64,000 bases of DNA from assembly GCA_902810695.1 (NCBI GenBank), contig CADDYV010000007.1, positions 1-64,000 of the forward strand, in the 5' to 3' direction. This DNA is from Actinomycetota bacterium. GTDB taxonomy: Bacteria > Actinomycetota > Rubrobacteria > Rubrobacterales > Rubrobacteraceae. Each line of letters begins with the position of its first letter. Position 1 is the stretch's first letter. The notes under the pieces are model-generated. The model saw only the letters and a program-made list of their open reading frames with translations, had not been told where the DNA came from and searched no databases. Position numbers and translations under genes: made by a program. This document shows, one piece after another, positions 1-64,000 of this stretch.

Positions 1-965
1 CGCTCCGGCCCCCGGACCTCGATGAAATCTTCTCCTATCTCCACCTCACACCCCATCTTCTCCAGAATCTCCGCAAACCTCACATCTCCCTGCGACGAGC
101 GGGACCCAAGACCCAAAACCCTGACCATCCCCCCCGTCAGCGCCGCCGCCCCCAGAAAATACGAAGCACCCGAAGCATCCGGCTCCACCTCATACTCACG
201 TGCCCGGTATCTCGATGGATAGACAACGAAACGACCGCTATCAGCGTCCCCCTCGACCTCGACTCCGAAGTTGCGCATCACCTCCGTTGTAATCCCGACA
301 TAAGGCTTCGAAACCAACTCGCCTTCAACCTCTAGCTCGACCGGATTTCTGGCGTAGGGCGCAGCGATCAGGATCCCACTCAGAAACTGGCTGCTCCTGC
401 TGCCTCTGATGCGCGCCTCTCCACCCCGGATACCCCCGCCACGGACGACCAGAGGAAACCTGTTCTCCTCTTCACCGTAGCCAACCTCGCAGCCGAGTTG
501 CCGCAGAGCATCCACAAGGTCCGACACGGGCCGCTCTCGCATTCTCGGGATGCCATCCACCTTATAAGGCCCCTTCCCCAACGCCAGAACCGGCGGCAAG
601 AACCTCGCAACGGTACCCGCGTTTCCCACGAAAACCTCGACCCCGGCACCCGGTATCGCGCCACCCTGACCCTCCACCAGAACTTTATTCTCTCGTTTAT
701 CGGCGCGGATGTCGAAACCGAGCCTCACCAGCGCATCCATCAACCAGTAAGAGTCGTCCGAGAAGAGGGTATTGTGAAGCGTAGAGGTGCCATCGGCAAG
801 GGCTGTGACGAGCAGCGCGCGGTTGGTTACGGACTTGGATCCCGGCACGCGAATAGCCGCATCCGGTGGTCTTTCCAGCGGTGTGATCTCCAGTTCTTCC
901 GGGAACTTGCCCCGTACGTCGTCCACGGTGAAGTCCTCGCCCGGAACTCCCTCCACAGGTTTCAC
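1..965 (-). CDS. aroA: 3-phosphoshikimate 1-carboxyvinyltransferase (EPSP synthase), 3' part beyond the window
   Basis: EPSP synthase joins shikimate-3-phosphate and phosphoenolpyruvate, the sixth step of the chorismate pathway. Reading the minus strand from a GTG at 965 gives an open frame of 321 codons that runs off the left edge, so the C-terminus is missing. Visible landmarks are the substrate-binding GSKSVTNR at residues 42-49, GNAGTVARF near 114-122, an RMRERP segment and an SSQFLSG segment, all typical of the family. The AGTVxRF form resembles actinobacterial AroA. The GTG overlaps the rluB stop as GTGA and has a GGAG eight bases upstream, which decides the start. The other shikimate genes (aroC, aroK, aroB, aroQ) lie about 20 kb away in this window. 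Confidence 0.93.
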   Translation of the reverse strand, partial: MKPVEGVPGEDFTVDDVRGKFPEELEITPLERPPDAAIRVPGSKSVTNRALLVTALADGTSTLHNTLFSDDSYWLMDALVRLGFDIRADKRENKVLVEGQGGAIPGAGVEVFVGNAGTVARFLPPVLALGKGPYKVDGIPRMRERPVSDLVDALRQLGCEVGYGEEENRFPLVVRGGGIRGGEARIRGSRSSQFLSGILIAAPYARNPVELEVEGELVSKPYVGITTEVMRNFGVEVEGDADSGRFVVYPSRYRAREYEVEPDASGASYFLGAAALTGGMVRVLGLGSRSSQGDVRFAEILEKMGCEVEIGEDFIEVRGPE

Positions 966-1663
966 CGCAGCTTCTCCAGCTCTCGTTTGGTTAGCGGACG
1001 ATAACTACCCGGCGCGAGATCCCCGAGCTGGATCGGGCCTATCCGAACGCGCTCCAGGGAGATGAGTTCCAGGCCGACCGCTTCGCACGCTCTACGTATT
1101 ATGCGGTTACGTCCCTCGTGGATCGTCAGGTTGAAGGTAGTCTCACGCGGGCCGCGGTACAGCCTGGACACTTTAGGCGGGAGCATCTTACCATCCTCCA
1201 ACTCGGGTCCGGCGGCCAGAGCATCGAGCAGCTTTTTTGGCACAGGGCTCCGCACAGTGAGCCTGTATTCTTTCTCGATCTCCGAGGAAGGATGGGTGAT
1301 GGCGTGAGCGAGCTTCCCGTCATTGGTCAGGATGATAAGACCGGTCGTATCGGCATCCAGACGCCCGACAGGAACCAGGCCGGGCACATCGGGCATGAGA
1401 TCGGTGACAGTGGGACGTCCACGCCCAAGTTCGTCCTTAAAGCTCGTAAGGTATCCGGCGGGCTTGTTCAGGGCAAGATAGGTATGCTCCTCGGGAAGTT
1501 CGACCGCGCGGCCATCCAGGAATACTTCGTCTCCAGCAAATACGGTATCACCCAGGGAAGCGGTCTTTCCGTTGACCTGCACGCGCCCGGCGGAGATCAG
1601 AGCCTCCGCCTTGCGTCTGGATGGGGCCGCACCACTGCGCGCCAGGTAAGCCTGCAAACGCAT
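962..1663 (-). CDS. rluB: 23S rRNA pseudouridine synthase, RsuA/RluB family
   Basis: Converts a uridine in rRNA to pseudouridine; the RluB branch acts on 23S rRNA. The 233-residue product has an N-terminal S4 RNA-binding domain (about residues 1-60) and the catalytic motif GRLDADTTGL near residue 100, whose first Asp (about 103) is the expected nucleophile. ATG at 1663 overlaps the scpB stop as TGATG; a TTG one codon upstream is the alternative. It follows scpA-scpB, the usual Gram-positive order scpA-scpB-rluB. The exact target uridine cannot be read from sequence. Confidence 0.93.
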   Translation of the reverse strand: MRLQAYLARSGAAPSRRKAEALISAGRVQVNGKTASLGDTVFAGDEVFLDGRAVELPEEHTYLALNKPAGYLTSFKDELGRGRPTVTDLMPDVPGLVPVGRLDADTTGLIILTNDGKLAHAITHPSSEIEKEYRLTVRSPVPKKLLDALAAGPELEDGKMLPPKVSRLYRGPRETTFNLTIHEGRNRIIRRACEAVGLELISLERVRIGPIQLGDLAPGSYRPLTKRELEKLR

Positions 1664-2262
1664 CAACTCTCTTCCTCGGGAACGGGCGAGGGTCGCCGGG
1701 ATTGCTCGACGCGCTCGCGCACGCGGTCTAGCTCCTCCGGCTTCACGAGCGTCTCCAGCGGGGGAAAATCATCGCGCGAGTTTGTCCCGGCAGCAATAAA
1801 GAAGCCTTCGGTAACATCCAGAAGAGCCGGCGATCCAGGGCTCTCCCTATCAGTTCCAACCTCGGCGAGAAGGTCCCGCTCGATGAGACTCCGGACGACG
1901 GCATCAGAGTTCACGCCGCGGGCCGCGGAGATAGCACCCCGCGTCATAGGACCCAGGTAAAGCACGCAGGAGAGTACCTCGTAGGCTGCTCCGGAGAGCG
2001 GCGCGGGGCGCGCCTCCTTCCTGAACCTCTCGACAGCCCCGGCGCACGCCCGGTTGGTCGCGAGCTGATACCCCCCCGCGACATTCCGCAGCACGATACC
2101 GGACCTTTCCCGCGAGTATTTTTCCCCGAGCTTTCCAAGAGCATCCCGCACCTCAGCTCTGGAAAGGTCGGCGGCGGAGGCCAGGCCCTCAAGAGACACA
2201 GGCCGCTCGCTGACCAGCAATATGGCCTCGACCAGAGCGGTTGCGCTGGGAGACTCGCTCAT
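1663..2262 (-). CDS. scpB: Segregation and condensation protein B
   Basis: ScpB is the winged-helix kleisin-partner (kite) subunit of the bacterial SMC condensin and dimerises on ScpA. The 199-residue product matches the family in length and has the N-terminal pattern ALVEAILLVSERPVS, then a second winged-helix half and an acidic/Pro-rich tail. The ATG overlaps the scpA stop by four bases (ATGA), so the two are translationally coupled. SMC itself is not in the window. Confidence 0.93.
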   Translation of the reverse strand: MSESPSATALVEAILLVSERPVSLEGLASAADLSRAEVRDALGKLGEKYSRERSGIVLRNVAGGYQLATNRACAGAVERFRKEARPAPLSGAAYEVLSCVLYLGPMTRGAISAARGVNSDAVVRSLIERDLLAEVGTDRESPGSPALLDVTEGFFIAAGTNSRDDFPPLETLVKPEELDRVRERVEQSRRPSPVPEEES

Positions 2263-2981
2263 TTCTCGGGCAAGAGAGTCAGGGGACCGAAGGGCTCGGG
2301 CTGGGAAAGGCTCACCTCTCCCCTTGAGGACAGAGACACCGCCGCGGCGAACGCCAGCGCCGAGTGCAAACGGTCCATATCGCGCACCAGTTCTTCATAC
2401 GAAAGCGGACCCCGGGAGAGAGAATCCTGGATAACCGCTACGAGATCCTGGATGCTGACCGTGATCGGCCCGAGGTGGCTCACCGAGGGCTCGACCAGCC
2501 GCGAAAAAGCCCTGCGGACCGCCAGCGAAACCTTTTTGGATTCTACCCGCAGCTTTCCGGGACGGGGTGGCAGGGTGTGCGCGGAAGGGTACATCCCGGA
2601 GTTCTCCACAAAGCACTCGCGCAATTTCTCTGCCCCGCGTTTCACCTTGAGGTAGAGTGTCAGCTTTTCGACGAGTTGTCCAGGTGAAAGCTCTGTCTCT
2701 TCATCCTGGTGATCTTCTGCTTCGAACACGGGCGAGAGCATCCGGCTCTTGAGCAGGATCAAAGCCGCTGCGGAACCGGCGAAATCCGTGTCCCTCTCCA
2801 GATAGTTTTCTCTCTCCATCGAACGAGAGTCCAGGTACAGGCCGACGATTTCACGCAGGGGAACCTCAAAGATCTCGATCTCCTCATTGAGCAGTAGAGC
2901 CAGAAGCCACTCGTAAGGCCCGGAATATACCTCAAGTTCAACGTTAAAATCGTGCAGAGGTCTACCTTGCTGGTTAGTCAT
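2259..2981 (-). CDS. scpA: Segregation and condensation protein A
   Basis: ScpA is the kleisin bridging the SMC heads. The 240-residue product begins with FNVELEVYSGPYEWLLAL, the family N-terminal motif (usually F..PL.LLL.LI), and has EVPLREIVGLYL followed by an ALILLKSRMLSP helix, the region that contacts ScpB. The C-terminal winged helix is at about residues 165-225. The start overlaps the stop of the upstream Ald-like gene as ATGA, so scpA appears to be cotranscribed with a metabolic gene. Confidence 0.93.
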   Translation of the reverse strand: MTNQQGRPLHDFNVELEVYSGPYEWLLALLLNEEIEIFEVPLREIVGLYLDSRSMERENYLERDTDFAGSAAALILLKSRMLSPVFEAEDHQDEETELSPGQLVEKLTLYLKVKRGAEKLRECFVENSGMYPSAHTLPPRPGKLRVESKKVSLAVRRAFSRLVEPSVSHLGPITVSIQDLVAVIQDSLSRGPLSYEELVRDMDRLHSALAFAAAVSLSSRGEVSLSQPEPFGPLTLLPEK

Positions 2982-4111
2982 CGGACCTCCGAGTGAAGGG
3001 GCAACACCGAAGAGATGCTATGGTATTCGATTCCGCAGGCACGCGCCAGCGAGGGGCTGACCACGCTGCCATCCGCAACGGTTACGCCCTGTTTGAGGCC
3101 GGGATCTGAGTTCAGGGCGTCGGTGAGGCCGAGGCCGGAGAGCTTGCGCACGTAGGGAAGGAGCGCGTTGGAGAGCGCGTGGGTCGAAGTTATAGGTACG
3201 GTGGCGGGAACATTCTTGACGCAGTAGTGGATCACCCCGGCTTCCACGAAGGTGGGATCTTGCAGGGTGGTGGGCTTCGAGGTTTCGACGCAGCCACCGT
3301 AGTCCACGTCAACGTCCACGATTACGCTGCCGTCTTTCATGCCCTCGACCGTCCGGCGATCCACCAGGTGCGGCGTTCTGGAACCCGAAACAAAGACCGC
3401 CCCGATCAGCAGATCCGCCTTGAGAACGGCGTTCTCTATGTTCATCGCGTTCGCCGCGAGCGTTGTTACGCCGCCGAGTTTGGAAGTCTCCATCCGCCGC
3501 AGGCGGTCGAGATCGCGGTCTATGACGGTAACTTCCGCCCCGAGGCCGCTGGAGATTCGGGCGGCGATCGAGCCCACGATCCCGCAACCCAGGATCACCA
3601 CCCGCCCCGGACGGACACCCGTGGCACCGCCGAGTAGAATTCCCCGCCCACCTTCCGTTCGCTGCAGGTAACGGGCTCCAATCTGCGGCACGAGCTGGCC
3701 CGCGATCTCGCTCATCGGGGTCAAGATGGGAAGACCGCCCCGGCTATCCCGGATACTTTCCACCGCGAACGCGACGCACCGGGACCCGATCAAGGCTTCC
3801 AAGAGATCGAGGTTGACGGGCAGCGAGAGGAAGCCCAGGACGATCAAATCATCCCTCAGATAACCAAACTCCTCGGGCACAGGCCCGTAGACCTTTACTA
3901 TCAACTCCGAGTCCGCGTAAACTTTTTCGGCCTCCTCGACCACGACGGCCCCGGCCTCGCGGTAGTTATTATCGGGAATACTCGATTCCTTCCCGGCCCC
4001 GGACTCCACCATCACCCGGTGTCCCACCCTGGTCAATTCGTAGACAGCGTGGGGATCCAGGGCCACGCGGCTCTCTCCAGGTACAATCTCCCTGACGATC
4101 CCGACCCTCAC
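2978..4111 (-). CDS. Alanine dehydrogenase / PNT family protein with an altered catalytic position
   Basis: Ald reversibly deaminates L-alanine to pyruvate with NAD. The 377-residue product aligns along its length with bacterial Ald: substrate-binding Arg15, the Lys at about 73, the Rossmann motif LGCGIVGS, DVDYGGC with the conserved Asp, and a VKNVPA segment. However, where characterised Ald enzymes have the catalytic His (H96 in the YLHLA-type segment), this protein reads GFLSLP, with Ser at 96. I therefore withhold the symbol ald: it may be an altered dehydrogenase or a paralogue with another substrate. GTG start with AGAAGG upstream. The 106 bp before it may carry its promoter; scpA is coupled downstream. 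Confidence 0.75.
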   Translation of the reverse strand: MRVGIVREIVPGESRVALDPHAVYELTRVGHRVMVESGAGKESSIPDNNYREAGAVVVEEAEKVYADSELIVKVYGPVPEEFGYLRDDLIVLGFLSLPVNLDLLEALIGSRCVAFAVESIRDSRGGLPILTPMSEIAGQLVPQIGARYLQRTEGGRGILLGGATGVRPGRVVILGCGIVGSIAARISSGLGAEVTVIDRDLDRLRRMETSKLGGVTTLAANAMNIENAVLKADLLIGAVFVSGSRTPHLVDRRTVEGMKDGSVIVDVDVDYGGCVETSKPTTLQDPTFVEAGVIHYCVKNVPATVPITSTHALSNALLPYVRKLSGLGLTDALNSDPGLKQGVTVADGSVVSPSLARACGIEYHSISSVLPLHSEVR

Positions 4112-4217
4112 CGCAAACCTTCTCTATCAGCACCAGGCGCGCAAAGATCCATACCGCACAGGTTACCCCGAAGCACGGTCCTGATCCAGCGAGATCGCTA
4201 ACCACAGTTGCCCGGAT

Positions 4218-4628
4218 TTACTTCTGTTCATCTGGCCGCGCTTCCGAATTTTTCGGATCGAGGTCGGCGAGGACGCGCTGCGCCACGGTGAATGCGGAGT
4301 TGGCAGCGGGCACCCCGCAGTAGACCGCGCCGTGGAGTAGAACCTCCCGGATCTCATCCACACTCAGGCCGTTGCGCAGCGCCGCGCGGACGTGCATCCC
4401 CAGCTCGTCGAACCTGCCGAGCGCCATCAGCGCCGTCAGGGTAATGCAGCTCCGCGTCCTGCGGTCCAGCGCCGGGCGCGTCCAGATCTCACCCCACGCG
4501 TAACGGGTTATGAAGTCCTGAAAGTCGGCGGTGAAACTGGTCGTGCGCGCAATCGCAGCATCAACGTGCTCGTCGCCGAGTACCTCCCGACGAACCTGCA
4601 TCCCGCGGTCGTGGATTGGATCGCTCAC
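4218..4628 (-). CDS. pcaC: 4-carboxymuconolactone decarboxylase
   Basis: Decarboxylates gamma-carboxymuconolactone to beta-ketoadipate enol-lactone in the protocatechuate branch. The 136-residue, single-domain AhpD/CMD-fold product shows the family pattern: GDEHVDAA near the N-terminus, RTRSCITLTALMALG, and a VDEIREVLLHGAVYCGVPAA helix. GTG start at 4628 has an AAGGAGG eight bases upstream and lies 16 bases after the pcaB stop. Many Actinobacteria carry a PcaC-PcaD fusion (PcaL); here PcaC is alone and no pcaD follows, so the enol-lactonase must be encoded elsewhere. Confidence 0.92.
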   Translation of the reverse strand: MSDPIHDRGMQVRREVLGDEHVDAAIARTTSFTADFQDFITRYAWGEIWTRPALDRRTRSCITLTALMALGRFDELGMHVRAALRNGLSVDEIREVLLHGAVYCGVPAANSAFTVAQRVLADLDPKNSEARPDEQK

Positions 4629-4644
4629 TCGCCCGTCCTCCTTT

Positions 4645-5991
4645 TCACGCCTGCATCTCCCTGCGGTAGAAAGCAAGTGCCCTCTCGACCAGCTCATCCG
4701 CAGACCCGAGGTAGTCCGCCGGGTCGAGAGCAGCCTCGATCTCTTCCTGCGAGAGATTTTCGCTGATGGCGGGCTCCGACATAAGCTCTTCGTACAGAGA
4801 CTTTCCTGTCTCCACTGTCCTCTGGCACGCTGCCTGCACGATCTCATGCGCCTCCAGGCGACCGAGGTGATCCGCGACGACAGTCGTTACGTGCTCCGCA
4901 AGGATCAACCCTCCGGTGGCATCGAGATTCCGGCGCATCTGATCGGCATTCACCTGCAAACCTTCCATCGTCTCGCACATCGCTGCGACAGCTCCTCCGG
5001 TCAGGGCCAGTGCGTTGCTCAAAGTCTCCCACTCGGCGTGCCAGGCGCCTGCGGCGCGCTCGTGCTCCTGCGCCATCGAAGATTGCAGCGTCTGCGCGAG
5101 CGGTGGTACCTGCCGGGCGCAGGCGGATGCCGTAACGGAGAGTATGGGATTGCGCTTGTGCGGCAGCGTCGAGGACCCACCGCGCCCGCCACCCGACGGC
5201 TCGGCCACCTCCCCGATCTCGGTCTGCGCCATCAGGATGACATCGAGCGCGAGCTTGTGCACCGCTCCCGCAACCAGCGCCAGAACGCTCCCCAACTCTG
5301 CAACCCGCAACCGCGCGGTGTGCCAGGGCATTACGGGCTCCGCGAGGTCCAGCTCCAGCGAGAACTCACGCAGAACGTGCAGACCATCTGGCCCCAGTGA
5401 GGCGAGCGTGCCGGCGGCTCCCCCGAGCTGCGCCGCCAGCCCCGACTCGCGTATGGCGAGAAGCCTCCCGCGAGCTTCGAGTATCTCGACGAGCCATCCC
5501 GCGGCCTTGAGCCCGAAGGTAGTCGGAAGGGCCTGCTGCATGAGCGTTCGACTGGCTATGAGCGTCTGGCGGTGTTCTTCGGCGAGGCGCGCACACGCCG
5601 TCGCAAGTCTGTCGAGGCTGGCGAGGATCAAGTCGAGCGTCCCGCGGGCTACGAGCATCGCCGCCGTGTCCACGATGTCCTGGCTGGTTGCTCCTTTGTG
5701 CACGTAGCGGGCCGCATCGCCCGGTACGGCTGCGGTCAGGGCTTTCACGAGCGGTGCCGCCGGGTTTCCGGGGGCGCGTCCCTCGCGCCCGATCTCCTCG
5801 GGGTCGAAGCGGTCTGCATCGCAGCAGCTAGCGATCGTCTCCGCGGCTTCGCGGGGGATCAAACCCGCTCGCGCCTGCGCAATCGCCAGAGCGCCCTCCG
5901 CATCGAGCATCGCCTGCAACCAGGCCCGTCCTCCTAACGCCTCCCGGATATCGTCCGGGACGAAGATCGGTCCGAACAGCGCCTCAGACAT
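4645..5991 (-). CDS. pcaB: 3-carboxy-cis,cis-muconate cycloisomerase
   Basis: Cyclises 3-carboxymuconate to 4-carboxymuconolactone. The 448-residue product belongs to the fumarase/aspartase superfamily: HKGATSQD at residues 98-105 and the signature GSSTLPHKRNP at 272-282. Starting FGPIFVPDDIREALGG, it has the usual PcaB length. ATG at 5991 overlaps pcaG by eight bases. Adenylosuccinate lyase is the nearest relative, but the pca neighbours on both sides decide the call. Confidence 0.93.
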   Translation of the reverse strand: MSEALFGPIFVPDDIREALGGRAWLQAMLDAEGALAIAQARAGLIPREAAETIASCCDADRFDPEEIGREGRAPGNPAAPLVKALTAAVPGDAARYVHKGATSQDIVDTAAMLVARGTLDLILASLDRLATACARLAEEHRQTLIASRTLMQQALPTTFGLKAAGWLVEILEARGRLLAIRESGLAAQLGGAAGTLASLGPDGLHVLREFSLELDLAEPVMPWHTARLRVAELGSVLALVAGAVHKLALDVILMAQTEIGEVAEPSGGGRGGSSTLPHKRNPILSVTASACARQVPPLAQTLQSSMAQEHERAAGAWHAEWETLSNALALTGGAVAAMCETMEGLQVNADQMRRNLDATGGLILAEHVTTVVADHLGRLEAHEIVQAACQRTVETGKSLYEELMSEPAISENLSQEEIEAALDPADYLGSADELVERALAFYRREMQA

Positions 5992-6565
5992 CGAAAAAAG
6001 CGGTCTGGCTCTCGCCTTGAAGGTGAACGTCGAAGCGATACCCGCCTTCTATCGGGTGGGCGATCAGCGTCTTCTTCATCTCCGGGTCCTCGATCAAGGC
6101 CAGCACGGGATCTTCTGAGTTGGCCTCCTCTTCTTCGGGGAAGTAGATGCGCGTAGTGAGCCTCTTCAAAAGCCCCCTGGCGAAGACCGAAACCAGGATA
6201 TGCGGCGCCTGCATCTTCCCTTCGGGACCCGGAACCGGCCCGGGCTTTATCGTTATGAAGGTGAATCTTCCCTCGGAGTCGGTCCCGCAACGTCCGAAGC
6301 CGGAGAAGCCTTCTTCGAGCGACAATCCTTCCCGGCTATCTTCTGGATGGGCGTAACGCCCGGCGCTGTTGGCCTGCCATATCTCCAGCATCGCATCGGG
6401 CACCACCTCTCCCGTTCCATCGTAGACGGTGCCTTCGATCCTGATCGCCGAGGGGTGATCCGACCCAACGAGTCTCGAGTAGTCCTCTTTCAGCAATGAG
6501 AAGTGAAAGAAAGGTCCGACCGTCTGCGACGGCGTTATCCCAGCCCTTGAGCGTTCACTACTCAT
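5984..6565 (-). CDS. pcaG: Protocatechuate 3,4-dioxygenase alpha subunit
   Basis: Alpha chain of the intradiol dioxygenase that opens protocatechuate to 3-carboxy-cis,cis-muconate. The 193-residue product opens with TPSQTVGPFFHFSL, the classic PcaG N-terminus, and shares the fold of the beta chain. The iron-ligand positions are not conserved: it reads APHILVSVF where PcaH has the His-x-His pair, as expected for the non-metal-binding alpha subunit. It overlaps pcaH by four bases (ATGA), so the two subunits are translated in coupled fashion. Confidence 0.95.
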   Translation of the reverse strand: MSSERSRAGITPSQTVGPFFHFSLLKEDYSRLVGSDHPSAIRIEGTVYDGTGEVVPDAMLEIWQANSAGRYAHPEDSREGLSLEEGFSGFGRCGTDSEGRFTFITIKPGPVPGPEGKMQAPHILVSVFARGLLKRLTTRIYFPEEEEANSEDPVLALIEDPEMKKTLIAHPIEGGYRFDVHLQGESQTAFFDV

Positions 6566-7290
6566 GCGTGGGGCCTCTCAAAAGGAGTTGCGTCCCGGCC
6601 TCGCAAAACTATGTCGAAGCGGAAAGCCAGGGCCCACTCCGGCACGGTCGTTTCCAGGTCGAAGGTGGAGATGAGCCGTTTCTGCGCTTTTGGATCCCTG
6701 ACCGACTGGAAGATGGGGTCCTGGTAGAAAAGCGGATCTCCTGGGAAATACATCTGGGTTACGAGGCGGGTCGCAAAAGCAGGGCCGAATAAAGAGAAGT
6801 GGATGTGGGCCGGTCGCCAGGCGTTGGGGTGGTTGCCCCAGGGGTAGGCTCCGGGTTTGATCGTAATGAAGCGGTAGTAGCCCTCATCATCCGTCATACA
6901 CCTTCCAGCACCGCTGAAGTTCGGATCCAGCGGGGCCGGGTGCTGATCTCCTTTGTGGGCATATCTCCCGGCAGCATTGGCCTGCCAGATCTCGATCAGG
7001 CTGTTTCTCACAGGCCGCCCGTCCTCATCCATCACCCGTCCATGCACGATAATGCGCTCTCCAAGAGGTTCTCCCTCATGCTGGCGGGTGAGATCATTAT
7101 CCAGAGGACCTATCCCGGTGTGACCAAATAGAGGACCAGTAAGCTCGGAGAGGGTGTGCGGCACGATGATCAGCGGCTTCTTGGGTGCCCTCAGGCGCGT
7201 CCCCTTGTAATCAGGGTAAAGATAGGGTGGATGGATCTCCGAACCCTCGCGCCTGTATCCGCCGGCTATATTTCTCGTCTGCTGCGCCAT
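6562..7290 (-). CDS. pcaH: Protocatechuate 3,4-dioxygenase beta subunit
   Basis: Iron-binding chain of protocatechuate 3,4-dioxygenase. The 242-residue product carries the four non-haem Fe(III) ligands at the right spacing: Tyr110 (in GRYAH), Tyr149 (PGAYPWGNH), His162 and His164 (RPAHIHFS); the spacings 39, 13 and 15 match those known for Pseudomonas PcaH. A strong AAAAGGAGG lies just before the ATG. The 148-bp gap to pobA upstream may hold a separate promoter. It heads the pcaH-G-B-C run. Confidence 0.96.
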   Translation of the reverse strand: MAQQTRNIAGGYRREGSEIHPPYLYPDYKGTRLRAPKKPLIIVPHTLSELTGPLFGHTGIGPLDNDLTRQHEGEPLGERIIVHGRVMDEDGRPVRNSLIEIWQANAAGRYAHKGDQHPAPLDPNFSGAGRCMTDDEGYYRFITIKPGAYPWGNHPNAWRPAHIHFSLFGPAFATRLVTQMYFPGDPLFYQDPIFQSVRDPKAQKRLISTFDLETTVPEWALAFRFDIVLRGRDATPFERPHA

Positions 7291-7438
7291 TTCGCCCTCC
7301 TTTTATGCCTGCTTCACGCTCAAGACCTCGCATATCAACCGAGCCTCCATCCCGACCACTTCACTACCGCGCGAAGCTGACATTATCCTAACGCTTTCAG
7401 GAGCATCTTTTCGCTTGCCGGGCTGGTCTTGATCTTTC

Positions 7439-8677
<1,239 letters not shown>

Positions 8678-8835
8678 TCACTAATCTAACAGCCACCGGT
8701 AAAGCCCGGCTTCTGCAAACATGCTCGACTATCCCTTTCCTTCTCCGTATTAAAAATACCACCATAACAGACCCAGGCTTGATAGAAACCTCTTTATCCA
8801 GTTGTCTCTCTGAGTCTTGGCGTACGTATGAAATG

Positions 8836-9375
8836 TCAGCTTCCGGAACGAAGCTGATCTGGCCCCGGCATAACGATCTTCCACGATCCGCTTTCACGGA
8901 AGTATTTTTCCAACCACTCCCCTGCTCCCCGGACTCCCAAACAGACGTCCGCATCCGGAACGGGCGTCCAGGAAGGGGCGAACCGCACGCCGAAGCCCGC
9001 TGCCTGCAACTCCTGCCCCAGACGCTTGCGCACAGGAGACGGAAATATACGGGGCGGCGCAAGGCAAACGGCGCGGGTTTCGAGCACGACCTCGCCGAGA
9101 GCTGCTGCACGGTTGATCTCCCGCAGGAAGGCATCGAGCGCCTGCCTGAGATCCTCTTCCGTAAAAGCCCTTATCTCTCCACAGAGACTACACGTTGTTT
9201 CTTTATTTTCCTCTGAAAAAAAGGTTCTTACGACTCCGTCGTTCTCACCGGGCAGAGCAGGCAGAACCGGAGCAGGCGGCACTTCGCTTCTCTCACGCCA
9301 GGTCAACCTTGCAACAACCTCGATCGCACCTGCCGTGCGGGTGGCGATGGTGCCCGCAGGCTCGGCAGGCAGCAA
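8836..9375 (-). CDS. Hypothetical protein downstream of pyrG
   Basis: I do not recognise this family. The frame gives 179 residues with a coding-like bias and contains a CSLCG pair, a charged helical stretch TEEDLRQALDAFLREINRA, and a tail rich in Gly and Trp (RGAGEWLEKYF). It begins 33 bases after the pyrG stop if the TTG at 9375 is used, but that TTG has no good ribosome-binding site. The frame stays open upstream to a CTG at 9411 that overlaps the pyrG stop as CTGA, which would add 12 residues. The 170 bases between its stop and pobA show no other gene. Confidence 0.5.
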   Translation of the reverse strand: MLPAEPAGTIATRTAGAIEVVARLTWRERSEVPPAPVLPALPGENDGVVRTFFSEENKETTCSLCGEIRAFTEEDLRQALDAFLREINRAAALGEVVLETRAVCLAPPRIFPSPVRKRLGQELQAAGFGVRFAPSWTPVPDADVCLGVRGAGEWLEKYFRESGSWKIVMPGPDQLRSGS

Positions 9376-9407
9376 TGCCAGTGTCCGTTGAACGGTGTTT
9401 TGGGATC

Positions 9408-11096
<1,689 letters not shown>

Positions 11097-11147
11097 CTAC
11101 GCAAACACCGGGACGCACTCCACCCGCCTCAAGGGGCCCGGAATCTG

Positions 11148-11182
11148 CCGCCCTCGGATCGCGGGGCGGCCACAAACGGCCG
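11148..11182. repeat. Two overlapping inverted repeats between paoC-like gene and pyrG
   Basis: CCGCCC at 11148-11153 pairs with GGGCGG at 11164-11169, and CGGCC at 11167-11171 pairs with GGCCG at 11178-11182. The two stems share bases and are mutually exclusive. They lie in the 166-bp gap after the aldehyde oxidoreductase operon and before pyrG. No T-tract follows on the minus strand, so an intrinsic terminator is not proven; they could equally be GC-rich chance pairing. Confidence 0.3.
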
Positions 11183-11235
11183 TAGAGATCGCCGCCTTCG
11201 CATCATCAGCCATGATACGCCCCTGGCGGGAAAAT

Positions 11236-13329
11236 TCAAAGAGGCAGGAGTTTGTCTGGAGTTATCGGCAGATCACGGACGCGCACGCCGGTAGCGTGAT
11301 AGACGGCGTTGGCGACGGCAGCCGATGAGCCGACGATGCCGATCTCACCTATCCCCTTGGAGCCCATCGGGTTGACGTGCGGGTCTTCCTCCTCGATCCA
11401 GGAGACCTCGATCTCACCAACGTCCGCGTTGGTGGGGATGTGGTACTCAGCGAAGTCGTGATTTACGACGTGCCCGAACCGAGGGTCCACCACGCTCTCC
11501 TCGTGCAGCGCCATCGAGAGTCCCATCGTCATCCCACCGATGAACTGCGATCGGGCGGTCTTGGCGTTGATGATCCGCCCGACCGCGAAGACCCCAGTCA
11601 TCCTCGGGATCCTCACCTCTGCGGTGTCAGCGTCCACCCGCGCTTCGGCGAAGTACGCCCCGAAGGCGTGCATGGCGTAGTTTTCGGTCTCCGGATTCTC
11701 GGGCGTCCCGGCTTCGACTTCATCGCCCTCGGAAGGGTTCTGGCCGTGCCTCTCGCGGAACACGCGGGCCGCCTCGAAAATGGTTGAGCCCCACATCGTG
11801 ATGCCCGTAGAGCCGCCCTCGACGGAAGCTTGAGGTAGCGTAGTGTCCCCGATCCGCAGGCCTATCTCCCCGACACCGACACCGAGTGCGTCGGCGGCGA
11901 TCTGAGTCAACGTCGTCCACGTCCCGGTGCCGATGTCTGCAGCCCCGATCTCCACGGCGTAGCGTCCTTCGCCCTCGTAGCGGACCCTTGCCCTAGAGCC
12001 CGGCAGCCTGAAGACGGGATAGGTGGAGGAGGCCACCCCACTCCCGACAAGCCATCGTCCTTCCCGGCGGGCGCGCGGGGTGGAGTCGCGGCTTTCCCAC
12101 CCGAATCGGCGCGCGCCCTCGCGCAGGCAGGCGACCAGGTTGCGGCTGGAGTACGGCAGGCCCGTTTCGGCGTCTATCTCAGGCTCGTTGCGGATGCGGA
12201 ACTCGATAGGGTCGAGGCCGCAGGCTATTGCCATCTCGTCCATCGCCGACTCCAGCGCGAACATCCCGGGGGCTTCGCCAGGCGCGCGCATCCACGACGG
12301 CACCGCAACGTCGAGGGCGGCGACGCGGTGCGTGGTGCGGCGGCTTTCGGTAGCGTACATCATCCGGGTGGCGACGGCGGCCTGCTCGGCGAACTCTTTG
12401 ATCTTCGCGGTCTGCACGATGGCGTCGTGGGATATGGCTGTGAGATGTCCCTCTTCATCTGCTCCGAGCCGTATCCTCTGTATCGTCGGGGTGCGGTAGC
12501 CGACGCAGGAGAACATCTGCTGGCGGGTGAGCGCGAACTTGATGGGCCGGCCCTCGATCATCTGCGCGGCCAGCGCCGCGAGGATGGTATTGGCGTGCGG
12601 CAGCCCTTTCGAGCCGAACCCGCCCCCGACGTAAGGCGCCACGACATTTACCCGTTTCTGGTCGAGTCCAAAGACCTGGGCGACCGTCCGCCTGACGGGG
12701 TGTGCCCCCTGGGTGGATTCGTAGAGCGTGAGATCTCCTTCCCTCCACACGGCGACCGTAGTGTGCGGCTCCATCGGGTTGTTGTGCTCCATCGGCGTGG
12801 TGTAGGTCTCGTCGAGCTTCACCGCCGCCGAGGCGTACGCCACCTCGAAGTCGCCTTCTTCGGTGTCGGTCGGGAAACCGGCGTTCACTTGCTCCGGGAC
12901 GTACAGGTCGTCCCGGTCCGCCCGCAACACGGCGTCGTGTGGCTCCTCGTCGTAGGAGATTTCGACCAGGTGCGCCGCGTGCCGGGCGGTCTCGAAGGTC
13001 TCGGCGACGACGGCCCCTATGAACTGGCCCCGGAAAGCGACCTCTTCGGACTGCAAGACCGCGTATTCCTTGTCGCTGGTGTCGGCCAGCCTGGGGGCGT
13101 TCTCGTGGGTGATGACGATGACCACGCCGGGCAGAGCCTCGGCGGCGCTTGCGTCTATGTGCGTGATGCGGCCACGGGCGATGTCGCTCTGCAGCGGGTA
13201 CAAATAGAGGGGAGATTCGACGTGGTGTTCGTAGGCGTAAGGGGCCTCTCCCGTGACCTTCTGCGGCCCATCTATGCGGTCGAGGGGCGTGCCGATGGCC
13301 CTGCCGGGGGCGCCTGTGATCATGCTCAT
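11236..13329 (-). CDS. Molybdenum-binding large subunit of a PaoC/xanthine-dehydrogenase-family aldehyde oxidoreductase
   Basis: The 697-residue product binds the molybdopterin cofactor and oxidises aldehydes or related substrates. Seen in sequence: [15 protein letters not shown] at the N-terminus, [47 protein letters not shown], and the C-terminal GSKGIGEIG with the Glu that acts as base in this family. The ATG at 13329 overlaps the FAD-subunit stop as ATGA. The subunit order 2Fe-2S, FAD, Mo matches E. coli PaoABC. The substrate cannot be assigned, and no XdhC/PaoD-type insertion chaperone is nearby. Confidence 0.88.
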
Positions 13330-14312
13330 CGTTCCTCCGAAAGATCGAGCAGCGTGCGGGTTATGACGTTGCGTGCGAGCGGGACTTTGAAGGCATTCTC
13401 GCTCAAAGGCCGCGCGTCCTCGAGTTCGATCTCGGCGGCAGCGCGGAAGTTCGCCTCGTTCGCAGGCTCGCCCCGCAGGGCCTCCTCCGCCTTTAGTGCC
13501 CGCCAGGGCTTGTGCGCGACCCCGCCCAAAGCGAGACGCACGTCGCGCACCACGCCGTCCTCGATGTCGAGCGCCGCGGCGACCGAGACGAGGGCGAACG
13601 CGTATGACGCTCGCTCGCGCACCTTGCGGTACGCGGAGTTGTACGCGAAATCGAGCGGCGGCAGGTCCACCGCCGTGATGAGCTCGCCGTGCTCTAAGGT
13701 CGTGTCGCGCTCGGGTTCGTCGCCGGGCAGTCGGTGCAAATCCTCTATGGGAATGCGTCGCTCTCCGTCTGGTCCGTGCACGTTGACAAACGCCTCGAGT
13801 GCCGTCATCGCGACGGCCATGTCCGAAGGGTGCGTGGCGACGCAGTGCTCGGAGGCGCCAAGAATGGCATGGTCTTTGTTGTGGCCTTCTATTGCCGAAC
13901 AGCCCGCCCCCGGCTCGCGCTTGTTGCACGGCGTACTCGTATCGTAGAAGTAGACGCAGCGCGTGCGCTGCAGCAGGTTTCCGCCGGTGGTGGCGAGATT
14001 CCTGAGCTGGCCCGAAGCCCCCGAGAGCAACGCCTGAGAGAGCACCGGGTAGCGGGAGCGAATGGTCCGGTCGGCGGCGAGGTCGCTGTTCGTGACTGCG
14101 GCCCCGATGCGCACGCCCCCGTCTTCTGTCTCCTCGATCTGATCTGAGGTCAGGCGCCGCACGTCCACGAGCACGTCCGGCGTCATTATCTCCAGCTTCA
14201 TCAGGTCCACGAGGTTCGTGCCGCCGGCCAGAAACTTCGCGTTCGGCTGCTGGACGAGCGCCGCGATGGCTCCGGGAATGTCCCTGGCTCGCTCGTAGTT
14301 GTAGGGCTTCAT
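13326..14312 (-). CDS. FAD-binding subunit of the aldehyde oxidoreductase, with an extra iron-sulphur cysteine set
   Basis: The 328-residue protein is the middle electron carrier between the Mo and 2Fe-2S subunits. It has the FAD-binding [14 protein letters not shown] near residues 26-39 and [13 protein letters not shown] near 107-119. Four cysteines at 119, 129, 138 and 157 sit in an insertion ([17 protein letters not shown]) that matches the 4Fe-4S-carrying form of PaoB-type subunits and is absent from plain xanthine dehydrogenase FAD domains. It is coupled by four-base overlaps to both neighbours. Confidence 0.88.
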
Positions 14313-14833
14313 CGGCGCGCCCTCTCTTCGGTGATCTCCCGAATGGCCGGTACGATGTTCGCGTAGGCGCCGCAGCGGCAGAGGTTGCCGCTCATGCGCT
14401 CCCGGATCTCCGCGTCACTCAGCGTGATCTCCTCGGCGCTCACATCCCCGGTTACGTGGCTCGGCCAGCCTGCCTCGACCTCGTCGAGCATTCCGACCGC
14501 CGAGACGATCTGGCCGGGCGTGCAATATCCGCACTGGAAGCCGTCGTGTTCGATGAACGCCCGCTGCATCGGGTGCAGCTCGCCGTTTTCGGCGAGTCCG
14601 TCGGCCGTCGTGATATCCGACCCCTCATACGCGACAGCCAGAGCCAGACAACTGTTGACGCGTCGGCCATCGAGAAGGATGGTGCATGCACCGCATTGCC
14701 CGTGGTCACATCCCTTTTTGGGACTGGTGTTTCCGAGACGTTCGCGCAACGCGTCCAAAAGCGTTGTGCGGGTATCTACGGTGAGCCGGTGTTCCTCACC
14801 GTCCACGCGGAGGGTGACATCCACTTCCTCCAT
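14309..14833 (-). CDS. 2Fe-2S subunit of the aldehyde oxidoreductase
   Basis: Small iron-sulphur subunit (174 residues from ATG 14833) with two 2Fe-2S clusters. The N-terminal plant-ferredoxin-like cluster is marked by [16 protein letters not shown] with a later Cys in RRVNSC, and the C-terminal helical cluster by CGYCTPGQ and NLCRCGAY. There is no Tat signal in front, unlike E. coli PaoA, so a cytoplasmic enzyme is likely. An in-frame GTG at 14863 would add ten residues, but the ATG is preceded by a purine-rich GGAGAAAGGGGAG, so I use the ATG. Confidence 0.88.
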
Positions 14834-15109
14834 TGCTCCCCTTTCTCCGTAACTAATTTTCACAGCCGGATAGCCCCATTCGCGAGCTCGCCCGGCCTTT
14901 GTGCATAGTTACCCGGATCGAGGCCGACCGAATCGGAGCCAGCCACAGCGCATTCGGTGGCCCGAAGGTCCTCTATGACGAACGTCTCGGGGGAGAGATC
15001 CGGCCATGATACGCTTCCACCGAATAATCAAACTGACGGCAATCAACCAGTTCTTCCTTTTGTAAGTAAGGGCGTTATAGTAATATGTAGTAGGATAAGG
15101 AGCTGAGTT
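14834..15109. other. Divergent intergenic region, 276 bp
   Basis: Separates the minus-strand aldehyde oxidoreductase operon from the plus-strand orphan gene, so it should carry promoters for both directions. The right half (about 15030-15105) is clearly more AT-rich than the surrounding DNA. It contains a TATAGT-like hexamer at about 15075 on the plus strand, but no convincing -35 partner. I see no tRNA, terminator or other gene here. Confidence 0.4.
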
Positions 15110-15388
15110 ATGTATACCAAGCAGCATCGTGAAATACTAGCCCGTCTCAACACCTACGATGTAGGCCCCACACACGGTGACTTGCAAGTTCTTCACGAGC
15201 AAAAATTCAAGAGTTCACTCATGATAGAGAAGGAATTGGGGCATGGTCCTGCCTCGGGCGTGGTGGGATATTTAGATGCAGGCTGGTACGCGTCCGAAGG
15301 TGGGGCAGATCGTGTACACCGCCGTTTTCGCGAGTTTGCTCAACGCATTCGTCTCAGGCTCTATCTACTGTTGAGGGGCGTGCTCTAG
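15110..15388 (+). CDS. Orphan small protein, unknown function; only plus-strand gene in the window
   Basis: A 92-residue frame whose ATG is preceded by AAGGAG with seven-base spacing, the best argument that it is translated. I recognise no family. The first half is polar (MYTKQHREILARLNTYDVG, HGDLQVLHEQKF), the middle is Gly-rich (GHGPASGVVGYLDAGWY), and the last third is strongly basic and ends with a short hydrophobic LRLYLLLRGVL. Base composition is lower in GC than the neighbours. It converges on recN with a single base between the stops, so no terminator fits between them. It could be a recent arrival or the remnant of a larger gene. Confidence 0.55.
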   Translation: MYTKQHREILARLNTYDVGPTHGDLQVLHEQKFKSSLMIEKELGHGPASGVVGYLDAGWYASEGGADRVHRRFREFAQRIRLRLYLLLRGVL

Positions 15389-15389
15389 C

Positions 15390-17060
15390 TCAAACCTCTT
15401 TCACCAGAAGCTCGGAGGCGTGCGCTAGCGACGCCTCGTCCACCCTTCCCGAGAGCATCCGGGCCAGCTCTCTGCGGCGCTCCTCGCCTTCGACCCGCAC
15501 CACGCGGGTCAGTGTGCGCCCGCCCGCCTCTTCTTTGGAGACGACCACGTGCGACCCTGCCTCCGAAGCTATCTGCGGCAGGTGCGTGATCGTCAGGACC
15601 TGGTTGCGACCGCCGAGCTCCCGCAGCTTCGCCCCGACCGCCGTGGCCGTCTCTCCGCCGATACCGGCATCCACCTCGTCGAAGATATAAGTGGCTCCGG
15701 GCTCGATGCGTTCCTGGGCAAGCCTGATCGCCAGCATGATCCTGGATAGCTCGCCGCCCGAGGCATACCTCCTGACCGCAAGCTCCGGTTCACCGGGGTT
15801 CGGCTGGATCACGAACTCCACCCTCTCTCTGCCGGAAGGACCGGGCTCCACGGGCACAAGCTCCGCCTGGAAGGTCGTCCTGGCGAGGTTCAGATCCGCG
15901 AGGTTCTCCTGCACCTTCTCAGAAAGCTTCCTCGCCGCCTTTTCTCTACCCGATGAGATCCGGGCCGCAAGCTCCTGTAGCCGGGCCTCCCCCTCTTCTA
16001 TCCGCCTTTCGAGCCCCGCCGTCTCCTCCTCAAAGTTCTCCAGCCGCGACAGGTTCACTCTTGCCTCTTTCAGATACCCCTCCACATCCTCGCCGTACTT
16101 GCGCTCCAGATCCCGCAAGGCGGCCAGACGATCCTCAACTTCATCCAGACGGTTAGGGTCGGCTTCCAGTTCGTCAAGGTAGCCGCGAAGCTCGTAGAGC
16201 ACGTCCTCCAGCTCCGCCGAGAGCCCGGAGAGGCGTTCCAGAATCCCGGAGAGGCTCTCGTCATGACGGGCCGCTCTCTCCAGTTCGGCGACAGCCACGG
16301 CGACCGCTTCGATCGCGCCGTTTCCCTCATCTGAAGAGAGCGCACCGGCGGCGGCTCCGGCGGACTGTAGAAGCTCGGTCACGTTGCGGAGCCTCTCGCG
16401 CTCGCGGCCAAGCTCCGCAACTTCCTGAGCACTGTATCCGGCCTCCTCGATCTCGGATATCTGGTACCGCAGGAAATCCACCTCCCGCAGCCGAGCCTCG
16501 GCAGAAGATCTGAACTCTTCGAGCTCCCGCTTTTCCCTCTCTACCCGAGACCAGAGCGAGGCATGCTCTGCCCTGGCGTGCCTTGCTTCCTCATCCAGAA
16601 AATCGTCCAGGATGGCGAGTTGCTCGGCGGGCTCTGTGAGACGGGCCTGTTCGCGCTGGCTGTGGTACGAGACGAGCCGTTCGCCCAGAGCCGCGAGCAC
16701 CTTCACCGGCACCCCGACACCGCACACGTAGCACCGCGAACGCCCCTCGGCGGTCAGCGTCCGGCGGAGTGTGAGGCCATCGTCGGATTCTATCTCCTCG
16801 GCCAGATCCCCCAGCGATTCGGCCAGAACCCTGTCTCTCACGTCTTCGGGCAACAGAAAGGTGCCCTCGATAACGGCCCTCTGCGCGCCGGAGCGAACCG
16901 CTTCGGAGCGGGCACGCCCGCCGAGAAGCATCTGCAGTGCGGTAGCCAGAAGAGTTTTACCCGCGCCAGTCTCTCCGGTGATAACGTTCAACCCTGGCTC
17001 GAACTCCAGGGTTGCCTCCTCAATAAGCGCAACGTTCTCAACGGAAAGTTCCGCGAGCAC
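15390..17060 (-). CDS. recN: DNA repair protein RecN
   Basis: SMC-like ATPase of double-strand break repair. From GTG 17060 the 556-residue product begins MLAELSVENVALIEEA and has Walker A GETGAGKT at 29-36. A long Glu/Arg-rich coiled coil (about 150-370) follows, then the signature YASGGELSRIMLA and Walker B YIFDEVDAGIGG. The GTG overlaps the nadK stop (TAGTG) and fits the family N-terminus; a longer form from 17099 would run 40 bases into nadK. The tlyA-nadK-recN order is conserved in Gram-positive bacteria. Confidence 0.95.
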   Translation of the reverse strand: MLAELSVENVALIEEATLEFEPGLNVITGETGAGKTLLATALQMLLGGRARSEAVRSGAQRAVIEGTFLLPEDVRDRVLAESLGDLAEEIESDDGLTLRRTLTAEGRSRCYVCGVGVPVKVLAALGERLVSYHSQREQARLTEPAEQLAILDDFLDEEARHARAEHASLWSRVEREKRELEEFRSSAEARLREVDFLRYQISEIEEAGYSAQEVAELGRERERLRNVTELLQSAGAAAGALSSDEGNGAIEAVAVAVAELERAARHDESLSGILERLSGLSAELEDVLYELRGYLDELEADPNRLDEVEDRLAALRDLERKYGEDVEGYLKEARVNLSRLENFEEETAGLERRIEEGEARLQELAARISSGREKAARKLSEKVQENLADLNLARTTFQAELVPVEPGPSGRERVEFVIQPNPGEPELAVRRYASGGELSRIMLAIRLAQERIEPGATYIFDEVDAGIGGETATAVGAKLRELGGRNQVLTITHLPQIASEAGSHVVVSKEEAGGRTLTRVVRVEGEERRRELARMLSGRVDEASLAHASELLVKEV

Positions 17061-17890
17061 TACAAGAACGTCCTCCGCACCGCTCGCCACCAGGTCCAAT
17101 CGCTGGTCCGGCCTATTTTAACGCTTTTTTCGGAGAGCTTTATCCGGATCCAGCCGCCAGTCGGGATCTCCCGCGGCTCGTCGCCGTCTATCGAAAGCAG
17201 CGCGCTGCGCTCGGTGAGTCTGAGCTCTGCAACCTGATCCTCGCCCAGTACCAGAGGTCGGCTGACCAGCGCGTGCGGCGCTATCGGCACGAGCACGTAG
17301 CACTCCGCGTCCCCGGAGACTATCGGTCCGCCGACGGAGAGGGCGTAAGCCGTCGAGCCCAGAGGCGTCGCCGCCACGAACCCGTCGCACCGGAAGGCGA
17401 AAAGCTCCTCTCCGCCAATGGTAACGTCAACCGAGATGATCTGGTGCGGCCTCTCCTTCACCAGTACCGCGTCGTTGACCGCCTGATGCTTCTCGTTTTC
17501 CCTCTCGACGCAGACATCGAGCATCCGGTACTCCTGGACCTCCAGACCGCCATCGAGGACCTTCTCCACGCCGGATTCGATCTCCTCCGGCAGCATCCCG
17601 CTCATGAACCCGACCTTGCCCAGGTTCACCCCCAACAGCACCCTTCCGGGGTAGATCTTCGAGGCCCGCAGCATCGTCCCATCTCCGCCGAGCACGAACA
17701 CCAGGTCCGGATCTCCTCCACCGACCGGCTGTCCGTCGTTCGTCTCGACGACGCGCTCTATCTGCACGTTCCGCTTCTCAAGAGTCGCAACCAGCCGCTC
17801 GAAGTAGCCTCCGCTCACCTCCGGCTTCGCCACGATTCCGACCCGGCGAAACTCACCCACCGGCAACAGCCTCTCGTATCCGGGCCTCAT
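17060..17890 (-). CDS. nadK: NAD kinase
   Basis: Phosphorylates NAD to NADP in the cytoplasm. The 276-residue product shows VLGGDGTMLRA (GGDGT at 68-72), VNDAVLVKE near 137 and the C-terminal GSTAYALSVGGP, the three diagnostic motifs. ATG 17890 overlaps tlyA by 38 bases. An in-frame GTG at 17860, with AGAGG upstream, would give 266 residues starting just before the first beta strand (RRVGIVAKPE), so the start is uncertain by ten residues. Confidence 0.94.
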   Translation of the reverse strand: MRPGYERLLPVGEFRRVGIVAKPEVSGGYFERLVATLEKRNVQIERVVETNDGQPVGGGDPDLVFVLGGDGTMLRASKIYPGRVLLGVNLGKVGFMSGMLPEEIESGVEKVLDGGLEVQEYRMLDVCVERENEKHQAVNDAVLVKERPHQIISVDVTIGGEELFAFRCDGFVAATPLGSTAYALSVGGPIVSGDAECYVLVPIAPHALVSRPLVLGEDQVAELRLTERSALLSIDGDEPREIPTGGWIRIKLSEKSVKIGRTSDWTWWRAVRRTFL

Positions 17891-18662
17891 CCAGCCTCGT
17901 TCCCGAATCCCGCAGGAGATACAGCGGGTACTCCCGGTTGCCCGAGCGCCTTCCGGCTACCGGCGACCGCATCACGTCAATCGCGTCGAAGTTCAGAGCC
18001 GCGAAAGATTCCGCGACGCCCCGGATCGCCTCTGCGTGAACACCATCATCCCGCACCAGCCCGCCACGCCCGAGCTTTTCCGGCCCCACCTCGAACTGCG
18101 GTTTGACGAGCACGATGGCCTCACGCACGGAAGGCGTGGTGGAGAGCAGTCTTTCGAGCGCAACCGCAAGCGGGATGAACGACAAATCGGCCACCAGCAG
18201 ATCCGGCTCGAAGGGAAGGTTCTCCCCCGATAAATGCCGAACATTTGTTTTCTCCATAACGGCCACCCTTGGATCATCCCTGAGCGATCGGGCCAGCTGA
18301 TCGTAACCTACATCAACGGCCAGCACTTTGCTGGCTCCTCGCTTGAGCAATACGTCTGTGAAACCTCCGGTAGAAGCCCCTGTGTCTATGCAAGAGCGAC
18401 CGGCAACCTTTACCCCGAATGCATCCAGGGCAGCCTCCAGCTTCTCCCCGGCACGCGACACGAAGCGGCTTTCTCCCTCAACAACGAGCGTTTTATCGGG
18501 CGCAATACGCTGCCCGGCTCTGGTTACGACCTGCCCGCCAACCTTTACGGCACCGGAGAGGATCAAATCCCGCGCCCGACTGCGGCTCTCTGCAAACCCT
18601 CGCTCTACCAGAAGGTTGTCCAATCGCTGCGAGGTGTTCTTTGTGGTTCCGCTCTCTGACAG
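17853..18662 (-). CDS. tlyA: TlyA family 2'-O-ribose rRNA methyltransferase
   Basis: The family methylates 16S and 23S rRNA riboses with S-adenosylmethionine. An N-terminal S4 domain (QRLDNLLVERGFAESRSRA) is followed by an FtsJ-like fold with CIDTGASTGGFTD, a VDVGYDQ segment, LLVADLSFIPL and VLVKPQFEVG. In frame after the ispA stop the only initiators are CTG 18662 and TTG 18623. CTG has GGGAG seven bases upstream and keeps the residues before the S4 domain, whereas TTG has none; I therefore propose a CTG start and 269 residues. Confidence 0.92.
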   Translation of the reverse strand: MSESGTTKNTSQRLDNLLVERGFAESRSRARDLILSGAVKVGGQVVTRAGQRIAPDKTLVVEGESRFVSRAGEKLEAALDAFGVKVAGRSCIDTGASTGGFTDVLLKRGASKVLAVDVGYDQLARSLRDDPRVAVMEKTNVRHLSGENLPFEPDLLVADLSFIPLAVALERLLSTTPSVREAIVLVKPQFEVGPEKLGRGGLVRDDGVHAEAIRGVAESFAALNFDAIDVMRSPVAGRRSGNREYPLYLLRDSGTRLDEARIREAVAGG

Positions 18663-18663
18663 A

Positions 18664-19551
18664 TCACTTCTCCCGATGGCGGACGAAAAGTGCCATTTTC
18701 TCAAGACCCGAGGTGTCGCCATCCACCCGCGAGAGGGCAGCCAGCGCCCGTTCGACCGCCGCGTCCGCCTCGCGCCTGGCTCCATCCAGCCCGAAGATCC
18801 CGACGAAGGTGGCCTTATCCTGCTCAGCGTCGCTGCCGACGCTCTTGCCCAAGGCTTCCCGCGTCGAGGTGGCGTTGAGAACGTCGTCAACGATCTGGAA
18901 GCACAGGCCCAGCTCGCTCGCGTACTCGGAGATGGCTTTCTGCTCAGCCTCCCCGACCCCCGCCAGGATCGCGCCGATGCGGGCGGAAGATTTGATCAGA
19001 GCCCCCGTCTTGTATTTGTGGATCATGTGCAGCGTCGCGGGGTCCACCCCAGAGCCGAAGCCCGTGAGATCCATGTCCATGACCTGACCGCCGACCATCC
19101 CTTCCACCCCGGTCGAGCTGGCGAGTTCCCGCACCACCTCCAGAACCTGCTCCGGGGTTCCCTTCTGGTGAACCGTGATCAGGGTCAGAGCTTCTCCGAA
19201 GAACGCATCTCCGGCGAGGATGGCCACCGCCTCCCCGAACTTCTTGTGGACCGTGGGGCGTCCGCGCCTGAAGTCGTCATCATCCATGGCGGGCAGGTCG
19301 TCGTGGATCAGGGAGTAGGTGTGGATCAGCTCTATCGCCGCCGCCGAGGGCAAAACCAGAGCAGGGTCTGCGCCGAACACCCAGGCGCACTCCATGCACA
19401 GCGTCGGCCTGACGCGCTTGCCCCCCGAGAGCATCGCGTATCGCATCGCGTCCACGAGCCCGGAGAGCATCGGGTCATCCGAGAAGTAGAGCCCGTGGAG
19501 ATACTCTTCGAACTGCTTCCGGTGCTTCTCCCAGCGCATCATGCTATCCAT
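18664..19551 (-). CDS. ispA: Short-chain polyprenyl diphosphate synthase (farnesyl/geranylgeranyl type)
   Basis: Condenses isopentenyl diphosphate with allylic diphosphates. The 295-residue product has LSGGKRVRP near residue 41, the first Asp-rich motif DDLPAMDDDD preceded by YSLIH, GGQVMDMD, and the second Asp-rich region FQIVDDVLN. The four-residue spacing in the first motif marks a type II short-chain synthase; farnesyl versus geranylgeranyl product cannot be fixed. ATG 19551 overlaps nusB by eight bases; a GTG at 19575 is the longer option. No xse or dxs gene is adjacent. Confidence 0.88.
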   Translation of the reverse strand: MDSMMRWEKHRKQFEEYLHGLYFSDDPMLSGLVDAMRYAMLSGGKRVRPTLCMECAWVFGADPALVLPSAAAIELIHTYSLIHDDLPAMDDDDFRRGRPTVHKKFGEAVAILAGDAFFGEALTLITVHQKGTPEQVLEVVRELASSTGVEGMVGGQVMDMDLTGFGSGVDPATLHMIHKYKTGALIKSSARIGAILAGVGEAEQKAISEYASELGLCFQIVDDVLNATSTREALGKSVGSDAEQDKATFVGIFGLDGARREADAAVERALAALSRVDGDTSGLEKMALFVRHREK

Positions 19552-19942
19552 GCTCGACCAATCTGCCCGCCCCACGCAACACCCCGCCGACGAAAACGGG
19601 CGACTCCTCGCTCGAAAACCCCTTCGCCAGCTCTGTCGCCTCCTTGATAGCTACCTCCGGCGGCACATCTTCCACAAACAACATCTCGTAGAGGCCGATC
19701 CTGAGAATCGTCCGGTCAATGGCGCTCATCCTGTAAACCGGCCACCCTTCGGAAACCTCGGAGAGCCGCCGGTCGAGGTCATCCAGTTCTCGCTCGACCC
19801 CCTGCACCAGCCTGAGCGCGTACTCCTCGAAGTCTCCCCGGTAGGAGCGCCAACGCTTCACCACAGCGTCAACCGGCTCCTCGTTGACGTCGCTCTGGTA
19901 CAGGGTCATAAATGCCTGCTTGCGTGCCCTCCGTCGGCTCAC
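19544..19942 (-). CDS. nusB: Transcription antitermination factor NusB
   Basis: All-helical RNA-binding protein that with NusE/S10 recognises boxA in rRNA leaders. The 132-residue product shows RRRARKQAFMTLYQSDV at the N-terminus and the C-terminal YEMLFVEDVPPEVAIKEATELAKGFSSEES with FVGGVLR, the standard NusB end. GTG start with GAGGAG upstream, six bases after the efp stop; efp-nusB is a conserved Gram-positive pair. Confidence 0.95.
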   Translation of the reverse strand: MSRRRARKQAFMTLYQSDVNEEPVDAVVKRWRSYRGDFEEYALRLVQGVERELDDLDRRLSEVSEGWPVYRMSAIDRTILRIGLYEMLFVEDVPPEVAIKEATELAKGFSSEESPVFVGGVLRGAGRLVEHG

Positions 19943-19948
19943 GGCTCC

Positions 19949-20506
19949 TCAAACCCTCGTCAGGTATTCCCTCGAGCGCGTATCTACCCGCACCCGATCT
20001 CCCTCGCTTATAAACAAGGGAACCTGCACCACGAGCCCGGTCTCAAGGGTTGCGGGCTTGCTCCCACCGGTCGCCGTATCCCCTTTGACGCCGGGATCCG
20101 TCTGCGCAACCCCCAGGTCTACGTGCGCCGGAAGCTGCACGCTCACTATCTCGCCATCCGCAGAAAGCACGCCTACCGTACTGCCTTCGACGATGTAGTT
20201 TACGGCGTCGTCCACGATCTCCAGAGGAATGGGGATCTGCTCGTAAGTCTCCGAGTCCATGAAGTAGAACAGATCCCCGTCGCGGTAGAGGTACTGCATC
20301 TCCCGCGACTCGGTTCTGACGTCCTCCACCTTCTCTCCAGCCCGGAAGGTCTTCTCGACCACCGCTCCAGTGTCCATGTTCCGCAGGCGCGTCCTGACGA
20401 AAGCCCCTCCCTTGCCGGGCTTCACGTGCTGGTGGTAAAGGATGGTAAACCGCTTGCCGTCTACCCGTATCGCCGACCCATTTCTGAACTGGTTGGTTGA
20501 TATCAT
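19949..20506 (-). CDS. efp: Translation elongation factor P
   Basis: Rescues ribosomes stalled on polyproline. The 185-residue product has the three-domain EF-P length. The domain I tip loop reads VKPGKGGAF with Lys32 at the site that is post-translationally modified in other bacteria, followed by the conserved [11 protein letters not shown] and [16 protein letters not shown] at 20506 has GAGG ten bases upstream. Its own promoter is likely, given the 190-bp gap to aroQ. No epmA-like modification gene is seen nearby. Confidence 0.96.
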
Positions 20507-20582
20507 GCCGAATTATCCTCACAAACGCCTATCAGCGTACTTACCTCCCTTGATCGCCAAAATACGGCGCAGATACTGCGTT

Positions 20583-20588
20583 ATTATC
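20583..20588 (-). promoter_or_regulatory. Candidate extended -10 promoter for efp-nusB
   Basis: On the minus strand GATAAT is preceded by TGC, making an extended -10 (TGnGATAAT) about 80 bases before the efp ATG. No good -35 is present at 17-18 bases, which extended -10 promoters tolerate. A small inverted repeat CGCAG-ATA-CTGCG lies just downstream at 20568-20580, within the predicted leader. Confidence 0.4.
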
Positions 20589-20657
20589 GCACAGATTGAA
20601 GTTCCTACATATCCTCTGGCAAGGTCCCGGAGCCAGCCACTCTGACATGAAGCCTGT

Positions 20658-20687
20658 GCTGGTAGCCAGCAGCTTGTTCCCCAAGCT
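20658..20687 (-). terminator. Two back-to-back hairpins after aroQ, possible terminator
   Basis: GCTGG-CTA-CCAGC (20658-20670) and AGCTTG-GGGAA-CAAGCT (20671-20687) are perfect stems placed side by side ten bases beyond the aroQ stop. No T-run follows, so this is not a classical intrinsic terminator, but tandem U-less hairpins are plausible transcript ends in a high-GC genome. Confidence 0.4.
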
Positions 20688-20696
20688 ATCCGCTCG

Positions 20697-21116
20697 TCAG
20701 TGCTCTAACACGTACTGGATCGCCACCCGATAACCGTATGACCCCATTCCGGCCACCACCGCATCAACCGCCGGAGAGATAACCGAGGTGCGCCGCCAGT
20801 CTTCTCTCGCGTGGATGTTCGACAGGTGAACCTCCACTTTGGGTACGGCAATGGCTTCGAGCGCGTCGTGAATCGCATAGGAGTAATGGGACCACGCTCC
20901 AGGGTTGACGACCAGCCCATCAGCACCCGCGGATTCCCGGATCCAGCCGACAAACTCCCCCTCATAGTCGGTCTGACGAAAATTCAGATCCACGCCCGGG
21001 AAATGCTCCCGCAACTCACCTTCGATATCTCCCAGAGTCCTGGTACCGTAGACCTCCGGGCGGCGCGTGCCGAGAGCGCCGAGATTCACGCCGTTCAGGA
21101 CGAAGACTCTAGCCAA
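20697..21116 (-). CDS. aroQ: 3-dehydroquinate dehydratase, type II
   Basis: Third step of the shikimate pathway. The 139-residue product has the type II pattern: NGVNLGALGTRRPEVYG with catalytic Tyr near residue 23, the QTDYEGEFVGWI segment, NPGAWSHYSYAIHDAL, and VEVHLSNIHAREDWRR. TTG start overlapping the aroB stop by eight bases. It closes the aroC-K-B-Q run; two hairpins follow. Confidence 0.95.
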   Translation of the reverse strand: MARVFVLNGVNLGALGTRRPEVYGTRTLGDIEGELREHFPGVDLNFRQTDYEGEFVGWIRESAGADGLVVNPGAWSHYSYAIHDALEAIAVPKVEVHLSNIHAREDWRRTSVISPAVDAVVAGMGSYGYRVAIQYVLEH

Positions 21117-22191
21117 CTATGGCCTCTATCGCCCCGCGGGTTTCCAGTTCGCTCACCTGAACGCCCCAGACGGGTTCCCCCACGTCTTCGAGCAGAACGA
21201 AGCGGTGCTCGTCCCTGGAGTCTTTTGACCGGCGTTTCTTGTCCCGTCCCATCGCCGAAAGCACCGCCTCGGCTGGAATTTTCGGAGCCTGCGTCGGCAG
21301 CCCGGCATCCGAGAGTAGAGCCCGATGCAGATCCACGAGATCCCGCCCGAACCTCCTGCTGGAAAGGGTGGCCTCGGCGACCATCCCCGCAGCGACGGCC
21401 TCACCGTGGAGCAAGGAGTAGTCCGCGGCGGCTTCCAGACCGTGTCCGATAGTGTGTCCGTAATTGAGGATGGCACGTCGTCCCCGCTCCAGTTCATCTT
21501 CAGCGACCACTCCCGCCTTGAAGCGCAATGAGTGGGAGACGAGAGTTTGCAGAGCGTTCGTATCTCCCTTTCGAGCTGTCTGCAGGAGATCCAGGCTCTC
21601 AAAGAACTTCCCGCCCGAGAGCAGGCCCATCTTGACGACCTCGGCGAGCCCGCAGGAGATCTGGCGGTCTGGAAGCGTCCCGAGCCACCCGAGATCCGCG
21701 AGCACAAGACGGGGCTGTACGAAGCCCCCGACGAGGTTCTTGCCTTCGGGGAGATCCACGCCAACCTTACCGCCGATTGAGCTATCCACCATCGCCAGAA
21801 GCGAGGTCGGAAGCCCCACGAAGTTTATACTCCGCATGTAGGTGCCCGCCACGAAGCCGCCCAGGTCCCCCACAACTCCTCCCCCTAGAGCGAAGAGCGT
21901 CCCGTCCCGGGTCAGTCCCGAGCGGGCGAGCTGCCGAACAGCCTCCGCGTAGACTTCGAGGCTCTTCGAGGATTCGCCCGCAGGCACCTCTACCACACAA
22001 GCCACGCGCCACCCGCTGGCTTCGAGTGCCTGCCGGACGGAGCCCGCGTACAGCGGTCCCACCTCCGAGTCGGTGAGTATCGCGCAGGCGGCGGGCTCAA
22101 GCACACCGGATACGGCCCCGGCGACGTCCATCCTCGCCCCGACGAAAACCGGGTACGGCTCTGCGACCTCGACCTCTATCCTCTCGACCAA
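21109..22191 (-). CDS. aroB: 3-dehydroquinate synthase
   Basis: Makes the carbocycle of the shikimate pathway with NAD and a divalent metal. From TTG 22191 the 360-residue product has GGGVVGDLGGFVAGTYMRS (NAD-binding), GGKVGVDLPEGKNLVG, the metal ligand region YGHTIGHGLE and LLHGEAVAAGM. The start is fixed by AAGGAG eight bases upstream and lies inside aroK (16-base overlap). Other in-frame sense codons further upstream would run far into aroK. Confidence 0.95.
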   Translation of the reverse strand: MVERIEVEVAEPYPVFVGARMDVAGAVSGVLEPAACAILTDSEVGPLYAGSVRQALEASGWRVACVVEVPAGESSKSLEVYAEAVRQLARSGLTRDGTLFALGGGVVGDLGGFVAGTYMRSINFVGLPTSLLAMVDSSIGGKVGVDLPEGKNLVGGFVQPRLVLADLGWLGTLPDRQISCGLAEVVKMGLLSGGKFFESLDLLQTARKGDTNALQTLVSHSLRFKAGVVAEDELERGRRAILNYGHTIGHGLEAAADYSLLHGEAVAAGMVAEATLSSRRFGRDLVDLHRALLSDAGLPTQAPKIPAEAVLSAMGRDKKRRSKDSRDEHRFVLLEDVGEPVWGVQVSELETRGAIEAIVG

Positions 22192-22676
22192 GAGATGATC
22201 TCCTTGGCGATCTCTGCCGGCGTATCTCCCTGAACGGTAACCCTGATATCCGCGACCTCCAGGTAGTAGGGTAGCCTCTCGGCGTAGCGTCGCCCGAACT
22301 CTTCTCTCGACGCCGAGCGCAGGGGACGACTGGGGTCGCGGGTCCTCGCGTAGAGCGTTTCTACATCTTCTTCGAGAAACACCGTGGTTACCTTCTCCAG
22401 TTCCCTGCGGTTTTCGGGACGGATCACGATACCTCCCCCGCAAGCTACAACGCAGCTTGCATCCCCGCCCAGTACGGAAAGAAGCTCGCGGCTTTCCACG
22501 TCTCTAAAATAATCCTCTCCAGACTCCTTGAAGATATCGGGTATGGACCGTCCCTCTCTGGCGACTATCGCTTCGTCCAGGTCCACGAACTTCCAACCCA
22601 GCTCTCGGGCCAGGATGGAGCCTACGGTGCTCTTTCCGCTTCCCATGTATCCGACTATGGCGAGCGGACCTCTCAA
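22176..22676 (-). CDS. aroK: Shikimate kinase
   Basis: Phosphorylates shikimate at O3 with ATP. The 166-residue product has the P-loop GYMGSGKST at 9-17, VDLDEAI, a shikimate-binding ACGGGIV and a lid-region RDPSRPLR. TTG start six bases after the aroC stop, without a strong ribosome-binding site, so coupling to aroC translation is likely. Confidence 0.95.
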   Translation of the reverse strand: MRGPLAIVGYMGSGKSTVGSILARELGWKFVDLDEAIVAREGRSIPDIFKESGEDYFRDVESRELLSVLGGDASCVVACGGGIVIRPENRRELEKVTTVFLEEDVETLYARTRDPSRPLRSASREEFGRRYAERLPYYLEVADIRVTVQGDTPAEIAKEIISWSRG

Positions 22677-22682
22677 ACGTTT

Positions 22683-23852
22683 TTAAGCCCACTCATTCCC
22701 GAAGCTTCGCTGGATGCGTTGCATGTAAGCCTCGTAGGAGGCTCGGATGTCGGTCATGTTATCGGCGCCGAACTTCTCCAGAAAAGCCTCGGCCAGGATC
22801 ACCGCGACCATTGCTTCTCCGATCACCGCCGCAGCCGGAACCGCGCAACTGTCGGCGCGCTCCTTGAATGCCCGCGCGGGCTCGCCGGTGGAGAGGTCCA
22901 CGGTCCTGAGAGAGCGGGATATGGTAGAGATCGGCTTCATCGCCGCCGAGACCACCACCGGCTCCCCGTTGGTCATCCCGCCTTCGAGTCCCCCGAGGCG
23001 GTTGGTAGCCCGCACGGGGCGCTCCTGGCCGGGCAAAATCTCATCCTGAACCTCGCTGGAGCGGCTCTGGGCGAGCCCGAACCCCATCCCTATCTCGACA
23101 CCTTTGATGGCGTTTATGGACATGACGGCGTGAGCGAGCCTCGCATCGAGCTTGTACCGCCAGTCCACGTAGGAGCCGAGCCCCGGCGGACAGCCTTCGG
23201 CGACGACAACAAACTCCCCGCCGAGGGCGTCGCGGGCGCGCTGGGCAGCCTGTATCTCGGCCTTCATCCTCTCCGAAACGTCGGGGTCCGGGCAGCGTAC
23301 CTCCGAGGAGTCGGACTTCTCAGCACCGAGGGCGGCCTCCTCCTTGTCCATCGCCACTCCGCCTATGCGGTAGACGGCGCTCGACACCTGGATCCCGAAC
23401 TCCGCGAGCAGCTTTCTCGCGACACCTCCGGCGGCGACGCGGGCCGTGGTTTCGCGGGCGCTGGAGCGTTCCAGGATGTTCCGGAGATCGCTCGTGGCGT
23501 ACTTCTGCATCCCCGCGAGGTCGGCGTGTCCGGGACGCGGCAGGGTGATGGGCTCGGGTGGGTTCTCGACGGGGGCCGGATTCATGCGATCCTCCCAGTT
23601 GGCGTAGTCGCGGTTGCGCACGAGCATCGCGACCGGCGACCCTAAAGTGTAGCCGTGGCGGACGCCGCCGAGGAACTCTATCTGGTCCTTCTCTATCTTC
23701 TGGCGTCCGCCACGCCCGTAACCCTGTTGTCTGCGGGCGAGGTCGCGATTTATGTCTTCCGCGAGCAACCCCAGACCCGCCGGGACGCCGTGGACGATCG
23801 TCACCTCCCCAGGACCGTGCGACTCCCCGGCTGTCGAAAAGCTAAATCTCAT
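22683..23852 (-). CDS. aroC: Chorismate synthase
   Basis: Last step of the shikimate pathway, FMN-dependent. The 389-residue product starts MRFSFSTAGESHGPG, has RRQQGYGRGGRQ, RPGHADLAGM, SSARETTARVAAG and a C-terminal VDLSTGEPARAF segment. ATG overlaps the stop of the pilus-associated gene upstream by four bases (ATGA), linking the aro genes to the pil run in one transcript. Confidence 0.96.
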   Translation of the reverse strand: MRFSFSTAGESHGPGEVTIVHGVPAGLGLLAEDINRDLARRQQGYGRGGRQKIEKDQIEFLGGVRHGYTLGSPVAMLVRNRDYANWEDRMNPAPVENPPEPITLPRPGHADLAGMQKYATSDLRNILERSSARETTARVAAGGVARKLLAEFGIQVSSAVYRIGGVAMDKEEAALGAEKSDSSEVRCPDPDVSERMKAEIQAAQRARDALGGEFVVVAEGCPPGLGSYVDWRYKLDARLAHAVMSINAIKGVEIGMGFGLAQSRSSEVQDEILPGQERPVRATNRLGGLEGGMTNGEPVVVSAAMKPISTISRSLRTVDLSTGEPARAFKERADSCAVPAAAVIGEAMVAVILAEAFLEKFGADNMTDIRASYEAYMQRIQRSFGNEWA

Positions 23853-24424
23853 CTACCGGGAACAGGCAGGTTGCCCCCACTGTTGAGCATACCGCTGTTT
23901 CTGCTGGATTGTCCGGTTTCGCCAGCGTACTGGTTTTTTCCAGAAACGCCAGTGCCCCCGGAAGGAGCGCCTGGTGTTCTCCCGCCCGCACCCGCATTTC
24001 TACCAGGTTTTCTACCCGCACCTCTGCCGGCTCCCTTGCCTGCTGAACTGCTGCTCGCGGCGCTGGAACTCGTTTGGGAACTGCCCTGTCCGGCGCTGCT
24101 ACTGGAAGAGCTGGCCGAACTTGAGGTGGAACCGGATGCTCCCTGCCCGGACGACGCCGGCCTCAAAAGCTGACGGAACGGGTCTTTGGGAGTGCCGTAG
24201 GCGGCGTAGGAGTCGTTCATACCCGCAGATTGCAGAGATGACGCCTGACGACTTCCGCCCCCGGGACTGGAGCTTTGAGGAGATCTGGCCGCGATCTCCT
24301 GGCCGTTGGCGCTCTTGCTTTGGGGAGGTCCGATCAGGAGTCCGGACGCGATCCAGCAGATAACCAGCAACGCGCCCACCACGAGTATGGTAGAGAGAAC
24401 CCTGGTGTTGTTCAGAGAAAACAT
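23849..24424 (-). CDS. Membrane-anchored Ser/Gly/Ala-rich protein at the pilP position
   Basis: A 191-residue protein with one N-terminal membrane segment (about residues 10-32, TILVVGALLVICWIASGLLI) and an otherwise low-complexity exterior: long Ser/Ala/Gly runs around 90-130, then Arg/Gly repeats (GKGAGRGAGRKPGR). A short KDPFRQLL motif at about 80-87 resembles the DPF segment seen in PilP-type pilus lipoproteins and linkers. It sits directly after pilO, where pilP is found in other bacteria. I infer a pilus-assembly accessory role, but there is no clear PilP domain. Confidence 0.65.
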   Translation of the reverse strand: MFSLNNTRVLSTILVVGALLVICWIASGLLIGPPQSKSANGQEIAARSPQSSSPGGGSRQASSLQSAGMNDSYAAYGTPKDPFRQLLRPASSGQGASGSTSSSASSSSSSAGQGSSQTSSSAASSSSAGKGAGRGAGRKPGRNAGAGGRTPGAPSGGTGVSGKNQYAGETGQSSRNSGMLNSGGNLPVPGR

Positions 24425-24427
24425 CTT

Positions 24428-25093
24428 CTAGCCTCCACCGGTCGTTCCGCCTGAGGCCGCCCCGCCCGTGGCGCCCGCCGGAGGTGTGGGCGTCGTTGAC
24501 GGGCCGGTGGTTGATACCGGAGGCTGTACATATATTTCCGCCTGGATCTGGACCTGCAATACGCGCTCCAATCCCGGTTGTACGCTGGTCGTCCCGCTCG
24601 TGGCACCAGAAGCAGGCTGGTACGTAACCTGATTTATGGTTATCAGGCGGGCCAGGTTCCGCGCCCGGAGCAGGAAGTTCTGCATCTGCTCGTATGTTCC
24701 CTGAAATGTCATTGTAATCGGTATGCGCGAAAAGTCACCACCTCCGGGCGGCGGCTCGGGGGTTCCCGGTTGGATGGAAAGTTGCGTCACCCCGGAAGCC
24801 CTGGCGATTCCCTGGATCTGGACCACGAGCGTGGGTATCTCCGGCTGGTTCGGCAGTCGCTTCTGGAGCTCCAGAAGCTCGCGCTGGATGGTGGGCGAGT
24901 CTTTCTTGACCTGCTGCAGTTGCGAGACCGACTTCTGGAGTTGGGAGAGTTGTACCTGCTTGCTGCTGCGCTCCTGCTGACGCTCGGCGTACTGGCTTCG
25001 CAGAGGGCTGAGAAGCAGGAAGTAGTATCCAGCCACGATCACCACTATAGCGAGTATTCCTATGAGCAGGATGTTGCGGTCCCTGGGATCCAT
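24428..25093 (-). CDS. pilO: Type IV pilus inner-membrane protein PilO
   Basis: Partner of PilN in the alignment complex. The 221-residue product has an N-terminal membrane helix (ILLIGILAIVVIVAGYYFLLL), a coiled-coil neck (RQQERSSKQVQLSQLQKSVS), and a ferredoxin-like region with MTFQGTYEQMQNFLLRARNL, the PilO fold signature, ending in a Pro/Thr/Gly-rich tail. TGATG overlap with pilN. Confidence 0.88.
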   Translation of the reverse strand: MDPRDRNILLIGILAIVVIVAGYYFLLLSPLRSQYAERQQERSSKQVQLSQLQKSVSQLQQVKKDSPTIQRELLELQKRLPNQPEIPTLVVQIQGIARASGVTQLSIQPGTPEPPPGGGDFSRIPITMTFQGTYEQMQNFLLRARNLARLITINQVTYQPASGATSGTTSVQPGLERVLQVQIQAEIYVQPPVSTTGPSTTPTPPAGATGGAASGGTTGGG

Positions 25094-25806
25094 CAGCGCC
25101 TTATCTGGAGCCCGCTGGCTCCGTTCGCCTGCGAACCGGTCGGAACCTGCTGCGAAGCGCCAGATGGCGTTCCTTCGAGCGGAAGCTCGTTCCCGTTCTG
25201 ACCGTCTTTGGTGACCAGGTTCGAGACGACCTCGAAATTTATGACCGGTCGTACATAGGTCGTCTGATCCAGCGTCGCCGAGTTGAGATGCGAATCGCTC
25301 AGGAAAGACAGGTTATCCATCCTTACCACGAAGTCCGCGACGTTGACGTAACTATCCAGGGCAACACCGGTAAAGGTGATCTGACCCGGCGGCGAAAGCT
25401 CCTGGCCGGATGATGCACTCACGTTTATCGGGGAGGCCTTGGCGGTCAGGCTGTTGAGAGCGGTCGAGTTCGGTATCACGAACGCGAGCCCCTGGAAGAA
25501 CTGATCCCACGGGAAGCGGGAGCGGTATATTCCGTCGGCGATGGTCTTCTTGGCCTGCAACCTGGACTGCAGATTCTTGTAAGGAGCCAGCGAGGCCAAC
25601 TGCTGGTTCTGCTGGGATATTTGTTGGTCGAGCTGGCTTATTCTGCTCTCCTCCCCATGGAGCTTCACCAGATAGAGTACGTAGACCCCGATCATGATAA
25701 CCACGATGGTCGCGCCCGATATCAAAAGCAGCCCGAGCACGTTGCGCCGGGGCAGCGCAACCCCCCGGCGCCGCTCCTCCGGTGGGAGGAGATTTATCCG
25801 GCGCAT
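25093..25806 (-). CDS. pilN: Type IV pilus assembly protein PilN
   Basis: The cytoplasmic N-terminus RRINLLPPEERRR carries the INLLP motif that binds PilM. A membrane helix (about 25-47) and coiled coil follow, then a periplasmic-type PilN domain with ITFTGVALDSYVNVADFV. 237 residues; start two bases after the pilM stop. The tail is Gly/Ser/Thr-rich as in PilO. Confidence 0.9.
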   Translation of the reverse strand: MRRINLLPPEERRRGVALPRRNVLGLLLISGATIVVIMIGVYVLYLVKLHGEESRISQLDQQISQQNQQLASLAPYKNLQSRLQAKKTIADGIYRSRFPWDQFFQGLAFVIPNSTALNSLTAKASPINVSASSGQELSPPGQITFTGVALDSYVNVADFVVRMDNLSFLSDSHLNSATLDQTTYVRPVINFEVVSNLVTKDGQNGNELPLEGTPSGASQQVPTGSQANGASGLQIRR

Positions 25807-25807
25807 C

Positions 25808-26938
25808 TTACTCCTCGAGCGCCAGCCCCACAGCTACCGCCAGAACAGGCTCCATCACCCTGATCTGCTCGTCGGCGACGTTGGATCTGTTGGCGGCGAA
25901 CTTCTCGAGCGGCCTGCCGCGCTGCGTGGCAATCCCGAGCAGTTCTCCCAGATAGTTCTCCAGCCCCGATACCAGAGCTCCCTCCCCAGAGATAAATACC
26001 TGCGAAACCTCCTGCGCACCCGCCTGGGAGTAGTAATACTCTATCGAGCGTTGTACATCCTCCGCTAGCGTTTGCGTCGCTTCCTCTAGTCCTCTCCTGA
26101 CATCGTACAGAAGTGCTCGCTCGGCTTCATCACTCTCCTCGTCCTCTAAACTTTCCTCACCTTGAAGTTCAAGGTTACTGTCAAGTTTAACTTTAGGGTT
26201 CATTAGCTGCTTGTCAGCTTCCTCTTCGGGCAGGTCTGCGGCCTCGGCGATGGCCCGGGTAAAATGGATGGCTCCCGTAGGGATCAGGCTCGCGAGGATG
26301 GGATTTCCGCCCTGGGAGATGACGACATTGGTCATCTCGGAGCCTATATCCAGGAGCATGGTGTCCCCTTCTTCGAAGAGGGCCTCGGGCAAGGTGGAGC
26401 GGACCAGCGAGAGGGCTTTCACGTCTATTCCCACCGGACGCAGACCCGCCACGCGCACCGCCGAGGCGTAGCGTTCGATCATATCCCTCTGCGCGGCGAC
26501 GACGAGGACCCGGTCGAGATCCGAGCCCTCCGATTGCGGGCCCAAAGCCACGTAATCCATGACGGCTTCTTCGAGGGGCATAGGGATATGTTCCTGGGCC
26601 TCGAAACCAATGGCGCTCTTGAGGTCCTCGGGGGCCATGCGCGGGAACGGTAGGAGCCTCACCACGACCTTCTGGTTTGCGATGCCGAGGTAGACGTCTT
26701 TGCCCTTGAACGAGTGTGACTCCCAGAAGTTCTTCAGCTCCGCCGCGAGCAGGTCGTGATCGGCGACTTCCCCCTCGACTATTGCTCCCGGTGGCAACTG
26801 GTGGTATCCGACGTGTTGCAGGATGTAGTCATCCCCGCTCCTGGAAGCCTGAACCGCTTTCAGGGCTCCGTGGTCCATGTCCAGCCCCACGGCCTGCGCC
26901 CTGAGTCCAAACCGGCCCATGCCACCGAGTCGGTTCAT
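25808..26938 (-). CDS. pilM: Type IV pilus assembly protein PilM
   Basis: Actin-like cytoplasmic ATPase-fold protein that recruits PilN. The 376-residue product shows the PilM/FtsA-like pattern: AVGLDMDHGALKAVQ at the N-terminus, RLLPFPRMAPEDLKSAIGFEAQEHIPMP, LLDIGSEMTNVVI (phosphate 2-type motif) and VFISGEGALVSGLENYL near the end. An acidic insertion around 245-270 (LQGEESLEDEESDEAE) is unusual. Starts six bases after pilD. Confidence 0.92.
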   Translation of the reverse strand: MNRLGGMGRFGLRAQAVGLDMDHGALKAVQASRSGDDYILQHVGYHQLPPGAIVEGEVADHDLLAAELKNFWESHSFKGKDVYLGIANQKVVVRLLPFPRMAPEDLKSAIGFEAQEHIPMPLEEAVMDYVALGPQSEGSDLDRVLVVAAQRDMIERYASAVRVAGLRPVGIDVKALSLVRSTLPEALFEEGDTMLLDIGSEMTNVVISQGGNPILASLIPTGAIHFTRAIAEAADLPEEEADKQLMNPKVKLDSNLELQGEESLEDEESDEAERALLYDVRRGLEEATQTLAEDVQRSIEYYYSQAGAQEVSQVFISGEGALVSGLENYLGELLGIATQRGRPLEKFAANRSNVADEQIRVMEPVLAVAVGLALEE

Positions 26939-26944
26939 GCTCTC

Positions 26945-27694
26945 CTACGCTCCTCCGATGAGTCGCAAGTACGCCTGCCACAAACCCGGCCCCACGAAGA
27001 GAGCGACGATCCCCCCAACCGCCATAAATACCCCGAAAGGCAACGCGCTGCGGCGGCGAATCCTTCCAGCAGCCATGAGCAGCCCGCCTATCAGGGCTCC
27101 GCACAGAGCGCCCAGAAAGACCGCCAGCGCCGCATACGGTCCCAGGAAAGTTCCCAGCATCCCACCCATTTTCACGTCGCCCATGCCCATGCCTCCTGGG
27201 TATACCAGAGCGAGCACGAAGAGGAAACCCGCCACGCCGACAGCCGAGACCAGGTAGATCCACCACCACGACGGACTCTCGATCACCGAGAGGATAAAAC
27301 CGATCAGTGCCGCAGGCCCGACGATGACGTTCGGCAGCAAACGGTGATCGAGATCCGTCCCCGACAGCACTATCAGGACGGCGATCAGCACCAGCGCGGA
27401 GACGATTCTCAAGCTCAACCCAAACTCGTAAGCGGCTATCCCGAACAGGATGCCCGTCAGCGCCTCTACCGCCGGGTAACGCGCGGAGATGTGCGTCCCG
27501 CAGTTGCGGCACCGCCCGCGTAGCAGGATGTAGGAGACTATCGGAATATTGTCCCTGGGCGCTATAGCCGCCTTGCACGCTGGGCAATGCGAAGCCGGCC
27601 ACACTATAGACTGGTGGTTCGGGACCCGGTAGATCACGACGTTCAAGAAGCTACCGATGAGCAATCCGAAAATGACGGCTATCCCTACGATCAC
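26945..27694 (-). CDS. pilD: Prepilin peptidase / N-methyltransferase
   Basis: Polytopic aspartyl protease that cleaves and N-methylates type IV prepilins. The 249-residue product has GSFLNVVIYRVP, two CPAC/CRNC zinc-type pairs in the cytoplasmic methylase loop, the first catalytic Asp in GTDLDHRLLPN and the second in GMGMGDVKM, plus about eight membrane segments. GTG start overlapping the upstream acyltransferase stop as GTGA. No pilin gene is seen within the window. Confidence 0.94.
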   Translation of the reverse strand: MIVGIAVIFGLLIGSFLNVVIYRVPNHQSIVWPASHCPACKAAIAPRDNIPIVSYILLRGRCRNCGTHISARYPAVEALTGILFGIAAYEFGLSLRIVSALVLIAVLIVLSGTDLDHRLLPNVIVGPAALIGFILSVIESPSWWWIYLVSAVGVAGFLFVLALVYPGGMGMGDVKMGGMLGTFLGPYAALAVFLGALCGALIGGLLMAAGRIRRRSALPFGVFMAVGGIVALFVGPGLWQAYLRLIGGA

Positions 27695-28380
27695 CGCTGG
27701 TTCTCCCGCGTAACCGACCGGAGCGCCTCTACCCGCTCATCGTCCATCACCACGGCTTTACGGCCAACGCTGGAGTTCTGTCCCAGAATAGCCCTCGCCC
27801 CGACCTGTGCTCCGGGCCCCACGACGGCTCCAGGTGAGATCCAGGATCCCGCGCCTATAACAGAGTCGCGGTCCACGACCGAGTTCGGTCCTATGTAGCA
27901 GTGGCTCCCGATCACGGCGTCAGGGTGCACGACGGCCCCCGGTCCTACGACTGTTCCATCGCCTATTGTCGCTTCCGCCGAGAGATACGCCCTCGGGTGG
28001 ATGGCGTTTACGAAGCATCCTCCCAGACCTCTTATCGAGTTGGCGATTCGCAGGCGCGTCCGGTTGGCGGTTATAGCCACGATCACGAACACAGGCTCCA
28101 CGGAGAGTATGCTCTTGAGCATCGCGACATCCCCGAGCACCGGAAACCCTCTTATATGCTCGCTCATCGTGAGATGAGCGTCATCGTAGAACCCGAGTAT
28201 GAGTTCCTCGGCACCAGCGGCGATCAATGCATCCAGGGCGATGCGTCCGTACCCCCCCGCGCCTACTATCGCCACCTTGGGTTCCTCCCCGAAAGCCACC
28301 TCTTCGGTTTCGGCTTCTGGAGCAGGTGTGAAGGTGCTGGTTTCAGGCTCGCTTATCTTGCCCTCCCTTCTGGCACGCAT
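27691..28380 (-). CDS. NeuD/PglD-like sugar O- or N-acyltransferase
   Basis: 229 residues. An N-terminal Rossmann-like nucleotide-sugar domain (VAIVGAGGYGRIALDALIAAG near 36-56) is followed by a left-handed beta-helix of hexapeptide repeats (GDGTVVGPGAVVHPDAVIG onwards, about 145-205), the NeuD/PglD arrangement of acetyl-CoA-dependent sugar acyltransferases. It has a 35-residue acidic N-terminal extension. It lies between fmt and pilD and overlaps pilD by four bases, so a role in glycosylating surface structures such as pilin is a reasonable inference; substrate unknown. Confidence 0.8.
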   Translation of the reverse strand: MRARREGKISEPETSTFTPAPEAETEEVAFGEEPKVAIVGAGGYGRIALDALIAAGAEELILGFYDDAHLTMSEHIRGFPVLGDVAMLKSILSVEPVFVIVAITANRTRLRIANSIRGLGGCFVNAIHPRAYLSAEATIGDGTVVGPGAVVHPDAVIGSHCYIGPNSVVDRDSVIGAGSWISPGAVVGPGAQVGARAILGQNSSVGRKAVVMDDERVEALRSVTRENQR

Positions 28381-28449
28381 CTCCCCATACTTCTGGGCGG
28401 CCAGTTTAGCACTGATGCCAACAGACTGCGCCTGCCATCAATCGTCTCA

Positions 28450-29367
28450 TTACCTGAACGAGCCTTCAAGGGAATATCCATGCAAAAACTCTTCCGCACG
28501 CAGAGGCTTTCCACCCGGCAACTGCAAACGCAGGATCTCCAAAATCCCCTCGCCGCATCCAACCAGGATGCGTCCCTTCTCAGCATGAATTTCACCCACA
28601 CCGAGAGATGAGCTATCCCCATCCGAAACCCTCGAAGCAAGAACCTTGATCGGCCCCTCGATAGCCGGATGGTATGTCCGGGCTCCGATATGCGGCGAGA
28701 GCGCCCGGATCAGGTTGTGCACCTCCGAAGCGCCGCGATCCCACTGGATTGTCCGCTCTTCGGGGGAGATTTTCTCCGCGTAGCTGGCGCGGGCACCATC
28801 TTGCTCGGTCGGGTTCAACTCACCCTTCTCAAGCATGGTCATGGCTCTCACGATGGTTTCGGCCCCTACTTTCGCGAGTATCTCGGTGAGCTCGCCACCG
28901 GTGGTCTCCGGGCTGATGGGAACCTTCTCCTGGAGAGCAACTGGCCCGGTATCGAGGCCCTCGTCCATTCGCATTATGGAGATTCCGGTTTCGGTCTCGC
29001 CGTTCATGATGGCCCGCTCCACGGGTGCGGCGCCACGGTAGGCGGGGAGCAACGAAGCGTGTACGTTCCAGGCTCCGTTCGGAGCGGCGTAGAGAGTATC
29101 GGGACGGAGTATCTGGCCGTAGGCGGCGACGATCAGGGCGTCGTGGCGCGATATTTCTTCCGCGACTTCGGATATGCGTTCTGGTTGCCGGAGCCGCAGA
29201 CCTCCCGCCAGCGCCAGTTCGGCGACGGGAGGTTTTACGGTCCTGCGACCCCGACCCTTGCGGGAGTCAGGCTGCGAGATGACCAGACCGACCGTATGCT
29301 CCGAGGCGATAAGGCCGCGCAGGATGGTAGCGGCGAAGCGCGGAGTTCCGGCGAAGGCTACGTTCAA
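28450..29367 (-). CDS. fmt: Methionyl-tRNA formyltransferase
   Basis: Formylates initiator Met-tRNA using 10-formyl-tetrahydrofolate. The 305-residue product has MNVAFAGTPRFAA, the catalytic region NVHASLLPAYRGAAPVE with SLLPxYRG, and a C-terminal OB-like tRNA-binding domain. TTG start seven bases after the def stop. def-fmt after priA is the standard bacterial order. A 69-bp gap follows before the acyltransferase. Confidence 0.95.
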   Translation of the reverse strand: MNVAFAGTPRFAATILRGLIASEHTVGLVISQPDSRKGRGRRTVKPPVAELALAGGLRLRQPERISEVAEEISRHDALIVAAYGQILRPDTLYAAPNGAWNVHASLLPAYRGAAPVERAIMNGETETGISIMRMDEGLDTGPVALQEKVPISPETTGGELTEILAKVGAETIVRAMTMLEKGELNPTEQDGARASYAEKISPEERTIQWDRGASEVHNLIRALSPHIGARTYHPAIEGPIKVLASRVSDGDSSSLGVGEIHAEKGRILVGCGEGILEILRLQLPGGKPLRAEEFLHGYSLEGSFR

Positions 29368-29374
29368 TGTTCCG

Positions 29375-29869
29375 TTACTGCTGAGCGAGCATCCGCTCGC
29401 GCATCTCGCGCATGGCCCTCTTGCGCGACTCCTTATCGGTGCGGTCGAGGATGGTGATGCCGTCGAGATGGTCTATCTCGTGCTGCAGGACGCGGGCCAG
29501 AAGCCCCGACGCCTCTATCCTCAACGGGGCACCCGAAACGTCTTTACCAGAGACCGTAACCCCGGTTGACCGCTCGACATCCACCTGGACATTCGGTATC
29601 GAGAGGCACCCTTCTGCGTCCTTTTCCGTCGTTTCGGATTTCTCCTCTATCTCGGGGTTCACTATCGCGTATTCCTGCTCCTCGACGGAGACGACGAGGA
29701 TGCGCTTGAGACGCCCGACCTGGTTCGCGGCGAGCCCGACACCTTCGTGGGCGCGCATGGTCTCGAACATGTCTTCCGCAAGCCGGGCCAGCGGCCCGTC
29801 GAACTCTTTGACCGGCGTCGTGCGGGACTTTAAGACTGGATCTCCGAACTTTCTGACTTCCAATATCAT
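29375..29869 (-). CDS. def: Peptide deformylase
   Basis: Fe2+/Zn2+ hydrolase removing the formyl group from nascent proteins. The 164-residue product has all three motifs: GVGLAANQ at 43-50, EGCLS at 86-90 (Cys ligand) and HEIDH at 130-134 (two His ligands and catalytic Glu). It starts four bases after the priA stop. Confidence 0.97.
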   Translation of the reverse strand: MILEVRKFGDPVLKSRTTPVKEFDGPLARLAEDMFETMRAHEGVGLAANQVGRLKRILVVSVEEQEYAIVNPEIEEKSETTEKDAEGCLSIPNVQVDVERSTGVTVSGKDVSGAPLRIEASGLLARVLQHEIDHLDGITILDRTDKESRKRAMREMRERMLAQQ

Positions 29870-29873
29870 TTCT

Positions 29874-32108
29874 CTATCTAACCTCCTCGGGGTCCACGCT
29901 GGCGCAAACCTTCACGCCACCGGAGCCCCTCTTCCTTGATAACTCACGAACCGCCTCTGTCGCGACCTTCGCAAGCGGGGTGAGATCCCGGGCCCGCAAC
30001 ACCACCCGCATGGCTACGTGCCCTCCGGTCGGGTCCGCCGCGGCTGGCTCAAGCATCTCAACTCCCGGCTCCAGAAGCGTACGCAGATCAGATTTTACTG
30101 CACGTCTGACGCTCTCCTCAGGCCCTTCGAAGACCAGTTCCGCGAGGTGCGCGTAAGGCGGGTAGCCAAGCGCGCGCCGCCGCGATAGCTCGGCTTTTGC
30201 GAATGACGGATAATCCCCACGCAAAGCCGCCTGTAGAGCATAATGCGCCGGGTAGCGCGTCTGTACCAGCAGGAGATCTCCGGCAGCCTCAACGGCGACG
30301 TACAGCAGCCGGAAGGCGCGTTCTACACTACCGACTCCGCTCCCGAGCAACAGGGTGTCAATGTCGGGGATGGCAACCACATCCCAGTTCCCGTCGAGAA
30401 TGCACCGGGCGGTACCGACGACAACCCGGAAACCTCTATCTTCCCGACAGTCGGCGGTATGCAACCCGACAGGTTCGCCCAGAGCATTCGCGAGATCCTC
30501 TCTCACCCGCTCGACGGCGAGCCCCGTAGCCGTCAGCCGCCTGGCGCCGCATCTCTTACACTCTCCACCGGCCCGCTCCCGAAATCCGCAGTTTTTGCAG
30601 ACCAGGATTTTCTCCCGCTCGTGCAGCGCAAGCGGGAGTTCGCAGTCAGGACAGGACCTTACGGTTCCGCAGCGGTTGCAGTAGACGACCGCCGCGTATC
30701 CGAGGCGGTTTACGACTACTCCAACGCGGCTTTCATCTTTTTTGCCCCGGCGGCAGGTTTCGATCAGCGCCGAACTGAGCGCCGCTCCTGAATCTCTCAT
30801 GTCCACGATGCGGATCGAGGGATGCCTGCTGCCCTCACGCGCCGGAAGCTCACGCACCCACTCTTTTCTGGAGTAGAGGATCAGGGACGGAACGGGAGAG
30901 AGGAACAGCACGCCCGCATCCTCGGTGAAGCCGCGCCGCAGCGCCAGATCCCGGACATGAATCGGCACGCCTTCATAACCTACCTCAGCGCGGTGGGACT
31001 CGTTCGGCTCATCCACGACGCAGATCGCACCCAGGCGTCTGAATGGAACGAGAGCCGCAGCCCGAGTCCCCACAAGGACGTCCACCTCACCGCTCCGAAC
31101 CGCTCCGTAAACCTCGCCGCGTCTTCTGCCAAGACCGGAGTGATACGGAGCCACCGTAGTCCCTCCAGGAAGGGAATACAGAAGCTTATCCAGCAACCGC
31201 TCGACCACCGCCGTCTCTGGGGCCAGGATGAGGATCTGCTCTCCATCACCCACGGTCGCCCGGGCGAGCGCGACGGCGGCATCCTCCTGCTCCCGCGCCG
31301 GCACCCTCCACATCCACGCGCCGCCTCGCGCCAGAATCCGGTTGACATATCGCACGAAGGACTTGCACTCCTCGCTCGACCCCTCACCTCGTGCTCCAAA
31401 AATGGCGGAAGGCTCCGGGCGCATCTCCAGCTTTACGGCCCCACGCTGAACCAGCCGCCGCAGAACATCTCTTCTGGTCCCGACTTCCGAGAGCAATGTG
31501 GAGACCGGGCAGCCTGACTCGTGCTTCTTGAGGGCCCCGAACAGATCTCTCTGCCGGGGGCTAAATCCGGAATCTGACAGATCTTCCCGCTGCGTCACCG
31601 CCCACTCGATCTCGCCGCGCCCCGGCAACCCCGGCGCAAGCTCTACTCTCCTGTCTCGCTCTGCCTCCCTTAGAGCCTGGCCGCCAAGAGTTCTGCGAAG
31701 CAGGGTGCGTCCGACGAACTCTCCTTCCTTCCAAGGCCAGCCGGGGGCGGGCCTCAGCACCCTGTAACGGTTGACTTCGAGACCGGGTGGCAGGGCGGCG
31801 CCCAACGCAGCAGAGAGTGGAATAGCCGATATCTCAGAAGCCCACGTGCAGATCTCGACTATTTCCTTTCCGGGCGAAAGCTCCTCGATCACGTTACGGA
31901 TATTTTCCGTAGCCCTGTTGTCTTTGTTGCTTCCCAGCCCCACCACAACGCCGAATCTGGAGTGCCCGGAGAGCGGCACCACTACCGCTGCGCCGATTCC
32001 CACCTTCCTCTCCAGCCGGTAGCTGAGCGGCGGTAGGGCATGAGTAGGGATCAGGAGGCTTACAAGGGCCTCCCGGTGCCCGGCTGTTCGCCTATCCGGG
32101 CAGGGCAA
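29874..32108 (-). CDS. priA: PriA-like primosomal protein with degenerate helicase motifs
   Basis: 744 residues. The order of the PriA family is kept: an N-terminal DNA-binding domain, a central motor region, a zinc-binding insertion with paired cysteines (CNRCG, CPDC, CKNCG, CKRCG), and the C-terminal LLLVQTRYPAHYALQAAL and RRALGYPPYAHLA. The Walker A loop that should read GxTGSGKT is replaced around AWMWRVPAREQEDAAV, and the DEEH box reads DEPN. Loss of the ATPase motifs is a known actinobacterial trait, so this is probably a replication-restart protein without helicase activity. TTG start immediately after metK. Confidence 0.88.
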   Translation of the reverse strand: MPCPDRRTAGHREALVSLLIPTHALPPLSYRLERKVGIGAAVVVPLSGHSRFGVVVGLGSNKDNRATENIRNVIEELSPGKEIVEICTWASEISAIPLSAALGAALPPGLEVNRYRVLRPAPGWPWKEGEFVGRTLLRRTLGGQALREAERDRRVELAPGLPGRGEIEWAVTQREDLSDSGFSPRQRDLFGALKKHESGCPVSTLLSEVGTRRDVLRRLVQRGAVKLEMRPEPSAIFGARGEGSSEECKSFVRYVNRILARGGAWMWRVPAREQEDAAVALARATVGDGEQILILAPETAVVERLLDKLLYSLPGGTTVAPYHSGLGRRRGEVYGAVRSGEVDVLVGTRAAALVPFRRLGAICVVDEPNESHRAEVGYEGVPIHVRDLALRRGFTEDAGVLFLSPVPSLILYSRKEWVRELPAREGSRHPSIRIVDMRDSGAALSSALIETCRRGKKDESRVGVVVNRLGYAAVVYCNRCGTVRSCPDCELPLALHEREKILVCKNCGFRERAGGECKRCGARRLTATGLAVERVREDLANALGEPVGLHTADCREDRGFRVVVGTARCILDGNWDVVAIPDIDTLLLGSGVGSVERAFRLLYVAVEAAGDLLLVQTRYPAHYALQAALRGDYPSFAKAELSRRRALGYPPYAHLAELVFEGPEESVRRAVKSDLRTLLEPGVEMLEPAAADPTGGHVAMRVVLRARDLTPLAKVATEAVRELSRKRGSGGVKVCASVDPEEVR

Positions 32109-33338
32109 CTACAAGCCCGCGGCGCGGCGCAGTTTGTCGGCGCGCGTGGTCTCCTCCCAGGTAAATCCGGGCTCGTTGCGGCCAAAATGGCCGTACACGG
32201 AAGTCGCGCCGTAGATCGGGCGCTGGAGATTCAGATCCCGGATTATCGCGCCGGGCCTGAGATCGAAATGTTCCTCGATCAGAGAGTGGATGAGCAACGG
32301 GTCCACGTTCTCGGTGCCGAAGGTGTCTACAACCAGGCTCACGGGATGGGCGACGCCGATGGCATAGGCAATCTGGACCATGCATCTCTCGGCCAGCCCC
32401 GCAGCGACCACGTTCTTGGCGACCCAGCGGGCAGCGTAGGAGCCAGAGCGGTCTACCTTGGTGGGATCTTTGCCCGAAAACGCGCCCCCGCCATGCGGAA
32501 CAGCCCCGCCGTAGGTGTCTACGATGATCTTGCGCCCCGTGAGACCCGTATCCCCCTGCGGTCCGCCGATCACGAACCGCCCCGAGGGATTGACCAGTAC
32601 ATCGGTTTTGTGCCTGTCGAAGAGCTCCTCGGGCATCACCGGCTCGATAACCGCCTCCAGGAGATCCCCTTTGAGGCGTCTTTCAATACCCTCCCGGTGC
32701 TGGGCGGAGATGAGGATTTTTTCGACAGCCACGGGCCTCCGGCCCTCGTAGCGTACGGTTACCTGGCTCTTTCCATCTGGCCTGAGGTAGTCCAGTTCCC
32801 CGCTCTTCCTGACTTCGGCGAGGCGGCGGGTCAGGGCGTGCGCCAGCATCAAGGGAAGCGGCATCAGCTCCTCCGTCTCCCGGCAGGCATAGCCAAACAT
32901 CATCCCCTGATCACCGGCCCCGAGTTCGTCGAGTTCCTTACCTTCACGAAACTCGAGAGCGTGATCAACTCCCCGGGCTATATCCTCGGACTGCGGGTCT
33001 ATGGAGGTCAGAACCCCGCAGGTCTCGGAATCGAAGCCGAATTTGGCGCGGGTGTAGCCGATCTCGGAGATCTTGTTCCTGACGAGGGTGGGTATGTCCA
33101 CGTAGGTTTTGGTAGTGATTTCCCCGGCTACTATGACGAGGCCCGTAGTCACCAGCGTCTCGCAAGCCACGCGGCTTACCGGGTCATCTGCCAGGGCTGC
33201 GTCGAGGATGGCGTCGGAGATTTGGTCGGCCAGCTTGTCCGGGTGTCCCTCTGTTACGGACTCCGAAGTGAAAAGATGCGAAGTACGGGCACCGAACCGC
33301 CTGCGGGATTCGGGATCCGAAACTGTCTTCTCGACCAT
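32109..33338 (-). CDS. metK: S-adenosylmethionine synthetase
   Basis: Makes S-adenosylmethionine from methionine and ATP. The 409-residue product has [17 protein letters not shown], the signature [12 protein letters not shown], the P-loop-like [16 protein letters not shown] and a C-terminal [15 protein letters not shown] directly follows the coaBC stop (TAGATG). The coaBC-metK-priA order is usual for Actinobacteria. Confidence 0.97.
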
Positions 33339-34418
33339 CTAGCTCCACCTCTCCTTACCCATTTCCTTTTGCATAACGTCTAAAATGGTCCGGGCAACTT
33401 CTCTCTTCGATGCCCGACGCACGAAGCGTTCCCCACCCCAACCCGCTATGTAGACCTCATTCTCTTCGGTGCCAAACCCTATATCAGGACGCGAGATGTC
33501 GTTGCCAACAACGAGGTTTGCTCCCTTCAAGCGAAGCTTCTCGCGAGCCTCGGAAGCAGGGTCTCCATGCGTTGCGGAGAATCCTACCACAAACAGATCC
33601 GGATTCCTGTCGCGCACTTCTTTGAGTATGTCTGCGGTCTCCACAAGCTCTATAGTAAGCCTGTCTTTTCGCCGGATCTTGTTACTCTGCCGCGAGGCGG
33701 GCGTAAAGTCCGAAACCGCCGCCGCCATGATCAGCGCGTCGAACTCCCCAGCCCGCCGCAGAACCTCCTCCCTCATTTCCGCGAATGTTTCTACGGCGAT
33801 CCACCCGCCCCCCGGCTCGATCTCGTCTACATTAGCGGCCACGATCGAGACTTCCGCCCCGAGACGCCGGGCCTCCCGAGCAATAGCCCGCCCCATCTTC
33901 CCCGAAGAGCGGTTGCCCACGAACCGCACGCTGTCTATCGGCTCCCTCGTACCCCCGGCCGTAACCAGCACCCGGAGCCCGCCGAGCACCCCGCCCATCC
34001 TGCCAAGTACCCTCGTGACTATCTCCCCGGCGGAAACCATTCTCCCTAGCTCTCTCTCAAGTATTATGCGGTTATCTCTCCGCAAGAGTTCGATGTTCCG
34101 CCGGACAGCGGGGTGCGATGCGGTGGCGCCGTCGAGTTCGGGGGCCACGACGGTTGGAGTTCTGCCGGCTATGGGGTCGAGGCCGTGGGCGAGACGAGCG
34201 AGGGTTCCGCTGGTTGCCGGGGCGAAGATCAGGGCCTGCGGGGTTTCGGTGGGTGAATCCACCAGGCTCGCCACTTCGGCGAACGCGGATGGGCCGATAA
34301 AATCCTTCGTTCCCGGTTCCAGGGAAGCCTCGATCTGGTGTCCGGCCTCGGCGAGTTCTCGCGAAATCTCCGGGGCCAGGAGCGCGCCGGGGCCCGGACC
34401 GACGGAGAGAAAGATCAC
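33339..34418 (-). CDS. coaBC: CoaBC-like protein: intact phosphopantothenoylcysteine synthetase domain, degenerate decarboxylase domain
   Basis: 359 residues. The C-terminal half (about 147-359) is a normal CoaB: VLVTAGGTREPIDSVRFVGN, SSGKMGRAIA, MAAAVSDFTP and the later NKIRRKD lysine. The N-terminal half (1-140) keeps the CoaC flavoprotein outline (APATSGTLARLAHGL) but lacks the catalytic His normally before the second strand, reads PELD instead of PAMN at 93-96, and has no ACGE-type cysteine loop before GRM. It is thus unlikely to decarboxylate. GTG start, the only initiator after an in-frame stop. Confidence 0.85.
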   Translation of the reverse strand: MIFLSVGPGPGALLAPEISRELAEAGHQIEASLEPGTKDFIGPSAFAEVASLVDSPTETPQALIFAPATSGTLARLAHGLDPIAGRTPTVVAPELDGATASHPAVRRNIELLRRDNRIILERELGRMVSAGEIVTRVLGRMGGVLGGLRVLVTAGGTREPIDSVRFVGNRSSGKMGRAIAREARRLGAEVSIVAANVDEIEPGGGWIAVETFAEMREEVLRRAGEFDALIMAAAVSDFTPASRQSNKIRRKDRLTIELVETADILKEVRDRNPDLFVVGFSATHGDPASEAREKLRLKGANLVVGNDISRPDIGFGTEENEVYIAGWGGERFVRRASKREVARTILDVMQKEMGKERWS

Positions 34419-34430
34419 ATCTTTACTTCA

Positions 34431-34745
34431 TCAGGCAGCGCCCTGGTCTTCCTCTTCGACGCCCTGATCGCCCCCGGCTCTGTCTGCCTCCTGGCTCTCT
34501 TCTTCCTGGGTTTCTGTCTTGAAGCCGACCCTGAGCTTGCCTTCCCTCAACTCTTCGATAGCGATGGTGAGAGGGTGCTGGGAGCGGGTGTGGACCTGGG
34601 GACCGGGAATTCCGAGAGACTCGTTCAGGCCGAGGGTAGTGGTGTACTCGTTGATCTGGCGCGCCCGCTTGGCCGTAGCGAGAACCAGGGTATAGCGGGA
34701 GTCTACCTTCTCCAGCAGTTCGTCTATCCTGAGATCATCCAGCAT
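34431..34745 (-). CDS. rpoZ: RNA polymerase omega subunit
   Basis: Small RNA polymerase subunit that supports beta-prime folding. The 104-residue product has DELLEKVDSRYTLVLATAKRARQI, the conserved omega core, and HPLTIAIEELREGKLRV, followed by an acidic tail. ATG preceded by AAAGGAGG; overlaps gmk by 11 bases, the classical gmk-rpoZ pair. Confidence 0.94.
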   Translation of the reverse strand: MLDDLRIDELLEKVDSRYTLVLATAKRARQINEYTTTLGLNESLGIPGPQVHTRSQHPLTIAIEELREGKLRVGFKTETQEEESQEADRAGGDQGVEEEDQGAA

Positions 34746-35310
34746 CTTTGCCTCCTTTTACGATTTTTCTCATCAGGTCTATCATATCCTGGCTCGCCTG
34801 CTCGCGTTCGGCGTTCACCACCTCGTAGTCGAACTCCTTGCGAGCCTCGACTTCCTTGAGCGCGGTCGTCATTCGCCGCTCGACGGCTTCCGAGTCCTCG
34901 GTCGCCCTGCCGGTCAGACGCTTGCGTGTTTCCTCCAGGGTAGGTGCCCTGACGAAGACCATAACAGCGTCCGGTCGGCGCTTCTTTACCTGCCTCGCTC
35001 CCTGTAGCTCTATCTCCAGGATCACCGACCGGCCGCTCTCCAGAAACTCTTCCACCCGGCGTTCGGGAGTACCGTAAAGGTTGCCGGAGTATTCCGCCCA
35101 CTCCAGGAAACGCCCCTCCTCGATCCACCTCTCGAACTCCTCGCGGGTAAGAAATATGTAGTCCTTGCCGTCTACTTCGCCAGCCCGGGGCTTGCGGGTG
35201 GTCGCGGAAACCGAATACGCCAGCTCCGGTACGGCGGCGAGGGCGGCCCGGATCAGGGTTGACTTCCCCGCGCCCGAAGGGCCCGAGACGACGATCAGTC
35301 TTCCTCGCAA
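34735..35310 (-). CDS. gmk: Guanylate kinase
   Basis: Phosphorylates GMP to GDP. 191 residues; P-loop GPSGAGKST at 10-18, SVSATTRKPRAGEVDG (GMP binding), YFLT-like YIFLTREEF, and the lid region LTGRATED. TTG start inside the mihF 3' end (16-base overlap). Confidence 0.96.
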   Translation of the reverse strand: MRGRLIVVSGPSGAGKSTLIRAALAAVPELAYSVSATTRKPRAGEVDGKDYIFLTREEFERWIEEGRFLEWAEYSGNLYGTPERRVEEFLESGRSVILEIELQGARQVKKRRPDAVMVFVRAPTLEETRKRLTGRATEDSEAVERRMTTALKEVEARKEFDYEVVNAEREQASQDMIDLMRKIVKGGKDAG

Positions 35311-35618
35311 CCCAAAGCCCTGATCAAACGATCCCGTTGTCCGTGCGTGAGCCCGACGAGCGTCTTGGAGCGGCTGATCTTCGCCTCCCTGAGCAAGCGG
35401 GTTACCTTTATACGTCCCATACCCCGCATGGCAAGCAGCATCTCCTCGACTTTCGCGCCTTTCAACTCCTCAGAAGGGTCCATCAGCAGATCGTAGATGT
35501 CAAGCGAACCGCTTTTAAGATCACGCTTGGCAGCAGCCCGGGCGAACCGCACCCGATTGGCCTCTTCGAGCGCGGCATGCCGCTCCTGCGAGGTTCTCTC
35601 TGGCGTACGCCTCAGCAT
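35295..35618 (-). CDS. mihF: Integration host factor, actinobacterial mIHF family
   Basis: Nucleoid-associated DNA-bending protein found in Actinobacteria, unrelated to IHF alpha/beta. The 107-residue product shows the mIHF pattern: RVRFARAAAKRDLKSG, then the helix-two-turns-helix LAMRGMGRIKVTRLLREAKIS and LVGLTHGQRDRLIRAL. ATG at 35618 has no ribosome-binding site but lies just after a good extended -10, suggesting leaderless translation. Following pyr genes and preceding gmk-rpoZ is its normal place. Confidence 0.94.
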   Translation of the reverse strand: MLRRTPERTSQERHAALEEANRVRFARAAAKRDLKSGSLDIYDLLMDPSEELKGAKVEEMLLAMRGMGRIKVTRLLREAKISRSKTLVGLTHGQRDRLIRALGCEED

Positions 35619-35625
35619 TAGCAAT

Positions 35626-36543
35626 TCAGTATAACATCGCCTCTTGTGATTCGTCACGGCTTCGCAAAGCACTTGTAAGGTTTTGTGCTTTAAGTTCATT
35701 GTCCCGCAGGTAGACGGCAAACTCTTCCAGGATTTCGCCTGGTTCCCGGACGAATCCACCGGAGCCGACCTGGACTGCCGACGCCCCGGCGAGCATGAAT
35801 GCGACGGCGTCAGTACCGCTCGTAACACCGCCGCAACCGATAACCGGAACGCTTACCACCCTGGAGACCTCGTAAACGGCTCGCAGTGCTACAGGTTTTA
35901 TGGCAGGACCCGAAAGCCCGCCTTTCAGGAAAATCCGGCGCGTATGAGGATCAACTGCGAGCGCGGAAATGGTGTTTATCAGGGTGAGCGCATCCGCCCC
36001 GGCTTCTTCTGAGGCCAGAGCGTTGTTCAGGGCTCCCTCGTTTGCGAGCTTTGCGAACAATGGTTTATCGGGCAAGGCCGTGCGGCAAGCAGCGACGACC
36101 TCGGATATGGTCTCTGCTCTCGCGCAGAAAGTCGTCCCTCCACGCTCGGTGTTCGGGCACGAGAGATTGAGCTCCACCGCCGCAACGCGTGATTCGCCAG
36201 CGAGCCGGGCGCACAACTCTGCGAACTCCGCGACGGTATCCCCGGCGACAGAGACGATGATAGGCAGCCCGATGTCGTAATCGTCGAGGTCTTCCAGGAA
36301 ACGCTCTATGCCGGGGTTCTGGAGCCCGATGGAGTTGATGATCCCCGCCGGAGCCTCGGCCAACCGGGGTGGCGGGTTCCCGGCACGGGGCTTCGGGGTA
36401 ACCGTCTTGGGCAGGATCGCCCCGTAGACGCCTTTTACCTCCCCGAACGCTTCCCGGCCCAGCGTACCTGCGGCGGGCATCAGCGGCGTCCGCAAGCGAA
36501 TGCCGCAGAGATCAACCGCAAGGCTATCGGAATTCTCTACCAC
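35626..36543 (-). CDS. pyrD: Dihydroorotate dehydrogenase, class 1B catalytic subunit
   Basis: Oxidises dihydroorotate to orotate. From GTG 36543 the 305-residue product has LMPAAGTLG, NSIGLQNPGIERFLEDL, AAVELNLSCPN with GGTTFC, KLANEG, and GGLSGPAIKPVALRAV with VIGCGGVTSGTDAVAFMLAGA. Pairing with pyrK next door marks the NAD-linked class 1B heterotetramer. The GTG overlaps pyrK by seven bases and has GGAAG upstream. No pyrF follows. Confidence 0.94.
   Translation of the reverse strand: MVENSDSLAVDLCGIRLRTPLMPAAGTLGREAFGEVKGVYGAILPKTVTPKPRAGNPPPRLAEAPAGIINSIGLQNPGIERFLEDLDDYDIGLPIIVSVAGDTVAEFAELCARLAGESRVAAVELNLSCPNTERGGTTFCARAETISEVVAACRTALPDKPLFAKLANEGALNNALASEEAGADALTLINTISALAVDPHTRRIFLKGGLSGPAIKPVALRAVYEVSRVVSVPVIGCGGVTSGTDAVAFMLAGASAVQVGSGGFVREPGEILEEFAVYLRDNELKAQNLTSALRSRDESQEAMLY
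35628..35657 (-). promoter_or_regulatory. Probable mihF promoter giving a leaderless mRNA
   Basis: On the minus strand GTGACG (35652-35657) and TATACT (35628-35633) are 18 bases apart; TATACT is preceded by TGT, an extended -10. Initiation about seven bases downstream falls at 35619-35622, within four bases of the mihF ATG. The promoter lies inside the 3' end of pyrD, so it would boost mihF-gmk-rpoZ independently of the pyr operon. Confidence 0.55.
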
Positions 36544-37289
36544 GCCAGAACTTCCGCGAGGAAAACGGGACCCGAAATGCAGGCGCGCGCGTAAGTCCGC
36601 CCTCCACCATCCCAAACCGGCACCGCGCAGCCGTGGCACGAACCGTTCGCGCACGCCATCCTCTCTCGCACTGCGAGCTGGACACAAACCTGCTCGCAGG
36701 CAGCCCGTTTTACCGCCGCGAGGGTCGAGAGGGGTCCGCTGGCGCAGACTGCAGAGTAGCGGGAGAGGTCGCCGACACGCGCGAGTAACTTTTCGGGTGC
36801 TCTTTCGGGATCATCTGTCGGAACGAGATCAGCATCCGGGAAGATTCTGGATATTACATCTCCGTAAGCCTCTGGCGCAGTGGAAGGAATCTCCAGGTAC
36901 AGTTCATGCGGGATGCCCCGCCCGGCCAGGCGTCGCGAGAGGAGCTTCAACGGCGAGACCCAGACCCCGCCGCCAACCAGAGCCACCGGTCCGTTGCCGA
37001 TATCGAACCCCCGGCCCAGAGGTTCGCTTACCACTACCTCTTCCTCCTCTCCGGCGAGCAGCGACGTGCCCCGGCCCCGGATCTCCACCAGCAGGGCGGC
37101 GCTCTCTCCGTCGTAATCGTGGACGAAAAACGGTCGGCAGAGAAACGGATCTAGGGCTGCGGCGAAGCTTCGAGTTCTGACCATCACGAACTGCCCTGGT
37201 TGCGGAATACACCCATTCCAGCGGTAGCGCAGGAGCAGATGGTTCCCGAACCTCTCGCGGCTCAGGATCTCCGCTCTCTGAAGTCTCAC
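36537..37289 (-). CDS. pyrK: Dihydroorotate dehydrogenase electron transfer subunit
   Basis: FAD/2Fe-2S subunit that passes electrons from PyrD to NAD. From a GTG overlapping the carB stop (GTGA) the 250-residue product has a flavin domain ([18 protein letters not shown]), an NAD-domain [12 protein letters not shown] and C-terminal cluster cysteines in [17 protein letters not shown] with a further C in [10 protein letters not shown]. Its presence identifies PyrD as class 1B. Confidence 0.93.
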
Positions 37290-40200
37290 GTCCTCGCCAC
37301 GTAGAGGTCTTGCAGCGCCCTCACCCGCCGGGTGCCGCCCCGGATCCTGGACTCTATCCCCTGCACGGCAGCGGCGGCTGCGGCGAGCGTCGTGATACAT
37401 GGTGTACCGTGCATCAGAGCTTTGCGCCGGATCAGATACCCGTCCGTGCGCGCACCACGCCCCCAGGGGGTGTTGATGACCAGGTCAACTCCACCGCTCT
37501 CGATGAGGCCAAGCACATCCTCTCCTAGCTCCCCGATCTTGGGCACCACCTCGACCGAAAGCCCGTTGTTCTTGAGCACGTCTGCCGTTCCCTCGCTCGC
37601 TGCGAGCTCGAACCCCAAGTCCGCGAAGGCGCGTGCGATCAGCACCACCGCCCGCTTGTCGCGGTTGGCTACGGAGATGTAGACCTTCCCGGATACCGGA
37701 AGCTCCTGCCCGGCTGCCGTCAGCGCCTTGGCGAAAGCTCCACCGAAGGAGCGATCCACACCCATCGCCTCGCCCGTGGAGCGCATCTCCGGCCCGAGCA
37801 GGGGATCTACATCAGCGAACCTCTCGAACGGGAAGACCGGCGCCTTGACGCTGAAGTGTCCGTTATCTCTGTCCGTCCCGAGCCGCATGTCCCTGAGCTT
37901 TTCGCCGAGCAGAACGCGGGTGGCGACCTTCGCCAGCGGCACCCCGGTCGCCTTGGAGATAAACGGCACGGTACGCGAGGCCCGGGGATTGCACTCGATG
38001 ACCATCACGTCTTCGCCACGCACCACGAACTGCACGTTCATCAGCCCCACAACGCCAACGGCGAGCGCGAGTCGGCGGGTGTAATCCTCTATCTTCCCCA
38101 GCAGCGAGCGCGGAATCGTGATCGGGGGCGTAACGCAGGAAGAGTCTCCCGAGTGAACCCCCGCCTCCTCGACGTGCTCCATGATCCCGCCGATATACAC
38201 ATCCTCACCGTCGGAGACCGCATCCACATCTACCTCGATGTGATCCTCCATAAACTTATCCACGAGCGTGGGATGCTCGGGAGTAGTGCTCACCTCTGAC
38301 CTGAGGTAGATGTCGAGGTCTTCTTCGTTGTAGACGATCTCCATCCGGCGTCCGCCGAGTACGTAGGATGGCCGCACGACGACCGGGTAGCCAAGCTCGT
38401 GCGCGACCTCGCGCGCCTCCTCCGCCGTTCTCGCAGTACCGAATCGCGGGTGCGGGATGCCGAGTTCGGTCAAAAGCCGCCCGAAACGGGAGCGGTCCTC
38501 GGCCAGGTCTATCGCGTCGGGAGAGGTGCCGAGAATCCTGACCCCCGCCCGCTCCAGCTCCCGCGCCAGCTTCAGGGGACTCTGGCCGCCGAACTGCAAA
38601 ACCACACCTTCCGGGTTCTCGCGCCGGATGACCTCCAGCACGTACTCCGCCGCGAGCGGCTCGAAGTACAGGCGGCTGGAAGTGTCGTAGTCGGTGGAGA
38701 CGGTCTCGGGGTTGGAGTTGACCATGACCGCGTCATATCCGCACTCGGCTAGCGCGTAGCTGGCGTGGACGCATGCGTAATCGAACTCCACGCCCTGGCC
38801 TATCCTGTTCGGCCCACTCCCCAGAACCACAACCGAGGGCCTGTCTCCCCTCTCAACCTCATCTTCAACCTCATAAGTCGAGTAGTAGTACGGGGTCCGG
38901 GCCGGAAACTCCCCGGCACAGGTGTCAACGGACTTGTAGGTCGGGTGTATGCCCAGAGCGCCGCGCACGCCTCGCACAACTTCTGTTGTGGTACCGATAG
39001 CAGCCGCGATCGTCTCGTCGGAAAGTCCGACCTTTTTCGTCTCGACAAGCTCTCTTACGCTCAGGGTTTCGGGTATAGCTCCTTCCGCCGCCACGATCTT
39101 GGCAACCGACGCGATGAAGAAGGGATCTATCTGCGTCCGCTCGTGGATCTCCGGTATGTCCATCCCCGCCCGGAGCGCCTCGAAGACGGCGAAAATCCTA
39201 TACGGATTGGGACCGTCCAGGTTCGCGACTATGTCTTGAGGTTCGACCTCCAGTGAAGCTATAGCCTTCAGGAGACTCTCGGTGAAAGTTCTGCCTATGG
39301 CCATTACCTCGCCGACGGAGTGCATCCTGGTGGTCAATCTGGGGGTTGTTCCGGGGAATTTCTCGAAGGCGAAGCGTGGGATCTTGGTTACCACGTAGTC
39401 AAGCGCGGGCTCGAAAGATGCCGGTGTAGCTTTGGTTATGTCATTGGGGATTTCATCCAGCCTCAGCCCAACCGCGAGCTTGGCGGCTATCTTGGCGATC
39501 GGGAACCCCGTAGCCTTGCTCGCCAGCGCACTGGAGCGGGAAACGCGCGGGTTCATTTCGATCACGTAGAAATCATCGCTCTCTGGGTCTACCGCGAACT
39601 GGATGTTGGAGCCCCCGGTCTGCACTCCTATCTCACGTATTATGCGTATAGCAGCGGAGCGAAGTGTCTGGTACTGCCTGTCGGAGAGGGTCTGGGCGGG
39701 GGCGACGGTGATGGAGTCGCCGGTATGGACGCCCATCGGGTCGGCGTTCTCTATGGAGCAAATGATAACGACGTTATCGGAGAGGTCGCGCATGACCTCC
39801 AGCTCGAACTCCTTCCAGCCGGCGATGCTTCTCTCGACCAGGGCGCTCCTGACGGGGCTCGCGCCGAGGCCCTCGGCAACGGTGCGCCTTAGCTCGCCGG
39901 GATCGTTCGCGATAGCCCCGCCCTTTCCGCCCAGGGTGAAGCTCGGGCGTATGATCAGGGGGAATCCTATCTCCGCGGCAAGCTCTTCGGCCTCCCGGAC
40001 GTTGTGAACGATGCGGCTCTCGGGGACTTTCAGGTGAATCCTCTCCATCGCCTCGCGGAAAAGTTGGCGGTCCTCGGCTTTGCGGATAGACTCCACAGAA
40101 GCGCCGAGAAGTTCCACACCGAACTCATCCAGGGTGCCCGACTCGTACAGCTCGACGGAGAGGTTCAGGGCCGTCTGCCCGCCCAGGGTAGGAAGCAGGG

Positions 40201-40453
40201 CGTCGGGGTGTTCGCGGCGGATGATCTCCGCAACCGTCTCGGCGGTAAGCGGTTCGATGTAGGTGGCGTCGGCGACCTCCGGGTCGGTCATGATGGTTGC
40301 CGGGTTGGAGTTGACCAGGATCACGCGGTAACCCTCGTCGCGCAACGCCCGGCACGCCTGGGTGCCGGAGTAGTCGAACTCCGCAGCCTGGCCGATTACG
40401 ATCGGGCCCGAGCCGATGATGAGGATGCTCGATATGTCATCTCGCCGGGGCAT
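37286..40453 (-). CDS. carB: Carbamoyl-phosphate synthase large subunit
   Basis: 1055 residues; forms carbamoyl phosphate for pyrimidines and arginine. Two homologous ATP-grasp halves are visible: [22 protein letters not shown] and [16 protein letters not shown] in the first, [19 protein letters not shown] and [16 protein letters not shown] in the second, ending in a methylglyoxal-synthase-like allosteric domain. ATG is one base after the carA stop (TAGGATG). Confidence 0.96.
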
Positions 40454-40454
40454 C

Positions 40455-41561
40455 CTACACCGCCGCCTTGTTGGAGATGCTCTCCACGAACTCGTCGAAG
40501 AGGTATCCCGAATCCCTGGGACCGGGGCTGGACTCCGGGTGGTATTGCACACTCCAGGCGCGAAGCTCGTCGCAGGAAAGACCCTCGACCGTACCGTCGT
40601 AGAGGTTGCGGTGGGTTAGCTCGACATTCTTCGGCATCGTCTCCTCGCGGATCGCGAAGCCGTGGTTCTGGCTTGTGATCTCGATCCGCCCGGTTCGCAG
40701 GTTCCTGACCGGGTGGTTCGCGCCGTGGTGCCCGAAGGGCATCTTGTAGGTCTCGCAGCCCAGCACCAGCCCCAGAAGCTGGTGCCCCAGGCAGATGCCG
40801 AAGACCGGGATCTCCCCCAGCATCGGGCGCAGATTCTCGACGGCCCGTCTCAGCGCCGCCGGGTCTCCGGGACCGTTGGAGAGAAACAGGCCGTCAGGTT
40901 TTACGTCCATGATGCTTTCGGCAGCAGAAGAACCCGGCATGGCAACGACCGTAGCCCCCCGGCTCCTGAGTTCCCTGTAGATGGAGCCCTTCACGCCGTA
41001 GTCCAGGGCGGCCACCCTGCACCTCTCCTCTCCAAAGGAAGGCATAAGCACGGGTTCGGTAAGCTCGGAGCTGGTCGAGGCGAGATCCAGGCCAACCATC
41101 TGCGGATGGGCCCTGGCTCTCTCCCGCAACAGGTTTACATCTCGTTCGGCCGTGGAGATCACACCCCGCATGGCGCCCTTGTCCCTTATGTGCCGCGTCA
41201 GCGCGCGGGTATCAATTCCCTCAACCCCCATAACGCCAGCCTCGCTCAGAAGCTCCGCCAGAGAACGCTGGCTCGCCCAGTTGCTGTGATACGGGGTGTA
41301 CTCGCGCACCAGGACTGCAGACGCCTGCACCCTGCGGGACTCGTCGTCGCCGGGGATCACGCCGTAGTTTCCGATCAGGGGGTAAGTGAACAACACGATC
41401 TGGCCCCGGTAAGAGGGGTCGGTCAGGGTTTCCTGGTATCCGACCATGCTGGTCGTAAAGACCACCTCGCCCGCAACCTCACCATCTCCGGCGAAGCTCC
41501 ACCCTTCGAAAACAGCGCCATCTTCCAGGACAAGAACCGCTCTGCTACGCCCGTACTCCAA
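40455..41561 (-). CDS. carA: Carbamoyl-phosphate synthase small subunit
   Basis: Glutamine amidotransferase partner of CarB. 368 residues: N-terminal CPSase domain ([19 protein letters not shown]), then class I GATase with [11 protein letters not shown] (nucleophile Cys) and [13 protein letters not shown] start with AGGAG six bases upstream; overlaps pyrC by 17 bases. Confidence 0.96.
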
Positions 41562-42851
41562 ATGCTGCTCCTATGCGATCGTGCACCAACTCTCCACCAA
41601 CTATAGTACCCACGATCCGGCCCGTCAGCTTCTTTCCCAGATACGGACTGTTCCGGGAACGGCTGGCAAGGTTTCGCTCACTCACCGTCCACTCTTCGGA
41701 GAGGTCCACGAGTGCAAGATCCGCGGGAGCACCTGCAGAAATGCTCCCCAGACCTCCCACCCAACGGCCCGGAGCGCAGCTCATCGCCTCGACGAGCCGG
41801 CGGAGCGAGAGCTTTCCGCCCAGGACAAGTTCGGTGTAGAGCGCGGCAAAAGCAGTCTCGTGCCCGAGGAAACCGGGTGCGGCCTCCTCCAGCGGAAGCT
41901 CTTTCTCCTCCGAAGCGTGCGGCGCGTGGTCGGTCGCCACAAAGTCGAGCGTGCCGTTTCCCAGGGCTTCGCGTACGCCCGCGCGGTCTTCTTCCGGCCG
42001 CAGAGGGGGATTGACCCGCCACATACCTTCGAGCGAACCGATAAGGTCGTCGGTGAGCGTCAGGTGATGCGGGGTGGTATCCGCCGTCACGTCGGCCTGC
42101 CGCTTGAAGAATCCGACGAGCGCCGCCGAAAGAGCGGTCGAGACGTGGGTGATGTGAACCCTCGCCCCGGTCTCGGCAGCCAGTATCAGGGCCGTCGCCG
42201 TCGCCGCGTCCTCCGCGCTCGCGGGCGAGCCCGGAACTCCGGCCAGGGCCGAGGCAATCCCTTCGTGGATGACGCCGGTAGCAAGCGTGTGGTCCTCGCA
42301 ATGCAGGATCACGGGCAGACCAGCCGTTTTCGCGTAGAGCATCGCGTTCCGCAAAACTCCCGCGTTCTGCGTCCCCAGGCCATCGTCGGAGACGCAGAAC
42401 GCTCCGGCTTCTTTGAGCAGCCGCATCTCCGTCAGCCGCTCGCCTTTGAGCCCTTCGTGCAACGCCGCCGCGACGTACGCCCGCACGCCGGACTCGCGCT
42501 CGATGCGCCTCACAAGCCCGCCCAGAACCGCAGGCCGGTCTATTACGGGGTCAGTATTGGGCATCATGACTACGCCTGTAAACCCTCCCGCCGCTGCCGC
42601 CGCAGAGCCGCTCTCGATATCTTCCTCATCCTCCCGTCCCGGCGTGCGCCAGTGAGCGTGAACATCCACGAAACCGGGGAAGAGATGTAACCCGTCTGCG
42701 TCCAGCTCGCGCACGCCGCGCAAGCACTCTCCGATCTCCGCAACCCGGCCCCCGGAGAGGCGCACGTCAAGCAGCGCGTCCAGCTCGGAGCACGGGTCCA
42801 GGACACGTGCACCCCTGACGACCAGCTCTTCCGTACTCCCGCTGCGCGTGC

Positions 42852-42855
<4 letters not shown>
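41545..42855 (-). CDS. pyrC: Dihydroorotase, type I
   Basis: Cyclises carbamoyl-aspartate to dihydroorotate. 436 residues with the metal-site segment [44 protein letters not shown] and [11 protein letters not shown]. This is the zinc amidohydrolase of the Gram-positive/type I class. TTG start in a TTGA overlap with the pyrB stop. Confidence 0.95.
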
Positions 42856-44352
<1,497 letters not shown>

Positions 44353-44383
44353 TTAAAGGCCGGTCTTCAAATTGACGGACACG

Positions 44384-45277
44384 CTACCAGAGCGCGAACG
44401 AATCGTCAAGCTCCAGGGCCGCTTTCCTCAAGTCTTCTGGAATCGGCGACTCGAACTCCAGCTCTTCTCCCGTGATCGGATGGTTGAAAGCGAGCCGCTC
44501 CGCGTGCAGCCACAGCCTCTTGCCCGGAACAGATTTGCCGTAGATCGGGTCCGCGTACACCGGGTATCCGATGGCCGAGAGGTGAACCCGGATCTGGTGC
44601 GTCCTTCCGGTTTCGAGCCGTACCCGGAGCATGGCGTGTCTCGCCGCACGCCGCAAAACTTCGAAGTGCGTTACAGCAGGTCTTCCTATCCCGGCGGCCA
44701 TCCGGGCCGGCTCTGTGGGGTCCCGGCCCACTGGAGAGTCTATCGTTCCCGTATCGGGCAAATCCTCGCCCACCACTATTGTTCGATAGACTCGCCGGAC
44801 ACGCCGCTCGGAGAGCATCCTCACCAGACCCGAATATGCAGGCTCGCCTTTCGCCAGCACCATCAGCCCCGAGGTATCCCGGTCCAGCCGGTGGACCACG
44901 CCGGGGCGCTCGGGATCCTCACCGCCCGCGATGCCCTTATCCAGCAGCGCGTTTACCAGCGTCCCGGACGGGTTACCTGCCCCCGGATGCACCACGATCC
45001 CCGCAGGCTTATCCACCACCAGCAAATAATCATCTTCGAAGACTATCAGAATCGGGATATCTTCGGGCCTGAGCCCCACGTCCGGCAACCTGGCCTCGAT
45101 CTGCTCCCCGCCACGGACCTTGTACGACGGCACAACCCTTCCGCCATCAACGAGCAGGTCTCCCTCCCGGATCAGGCGCTGCACGGCTCTCCGGCTCATA
45201 TCCAGACGGTGCGCCGCCAAGCGATCGAGGCGCTCTCCACCCTCCTGTTCGCCTACCTCGAAAGTCCTTACGGGCAA
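44384..45277 (-). CDS. rluD: Ribosomal large subunit pseudouridine synthase D
   Basis: 297 residues: S4 domain (ERLDRLAAHRL, AVQRLIREGDLLVDG), then the RluA-type catalytic core with GVVHRLDRDTSGLMVLAKG (catalytic Asp) and RLETGRTHQIRVHLSAIGYPV. The TTG at 45277 is the only initiator between an upstream in-frame stop and the S4 domain. lspA, which normally precedes rluD in Gram-positive genomes, is not here: divIVA comes directly upstream. Confidence 0.94.
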   Translation of the reverse strand: MPVRTFEVGEQEGGERLDRLAAHRLDMSRRAVQRLIREGDLLVDGGRVVPSYKVRGGEQIEARLPDVGLRPEDIPILIVFEDDYLLVVDKPAGIVVHPGAGNPSGTLVNALLDKGIAGGEDPERPGVVHRLDRDTSGLMVLAKGEPAYSGLVRMLSERRVRRVYRTIVVGEDLPDTGTIDSPVGRDPTEPARMAAGIGRPAVTHFEVLRRAARHAMLRVRLETGRTHQIRVHLSAIGYPVYADPIYGKSVPGKRLWLHAERLAFNHPITGEELEFESPIPEDLRKAALELDDSFALW

Positions 45278-45332
45278 AGACGGCTCTTCATCACAGAGGC
45301 CCGCCGATGCTGGGAGCTACGCGAATGCCCTC

Positions 45333-46121
45333 TCATTCATTCCGGCGCCAGGAGCGTCCCGATTCCGATACCGGTTCGTCTGCTTGCTCCTCCCCAGAAG
45401 CAAAATCCTTGCTATCCTCTTCAAGCTCTTCCGCAGACTCCTCCCGATCAACCTCGCCAGCAGCTTCAGCTTCGGGCGCTCCCTCCAATTCGCTGGCGTG
45501 CATGAGCCGCGTATCTTCCTCATCTGGCTCGTGCTCACCTTTTTGTTCAGTGTCCTGGTTTTCTTTCAGCGCCTCCCGCGCTGTGGCCAGGGCTTCCGGG
45601 TCCAGACGCTCTCTCAGCGAAGCCTCGACTTCCTTTGCGGAAGCGATCTCGGCGTTATCCATGACCTCCAGGTAGCTTCTCAGGAGCTTGCGGAAGTCCG
45701 CTGCGAACTTCTCTTTGGCCTCCTTGAGTGCCTCGTAGGACTCGCGGGCGCGTTCGATCTTCTCCGAAGAGTCGGCGAGTATCTGGTTGGCGCGGGATTT
45801 GGCCTCCCGAACGGTCAGCTCGGCTTCGCGGGTGGCGTTCATCCGCATGCTCTCGGCCTCCCGGCGGGCGCTCTCGCGCAGATCTCCCGCGGCTTTCTCG
45901 GCGTGGACCAAGGCCTCCCGGATCGAACCTTCCAGCTCCTCGAACTGCTCCAGACGCTCGCGGACGTTGGAGATCTCCTCGTTGATCTTCAAGTTCTCGG
46001 TGTAGATGCGCTCGTACTCGTCGGCGACCGTCTCCAGGAAGTCCTCGACCTGCTCGGCGTTATACCCCCGGAAGCTTCTCGCGAATTCTTTGCGCCGGAT
46101 CTCAAGCGGCTTCATGCTCAT
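45333..46121 (-). CDS. divIVA: DivIVA-family cell pole / septum protein
   Basis: Coiled-coil scaffold that binds negatively curved membrane. 262 residues: the N-terminal DivIVA domain KPLEIRRKEFARSFRGYNAEQVEDFLE, a continuous coiled coil to about residue 190, and an unusually long Glu/Asp-rich disordered tail (about 190-260). Seven bases after yggT. The sepF-proC-yggT-divIVA order is standard for Gram-positives. Confidence 0.94.
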   Translation of the reverse strand: MSMKPLEIRRKEFARSFRGYNAEQVEDFLETVADEYERIYTENLKINEEISNVRERLEQFEELEGSIREALVHAEKAAGDLRESARREAESMRMNATREAELTVREAKSRANQILADSSEKIERARESYEALKEAKEKFAADFRKLLRSYLEVMDNAEIASAKEVEASLRERLDPEALATAREALKENQDTEQKGEHEPDEEDTRLMHASELEGAPEAEAAGEVDREESAEELEEDSKDFASGEEQADEPVSESGRSWRRNE

Positions 46122-46127
46122 GTCTCA

Positions 46128-46463
46128 TCACCCCGTTACAGGTTGAATGAAGTTTCTGATGATCAAGAGCAGTAGACTACGCGCTATCGAGAGTCCTATC
46201 AAGGCTATGATCGGCGAGAGGTCGAGCCCTATGCCACCGAGCTGGAGCATGGGCATACGGCTCCTTATCGGCATGAGTATCGGTCTTGCCACGTTCCCCA
46301 CGATGTCGTAGACACCCTGCAGAAACCTGTTGGAAGGATATCCGGGAAACCAGCTAAAGAGAATATTCGCGATAATAAACCCGAACAGTATGTAGTAGCA
46401 GTAGACCACCACCCCGGAGAGCAGATTTGCGATGCTGAACCCGAAAACCTGTAGCAGCGCCAT
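46128..46463 (-). CDS. yggT: YggT family membrane protein
   Basis: 111 residues with two hydrophobic regions (about 8-40 and 75-105) separated by the conserved SWFPGYPSNRFLQGVYDIVGNVARPILMP-type loop; the first part SNRFLQGVYDIV and ARPILMPIRS are the family hallmarks. Function is not established; linkage to divIVA and sepF suggests a division or osmotic role. ATG overlaps the proC stop (TAATG). Confidence 0.9.
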   Translation of the reverse strand: MALLQVFGFSIANLLSGVVVYCYYILFGFIIANILFSWFPGYPSNRFLQGVYDIVGNVARPILMPIRSRMPMLQLGGIGLDLSPIIALIGLSIARSLLLLIIRNFIQPVTG

Positions 46464-47266
46464 TACTGCTCGCCCAGGCTCCTCGCCTGCTCGGTGGCCG
46501 CGCTGATACCGTCGTAGATGGCTCCCACGAACCCGGCCTTCTCCATCGCCACAAACGCCGCCGCCGTAGTACCGCCGGGCGTCATCACCTCGTCGCGAAC
46601 TTGGTGGGGGCTCCTCTCTTTGAGCAGAACCGCCGTACCCTGGATGGTCTCGTTGACCAGCCTGCGCGCCACATCACGCGGGATGCCTTCCCTCACTCCG
46701 GCCTGCACCAGCGCGTCGGCGAAGAGCGCCACGTACGCAGGCCCCGATCCGTGCAGAGCCGTAGCCGCATCAAAAAGTCTTTCGGGAAGTTCGATCACAT
46801 CCCCGACATGGCCGAAGATGTCCTTGACAACCGGCAGCATCTTCTTGCCGGTCTCGTTCGCTGTGATCACCGCCGAACCCAACCCCACCGAGGCGCACAC
46901 GTTCGGCATCACCCTCAAGACTGCAGTCCCCGGCGGCAGGCCTTTCTCTATGGCCGATATCGGGACCCCGGCGGCGACGCTCGTTACCGCCTTCTGTGTA
47001 TCTTCGACGACCGGGTAGATCTCCTTCAGCACCGTCCCCACATCCCAGGGTTTGACGGCGACCACGATAAGCTCGCTGTCCTCCGCAAGCTCGGCGTTCG
47101 ACCCGACCGCCCTTATGCCGTAGCCGTCCGCGTACTCTTCGAGCCGCTCGGCGTGTACGTCGCTGACCGCAAGCTCGTATAGTCCGGAGTCGGCCAGCCT
47201 GACGAGCAGGGAACCGCCGATCTTGCCGGCGCCTATTATCCCGACTTTCTTTGCGGAGCCGTTCAA
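46463..47266 (-). CDS. proC: Pyrroline-5-carboxylate reductase
   Basis: Last step of proline synthesis. 267 residues with Rossmann VGIIGAGKIGGSL, VVAVKPWDV, AVLRVMPNVCASVGLGS and the C-terminal SPHQVRDEVMTPGGTTAAA signature. TTG start. A biosynthetic gene inside the division cluster, as in many Gram-positive bacteria. Confidence 0.95.
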   Translation of the reverse strand: MNGSAKKVGIIGAGKIGGSLLVRLADSGLYELAVSDVHAERLEEYADGYGIRAVGSNAELAEDSELIVVAVKPWDVGTVLKEIYPVVEDTQKAVTSVAAGVPISAIEKGLPPGTAVLRVMPNVCASVGLGSAVITANETGKKMLPVVKDIFGHVGDVIELPERLFDAATALHGSGPAYVALFADALVQAGVREGIPRDVARRLVNETIQGTAVLLKERSPHQVRDEVMTPGGTTAAAFVAMEKAGFVGAIYDGISAATEQARSLGEQ

Positions 47267-47272
47267 AGAACC

Positions 47273-47845
47273 CTAAAGCTGGTTGAAGAACGCCCGCTCG
47301 GAGAGGCGTTTGCGCTCCTCGGCGCTGACCTCCACGTTGCGCGGGGTAAGCAGGAACACCCGGTTTGCGACGCTCTCGATCCTCCCATCCAGCGCGTAGG
47401 TCAGCCCAGAGCAGAAGTCCACCATCCTGCGGCTCAGATCGGTATCTATGTTCTGCAGGTTCAGGATCACCGGCTGCTGGCGCTTGAAGCGGTCGGCCAG
47501 AGCCTGGGCGTCGTTGAAGCTCGTGGGCTCGACCACGCTCACGCGCGTGGGCCTCTGCTGGTCCGGCACCGCCCGCAATCGCGGCTGGTTCTGGCCAGAA
47601 TAACGCTCCCGACTCGGGCTGTCGCTGCCGAAGATCTCACCCAGAGAGGTTCCGTAGGAAGAGGAACGCTCGCCACGTCCGAGACGCCTGACCGTGGGCT
47701 CCGGCTCTTCCGCCCTGGAGCCGTTCGCATACGAGCCTCTTCCGTAGCCGCGCTCTTCCTCATCTTCTTCCAGGTAGTACTCATCCTCATCTACGCCGAA
47801 GCCGAACCAGGCCGCGACCCGTCCGAGACTATCTTTAACTCCCAT
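47273..47845 (-). CDS. sepF: Cell division protein SepF
   Basis: FtsZ-membrane anchor in Gram-positives lacking ZipA. 190 residues: N-terminal membrane-binding helix (SLGRVAAWFGFG), an acidic/Tyr-rich linker to about 100, and the C-terminal SepF domain VVEPTSFNDAQALADRFKR, QPVILNLQNIDTDLSRRMVD and FCSGLTYALDGRI. ATG; nine bases after yggS. Confidence 0.94.
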   Translation of the reverse strand: MGVKDSLGRVAAWFGFGVDEDEYYLEEDEEERGYGRGSYANGSRAEEPEPTVRRLGRGERSSSYGTSLGEIFGSDSPSRERYSGQNQPRLRAVPDQQRPTRVSVVEPTSFNDAQALADRFKRQQPVILNLQNIDTDLSRRMVDFCSGLTYALDGRIESVANRVFLLTPRNVEVSAEERKRLSERAFFNQL

Positions 47846-47854
47846 ATCGCCTCC

Positions 47855-48553
47855 TCACGGGCCCTCCTCTATTATCTTACGTCCGATCCTCACCAGGGAA
47901 GCTCCCTCCTCGACCGCCACCACGTAATCGTTGCTCATACCCATCGAGAGTTCCGAAAGATCGAAGCACCCGCTCCAATTTTTCTTAAGATCATCCCGAA
48001 TTTCTTTTAACTTTGCGAAAACATAGCGCACATCCTCCGGCTCTTCAACCAGCGGCGCTATCGTCATGAACCCGCGAACCTGTACTTTCCCTTCTGTCCG
48101 GGCAGCAGCTTCGAGCAACGCTTCCACTTCGTCCTCCGAAACGCCGTACTTGGATTCCTCGCCACTGACGTTGACCTGCAGGAGAACGTTCACTCCACGC
48201 TCCGGCGCGCGCTTCCCCAACTCCCGGATCAGCCTTACGGAGTCAACCGAGTGTATGAGGTTCACCCTCGGGACCACTTCTTTTACCTTGCGCCGCTGCA
48301 GGTGCCCGATAAAGTGCCATTCGAAGGCATTGCCGAACATCTCCTGCTTGCGGGCGAGATCCTCGGCCCGATTTTCGCCCAGCAGGTTTACTCCTGCTGA
48401 TGCGAGCGCGGATATCTGATCCGGCTCGAAGTATTTGGTCGCGACCAGGATTCTTACTTCATCCTGCACCCGCCCGCTCCGCTTGAGAGCTTCGGCGATA
48501 TCTTTCCGGATCGCCGCCAGCCGATCCCGAATCCTCGCCTCCGTCACCCGCAT
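47855..48553 (-). CDS. YggS/PLPBP family pyridoxal phosphate homeostasis protein
   Basis: 232 residues from an ATG overlapping the pgeF stop (TGATG). The PLP-binding lysine is in ILVATKYFEPDQI. Other family marks are LLGENRAEDLARKQ, WHFIGHLQRRK, LLQVNVSGEESKYG and LSMGMSNDYVVAVEEGASLVRIG. It regulates free PLP rather than catalysing a known reaction. A TTG at 48556 is the alternative start. Confidence 0.93.
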   Translation of the reverse strand: MRVTEARIRDRLAAIRKDIAEALKRSGRVQDEVRILVATKYFEPDQISALASAGVNLLGENRAEDLARKQEMFGNAFEWHFIGHLQRRKVKEVVPRVNLIHSVDSVRLIRELGKRAPERGVNVLLQVNVSGEESKYGVSEDEVEALLEAAARTEGKVQVRGFMTIAPLVEEPEDVRYVFAKLKEIRDDLKKNWSGCFDLSELSMGMSNDYVVAVEEGASLVRIGRKIIEEGP

Positions 48554-49314
48554 CAAGACGAAATCTTTGCCACCGCCGCCAGGTTTCTACCGGTCACCGG
48601 TCCCTGCTTGCGGTGGGAGAAGAAGAGGTCGGGGCGGCAACCGGTGCATAATCCAAGATCCTGAACATCTGCGACCCCAGCCTCTTCGAGGTCGCGTCGG
48701 ATCGCCGCCGGAAGCGAGAGCATCCTGCCAGAGACTACCTCTGGTCCGAACTCCCTGGCGAACTTCTCAGCCAGCTCCTCGGAAACCTCGTAACAGCACT
48801 CACGGATGCACGGCCCGATATATGCCTTCACGACTCCACCCAGCATCCGCGCGGCTTTCCCCGAGATGCGGGCTGCCGTCCCGCGCCAGCCGGAGTGGAC
48901 CATCGCCACCTCACTCTTTCCAACCAGCGCCACCGGCACGCAGTCGGCGACGGCGACGACCAGAGATATGCCGCCTTCTCCGGTAACGAGCGCGTCGGCT
49001 TTCCCCGCGAAACCAGCCTCCGATACCCGCAAGATCTCAGCTCCGGCTACCTGCTTGACCCAGGAAGAGGGCCTACCCTCCATCGCCACCCTGATGCGGG
49101 CCAGGTTCTCTTCCACAGCCAGTCCGTCATCCCCGACAGATCTGGAGACGTTGAGGCTTTCAAAAGGCGGTTGGGAGACACCCCCGATCCGGGTGAAGAA
49201 CCAGATCTTCGCGCCTTCGGGTTCGGGGTCCGGTGTCAGGTAGGTGGCTCCGCTCTGAGCCGTCTGTAGAGTCCAGCTACCGCTAGCGACGGCGGAGGAA
49301 GGCCGGAATGTCAA
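48553..49314 (-). CDS. pgeF: YfiH/PgeF (LACC1) family peptidoglycan-editing or purine nucleoside phosphorylase enzyme
   Basis: 253 residues; the copper/zinc-site motifs are present: [27 protein letters not shown] (Cys), [12 protein letters not shown] (His) and [14 protein letters not shown]. coli PgeF (YfiH) has been linked to removal of L-Ser from peptidoglycan precursors, and human LACC1 relatives act on purine nucleosides; either fits. TTG start with GAGG upstream, overlapping ftsZ by 32 bases. Confidence 0.9.
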
Positions 49315-50347
49315 GGGAGTCCTCGTCGCTGTTTGGAGTAGGTTCGGACGGTGTCTCCCGCGGCTCGAAGACCGGACGCTCGCGGCGCTGATGGCTAATC
49401 CGCTCGTCGAATCCCGTTGCGATCACGGTAACGCTCACCCGGTCTCCGAAGCTTTCGTCTACCACGGCCCCGAAGATCAAATTCGCGTCCTGATGAGCGG
49501 AGCTGTGAACTATCTCCGCCGCCTCGTTGACCTCGAAGAGTCCCAGGTCGGACCCGCCGGTGATATTCAGGATGATCCCGGTCGCACCCTCGATGCTCGC
49601 TTCGAGCAGCGGGCTGGAGATCGCCGCCTTCGCAGCCTCGACGCCCCGGTTCTCGCTGTTCGACTCGCCGATACCCATCAGCGCCGAACCGGAGTTCTGC
49701 ATGATGGTGCGCACGTCGGCGAAGTCCAGGTTTATGAGGCCGGGTACGGTGATGAGATCCGTTATCCCCTGCACGCCCTTCTTCAGCACGTCATCGGCCA
49801 TCTTGAAGGCGTCCATCATGCTGGTGCGCTTCTCCGCGACCTGCAAAAGCCTGTCGTTCGGGATGACTATCAGGGAGTCCACATTCTCCTTGAGGCGCTT
49901 GATCCCCTCCTCGGCGTACGTCGAGCGCCGCCTTCCCTCGAAGGTGAACGGCCTCGTCACCACGCCCACCGTGAGAGCGCCCTGCTCGCGCGCGATCTTG
50001 GCGACCACAGGAGCCGCTCCCGTGCCCGTCCCACCGCCCTTGCCGGCGGTTATGAACACCATGTCCGCGCCCCGCAGAGCCTCCTCGATCTCGGCTTTGT
50101 TCTCTTCGGCGGCCTCTATCCCGATCTTCGGGTCGGCTCCCGCTCCGAGTCCGCGCGTGATCTTCTCTCCGATGTGGATCTTCTGGTCCGCGTCACACAT
50201 CTGGAGCGCCTGCGCGTCCGTGTTGACCGCAACGAACTCAACCCCCTGCAAACCGGAGTTGATCATGCGGTTCACGGCGTTCGTACCACCGCCCCCGATG
50301 CCGACCACTTTTATGACCGCCAGATAGTTCGTCCCTGCCTCAAACAT
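49283..50347 (-). CDS. ftsZ: Cell division protein FtsZ
   Basis: Tubulin-like GTPase forming the Z-ring. 354 residues with [15 protein letters not shown], the GTP loop GGGTGTG at 104-110, the T7-loop [11 protein letters not shown], and a C-terminal linker ending in the conserved peptide [12 protein letters not shown], the docking tail for SepF/FtsA. It follows ftsA by 42 bases with a GGAGG-rich leader. Confidence 0.97.
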
Positions 50348-50389
50348 TCCTTCCTATTTCCTCCATCGCCTCTTCTCCCTGACCAGGAT

Positions 50390-51592
50390 CTACTCGCCCC
50401 GGAACCAACTCTTGATGGCGGCCACAATGCTACCAAAACTGAATTTCGTTGCACCCTCACCTTCGGGTAAACGGTTATCGTTTTGGGAAGAGAAATGGAG
50501 CAACCCTATAGTCGTTGCGTACTGAGGTTTTTGTACAGCTTTAAGCTCTCCTTTAACGCGGCTGGGAGCCGTATTCGCGGTACGAATGCGCAAAACCTCC
50601 TCGCACAGCTCGGTCATGCCCTCCAGCAGGGAGCCTCCGCCGGTGAGTACGACCCCTCCAGGAAGAAGATTTTTCACCTGAAATTTTTCCAGAGAGTCGC
50701 GGGTGTATTCGAAAACTTCTCGAGCACGATACTCCAGGATCTCGCTCAAGAAGTGAGCGTTGTAGTAGCGGTCGCCGAGCTTCACGGCGGCCACAGGATC
50801 AACGGTTCTGGAGAGTACGGAGCCGTAGCGCACCTTGAGCTTCTCCGCAGCCTCGAAGGGGATCTTCATCCCATAAGCCACATCGGATGAAAAACTCTCT
50901 CCACCGATGGGGATAACGGTGGTGTGCGAGAGTGCCCCCCTGTGGAAGACGGCTATGTCGGTAGTGCCCCCGCCCACATCAACCAGACAGATCCCTTCCT
51001 CGCGGTCTTTCTCCGAGAGGCACGCCTCGGCGGAAGCGAGAGGTTCCAGCACGACCTGTGAGACCTCCACGCCGCAATCCTCCACTGCGCTGAGCAGGTT
51101 CTGGATGCTTGCTACCGCTCCGCTGACCACGTGCGCCCGCATCGTAACCCGCCGGGCGGCGAGGCCCACGGGCCGCTTGACACCGCCGGATCCATCGAGA
51201 ATGTACTCCCGGGGCACGACGTGCAGTACGCGCATATCCTCGTCGGCGCTGGTGAGCCGCGCCTCCTCTTCTAGCTGCTGCACGAAATCCTCGGTGATGG
51301 TGAGGTTTCTGCTGCGGTTTAGAAGGGTTACCTCGGTATTAATTGATGAGATGTGGCTGCCGGCAATCCCGACGCTTACCGGCCCGCCTTGCACCTCGCA
51401 CCTTCTCAGCGCGCGGGCGATTGACTCGGCGGTTGCTTTGCGATCCACTACCACGCCCTTCTTGAGGCCGTGGCTCGGGGCTTCCCCCATCGAGAGCACT
51501 TCGATCAGGCCGCTACTGGTGTCCACCCGTCCGGCGATGGCAACGATCTTGGTGGTACCTACATCTATCCCGTAGACCAGCGGCTCCGCCAT
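50390..51592 (-). CDS. ftsA: Cell division protein FtsA
   Basis: Actin-like membrane tether of FtsZ. 400 residues: YGIDVGTTKIVAI (phosphate 1), a 1C domain, LVDVGGGTTDIAVF (phosphate 2), VVLTGGGSLLEGM, and a C-terminal amphipathic helix SIVAAIKSWF for membrane binding. FtsA with SepF in one genome means two FtsZ anchors, normal for Gram-positives such as Bacillus but not for mycobacteria or streptomycetes. Confidence 0.95.
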   Translation of the reverse strand: MAEPLVYGIDVGTTKIVAIAGRVDTSSGLIEVLSMGEAPSHGLKKGVVVDRKATAESIARALRRCEVQGGPVSVGIAGSHISSINTEVTLLNRSRNLTITEDFVQQLEEEARLTSADEDMRVLHVVPREYILDGSGGVKRPVGLAARRVTMRAHVVSGAVASIQNLLSAVEDCGVEVSQVVLEPLASAEACLSEKDREEGICLVDVGGGTTDIAVFHRGALSHTTVIPIGGESFSSDVAYGMKIPFEAAEKLKVRYGSVLSRTVDPVAAVKLGDRYYNAHFLSEILEYRAREVFEYTRDSLEKFQVKNLLPGGVVLTGGGSLLEGMTELCEEVLRIRTANTAPSRVKGELKAVQKPQYATTIGLLHFSSQNDNRLPEGEGATKFSFGSIVAAIKSWFRGE

Positions 51593-51607
51593 GGACCATT
51601 CCCCGTT

Positions 51608-52306
51608 CTAGGCGCCCGACGTGCCGCTTCCTGCGTTTCCCACCACCACTCTCTGGGGGGAGCGCAGGTCGAAGACCTTATCAGCCCCCGGATTTTTGCG
51701 CATGATGCTCTTCAGCGCGCGAGCCTGTCCGGCCTCGATCTTGCCGGAGAAAACAACCTCACGCCCATCAACCATCGCCTTAACTCCACCCGCATTTACG
51801 CTCTCTACCGCGTCGAGTGTGAGCCCTTCGTTCTTCAGCAGCTTCGCGTTCTCCACTATCTCCTCTAACTGGCTCTTGTCCAGAGAGACGCGGTGCAGAT
51901 CCGCCCCTCCAGACCCCCGGAGCCTGGTACCATCAGAAGCAAGAAAAACCTTCTTTCCGTTTATCCTGGCTTCCAACACCGCCCGGCGTTCTTCAACCTT
52001 GACCGTAACTATACCGGATCTCCAGTTTTTGGACACACCGGCACTCTGAACCCAGGGATTAGATTCGACCCTGCGCTCCAGCAGGCCGGAGTTCAAGGTA
52101 ATGAGGCTTGCGCGATTCGGAACGTCCTGCCGGATCTCCGACTTCGGGAATTTGTGGACGCCTTCAATTCGGACGCCGGTAACCGGCAACGCGAGGTACG
52201 AGACTATGTAGACGGTTATCGCCGTCAGAGCGGCTACGGAGAATGATATGGATATAGCTTTGACGAACTGTCGCAAAGAGAAACTCACAGGCCTAGAGGA
52301 TAGCAA
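51608..52306 (-). CDS. ftsQ: Cell division protein FtsQ/DivIB
   Basis: 232 residues: short cytoplasmic N-terminus, one membrane helix (about 18-40, ISFSVAALTAITVYIVSYLA), the POTRA domain (GVRIEGVHKFPKSEI, SLITLNSGLLERRVESNPWV) and the beta domain. TTG start with GGAG nine bases upstream; 14-base overlap with murC. The Gly/Ser-rich end is short. Confidence 0.9.
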   Translation of the reverse strand: MLSSRPVSFSLRQFVKAISISFSVAALTAITVYIVSYLALPVTGVRIEGVHKFPKSEIRQDVPNRASLITLNSGLLERRVESNPWVQSAGVSKNWRSGIVTVKVEERRAVLEARINGKKVFLASDGTRLRGSGGADLHRVSLDKSQLEEIVENAKLLKNEGLTLDAVESVNAGGVKAMVDGREVVFSGKIEAGQARALKSIMRKNPGADKVFDLRSPQRVVVGNAGSGTSGA

Positions 52307-53636
52307 GAAGCTCGTCTCCGACCCTGGAGATATCTCCCGCTCCTAGAGTCAGTATGGTGTCCTTCGGTTCCGAGATTTTTCTCAATATCCGGGCGATGTC
52401 GTTCTGCTCGGGGATGTAGTAGACATCCGGGTGGCTGCGGGTCTCGCAAAGAGCGTCCACGATCAGCTTGCCGTTTACTCCCGGCATGGGCATCTCGCCC
52501 GCGCCGTAGACGTCGGTTATGAGAACGGCATCAGCGGAGTAGAATGCTTCCCCGAACTCCCGCCAGAGCTTGCGGGTGCGCGAGTAGCGGTGCGGCTGGA
52601 AGACCGCTATCACCCGTCCGCCCGGAGAGCTGGTTGCCCGCGCCACCTCGAGCGTCGCGAGCAACTCGGTCGGATGATGGGCGTAATCGTCCACCACCCG
52701 AATCTCCCCACGCTCTCCCTTGAGCTGAAACCGCCGCCGGACTCCGCTGAACGTCTTGAGGCTTCTGGCTGCCTCGTAGGGGTCGTGGCCGAGCCAGTGG
52801 GCGATGGCGGCTGCGGCGAGCGAGTTGAGCACGTTGTGCCGTCCGTACACGCCGAGCTCTACCAGACCACGCTCCTCGCCATCTTCAATCAGGGTATAGC
52901 TGTTTGCCGAGAGGATTCTGGCTTTCAACTCCCCGGCTGTGATTCCATAGGTCGTTACGGCGCAGGGCGCCCTGGCGGCCAGTTCCAGGCAGGACGTGTC
53001 CTCGGCGCAGGTAACCAGTCGTCCTCTCTCTGGCAGAGAACCTACGAACTTTGCGAAGGTCTCGCGCACATCGTCGAGCGAGGAGTAGAAGTCCGGGTGG
53101 TCGAACTCGACGTTGGTTATGACTGCGGCTTCAGGATGAAGGTGCAAGAAAGAGCGGTCGCTCTCGTCTGCCTCGGCCACGACGAGATCAGACCTTCCGT
53201 CTATGGCGTTGGACCCGATGTCGTTGAGCTCTCCGCCGATCAGGGCTGTTGGAGACTCACCCAGAGCCTTCAGTACGTGGGTGATCATGCTGGTCGTGGT
53301 GGTCTTGCCGTGGGTTCCGGCGACGGCGATGCCCCGGCTGCCTTCGAGGATCTTCGCCAGCGCCTCGGCCCGCTGCATCACCGGAATAGAACGCCGGTTG
53401 GCTTCGAGAAGCTCCGGGTTCGTCCGGGGAATGGCCGTGGAGATCACAACCCGCTCGGCGTCCCCGACCTGCCCGGCACTGTGCCCGATGTACACCTTTA
53501 TACCCAACTGCTGGAGCCTGCGCGTGTAGGTAGACTCCTTGAGATCGGAGCCTGTTACAGTGTGGCCCCTGCGGTGCAGGATCTCGGCTATCCCGCTCAT
53601 GCCAGCCCCGCCGATCCCGATCATGTGTATCCTCAT
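52293..53636 (-). CDS. murC: UDP-N-acetylmuramate--L-alanine ligase
   Basis: 447 residues. IHMIGIGGAGMSGIAEIL, the ATP loop GTHGKTTTTSM, EADESDRSFL, NVEFDHPDFY and DDYAHHPTE identify MurC. ATG 53636 has GGGAGG nine bases upstream, preferred over an in-frame start 30 bases earlier inside murG. Confidence 0.96.
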   Translation of the reverse strand: MRIHMIGIGGAGMSGIAEILHRRGHTVTGSDLKESTYTRRLQQLGIKVYIGHSAGQVGDAERVVISTAIPRTNPELLEANRRSIPVMQRAEALAKILEGSRGIAVAGTHGKTTTTSMITHVLKALGESPTALIGGELNDIGSNAIDGRSDLVVAEADESDRSFLHLHPEAAVITNVEFDHPDFYSSLDDVRETFAKFVGSLPERGRLVTCAEDTSCLELAARAPCAVTTYGITAGELKARILSANSYTLIEDGEERGLVELGVYGRHNVLNSLAAAAIAHWLGHDPYEAARSLKTFSGVRRRFQLKGERGEIRVVDDYAHHPTELLATLEVARATSSPGGRVIAVFQPHRYSRTRKLWREFGEAFYSADAVLITDVYGAGEMPMPGVNGKLIVDALCETRSHPDVYYIPEQNDIARILRKISEPKDTILTLGAGDISRVGDELLAIL

Positions 53637-53640
53637 CAGC

Positions 53641-54720
53641 TCATCCTCCCCTTTTACCGGCTGCATTCAGCAGCCTTTCAGCCACCTTCGAAGCAGCCTC
53701 CGGCGTCGCCAGAGACTTCATACGCCCGGCGAGCTTCTCCCTCCGCTCGCCGTCGGCGAGAAGATTTTCTACGCGCTCGCGCAGCGTCTTCGCCGTAACC
53801 TCGGGGTCCATCATAAGCTCCGCAGCATCCTTTTCGGTAAAGTAGCGGGCGTTGTGTAGCTGGTGATTGCCCGTGGCGTACGGGAACGGGATCAATATCG
53901 CAGCCCGCCCCACAGCCGCCGTGTCGAACAGGGAGCCAGCGCCAGAACGTATTACCACCACATCAGATGCTGCCAGATAGCGCCAGATCTCCGGCTCGTA
54001 CTCCAGGATCAGGTGTCTGGGATTGTCCGTAGAGAGGCGCTTGAAGTCTCTCCTGCCGGATATCTGGACCACCGTGTAGGGGGTCTCGCCCCGGAATGCT
54101 TCTGCTGCGGCGAGGTTGATCCTGAGCGCCCCGCCGCTTCCCCCGAAGATCAAAACCACAGGCGACTCCAGGTTCAACTCGCGCAAAGCGTCTTCCCTTG
54201 AAGCGCCAAAGAACTCCCGGCGGGTAGGCATCCCGACCCGGACGGCGTTTTTCAGATGCTTCGTGGCTTCGGGAAAGGTTACCAGGATCTCGTTCGTAAA
54301 GCGCGCCGCCAGGCGATTGGTTCTGCCGGGGACGGAGTTCTGTTCGTGCAGAAAGGTCGGAACTTTCAGGGTTCGCGCGGCGGCGACCGCCGGGGCGCTC
54401 GCGTATCCGCCGACCCCCAACAATGCCTGCGGTCGGAACTTTTCGATTATCTGGCGGCAACGAGCTATCGCTTTGAGAAAAAGAACCCCCGCGCGAGCCC
54501 GGTCTGCGAGCCTGCCCGCAAAGCCGTGCAGAGACAGCGAATGGAGGGTGTATCCGGCTTCGGGGACCAGGTCTGCCTCGATCCCCGACTCGGCGCCTAT
54601 GAACTCCACCAGGGCACCCTTCTCGCGCAGGCTATCCGCCACGCACAGCGCGGGAATCGCGTGTCCCCCCGTACCGCCGCCCGCGATCAGTATCCGCGCG
54701 CTGGGCTGTCGTTGATCCAC
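53641..54720 (-). CDS. murG: UDP-GlcNAc:undecaprenyl-PP-MurNAc-pentapeptide GlcNAc transferase
   Basis: Makes lipid II from lipid I at the inner membrane face. 359 residues: ILIAGGGTGGHAIPAL, LGVGGYASAPAV, PTFLHEQNSVPGRTNR, FGGSGGALRIN and RSGAGSLFDTAAVGRAAILIP. The GTG at 54720, with GAGAGAGG nine bases before it, lies 89 bases inside ftsW; the glycine loop itself begins within the overlap, so the overlap is genuine. Confidence 0.95.
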   Translation of the reverse strand: MDQRQPSARILIAGGGTGGHAIPALCVADSLREKGALVEFIGAESGIEADLVPEAGYTLHSLSLHGFAGRLADRARAGVLFLKAIARCRQIIEKFRPQALLGVGGYASAPAVAAARTLKVPTFLHEQNSVPGRTNRLAARFTNEILVTFPEATKHLKNAVRVGMPTRREFFGASREDALRELNLESPVVLIFGGSGGALRINLAAAEAFRGETPYTVVQISGRRDFKRLSTDNPRHLILEYEPEIWRYLAASDVVVIRSGAGSLFDTAAVGRAAILIPFPYATGNHQLHNARYFTEKDAAELMMDPEVTAKTLRERVENLLADGERREKLAGRMKSLATPEAASKVAERLLNAAGKRGG

Positions 54721-55792
54721 GAGTCTTGACCTCTCTCACTCGTTCGCTGTCTTCGGATATCCGGTACAGGATGCCGACGGCGGCAAAGCAGGCCATCAGG
54801 CTCGAACCACCGTAGCTCACGAAGGGAAGCGTCATCCCCGCGAGGGGCAGAATCCCCATCGTGGCACCCAGGTTGAAGATCGCCTGCACAGCCAGCATCG
54901 TGGTAAGACCGGCTGCGATGCACCGGGCCGTTACCGTCGGGGCGTTCAGAGCTATCTTGAACCCCGCGAGCGCGATGAAGATGGTGGCGCAGATCACGAC
55001 TATCATCCCGATGAGCCCCAGCTCTTCCCCGACGAGCGCGAAGACCATGTCGGTTCTTACTTCGGGGATGTAAGCGATCTGGCTGCCCGCGCCCGGCCCC
55101 GCGCCGAAGATATTTCCAGACTTTATCGCGAGCAGAGACTGGACCACCTGATAACCGGACCCTTTGGCCGATGACCAGGGATCGAGGAAACTCACCAGCC
55201 GCTCCCGGCGATAGGGTTCTAGCAGCATGACGCCGACCAGTCCCACGAACGCTATCCCGCCGGTGAGAAGCAGGTGATGCGTCCTGACCTCCGACGCCCA
55301 CAGAGAACCCGCCACCCCGACCAGGATAACAACCGAGGTCCCGAAGTCCGGCTCCGCGACCACCAGCGCGAAAAGCAATCCAACCGCCAGAAGCGCCCAG
55401 AACGGGAACCTCATGCCGGGGCGGTAGCGGGTTATCGCGCAACTCAGCGTGAGAACCGCCGCGAGCTTCGCAAACTCGGCAGGCTGCAGGCTCATGGGAC
55501 CAAGGTCCAACCACCTTCGCGCCCCGCCTACTTCCACCCCGATCCCCGGAATCATAACCAATACAAGGGCTATGACCACCACCAGGTACATAAACGGATA
55601 AAGTCTGCGCCAGGAAGTGTAGCGAACCCCCTTGAACACCAGGAAAACCAGGATTCCGAGGACCACGTGGATGGAGCGTGTGATCAGGTACTCCGCCCCG
55701 TAATCCTGGTAGGTAGCCGAATACACGGTAACGAGCCCCAGAAGCGAGAGTCCCAGGGCCACGAGAAACATGTTCGTCCGCAACGTTGTCAT
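54632..55792 (-). CDS. ftsW: Septal peptidoglycan polymerase FtsW (SEDS family)
   Basis: 386 residues with about ten membrane helices. SEDS motifs seen: GGARRWLDLGPMSLQPAEFAK (first part), VVAEPDFGTSVVI, a GYQVVQSLLAIKSGNIFGAG loop and FVSYGGSSLM near the end. The hydrophilic C-terminal tail is encoded in the stretch shared with murG. ATG overlaps murD as ATGA. RodA is the near relative; location in the dcw cluster favours FtsW. Confidence 0.95.
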   Translation of the reverse strand: MTTLRTNMFLVALGLSLLGLVTVYSATYQDYGAEYLITRSIHVVLGILVFLVFKGVRYTSWRRLYPFMYLVVVIALVLVMIPGIGVEVGGARRWLDLGPMSLQPAEFAKLAAVLTLSCAITRYRPGMRFPFWALLAVGLLFALVVAEPDFGTSVVILVGVAGSLWASEVRTHHLLLTGGIAFVGLVGVMLLEPYRRERLVSFLDPWSSAKGSGYQVVQSLLAIKSGNIFGAGPGAGSQIAYIPEVRTDMVFALVGEELGLIGMIVVICATIFIALAGFKIALNAPTVTARCIAAGLTTMLAVQAIFNLGATMGILPLAGMTLPFVSYGGSSLMACFAAVGILYRISEDSERVREVKTRGSTTAQRADTDRGRRYGGTRDSRAVRGG

Positions 55793-57126
55793 TGTCCGAC
55801 CGCCTTCCCGTGAGCACCGGTATCTTCACCGACAAGTTCGGCGAATACATCTCCTCTTTCGGCGTAGCCCATGAACTGATCAAAGCTCGCACACCCCGGC
55901 GAGAGCAGCACAACGTCTCCGGCTCGGGAGACGTCTTTCGCCACCGCAACGGCCCCGTCGAGGTCCGGCGCAAGGCGAGCACGCTCCCCCAATCCCGCCT
56001 CCCGCAGGCTGCGGAAGATTCTGGGTCCCGCTTCTCCCTGGCACACGACCCCCCGGCAACGGTCGAGGTGAGGCAGGATCTCGCCAAAATCGGTGTCTTT
56101 CTCGGAGCCGCCCAGGATCAAAACCACCGGCTTGTCGAAGCTCTGGAGCGCAGCCGCAACGGCGGCAGGATTGGTCGCTTTGGAGTCGTCCACGTATAGA
56201 ACACCCTCGCTCTCCGCCACGACTTCCATACGGTGAGGCTTGAGCCGGTAATCCTTGAGCGCATTCCGAACCTGCCAGAGACTAACGCCGAGTTTTTCGG
56301 CCATTGCTGCCGCGAAGAGCGCGTTTTCGAGGTTATGTACTCCGGCAAACCGCAACTCTGCCTCGGAGATAATCCTGGTTCCCCGCAAAAACAGATTCCC
56401 ATCCCAAACCCACGTCCCGTTCTCTCCGACGACGAGCGTCTGGGCCTCTAGGGTCTCTGCCGCCTTTTTACCTACCGCATCGTTTGCACTCACCAGCGCG
56501 AGGTCATCGGTATCCTGCCCCTCGAAGATCCGCAGCTTGTCGCGCGCGTACTCCTCGAAAGAGGCGTGCCAGTTCAGGTGATCCGGCCTTACATTCAACA
56601 GCGCGGCAACCTCGAAAGCGCCGTTCTCCAGGTAGTGAAGCTGGAAGGAAGAGAGCTCCAGCACCAAAAGCCCCGCCTTTTCCACTTCCTCTAGGCAACC
56701 GGTCAGAGCGCGCCAGGAGTTCCCGGCGACAGCGTGCGGCATGCCCACTCCGGCGAGGATGCAGCGCAGCATGTCCACCACGGTCGTCTTGCCGTTCGTC
56801 CCGGTAACGGCGGCAACCCGGACTTCCGGTCCGAGAAGTTTCAAACCCAATGCAGCCTCCGAAAGAACAGGGATTCCCTGCTCCTCGGCAGCCTGGAGCA
56901 CGGCATCTCGCGGTGGAATGCCCGGACTCGCAACGACCTGCTCTACGCCCTCCAGAACCTCCGGACCTGCTCCGAGACACCCTTCGACGCCCAGATTTTC
57001 GAGAGTTTCTCGCAAGCCCTCCGTCTCCTGGGCGTCCGCGGCTACGACCTTCTCTCCGCGTTCCAGAAGAGCCCTGCAAGCCGCGATGCCTGATTCTCCG
57101 AGTCCGTATACCAGGGTCTTCATCAT
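55789..57126 (-). CDS. murD: UDP-N-acetylmuramoylalanine--D-glutamate ligase
   Basis: 445 residues. LVYGLGESGIAACRAL, the ATP loop VTGTNGKTTVVDM, LELSSFQLHYLE, VRPDHLNWH and YVDDSKATNPAAVAAAL are MurD marks. ATG 57126 overlaps the mraY stop (TAATG), with an immediately following second ATG. Confidence 0.95.
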   Translation of the reverse strand: MMKTLVYGLGESGIAACRALLERGEKVVAADAQETEGLRETLENLGVEGCLGAGPEVLEGVEQVVASPGIPPRDAVLQAAEEQGIPVLSEAALGLKLLGPEVRVAAVTGTNGKTTVVDMLRCILAGVGMPHAVAGNSWRALTGCLEEVEKAGLLVLELSSFQLHYLENGAFEVAALLNVRPDHLNWHASFEEYARDKLRIFEGQDTDDLALVSANDAVGKKAAETLEAQTLVVGENGTWVWDGNLFLRGTRIISEAELRFAGVHNLENALFAAAMAEKLGVSLWQVRNALKDYRLKPHRMEVVAESEGVLYVDDSKATNPAAVAAALQSFDKPVVLILGGSEKDTDFGEILPHLDRCRGVVCQGEAGPRIFRSLREAGLGERARLAPDLDGAVAVAKDVSRAGDVVLLSPGCASFDQFMGYAERGDVFAELVGEDTGAHGKAVGQ

Positions 57127-58118
57127 TACACCGTGTTGTAGAGGAGGAAGTAGTAGAGGCTGAAACCCACGGCGACTAGAACGGAGTGGATGATCCAGAA
57201 TCGCACCACGACCTGGTTCTCCTGCCACCCCGAAAGCTCGAAGTGGTGGTGGATCGGGGCCATCTTGAAGACCCGGCGCCGGGTGAGCTTGAAGAAGGTG
57301 TACTGGATGATCACCGATAGCGCCTCGATGACGAACAGCCCGCCCACGATCGGCAGAATGAGTTCGGTCTTGGTCAGGATGGCTGCGGCGGAGAGCACCC
57401 CGCCTATGGCTAACGAGCCGGTGTCCCCCATAAAGACCTGCGCGGGATGGGCGTTGTACCAGAGAAAACCGATGATCGCACCCACCATCGCACCGCAGAT
57501 CACCGCCACGTCGTACTGCCGTTCCATGAAGGCTATCCCGGTGTAGGCGAGAAGCGAGATAGACCCTGCACCCGCTGCCAGACCGTCGAGCCCGTCGGTG
57601 AGGTTGACGGCGTTGGTGGTCCCGGCGATAACGAGCAGGGAAAATATGCTGAAGAGCCCGAGCCCTATCAATCCGGGACCAAGCACCAGGTTATTGTCGA
57701 AGCCCGGTACGACCACCTCCTGGGTCATCCCGACGTAGCGCAGCGCCAGAACGTCAGCCACCACGACAGCCGCGATCTGCAGGAGGAATTTGTAGCGTAC
57801 GCTCAGTCCCTCGCTCCGCTTCTTGGATATCTTCTGCCAGTCGTCGTAGAGGCCGATGCCGGCCACCACCGAAACGATGATCAGCATCGCAACCGTCGCC
57901 CAGTTTGGCCGCGCCACCACCACCAGCGCCGCCAGCAGCCCCGTCAACATCACCACCCCGCCCATCGTCGGGGTTCCGGCTTTGATCAGGTGCGTCTGAG
58001 GCCCTTCCTCCCGCACGAACTGCCCGAATTTCTTGGTTTGCAAGAACTCGATAAACTTCGACCCCAGTGACAGGGTCACCAGAAACGCTATCGCCGCCCC
58101 GAGAACAACGCTAAACAA
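57126..58118 (-). CDS. mraY: Phospho-N-acetylmuramoyl-pentapeptide transferase
   Basis: Makes lipid I. 330 residues, about ten membrane helices; AGTPTMGGVVML, YDDWQKISKKRSEGLS, NAVNLTDGLDGLAAG, NAHPAQVFMGDTGSLA and the PIHHHFELSGWQE histidine motif are all present. TTG start, eight-base overlap with murF. Confidence 0.96.
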   Translation of the reverse strand: MFSVVLGAAIAFLVTLSLGSKFIEFLQTKKFGQFVREEGPQTHLIKAGTPTMGGVVMLTGLLAALVVVARPNWATVAMLIIVSVVAGIGLYDDWQKISKKRSEGLSVRYKFLLQIAAVVVADVLALRYVGMTQEVVVPGFDNNLVLGPGLIGLGLFSIFSLLVIAGTTNAVNLTDGLDGLAAGAGSISLLAYTGIAFMERQYDVAVICGAMVGAIIGFLWYNAHPAQVFMGDTGSLAIGGVLSAAAILTKTELILPIVGGLFVIEALSVIIQYTFFKLTRRRVFKMAPIHHHFELSGWQENQVVVRFWIIHSVLVAVGFSLYYFLLYNTV

Positions 58119-59490
58119 GCGTCAACTTCTCCCTCAACCTGTGAGTCAGAGCGTCGAGTCCCACGCCCCTGGAACCCTTTACTATGACGTAATCTCCACC
58201 CTGCAGCAATTCTCCGAGGCGTTCGCCTGCAGATTCCGCGTCGTTGCAGAGTATTGCCTCCCCGGAGAAGCCCTCCGCGTACCACCGGGCCTCCTCGCCC
58301 ACGCAGACGAGCACGTCCACCCCCAGCTTTGCGGCGAGACGGCCTGCCTCCTGGTGGTAGGCACGGGCTCCCGGCCCCAACTCGAACATGCTGCCCAGCA
58401 CCGCTACGAGGCGGCGATTTTGTTTTCTGGCCTGAGCCGAGCCGTAGCGCAGCACCGCCTCAACCGCCACCGGAGAAGCGTTGTAGGAGTCGTCGTAGAC
58501 CACGATGTCATCCCGCAGCCTGTAGACCTCGCCTCTCAGGCCCGTCCGGCGCAGGCGCAGTAGCCCTCTGGCACAATCCTCCAGGGTAAGGCCGAGCGCG
58601 AGCGCGCCCCCCGAGGCGGCCAGGAGAGGTTCGATCAGGTGCGTCCCGAAGACCGGAGTGCGAACCCGCTCCGACTGGTCGCCGAGGTGCATCTCGAAGC
58701 GGAGCCCCTCCTCTGATTCCTCCAGGTCCGAGGCCCAGAGGTCAACTCCCTCCCTGGCTTCGCGACCAAAGGTTATGCGCCACCGGAGTTTCCTGCCCCG
58801 TCCGGTCGCGGCCTCAGGCGCTCCCGCGGGAGAGACCAGTACGCCGCTCTCCGGGAGAGCCATCGCCAGCTCGCCCTTCGTGGAAGCCAGAGCCTCGAGG
58901 CTGCCGAAAGAGTCCAGATGCACCGGTGCGATAGCTGTAAGAACTCCAACCTGCGGCGGGGCTATCCTGCACAGGTGCGCTATATCCCCTGGGTGCGTGG
59001 CCCCCATCTCCAGAACCAGAAACTCGGCGCGCACGTCGGCGTTCAGGACCGTGAGGGGAAGTCCGATCTCATTGTTGAAGTTTCCTCCGGTAGCCGCGAT
59101 CCTCCTGCCCGCCGAACGCAGGATGGCCGCCAGAGCATCCTTCGTGGTCGTCTTGCCCACGCTCCCAGTTATCCCGACGATCGCCGGAGCATGCGGCTCC
59201 CAGGTTTCTATGGCCCATCTCGCGAGCCTCTGAAGTGCCAATAAGGGATCTTCCACAACAAGAGTCGGGGTCGAAAGCGGGCGCGAGGCAACCGTCGCAA
59301 CCGCTCCGCGCCTGGCCGCGTCTTCTGCAAAGTCTGCCCCGTCCGTTCTGCCTCTCAGGGCGAAAAAGAGGTTCCCCTCACGCACCACACGCGAATCCGT
59401 TGCCGCTCCGCAGGCAAGCGCCTCCCCATCAACGCCCGAGGGGGTAGCGTTCAGGACTTCCGATATCCGCTCTAGAGAAGTGGCTTTCAT
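58111..59490 (-). CDS. murF: UDP-MurNAc-tripeptide--D-alanyl-D-alanine ligase
   Basis: 459 residues from an ATG overlapping the ftsI stop (ATGA). VFFALRG-like LFFALRGRTDGADFAEDA, the ATP loop GITGSVGKTTTKD, LEMGATHPGDIAHL and YDDSYNASPVAV mark MurF. A murE gene would be expected between ftsI and murF but is absent. Confidence 0.95.
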   Translation of the reverse strand: MKATSLERISEVLNATPSGVDGEALACGAATDSRVVREGNLFFALRGRTDGADFAEDAARRGAVATVASRPLSTPTLVVEDPLLALQRLARWAIETWEPHAPAIVGITGSVGKTTTKDALAAILRSAGRRIAATGGNFNNEIGLPLTVLNADVRAEFLVLEMGATHPGDIAHLCRIAPPQVGVLTAIAPVHLDSFGSLEALASTKGELAMALPESGVLVSPAGAPEAATGRGRKLRWRITFGREAREGVDLWASDLEESEEGLRFEMHLGDQSERVRTPVFGTHLIEPLLAASGGALALGLTLEDCARGLLRLRRTGLRGEVYRLRDDIVVYDDSYNASPVAVEAVLRYGSAQARKQNRRLVAVLGSMFELGPGARAYHQEAGRLAAKLGVDVLVCVGEEARWYAEGFSGEAILCNDAESAGERLGELLQGGDYVIVKGSRGVGLDALTHRLREKLTLV

Positions 59491-61271
59491 TGGACGTTGC
59501 ACGCCCCGTCGTTGTTGACCTTGCTCCCTGGACGGTCCGGAGGAACATTGAAGTACTCGAGCGTGAACTTCATCACCTTCTGGAAAGCCGGGGCCGCAAC
59601 TGTCTCGCCCCAGATATCGCCCTGCGGATCACTCACCGATATAAGCGTAACGTACTTGGGGTTGCTGGCCGGCGCGAAGCCGATAAAGGAGGCCACATAG
59701 TCGTTCGTGGAGTAGGTTCCGGTTTGCGGGTCTACCACCTGGGCCGTTCCGGTCTTGCCGGCTACGGCGTATCCGGGGATCTGGGCGCAGACACCCGTCC
59801 CTTTCTGGATAACGCTCTGCAGCATCCTGCTTACTATAGACGAGGTTTTCTCGCTTATCACTCTGTGTCCGGGCCGGTCCATCGAAGACGACTGCACTAC
59901 ATGTGGGGTGACTCTACGCCCACCATTCGCAATTGTTGCGTACCCTGCGGCAAGCTGCAACGGAGTAACCGTGAGTCCCTGTCCGTAAGGAACACTACCC
60001 ATAGTCGAGGCGTTCCAATCCTTATATGGCGGGACATCTCCCGTAGATTCGCCGTAGAGCCCGATACCGGTTTTGCTCCCGAACCCAAAATTCTTTATGT
60101 ACTCGTAGAGGTTTCTGCTGCCGAGCTTCCGAGCTACTTTAGTGGCTCCTATGTTGCTCGATTTCTGGAGTATCTTCGCCGGTGTCATAGTCTCCGTGGG
60201 ATGCGGCAGCGAGTCGTGGATCACGTTCCCCCCAACCTGCATGTGATCGGGAACGACGAAGGTACTCTTCGGGGTTATCGCCCCCTCTTCCAGGGCCGCC
60301 GATATGGTAAAAGGCTTGAAGGTGGATCCAGGCTCATAAGGGTCGGTTATGACCCGGTCGCGCTGCAGCTCCTCGGGAGCCTGGCCGAAACGGTTATTGT
60401 TGTAGGTAGGCTCGTTGGCGAGCGCGACGATGGAGCCGTTGTTCACGTTCATCACCACCCCGACCGCGTTTCTGGCGTGGAACTTTTTGACCGTTGTATC
60501 GAGCGAGCTCTGGAGCTGCTGCTGGACGGCGGTGTTTACAGTGAGCCTCACATCGTGGCTGCCTGCGAGCGTCTTGTTGTAGCGCGACTCCACGCCGCCG
60601 TAAGCCTGGCCGTAGTCCCCGTAGTGCCCGACCAGTTGGCTGGCAAGAGTCCCGTTTGGGTAGGTCCTCACAGCCCCCGGCGTCGTATACACTCCCTCTA
60701 TCCCGAGCTTGTGGACCTTATCAGCCGTGTTCAGGTCAACATTTTTGGCTACGACGCTGTATCCGCTGAGCTTCCCCTTGCTGTCGCGCTCGGTGAGGAG
60801 GTTTTCTATCTCCTGCGGGCTTTGGTTGGTGTGCAGAACACCAGCGAGCTTTTTCGCAGCTTCTTTCGGGTTTTTGATCTGGTATGGGGTGGCAACCACG
60901 TTGTTCGTCCTGAGCGTCGTGGCAAGCTTGGTTCCATCAGCACTCAGTATGTCGCCGCGTCTCTGGGCGGCATCCTGGGAGAGTCCGCCGCTCTGCTCGG
61001 CAGCCAGAATCTTGTAAGCGCCGACGTGGTCAAAGCTCAGATATGCCGCCCTGCCACTAAGAAGAATTCCGGCAACCGCCACCCCGGCTACCACGATCCT
61101 GAGCCTCTTGCGGCCCGTGTTGCAGGGGTTGCTTTCTACAGCGGCGCGCCTAGTTGATCTACCGCCAGACGCGCGCATTTTCGTTTTCCTTTTCCGGGCA
61201 CGCCGCTCGTCCTTGCCACTGCTAACGTAACGTGCCCTACCTGTTCCCCCCTCTTGTCTTTTGTTGCCCAT
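59487..61271 (-). CDS. ftsI: Septal penicillin-binding protein 3 (FtsI, class B transpeptidase)
   Basis: 594 residues: very basic N-terminal cytoplasmic tail (about 50), membrane helix near 58-77, pedestal domain with RGDILSADGTKLA, and transpeptidase motifs STFK at 316-319, SSN at 371-373 and KTG at 506-508. No PASTA domain. The second ATG (61271) has GGGGAGG nine bases upstream, whereas the first (61280) abuts it. Overlaps ftsL by 35 bases. Confidence 0.95.
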   Translation of the reverse strand: MGNKRQEGGTGRARYVSSGKDERRARKRKTKMRASGGRSTRRAAVESNPCNTGRKRLRIVVAGVAVAGILLSGRAAYLSFDHVGAYKILAAEQSGGLSQDAAQRRGDILSADGTKLATTLRTNNVVATPYQIKNPKEAAKKLAGVLHTNQSPQEIENLLTERDSKGKLSGYSVVAKNVDLNTADKVHKLGIEGVYTTPGAVRTYPNGTLASQLVGHYGDYGQAYGGVESRYNKTLAGSHDVRLTVNTAVQQQLQSSLDTTVKKFHARNAVGVVMNVNNGSIVALANEPTYNNNRFGQAPEELQRDRVITDPYEPGSTFKPFTISAALEEGAITPKSTFVVPDHMQVGGNVIHDSLPHPTETMTPAKILQKSSNIGATKVARKLGSRNLYEYIKNFGFGSKTGIGLYGESTGDVPPYKDWNASTMGSVPYGQGLTVTPLQLAAGYATIANGGRRVTPHVVQSSSMDRPGHRVISEKTSSIVSRMLQSVIQKGTGVCAQIPGYAVAGKTGTAQVVDPQTGTYSTNDYVASFIGFAPASNPKYVTLISVSDPQGDIWGETVAAPAFQKVMKFTLEYFNVPPDRPGSKVNNDGACNVQ

Positions 61272-61677
61272 TCTCCCCATCCTCCCCGTGTTTGCTGTAA
61301 AACTTCATATCCTGGCTTCCAGGGTCCTTCATATTCAGCTCTCTATGAGCCAGAGTTCGGACCCTCTCCGGCCTGGAAAGCTGCGCAACCCGGACCTGGA
61401 GCCTCTCCCCATTGGCCTCGACCCGGGCCTGCTGCTGCCTGAGATCTTTGGTCTTGGCGTCGAGATCGTTGGAAATTTTGTGTACATACACGTTTCCCAG
61501 CATCAACAACACCGGCACCACCACCAGTGCCACGAACCGCCGGCGGCGCCTGATAGCTGCCTTCCGCCTGCGCTGTCTTTCTCGCTGAAGCCTCTCGCTA
61601 ATGCCCTTCTGTGCCGGGCGAGCCGAAACCCGCGATTCCGAGGAACGGACGCGGCGTTTCCTCTGCGGTGCCGCCAT
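61237..61677 (-). CDS. ftsL: Cell division protein FtsL
   Basis: 146 residues: long Arg/Lys-rich cytoplasmic region, one membrane helix (about 47-66, FVALVVVPVLLMLGNVYVHK), then a short leucine-zipper-like coiled coil (LDAKTKDLRQQQARVEANGE) and a PERVRTLAHRELNM motif. Position between rsmH and ftsI and the bitopic layout make the call; sequence conservation of FtsL is low. TGATG overlap with rsmH. Confidence 0.88.
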   Translation of the reverse strand: MAAPQRKRRVRSSESRVSARPAQKGISERLQRERQRRRKAAIRRRRRFVALVVVPVLLMLGNVYVHKISNDLDAKTKDLRQQQARVEANGERLQVRVAQLSRPERVRTLAHRELNMKDPGSQDMKFYSKHGEDGENGQQKTRGGNR

Positions 61678-62612
61678 CAGGTCGAATCCTCCCGCGGAAA
61701 CTCACCGGTTCTTATGGCGCTCCGGAGTCTGGCCGAGGCGCTGCGCGGATTGCGCTCCACCTCTTCTCTTGAGGAACGCCGGACGACACCCCGCCTGAAG
61801 ATGGGTTTCGCGCCGCACACGCACACCGGAAGCTCCGGCGGACAGGTACATTTCCCTTCCCGGTCAGCTATGAAACGCTTGACTATACGGTCCTCCCCGG
61901 AGTGAAACGAGATGACCACCAGCCTTCCTCCCGCTACCAGCAACCGCTCGGTTGCGCGGAGGGCCCTTTCGAGGCTGTCTAGTTCGTCATTGACGCGCAT
62001 CCGCACGGCCTGGAACACCCTCTTGGACGGATTTCCGCCTCTCTCCGTCCAGCCGACCGCAGCGCGCACAGCCTCCGTGAGATCCAGCGTGGTCGATATC
62101 GGACGCCGACGGATGATCTCCTTCGTTATGCGACGAGCCTCGCTCCGGGACACGTCCCCGAAATCGGTGAGCACCTGCAAGATCTCCTCTTCTCCCGTGG
62201 AGTTCAAAAACTCCGCCGCAGAGATTCCTGAAGCGGGATCCATCCGCATATCGAGCGGCGCTTCTCGGATGTAGCTGAAACCGCGTTCCGGGTCTTCGAT
62301 CTGGTATCCGGAGAGACCAAGATCAAAGAGCACCGCATCAGCTTCCATACCTTCCTCGACCAAGCTCTGCAAGACCTCGTCGTAGGCGCCGGGCCTAAAC
62401 TCGAAACGCGCGTCTCGAATACCCGACGCCCGGACCGCGGCTTCGGGGTCGCGGTCTATACCGACGAGTCTCCCATCCTCCCCGAGCAGCTCCAATATTT
62501 TGCGCGAGTGTCCACCGCCGCCGAAGGTCGCATCCACAACCGTCGCAGAAGGCGCCAAGTCGAGCGCGGCTATAGCCTCCTCCAGCATTACCGGCGTGTG
62601 CCCGGTCGCCAT
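61677..62612 (-). CDS. rsmH: 16S rRNA (cytosine-1402-N4)-methyltransferase
   Basis: 311 residues from an ATG overlapping the mraZ stop (TGATG). HTPVMLEEAIAAL, VVDATFGGGGHSRKIL (SAM), FDLGLSGYQIEDPERGFSY, PLDMRMD and VVISFHSGEDRIVKRF are hallmark RsmH motifs. Four cysteines in CTCPPELPVCVC form the usual C-terminal Cys cluster. Confidence 0.96.
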   Translation of the reverse strand: MATGHTPVMLEEAIAALDLAPSATVVDATFGGGGHSRKILELLGEDGRLVGIDRDPEAAVRASGIRDARFEFRPGAYDEVLQSLVEEGMEADAVLFDLGLSGYQIEDPERGFSYIREAPLDMRMDPASGISAAEFLNSTGEEEILQVLTDFGDVSRSEARRITKEIIRRRPISTTLDLTEAVRAAVGWTERGGNPSKRVFQAVRMRVNDELDSLERALRATERLLVAGGRLVVISFHSGEDRIVKRFIADREGKCTCPPELPVCVCGAKPIFRRGVVRRSSREEVERNPRSASARLRSAIRTGEFPREDST

Positions 62613-63052
62613 CACCCGCCGAGTTCCCTCCCGGCGAACTCTTCGACGATCTCCGCGAACGACTCGTCCGCACCTTCCACGTAGCGGTTCCACTCCTCGG
62701 TGTCCCAGATCTCCAACCTGTCGTCTACACCGGCTATCGTAACGTCCCTGTTCAGGCCAGCGTACTGCGCGAGCTTCGGCGGAATCAAAACCCGCCCCTG
62801 GCGATCCAACCCCGCCTCGAAAGCCATCGAGAAGAACATTCTCGAAAGCTGGCGTCCCTTGGCGGAGAGGTCCGCGTTGGCCTTGATGTTCGCCTTGAAG
62901 GCCGCCCACTCCTCGGGGGGAAAGGCGAACAAACACCGGTCTACTCCTTTCGTAATCACGATGCCGCCTTCAAAATAGGGCCTGAGCCGGGAAGGAAGGG
63001 TCAGTCGCCCTTTCTCATCTAGCGTGTACTCGTACTCGCCTAGAAGGGCCAG
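62612..63052 (-). CDS. mraZ: MraZ transcriptional regulator of the dcw cluster
   Basis: 146 residues with two tandem SpoVT/AbrB-like halves: LLGEYEYTLDEKGRLTLPSR then MAFEAGLDRQGRVLIPPKL. The first half is needed for the family fold. It is encoded upstream of the first ATG/GTG/TTG-type start, in a frame closed by TAG at 63067-63069. The only plausible initiator is CTG 63052, seven bases after GGGAGGA. It represses or tunes its own operon through repeats just upstream. Confidence 0.93.
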   Translation of the reverse strand: MALLGEYEYTLDEKGRLTLPSRLRPYFEGGIVITKGVDRCLFAFPPEEWAAFKANIKANADLSAKGRQLSRMFFSMAFEAGLDRQGRVLIPPKLAQYAGLNRDVTIAGVDDRLEIWDTEEWNRYVEGADESFAEIVEEFAGRELGG

Positions 63053-63062
63053 GGCTTCTTCC

Positions 63063-63087
63063 TCCCACTACGCTCCACTTTGACCCA
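63063..63087 (-). promoter_or_regulatory. MraZ operator: three TGGGN-type repeats
   Basis: On the minus strand TGGGT, TGGAG and TGGGA (63083-63087, 63073-63077, 63063-63067) are spaced by exactly five bases, the array described for MraZ binding in E. coli (one mismatch in the middle repeat). The last repeat overlaps the mraZ GGGAGGA ribosome-binding site, and the array lies just downstream of the predicted transcription start. Confidence 0.7.
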
Positions 63088-63098
63088 CAACTGCGAGG

Positions 63099-63127
63099 AT
63101 TCTTGCATATCAGCCAAAAATCCGCAA
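63099..63127 (-). promoter_or_regulatory. Candidate dcw promoter upstream of mraZ
   Basis: TTGCGG (63122-63127) and AAGAAT (63099-63104) are 17 bases apart; the -10 is preceded by TGC, an extended -10. Predicted start near 63092, so the MraZ repeats would fall at about +5 to +30. Both hexamers match consensus only partly. Confidence 0.45.
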
Positions 63128-63418
63128 TCGTAGAGCCGTCTTGTTCCGCAAAAACGGCGACATAGACTAAATTTTGCCTTTTATCCCTCTACCCTAGGGT
63201 ATAGGACTCCCTTCTAATAAGCGTATTTCATACAGACGAGGTGGATTTTTCGAAGTTTTGAGTAGAAAGATTTACCGCCAGATATTGTGCCGCCAGAAAA
63301 TCTACTTCAACAATTTGTGTTCCGGTAAATTAGGGCGTGGGAGATACGGAGGTATGCCGTATCTATTGGGGTTATTTCGGGGTGGTTTAAAGATCGGTAT
63401 ACGAGAGAGTGATTTGGA
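63128..63418. other. AT-rich intergenic region between tRNA genes and mraZ
   Basis: No coding frame is convincing. It contains a perfect 12-bp palindrome TACCCTAGGGTA (63190-63201), a perfect 8-bp-stem hairpin AGATACGG/CCGTATCT with a 7-base loop (63342-63364), and a direct repeat CCGCCAGA (63277-63284 and 63291-63298). None has a T-tract of terminator type. The composition is distinctly lower in GC than the rest of the window. Confidence 0.55.
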
Positions 63419-63492
63419 TGGGCCCACCAGGACTCGAACCTGGGACCGTCCGATTATGAGTCGGATGCTCTGACCAACTGAGCTATGGGCCC
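63419..63492 (-). tRNA. tRNA with CAT anticodon, probably tRNA-Ile2 (lysidine type), else tRNA-Met
   Basis: Full cloverleaf: acceptor GGGCCCA/TGGGCCC, D-stem GCTC/GAGC, anticodon loop CTCATAA, T-arm CCAGG-TTCGAGT-CCTGG, A73. CCA is not encoded. A CAT anticodon can be Met or AUA-reading Ile. The C4-G69 and C5-G68 pairs in the acceptor match E. coli tRNA-Ile2 and the known TilS determinants, not the elongator Met pattern. Confidence 0.9.
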
Positions 63493-63518
63493 TTAACTAG
63501 TACGGGATATCCCCGAAG

Positions 63519-63591
<73 letters not shown>

Positions 63592-63634
63592 AAGTTTTCG
63601 CAAACGGAGATTATAAAGTCCCTTTGATGGTGCT

Positions 63635-64000
63635 TCAAGACTCCAGCGGATTGTTCCTGAGAACCTCTTTGAGCCGCTGTATCTCTTCGTGCAGGCGGTT
63701 TTTCGCATCGTAGTCTTGGGTACCCCGCTTCGCGCGCTGGCGGCTCAGGATACCTAATCTCAACCACGCTTGACGGACCGAAGCTTCCGAAGGGTACAGT
63801 TTCTCTCCTTCGGATGAGAGGGCACCGACCTGATCCATCCTGGAGCGGATACGTTCGTCAGAGAGGATACTGTCGATATCTTCGCCAGCATGTTCCCTAA
63901 GCACGGAGAAGATATCCGCCTGCTCTTCGTCCGCGAAATCCTCCGGCTTCAATATCAGGGACTCCGGGAGCGATGGAGAGGTTATTCCTTTCTCCAGGGG
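63635..64000 (-). CDS. dnaG: DNA primase DnaG, C-terminal fragment
   Basis: The open frame enters from the right edge and ends at 63635; about 121 C-terminal residues are present and the start is outside the window. LKPEDFADEEQADIFSVLRE resembles the helicase-binding (DnaB-interacting) C-terminal domain of primases, which has the DPxDFxxxxHRxIF-like pattern, and the end is a helical RLGILSRQRAK/RLKEVLRNN segment. None of the zinc or TOPRIM motifs is in view, so the call rests on this domain alone. Confidence 0.7.
   Translation of the reverse strand, partial: PLEKGITSPSLPESLILKPEDFADEEQADIFSVLREHAGEDIDSILSDERIRSRMDQVGALSSEGEKLYPSEASVRQAWLRLGILSRQRAKRGTQDYDAKNRLHEEIQRLKEVLRNNPLES

Follow-up and report, generated by a model that had tools for sequence, protein, structure and literature searches.

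In mycobacteria, CoaBC is targeted by drug development, and whether its CoaC half has a role in assembly matters for this reason. The enzyme is a dodecamer built around its CoaC halves, and each CoaB dimer links protomers of different trimers (PMC7794376). Catalysis has been assigned to the His and the Cys, and binding of the substrate carboxylate to the Asn (PMC6168597). Our analysis of the Rubrobacteraceae suggests that, in this fused and essential enzyme of central cofactor metabolism, a gene of foreign origin apparently took over from one half, which was then kept across the family as a pseudoenzyme. Rubrobacter was not named among the best 15 of 47 matches of a literature search that combined it with CoaBC or CoA biosynthesis.

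The gene that we studied lies in the window, i.e., the whole 64,000-nucleotide stretch of Rubrobacteraceae DNA that was analysed. It occupies 33339..34418 on the minus strand, starts with GTG, and encodes 359 aa, with a CoaC-like half predicted to be non-catalytic followed by a CoaB half (open reading frame, Pfam, TIGR00521, and alignment to 6TGV, the CoaBC of M. smegmatis and nearest solved structure). Synteny identified its conserved neighbours on the same strand, gmk (guanylate kinase, 34735..35310), rpoZ (RNA polymerase omega, 34431..34745), and metK (SAM synthetase, 32109..33338), in the order gmk-rpoZ-coaBC-metK. The three genes flank coaBC in 26 of the 29 other family loci; the remaining three are truncated at contig ends and have metK alone beside coaBC. 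The CoaB half (phosphopantothenate-cysteine ligase, aa 147-359; 33342..33980, minus strand) matches 5INT and 4QJI, and the Pfam DFP/CoaB profile covers aa 147-324 at 7e-58. Its motifs VRFVGNRSSGKMG, AAAVSDFTP, NKIRRK, and GNDIS are in place, and the preliminary description was right to call this half intact. The full protein exceeds the curated cut-off of the TIGR00521 equivalog (226.1 vs 219.7 bits), which still passes it as bifunctional, and this is misleading. One family locus (L080 in G029, apparently Rubrobacter marinus SCSIO 52915, 2052397-2053484) has an interrupted CoaBC frame with pieces in different frames, which may be either a sequencing error or a real break.

The N-terminal half is very different. 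The degenerate CoaC domain of HFCD fold (about aa 1-140; 33999..34418, minus strand) is supported by AlphaFold, by TM to 6TGV, and by a remnant match to Pfam Flavoprotein, which scores 26 bits and covers only positions 11-82 of the 162 in the profile. Alignments to 6TGV and to 40 actinobacterial CoaBCs show that the catalytic-His segment preceding the APATANTLA strand (H-x-x-x-A-R-W-A-D) is missing, and the site reads FAEVASLVDSPTETPQA (aa 46-62; 34233..34283, minus strand). The APAM(H/N) of 6TGV aligns with APEL(D), so that PELD replaces PAMN or PAMH at aa 93-96 (34131..34142, minus strand). The whole substrate-clamp ('ACGE') loop is gone from aa 121-132 (34023..34058, minus strand). Furthermore, the FMN-loop motif TGGIAAYK reads GPGPGALLAP and the Thr of strand 2 is replaced, mostly by Glu, which suggests that this half has lost FMN binding. 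The preliminary description, whose interval corresponds to aa 1-141 of CoaBC, had reported the loss of the catalytic His, and in fact the entire segment is missing in both the 6TGV and the family alignments, with no sign in the latter of catalytic residues displaced but present. It had also noted PELD in place of an invariant PAMN and the lack of the ACGE cysteine loop. Both observations are real, but PAMN is not invariant (PAMH in 26 of 40 CoaBCs from the phylum, PAMN in the other 14), and the lack of the clamp Cys is by itself a poor diagnostic marker, because this Cys was matched by pattern in only 12 of these 40 proteins, others having GGD or similar. Since most actinobacterial CoaBCs lack the clamp Cys, we dropped its absence as proof of a dead domain. 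Even so, the domain has clearly lost its catalytic elements, since these are missing as a whole and P-E/D-L-D resembles neither PAMN nor PAMH.

The preliminary description had proposed to check if the losses are shared across the lineage, and they are. We analysed 40 genomes of the order, all from a single family (Rubrobacteraceae), and detected a whole or partial coaBC orthologue in 36 of them. The losses are identical in all 32 full-length aligned orthologues, where columns 93-96 are P-E/D-L-D in nearly every sequence and the F46-P67 segment spans some 21 residues with no conserved His. Neither the window protein nor any of the 32 thus has the His, PAM[NH], and clamp of a catalytic CoaC half. 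A sequencing or assembly error in the genome of the window, itself fragmented into 148 contigs, might be thought sufficient to explain such losses. Yet, 32 different assemblies, some of them single-contig genomes, show them too, and because these agree we rejected this explanation, whose probability is negligible. When a sample of 297 phylum genomes was searched with a profile built from the degenerate domain, scores of at least 109 bits occurred exclusively within the family; outside it, scores were at most 86 bits and came from longer CoaBC frames, and all 40 of these actinobacterial CoaBCs that we read are normal. In two CoaBC loci of another family of the phylum (L112 in G198 and L131 in G307, family f43), PAMN is kept but the His segment is shortened (e.g., DAYPHLERAD). 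This family lies near the Rubrobacteraceae in the CoaB tree and perhaps represents an intermediate state.

The degenerate domain has the marks of a structure that natural selection maintains. The AlphaFold model has a pLDDT of 89.7 for the whole CoaBC and of 96 for the first 138 residues. The domain alone superimposes on the CoaC half of 6TGV with a TM of 0.87, which places it in the HFCD fold (PF02441), and EpiD, AtHal3, human PPCDC, and UbiX rank behind as matches (TM of about 0.8 to EpiD and AtHal3). In nine informative pairs of related species, dN/dS (omega) was 0.22-0.47 in the degenerate domain and 0.11-0.21 in the CoaB half, i.e., 1.3 to 3 times higher in the former, and 14 positions of the domain are invariant in 21 sequences. 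We therefore take it as a folded, retained pseudoenzyme domain under purifying selection. The outline of the CoaC fold is indeed kept in the predicted model, as first described, and the suggestion that the domain was kept for structure or regulation appears to hold, given the predicted fold and the constrained omega.

If the CoaC half were dead, the cell would need a separate phosphopantothenoylcysteine decarboxylase. This had been anticipated in the preliminary description, which proposed to search the genome for a stand-alone CoaC, and the expectation is borne out at the genome level. The genome of the window encodes only two PF02441 proteins, CoaBC and an intact stand-alone CoaC of 186 aa (G000:C14:55245-55763). 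The latter has CoaBC/CoaC as best models, and carries both the catalytic His (EHVSLARWAD) and PAMN (WAPAMNPEMW). Its clamp, MASSEEEPG (MAS-EEE), has no Cys, which is likewise absent in Deinococcota relatives (0 of 45). The gene was found in 33 of the 40 family genomes, including every one that is at least 90% complete; the seven genomes without it are 60-88% complete. All 33 proteins keep EH[VI]xLARW and AMN, and across the family they are 71-82% identical to that of the genome of the window. CoaX and CoaD are also present in this genome, which therefore uses the CoA route. The neighbours of the stand-alone gene are NUDIX, RDD, and SDR genes, outside any CoA operon, and its link to the pathway is thus one of homology and co-occurrence only. 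On these grounds it apparently supplies the missing decarboxylation. Some Rubrobacteraceae have a further PF02441 protein with a higher score (L003-L009, L011, and others; 115-136 bits), probably UbiX, which the genome of the window lacks. Several family genomes also encode another family of stand-alone flavoproteins (L073-L077, in G025, G022, G024, G010, and G015), which carry motifs of the GH[VM][ED]LA.W and PN.N-like types and are possibly cysteine decarboxylases of another kind.

The two parts of the system seem to have different histories. Among GTDB genomes, the nearest relatives of the stand-alone CoaC outside the family are the CoaC halves of Thermaceae CoaBCs, most with about 50-54% identity. 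CoaC of this type is common among 81 Deinococcota genomes, and its frames have the length needed to encode a fused CoaBC, except for one that sits at a contig end. In a careful tree, the stand-alone CoaCs and 19 Deinococcota CoaC halves were joined with support of 100/99, apart from all others, and they share a W[FW] insertion and a Cys-less clamp of about equal length. In a quick tree, the CoaB half clusters instead with Actinomycetota (97). The contrast between these affinities leads us to infer an ancestral CoaB half and a stand-alone CoaC that is foreign or that at least descends from another lineage. The latter was probably acquired by an ancestor of the family, although the direction of transfer is inferred, because the stand-alone genes and the Deinococcota halves each form one clade and are mutual sisters, not nested. 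The Deinococcota affinity argues, only indirectly, against an origin of the stand-alone CoaC by duplication of the native half. When the degenerate domain was included in a tree, its branch was too long for it to be placed, and a clade with the stand-alone CoaC was not rejected (p-AU 0.197). In Deinococcota themselves, all 20 tested genomes without a CoaC match (G422, G423, G434, G448, and 16 others) also lacked a CoaB (PF04127) match, which was present in 14 of 14 control genomes. One Deinococcota clade thus seems to lack CoaBC altogether, implying precursor uptake or an unknown replacement.

Overall, we have good confidence, from sequence comparisons and the structural model, that CoaBC catalyses only the CoaB reaction in this family, that its CoaC half is a retained pseudoenzyme, and that a separate Deinococcota-type CoaC decarboxylates. 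The ancestral CoaBC would have remained at its locus when the foreign CoaC arrived, and the native CoaC half would then have lost catalysis and yet stayed. The CoaB half, a CTP-dependent phosphopantothenoylcysteine synthetase, would make phosphopantothenoylcysteine. The dead half should fold but not decarboxylate it, because it lacks the catalytic His, the substrate-binding Asn/His motif, and the clamp; the 186-aa CoaC would act on the product of CoaBC in its place. Because CoaC halves build the dodecamer core, the retained domain most likely holds CoaB halves in an oligomer, or docks the separate CoaC for product handover. Its retention could also result from a new ligand or partner instead of structure.

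These data bear on other readings of the degenerate half. HFCD proteins vary, and many actinobacterial CoaBCs have PAMH for PAMN or miss the clamp Cys, so one might think that the half still decarboxylates through other residues. We find this very improbable: the F46-P67 segment has no conserved His, clamp and PAM motif are both gone, and an intact CoaC accompanies the degenerate CoaBC in every well-assembled genome. The half might instead be a decaying relic, whose function is limited to keeping the CoaB half soluble. The lost pieces and the higher omega relative to the CoaB half fit this idea, which we nonetheless regard as unlikely, since the half persists as a folded, in-frame domain in all 32 full-length orthologues, with omega well below 1 and the invariant positions described above.

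The two CoaC proteins may also form a mixed oligomer, like Cab3 with Hal3/Vhs3 in yeast, in which the decarboxylase would require the dead half as a structural or FMN-site subunit. Yeast assembles its PPCDC as a heterotrimer from paralogues that are catalytically incomplete (PMC6168597), HFCD active sites sit between subunits (PMC7794376), and the dead domain is constrained and keeps its predicted fold. Still, a stand-alone CoaC with both His and Asn could suffice alone, and the dead half, which brings not one of the three catalytic groups known, has seemingly lost the FMN-loop motif, which makes an obligatory partnership doubtful. By analogy with yeast, one can speculate that the Rubrobacteraceae make CoA through a two-protein complex, where a pseudoenzyme CoaC half recruits the horizontally acquired Deinococcota-type CoaC, as a bacterial counterpart of the heteromeric PPCDC; we hold this at best as a tentative idea. 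Our preferred reading remains a CoaB-only CoaBC with a separate decarboxylase, and it makes the CoaBC of this family a natural test for a non-catalytic role of the CoaC half in CoaBC assembly.

Each of the known systems shares part of this arrangement. The bifunctional CoaBC (Dfp; TIGR00521; 6TGV) has the same domain order, the CoaB half, and an N-terminal CoaC-type fold, but the N-terminal half of the Rubrobacteraceae is shorter by about 40 residues and lacks the catalytic-His segment, PAM[NH], and clamp. In the split CoaB and CoaC of streptococci (TIGR02113, TIGR02114) the decarboxylase is also on a separate gene, whereas the Rubrobacteraceae synthetase still bears a dead CoaC half and their stand-alone CoaC is of the Deinococcota type, scoring 124.8 bits, below the cut-off of the streptococcal family (261.4). 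The CoaC half of Deinococcota CoaBCs resembles the stand-alone CoaC in identity (Thermaceae), W[FW] insertion, Cys-less clamp, and sister position, but is fused to CoaB, while the Rubrobacteraceae CoaC is separate. Finally, the yeast PPCDC (Hal3/Vhs3 and Cab3) also keeps in the CoA pathway a PPCDC paralogue that has lost catalytic residues; yet, in yeast the residues missing from one subunit are provided by another, whereas the dead half of the Rubrobacteraceae supplies none.
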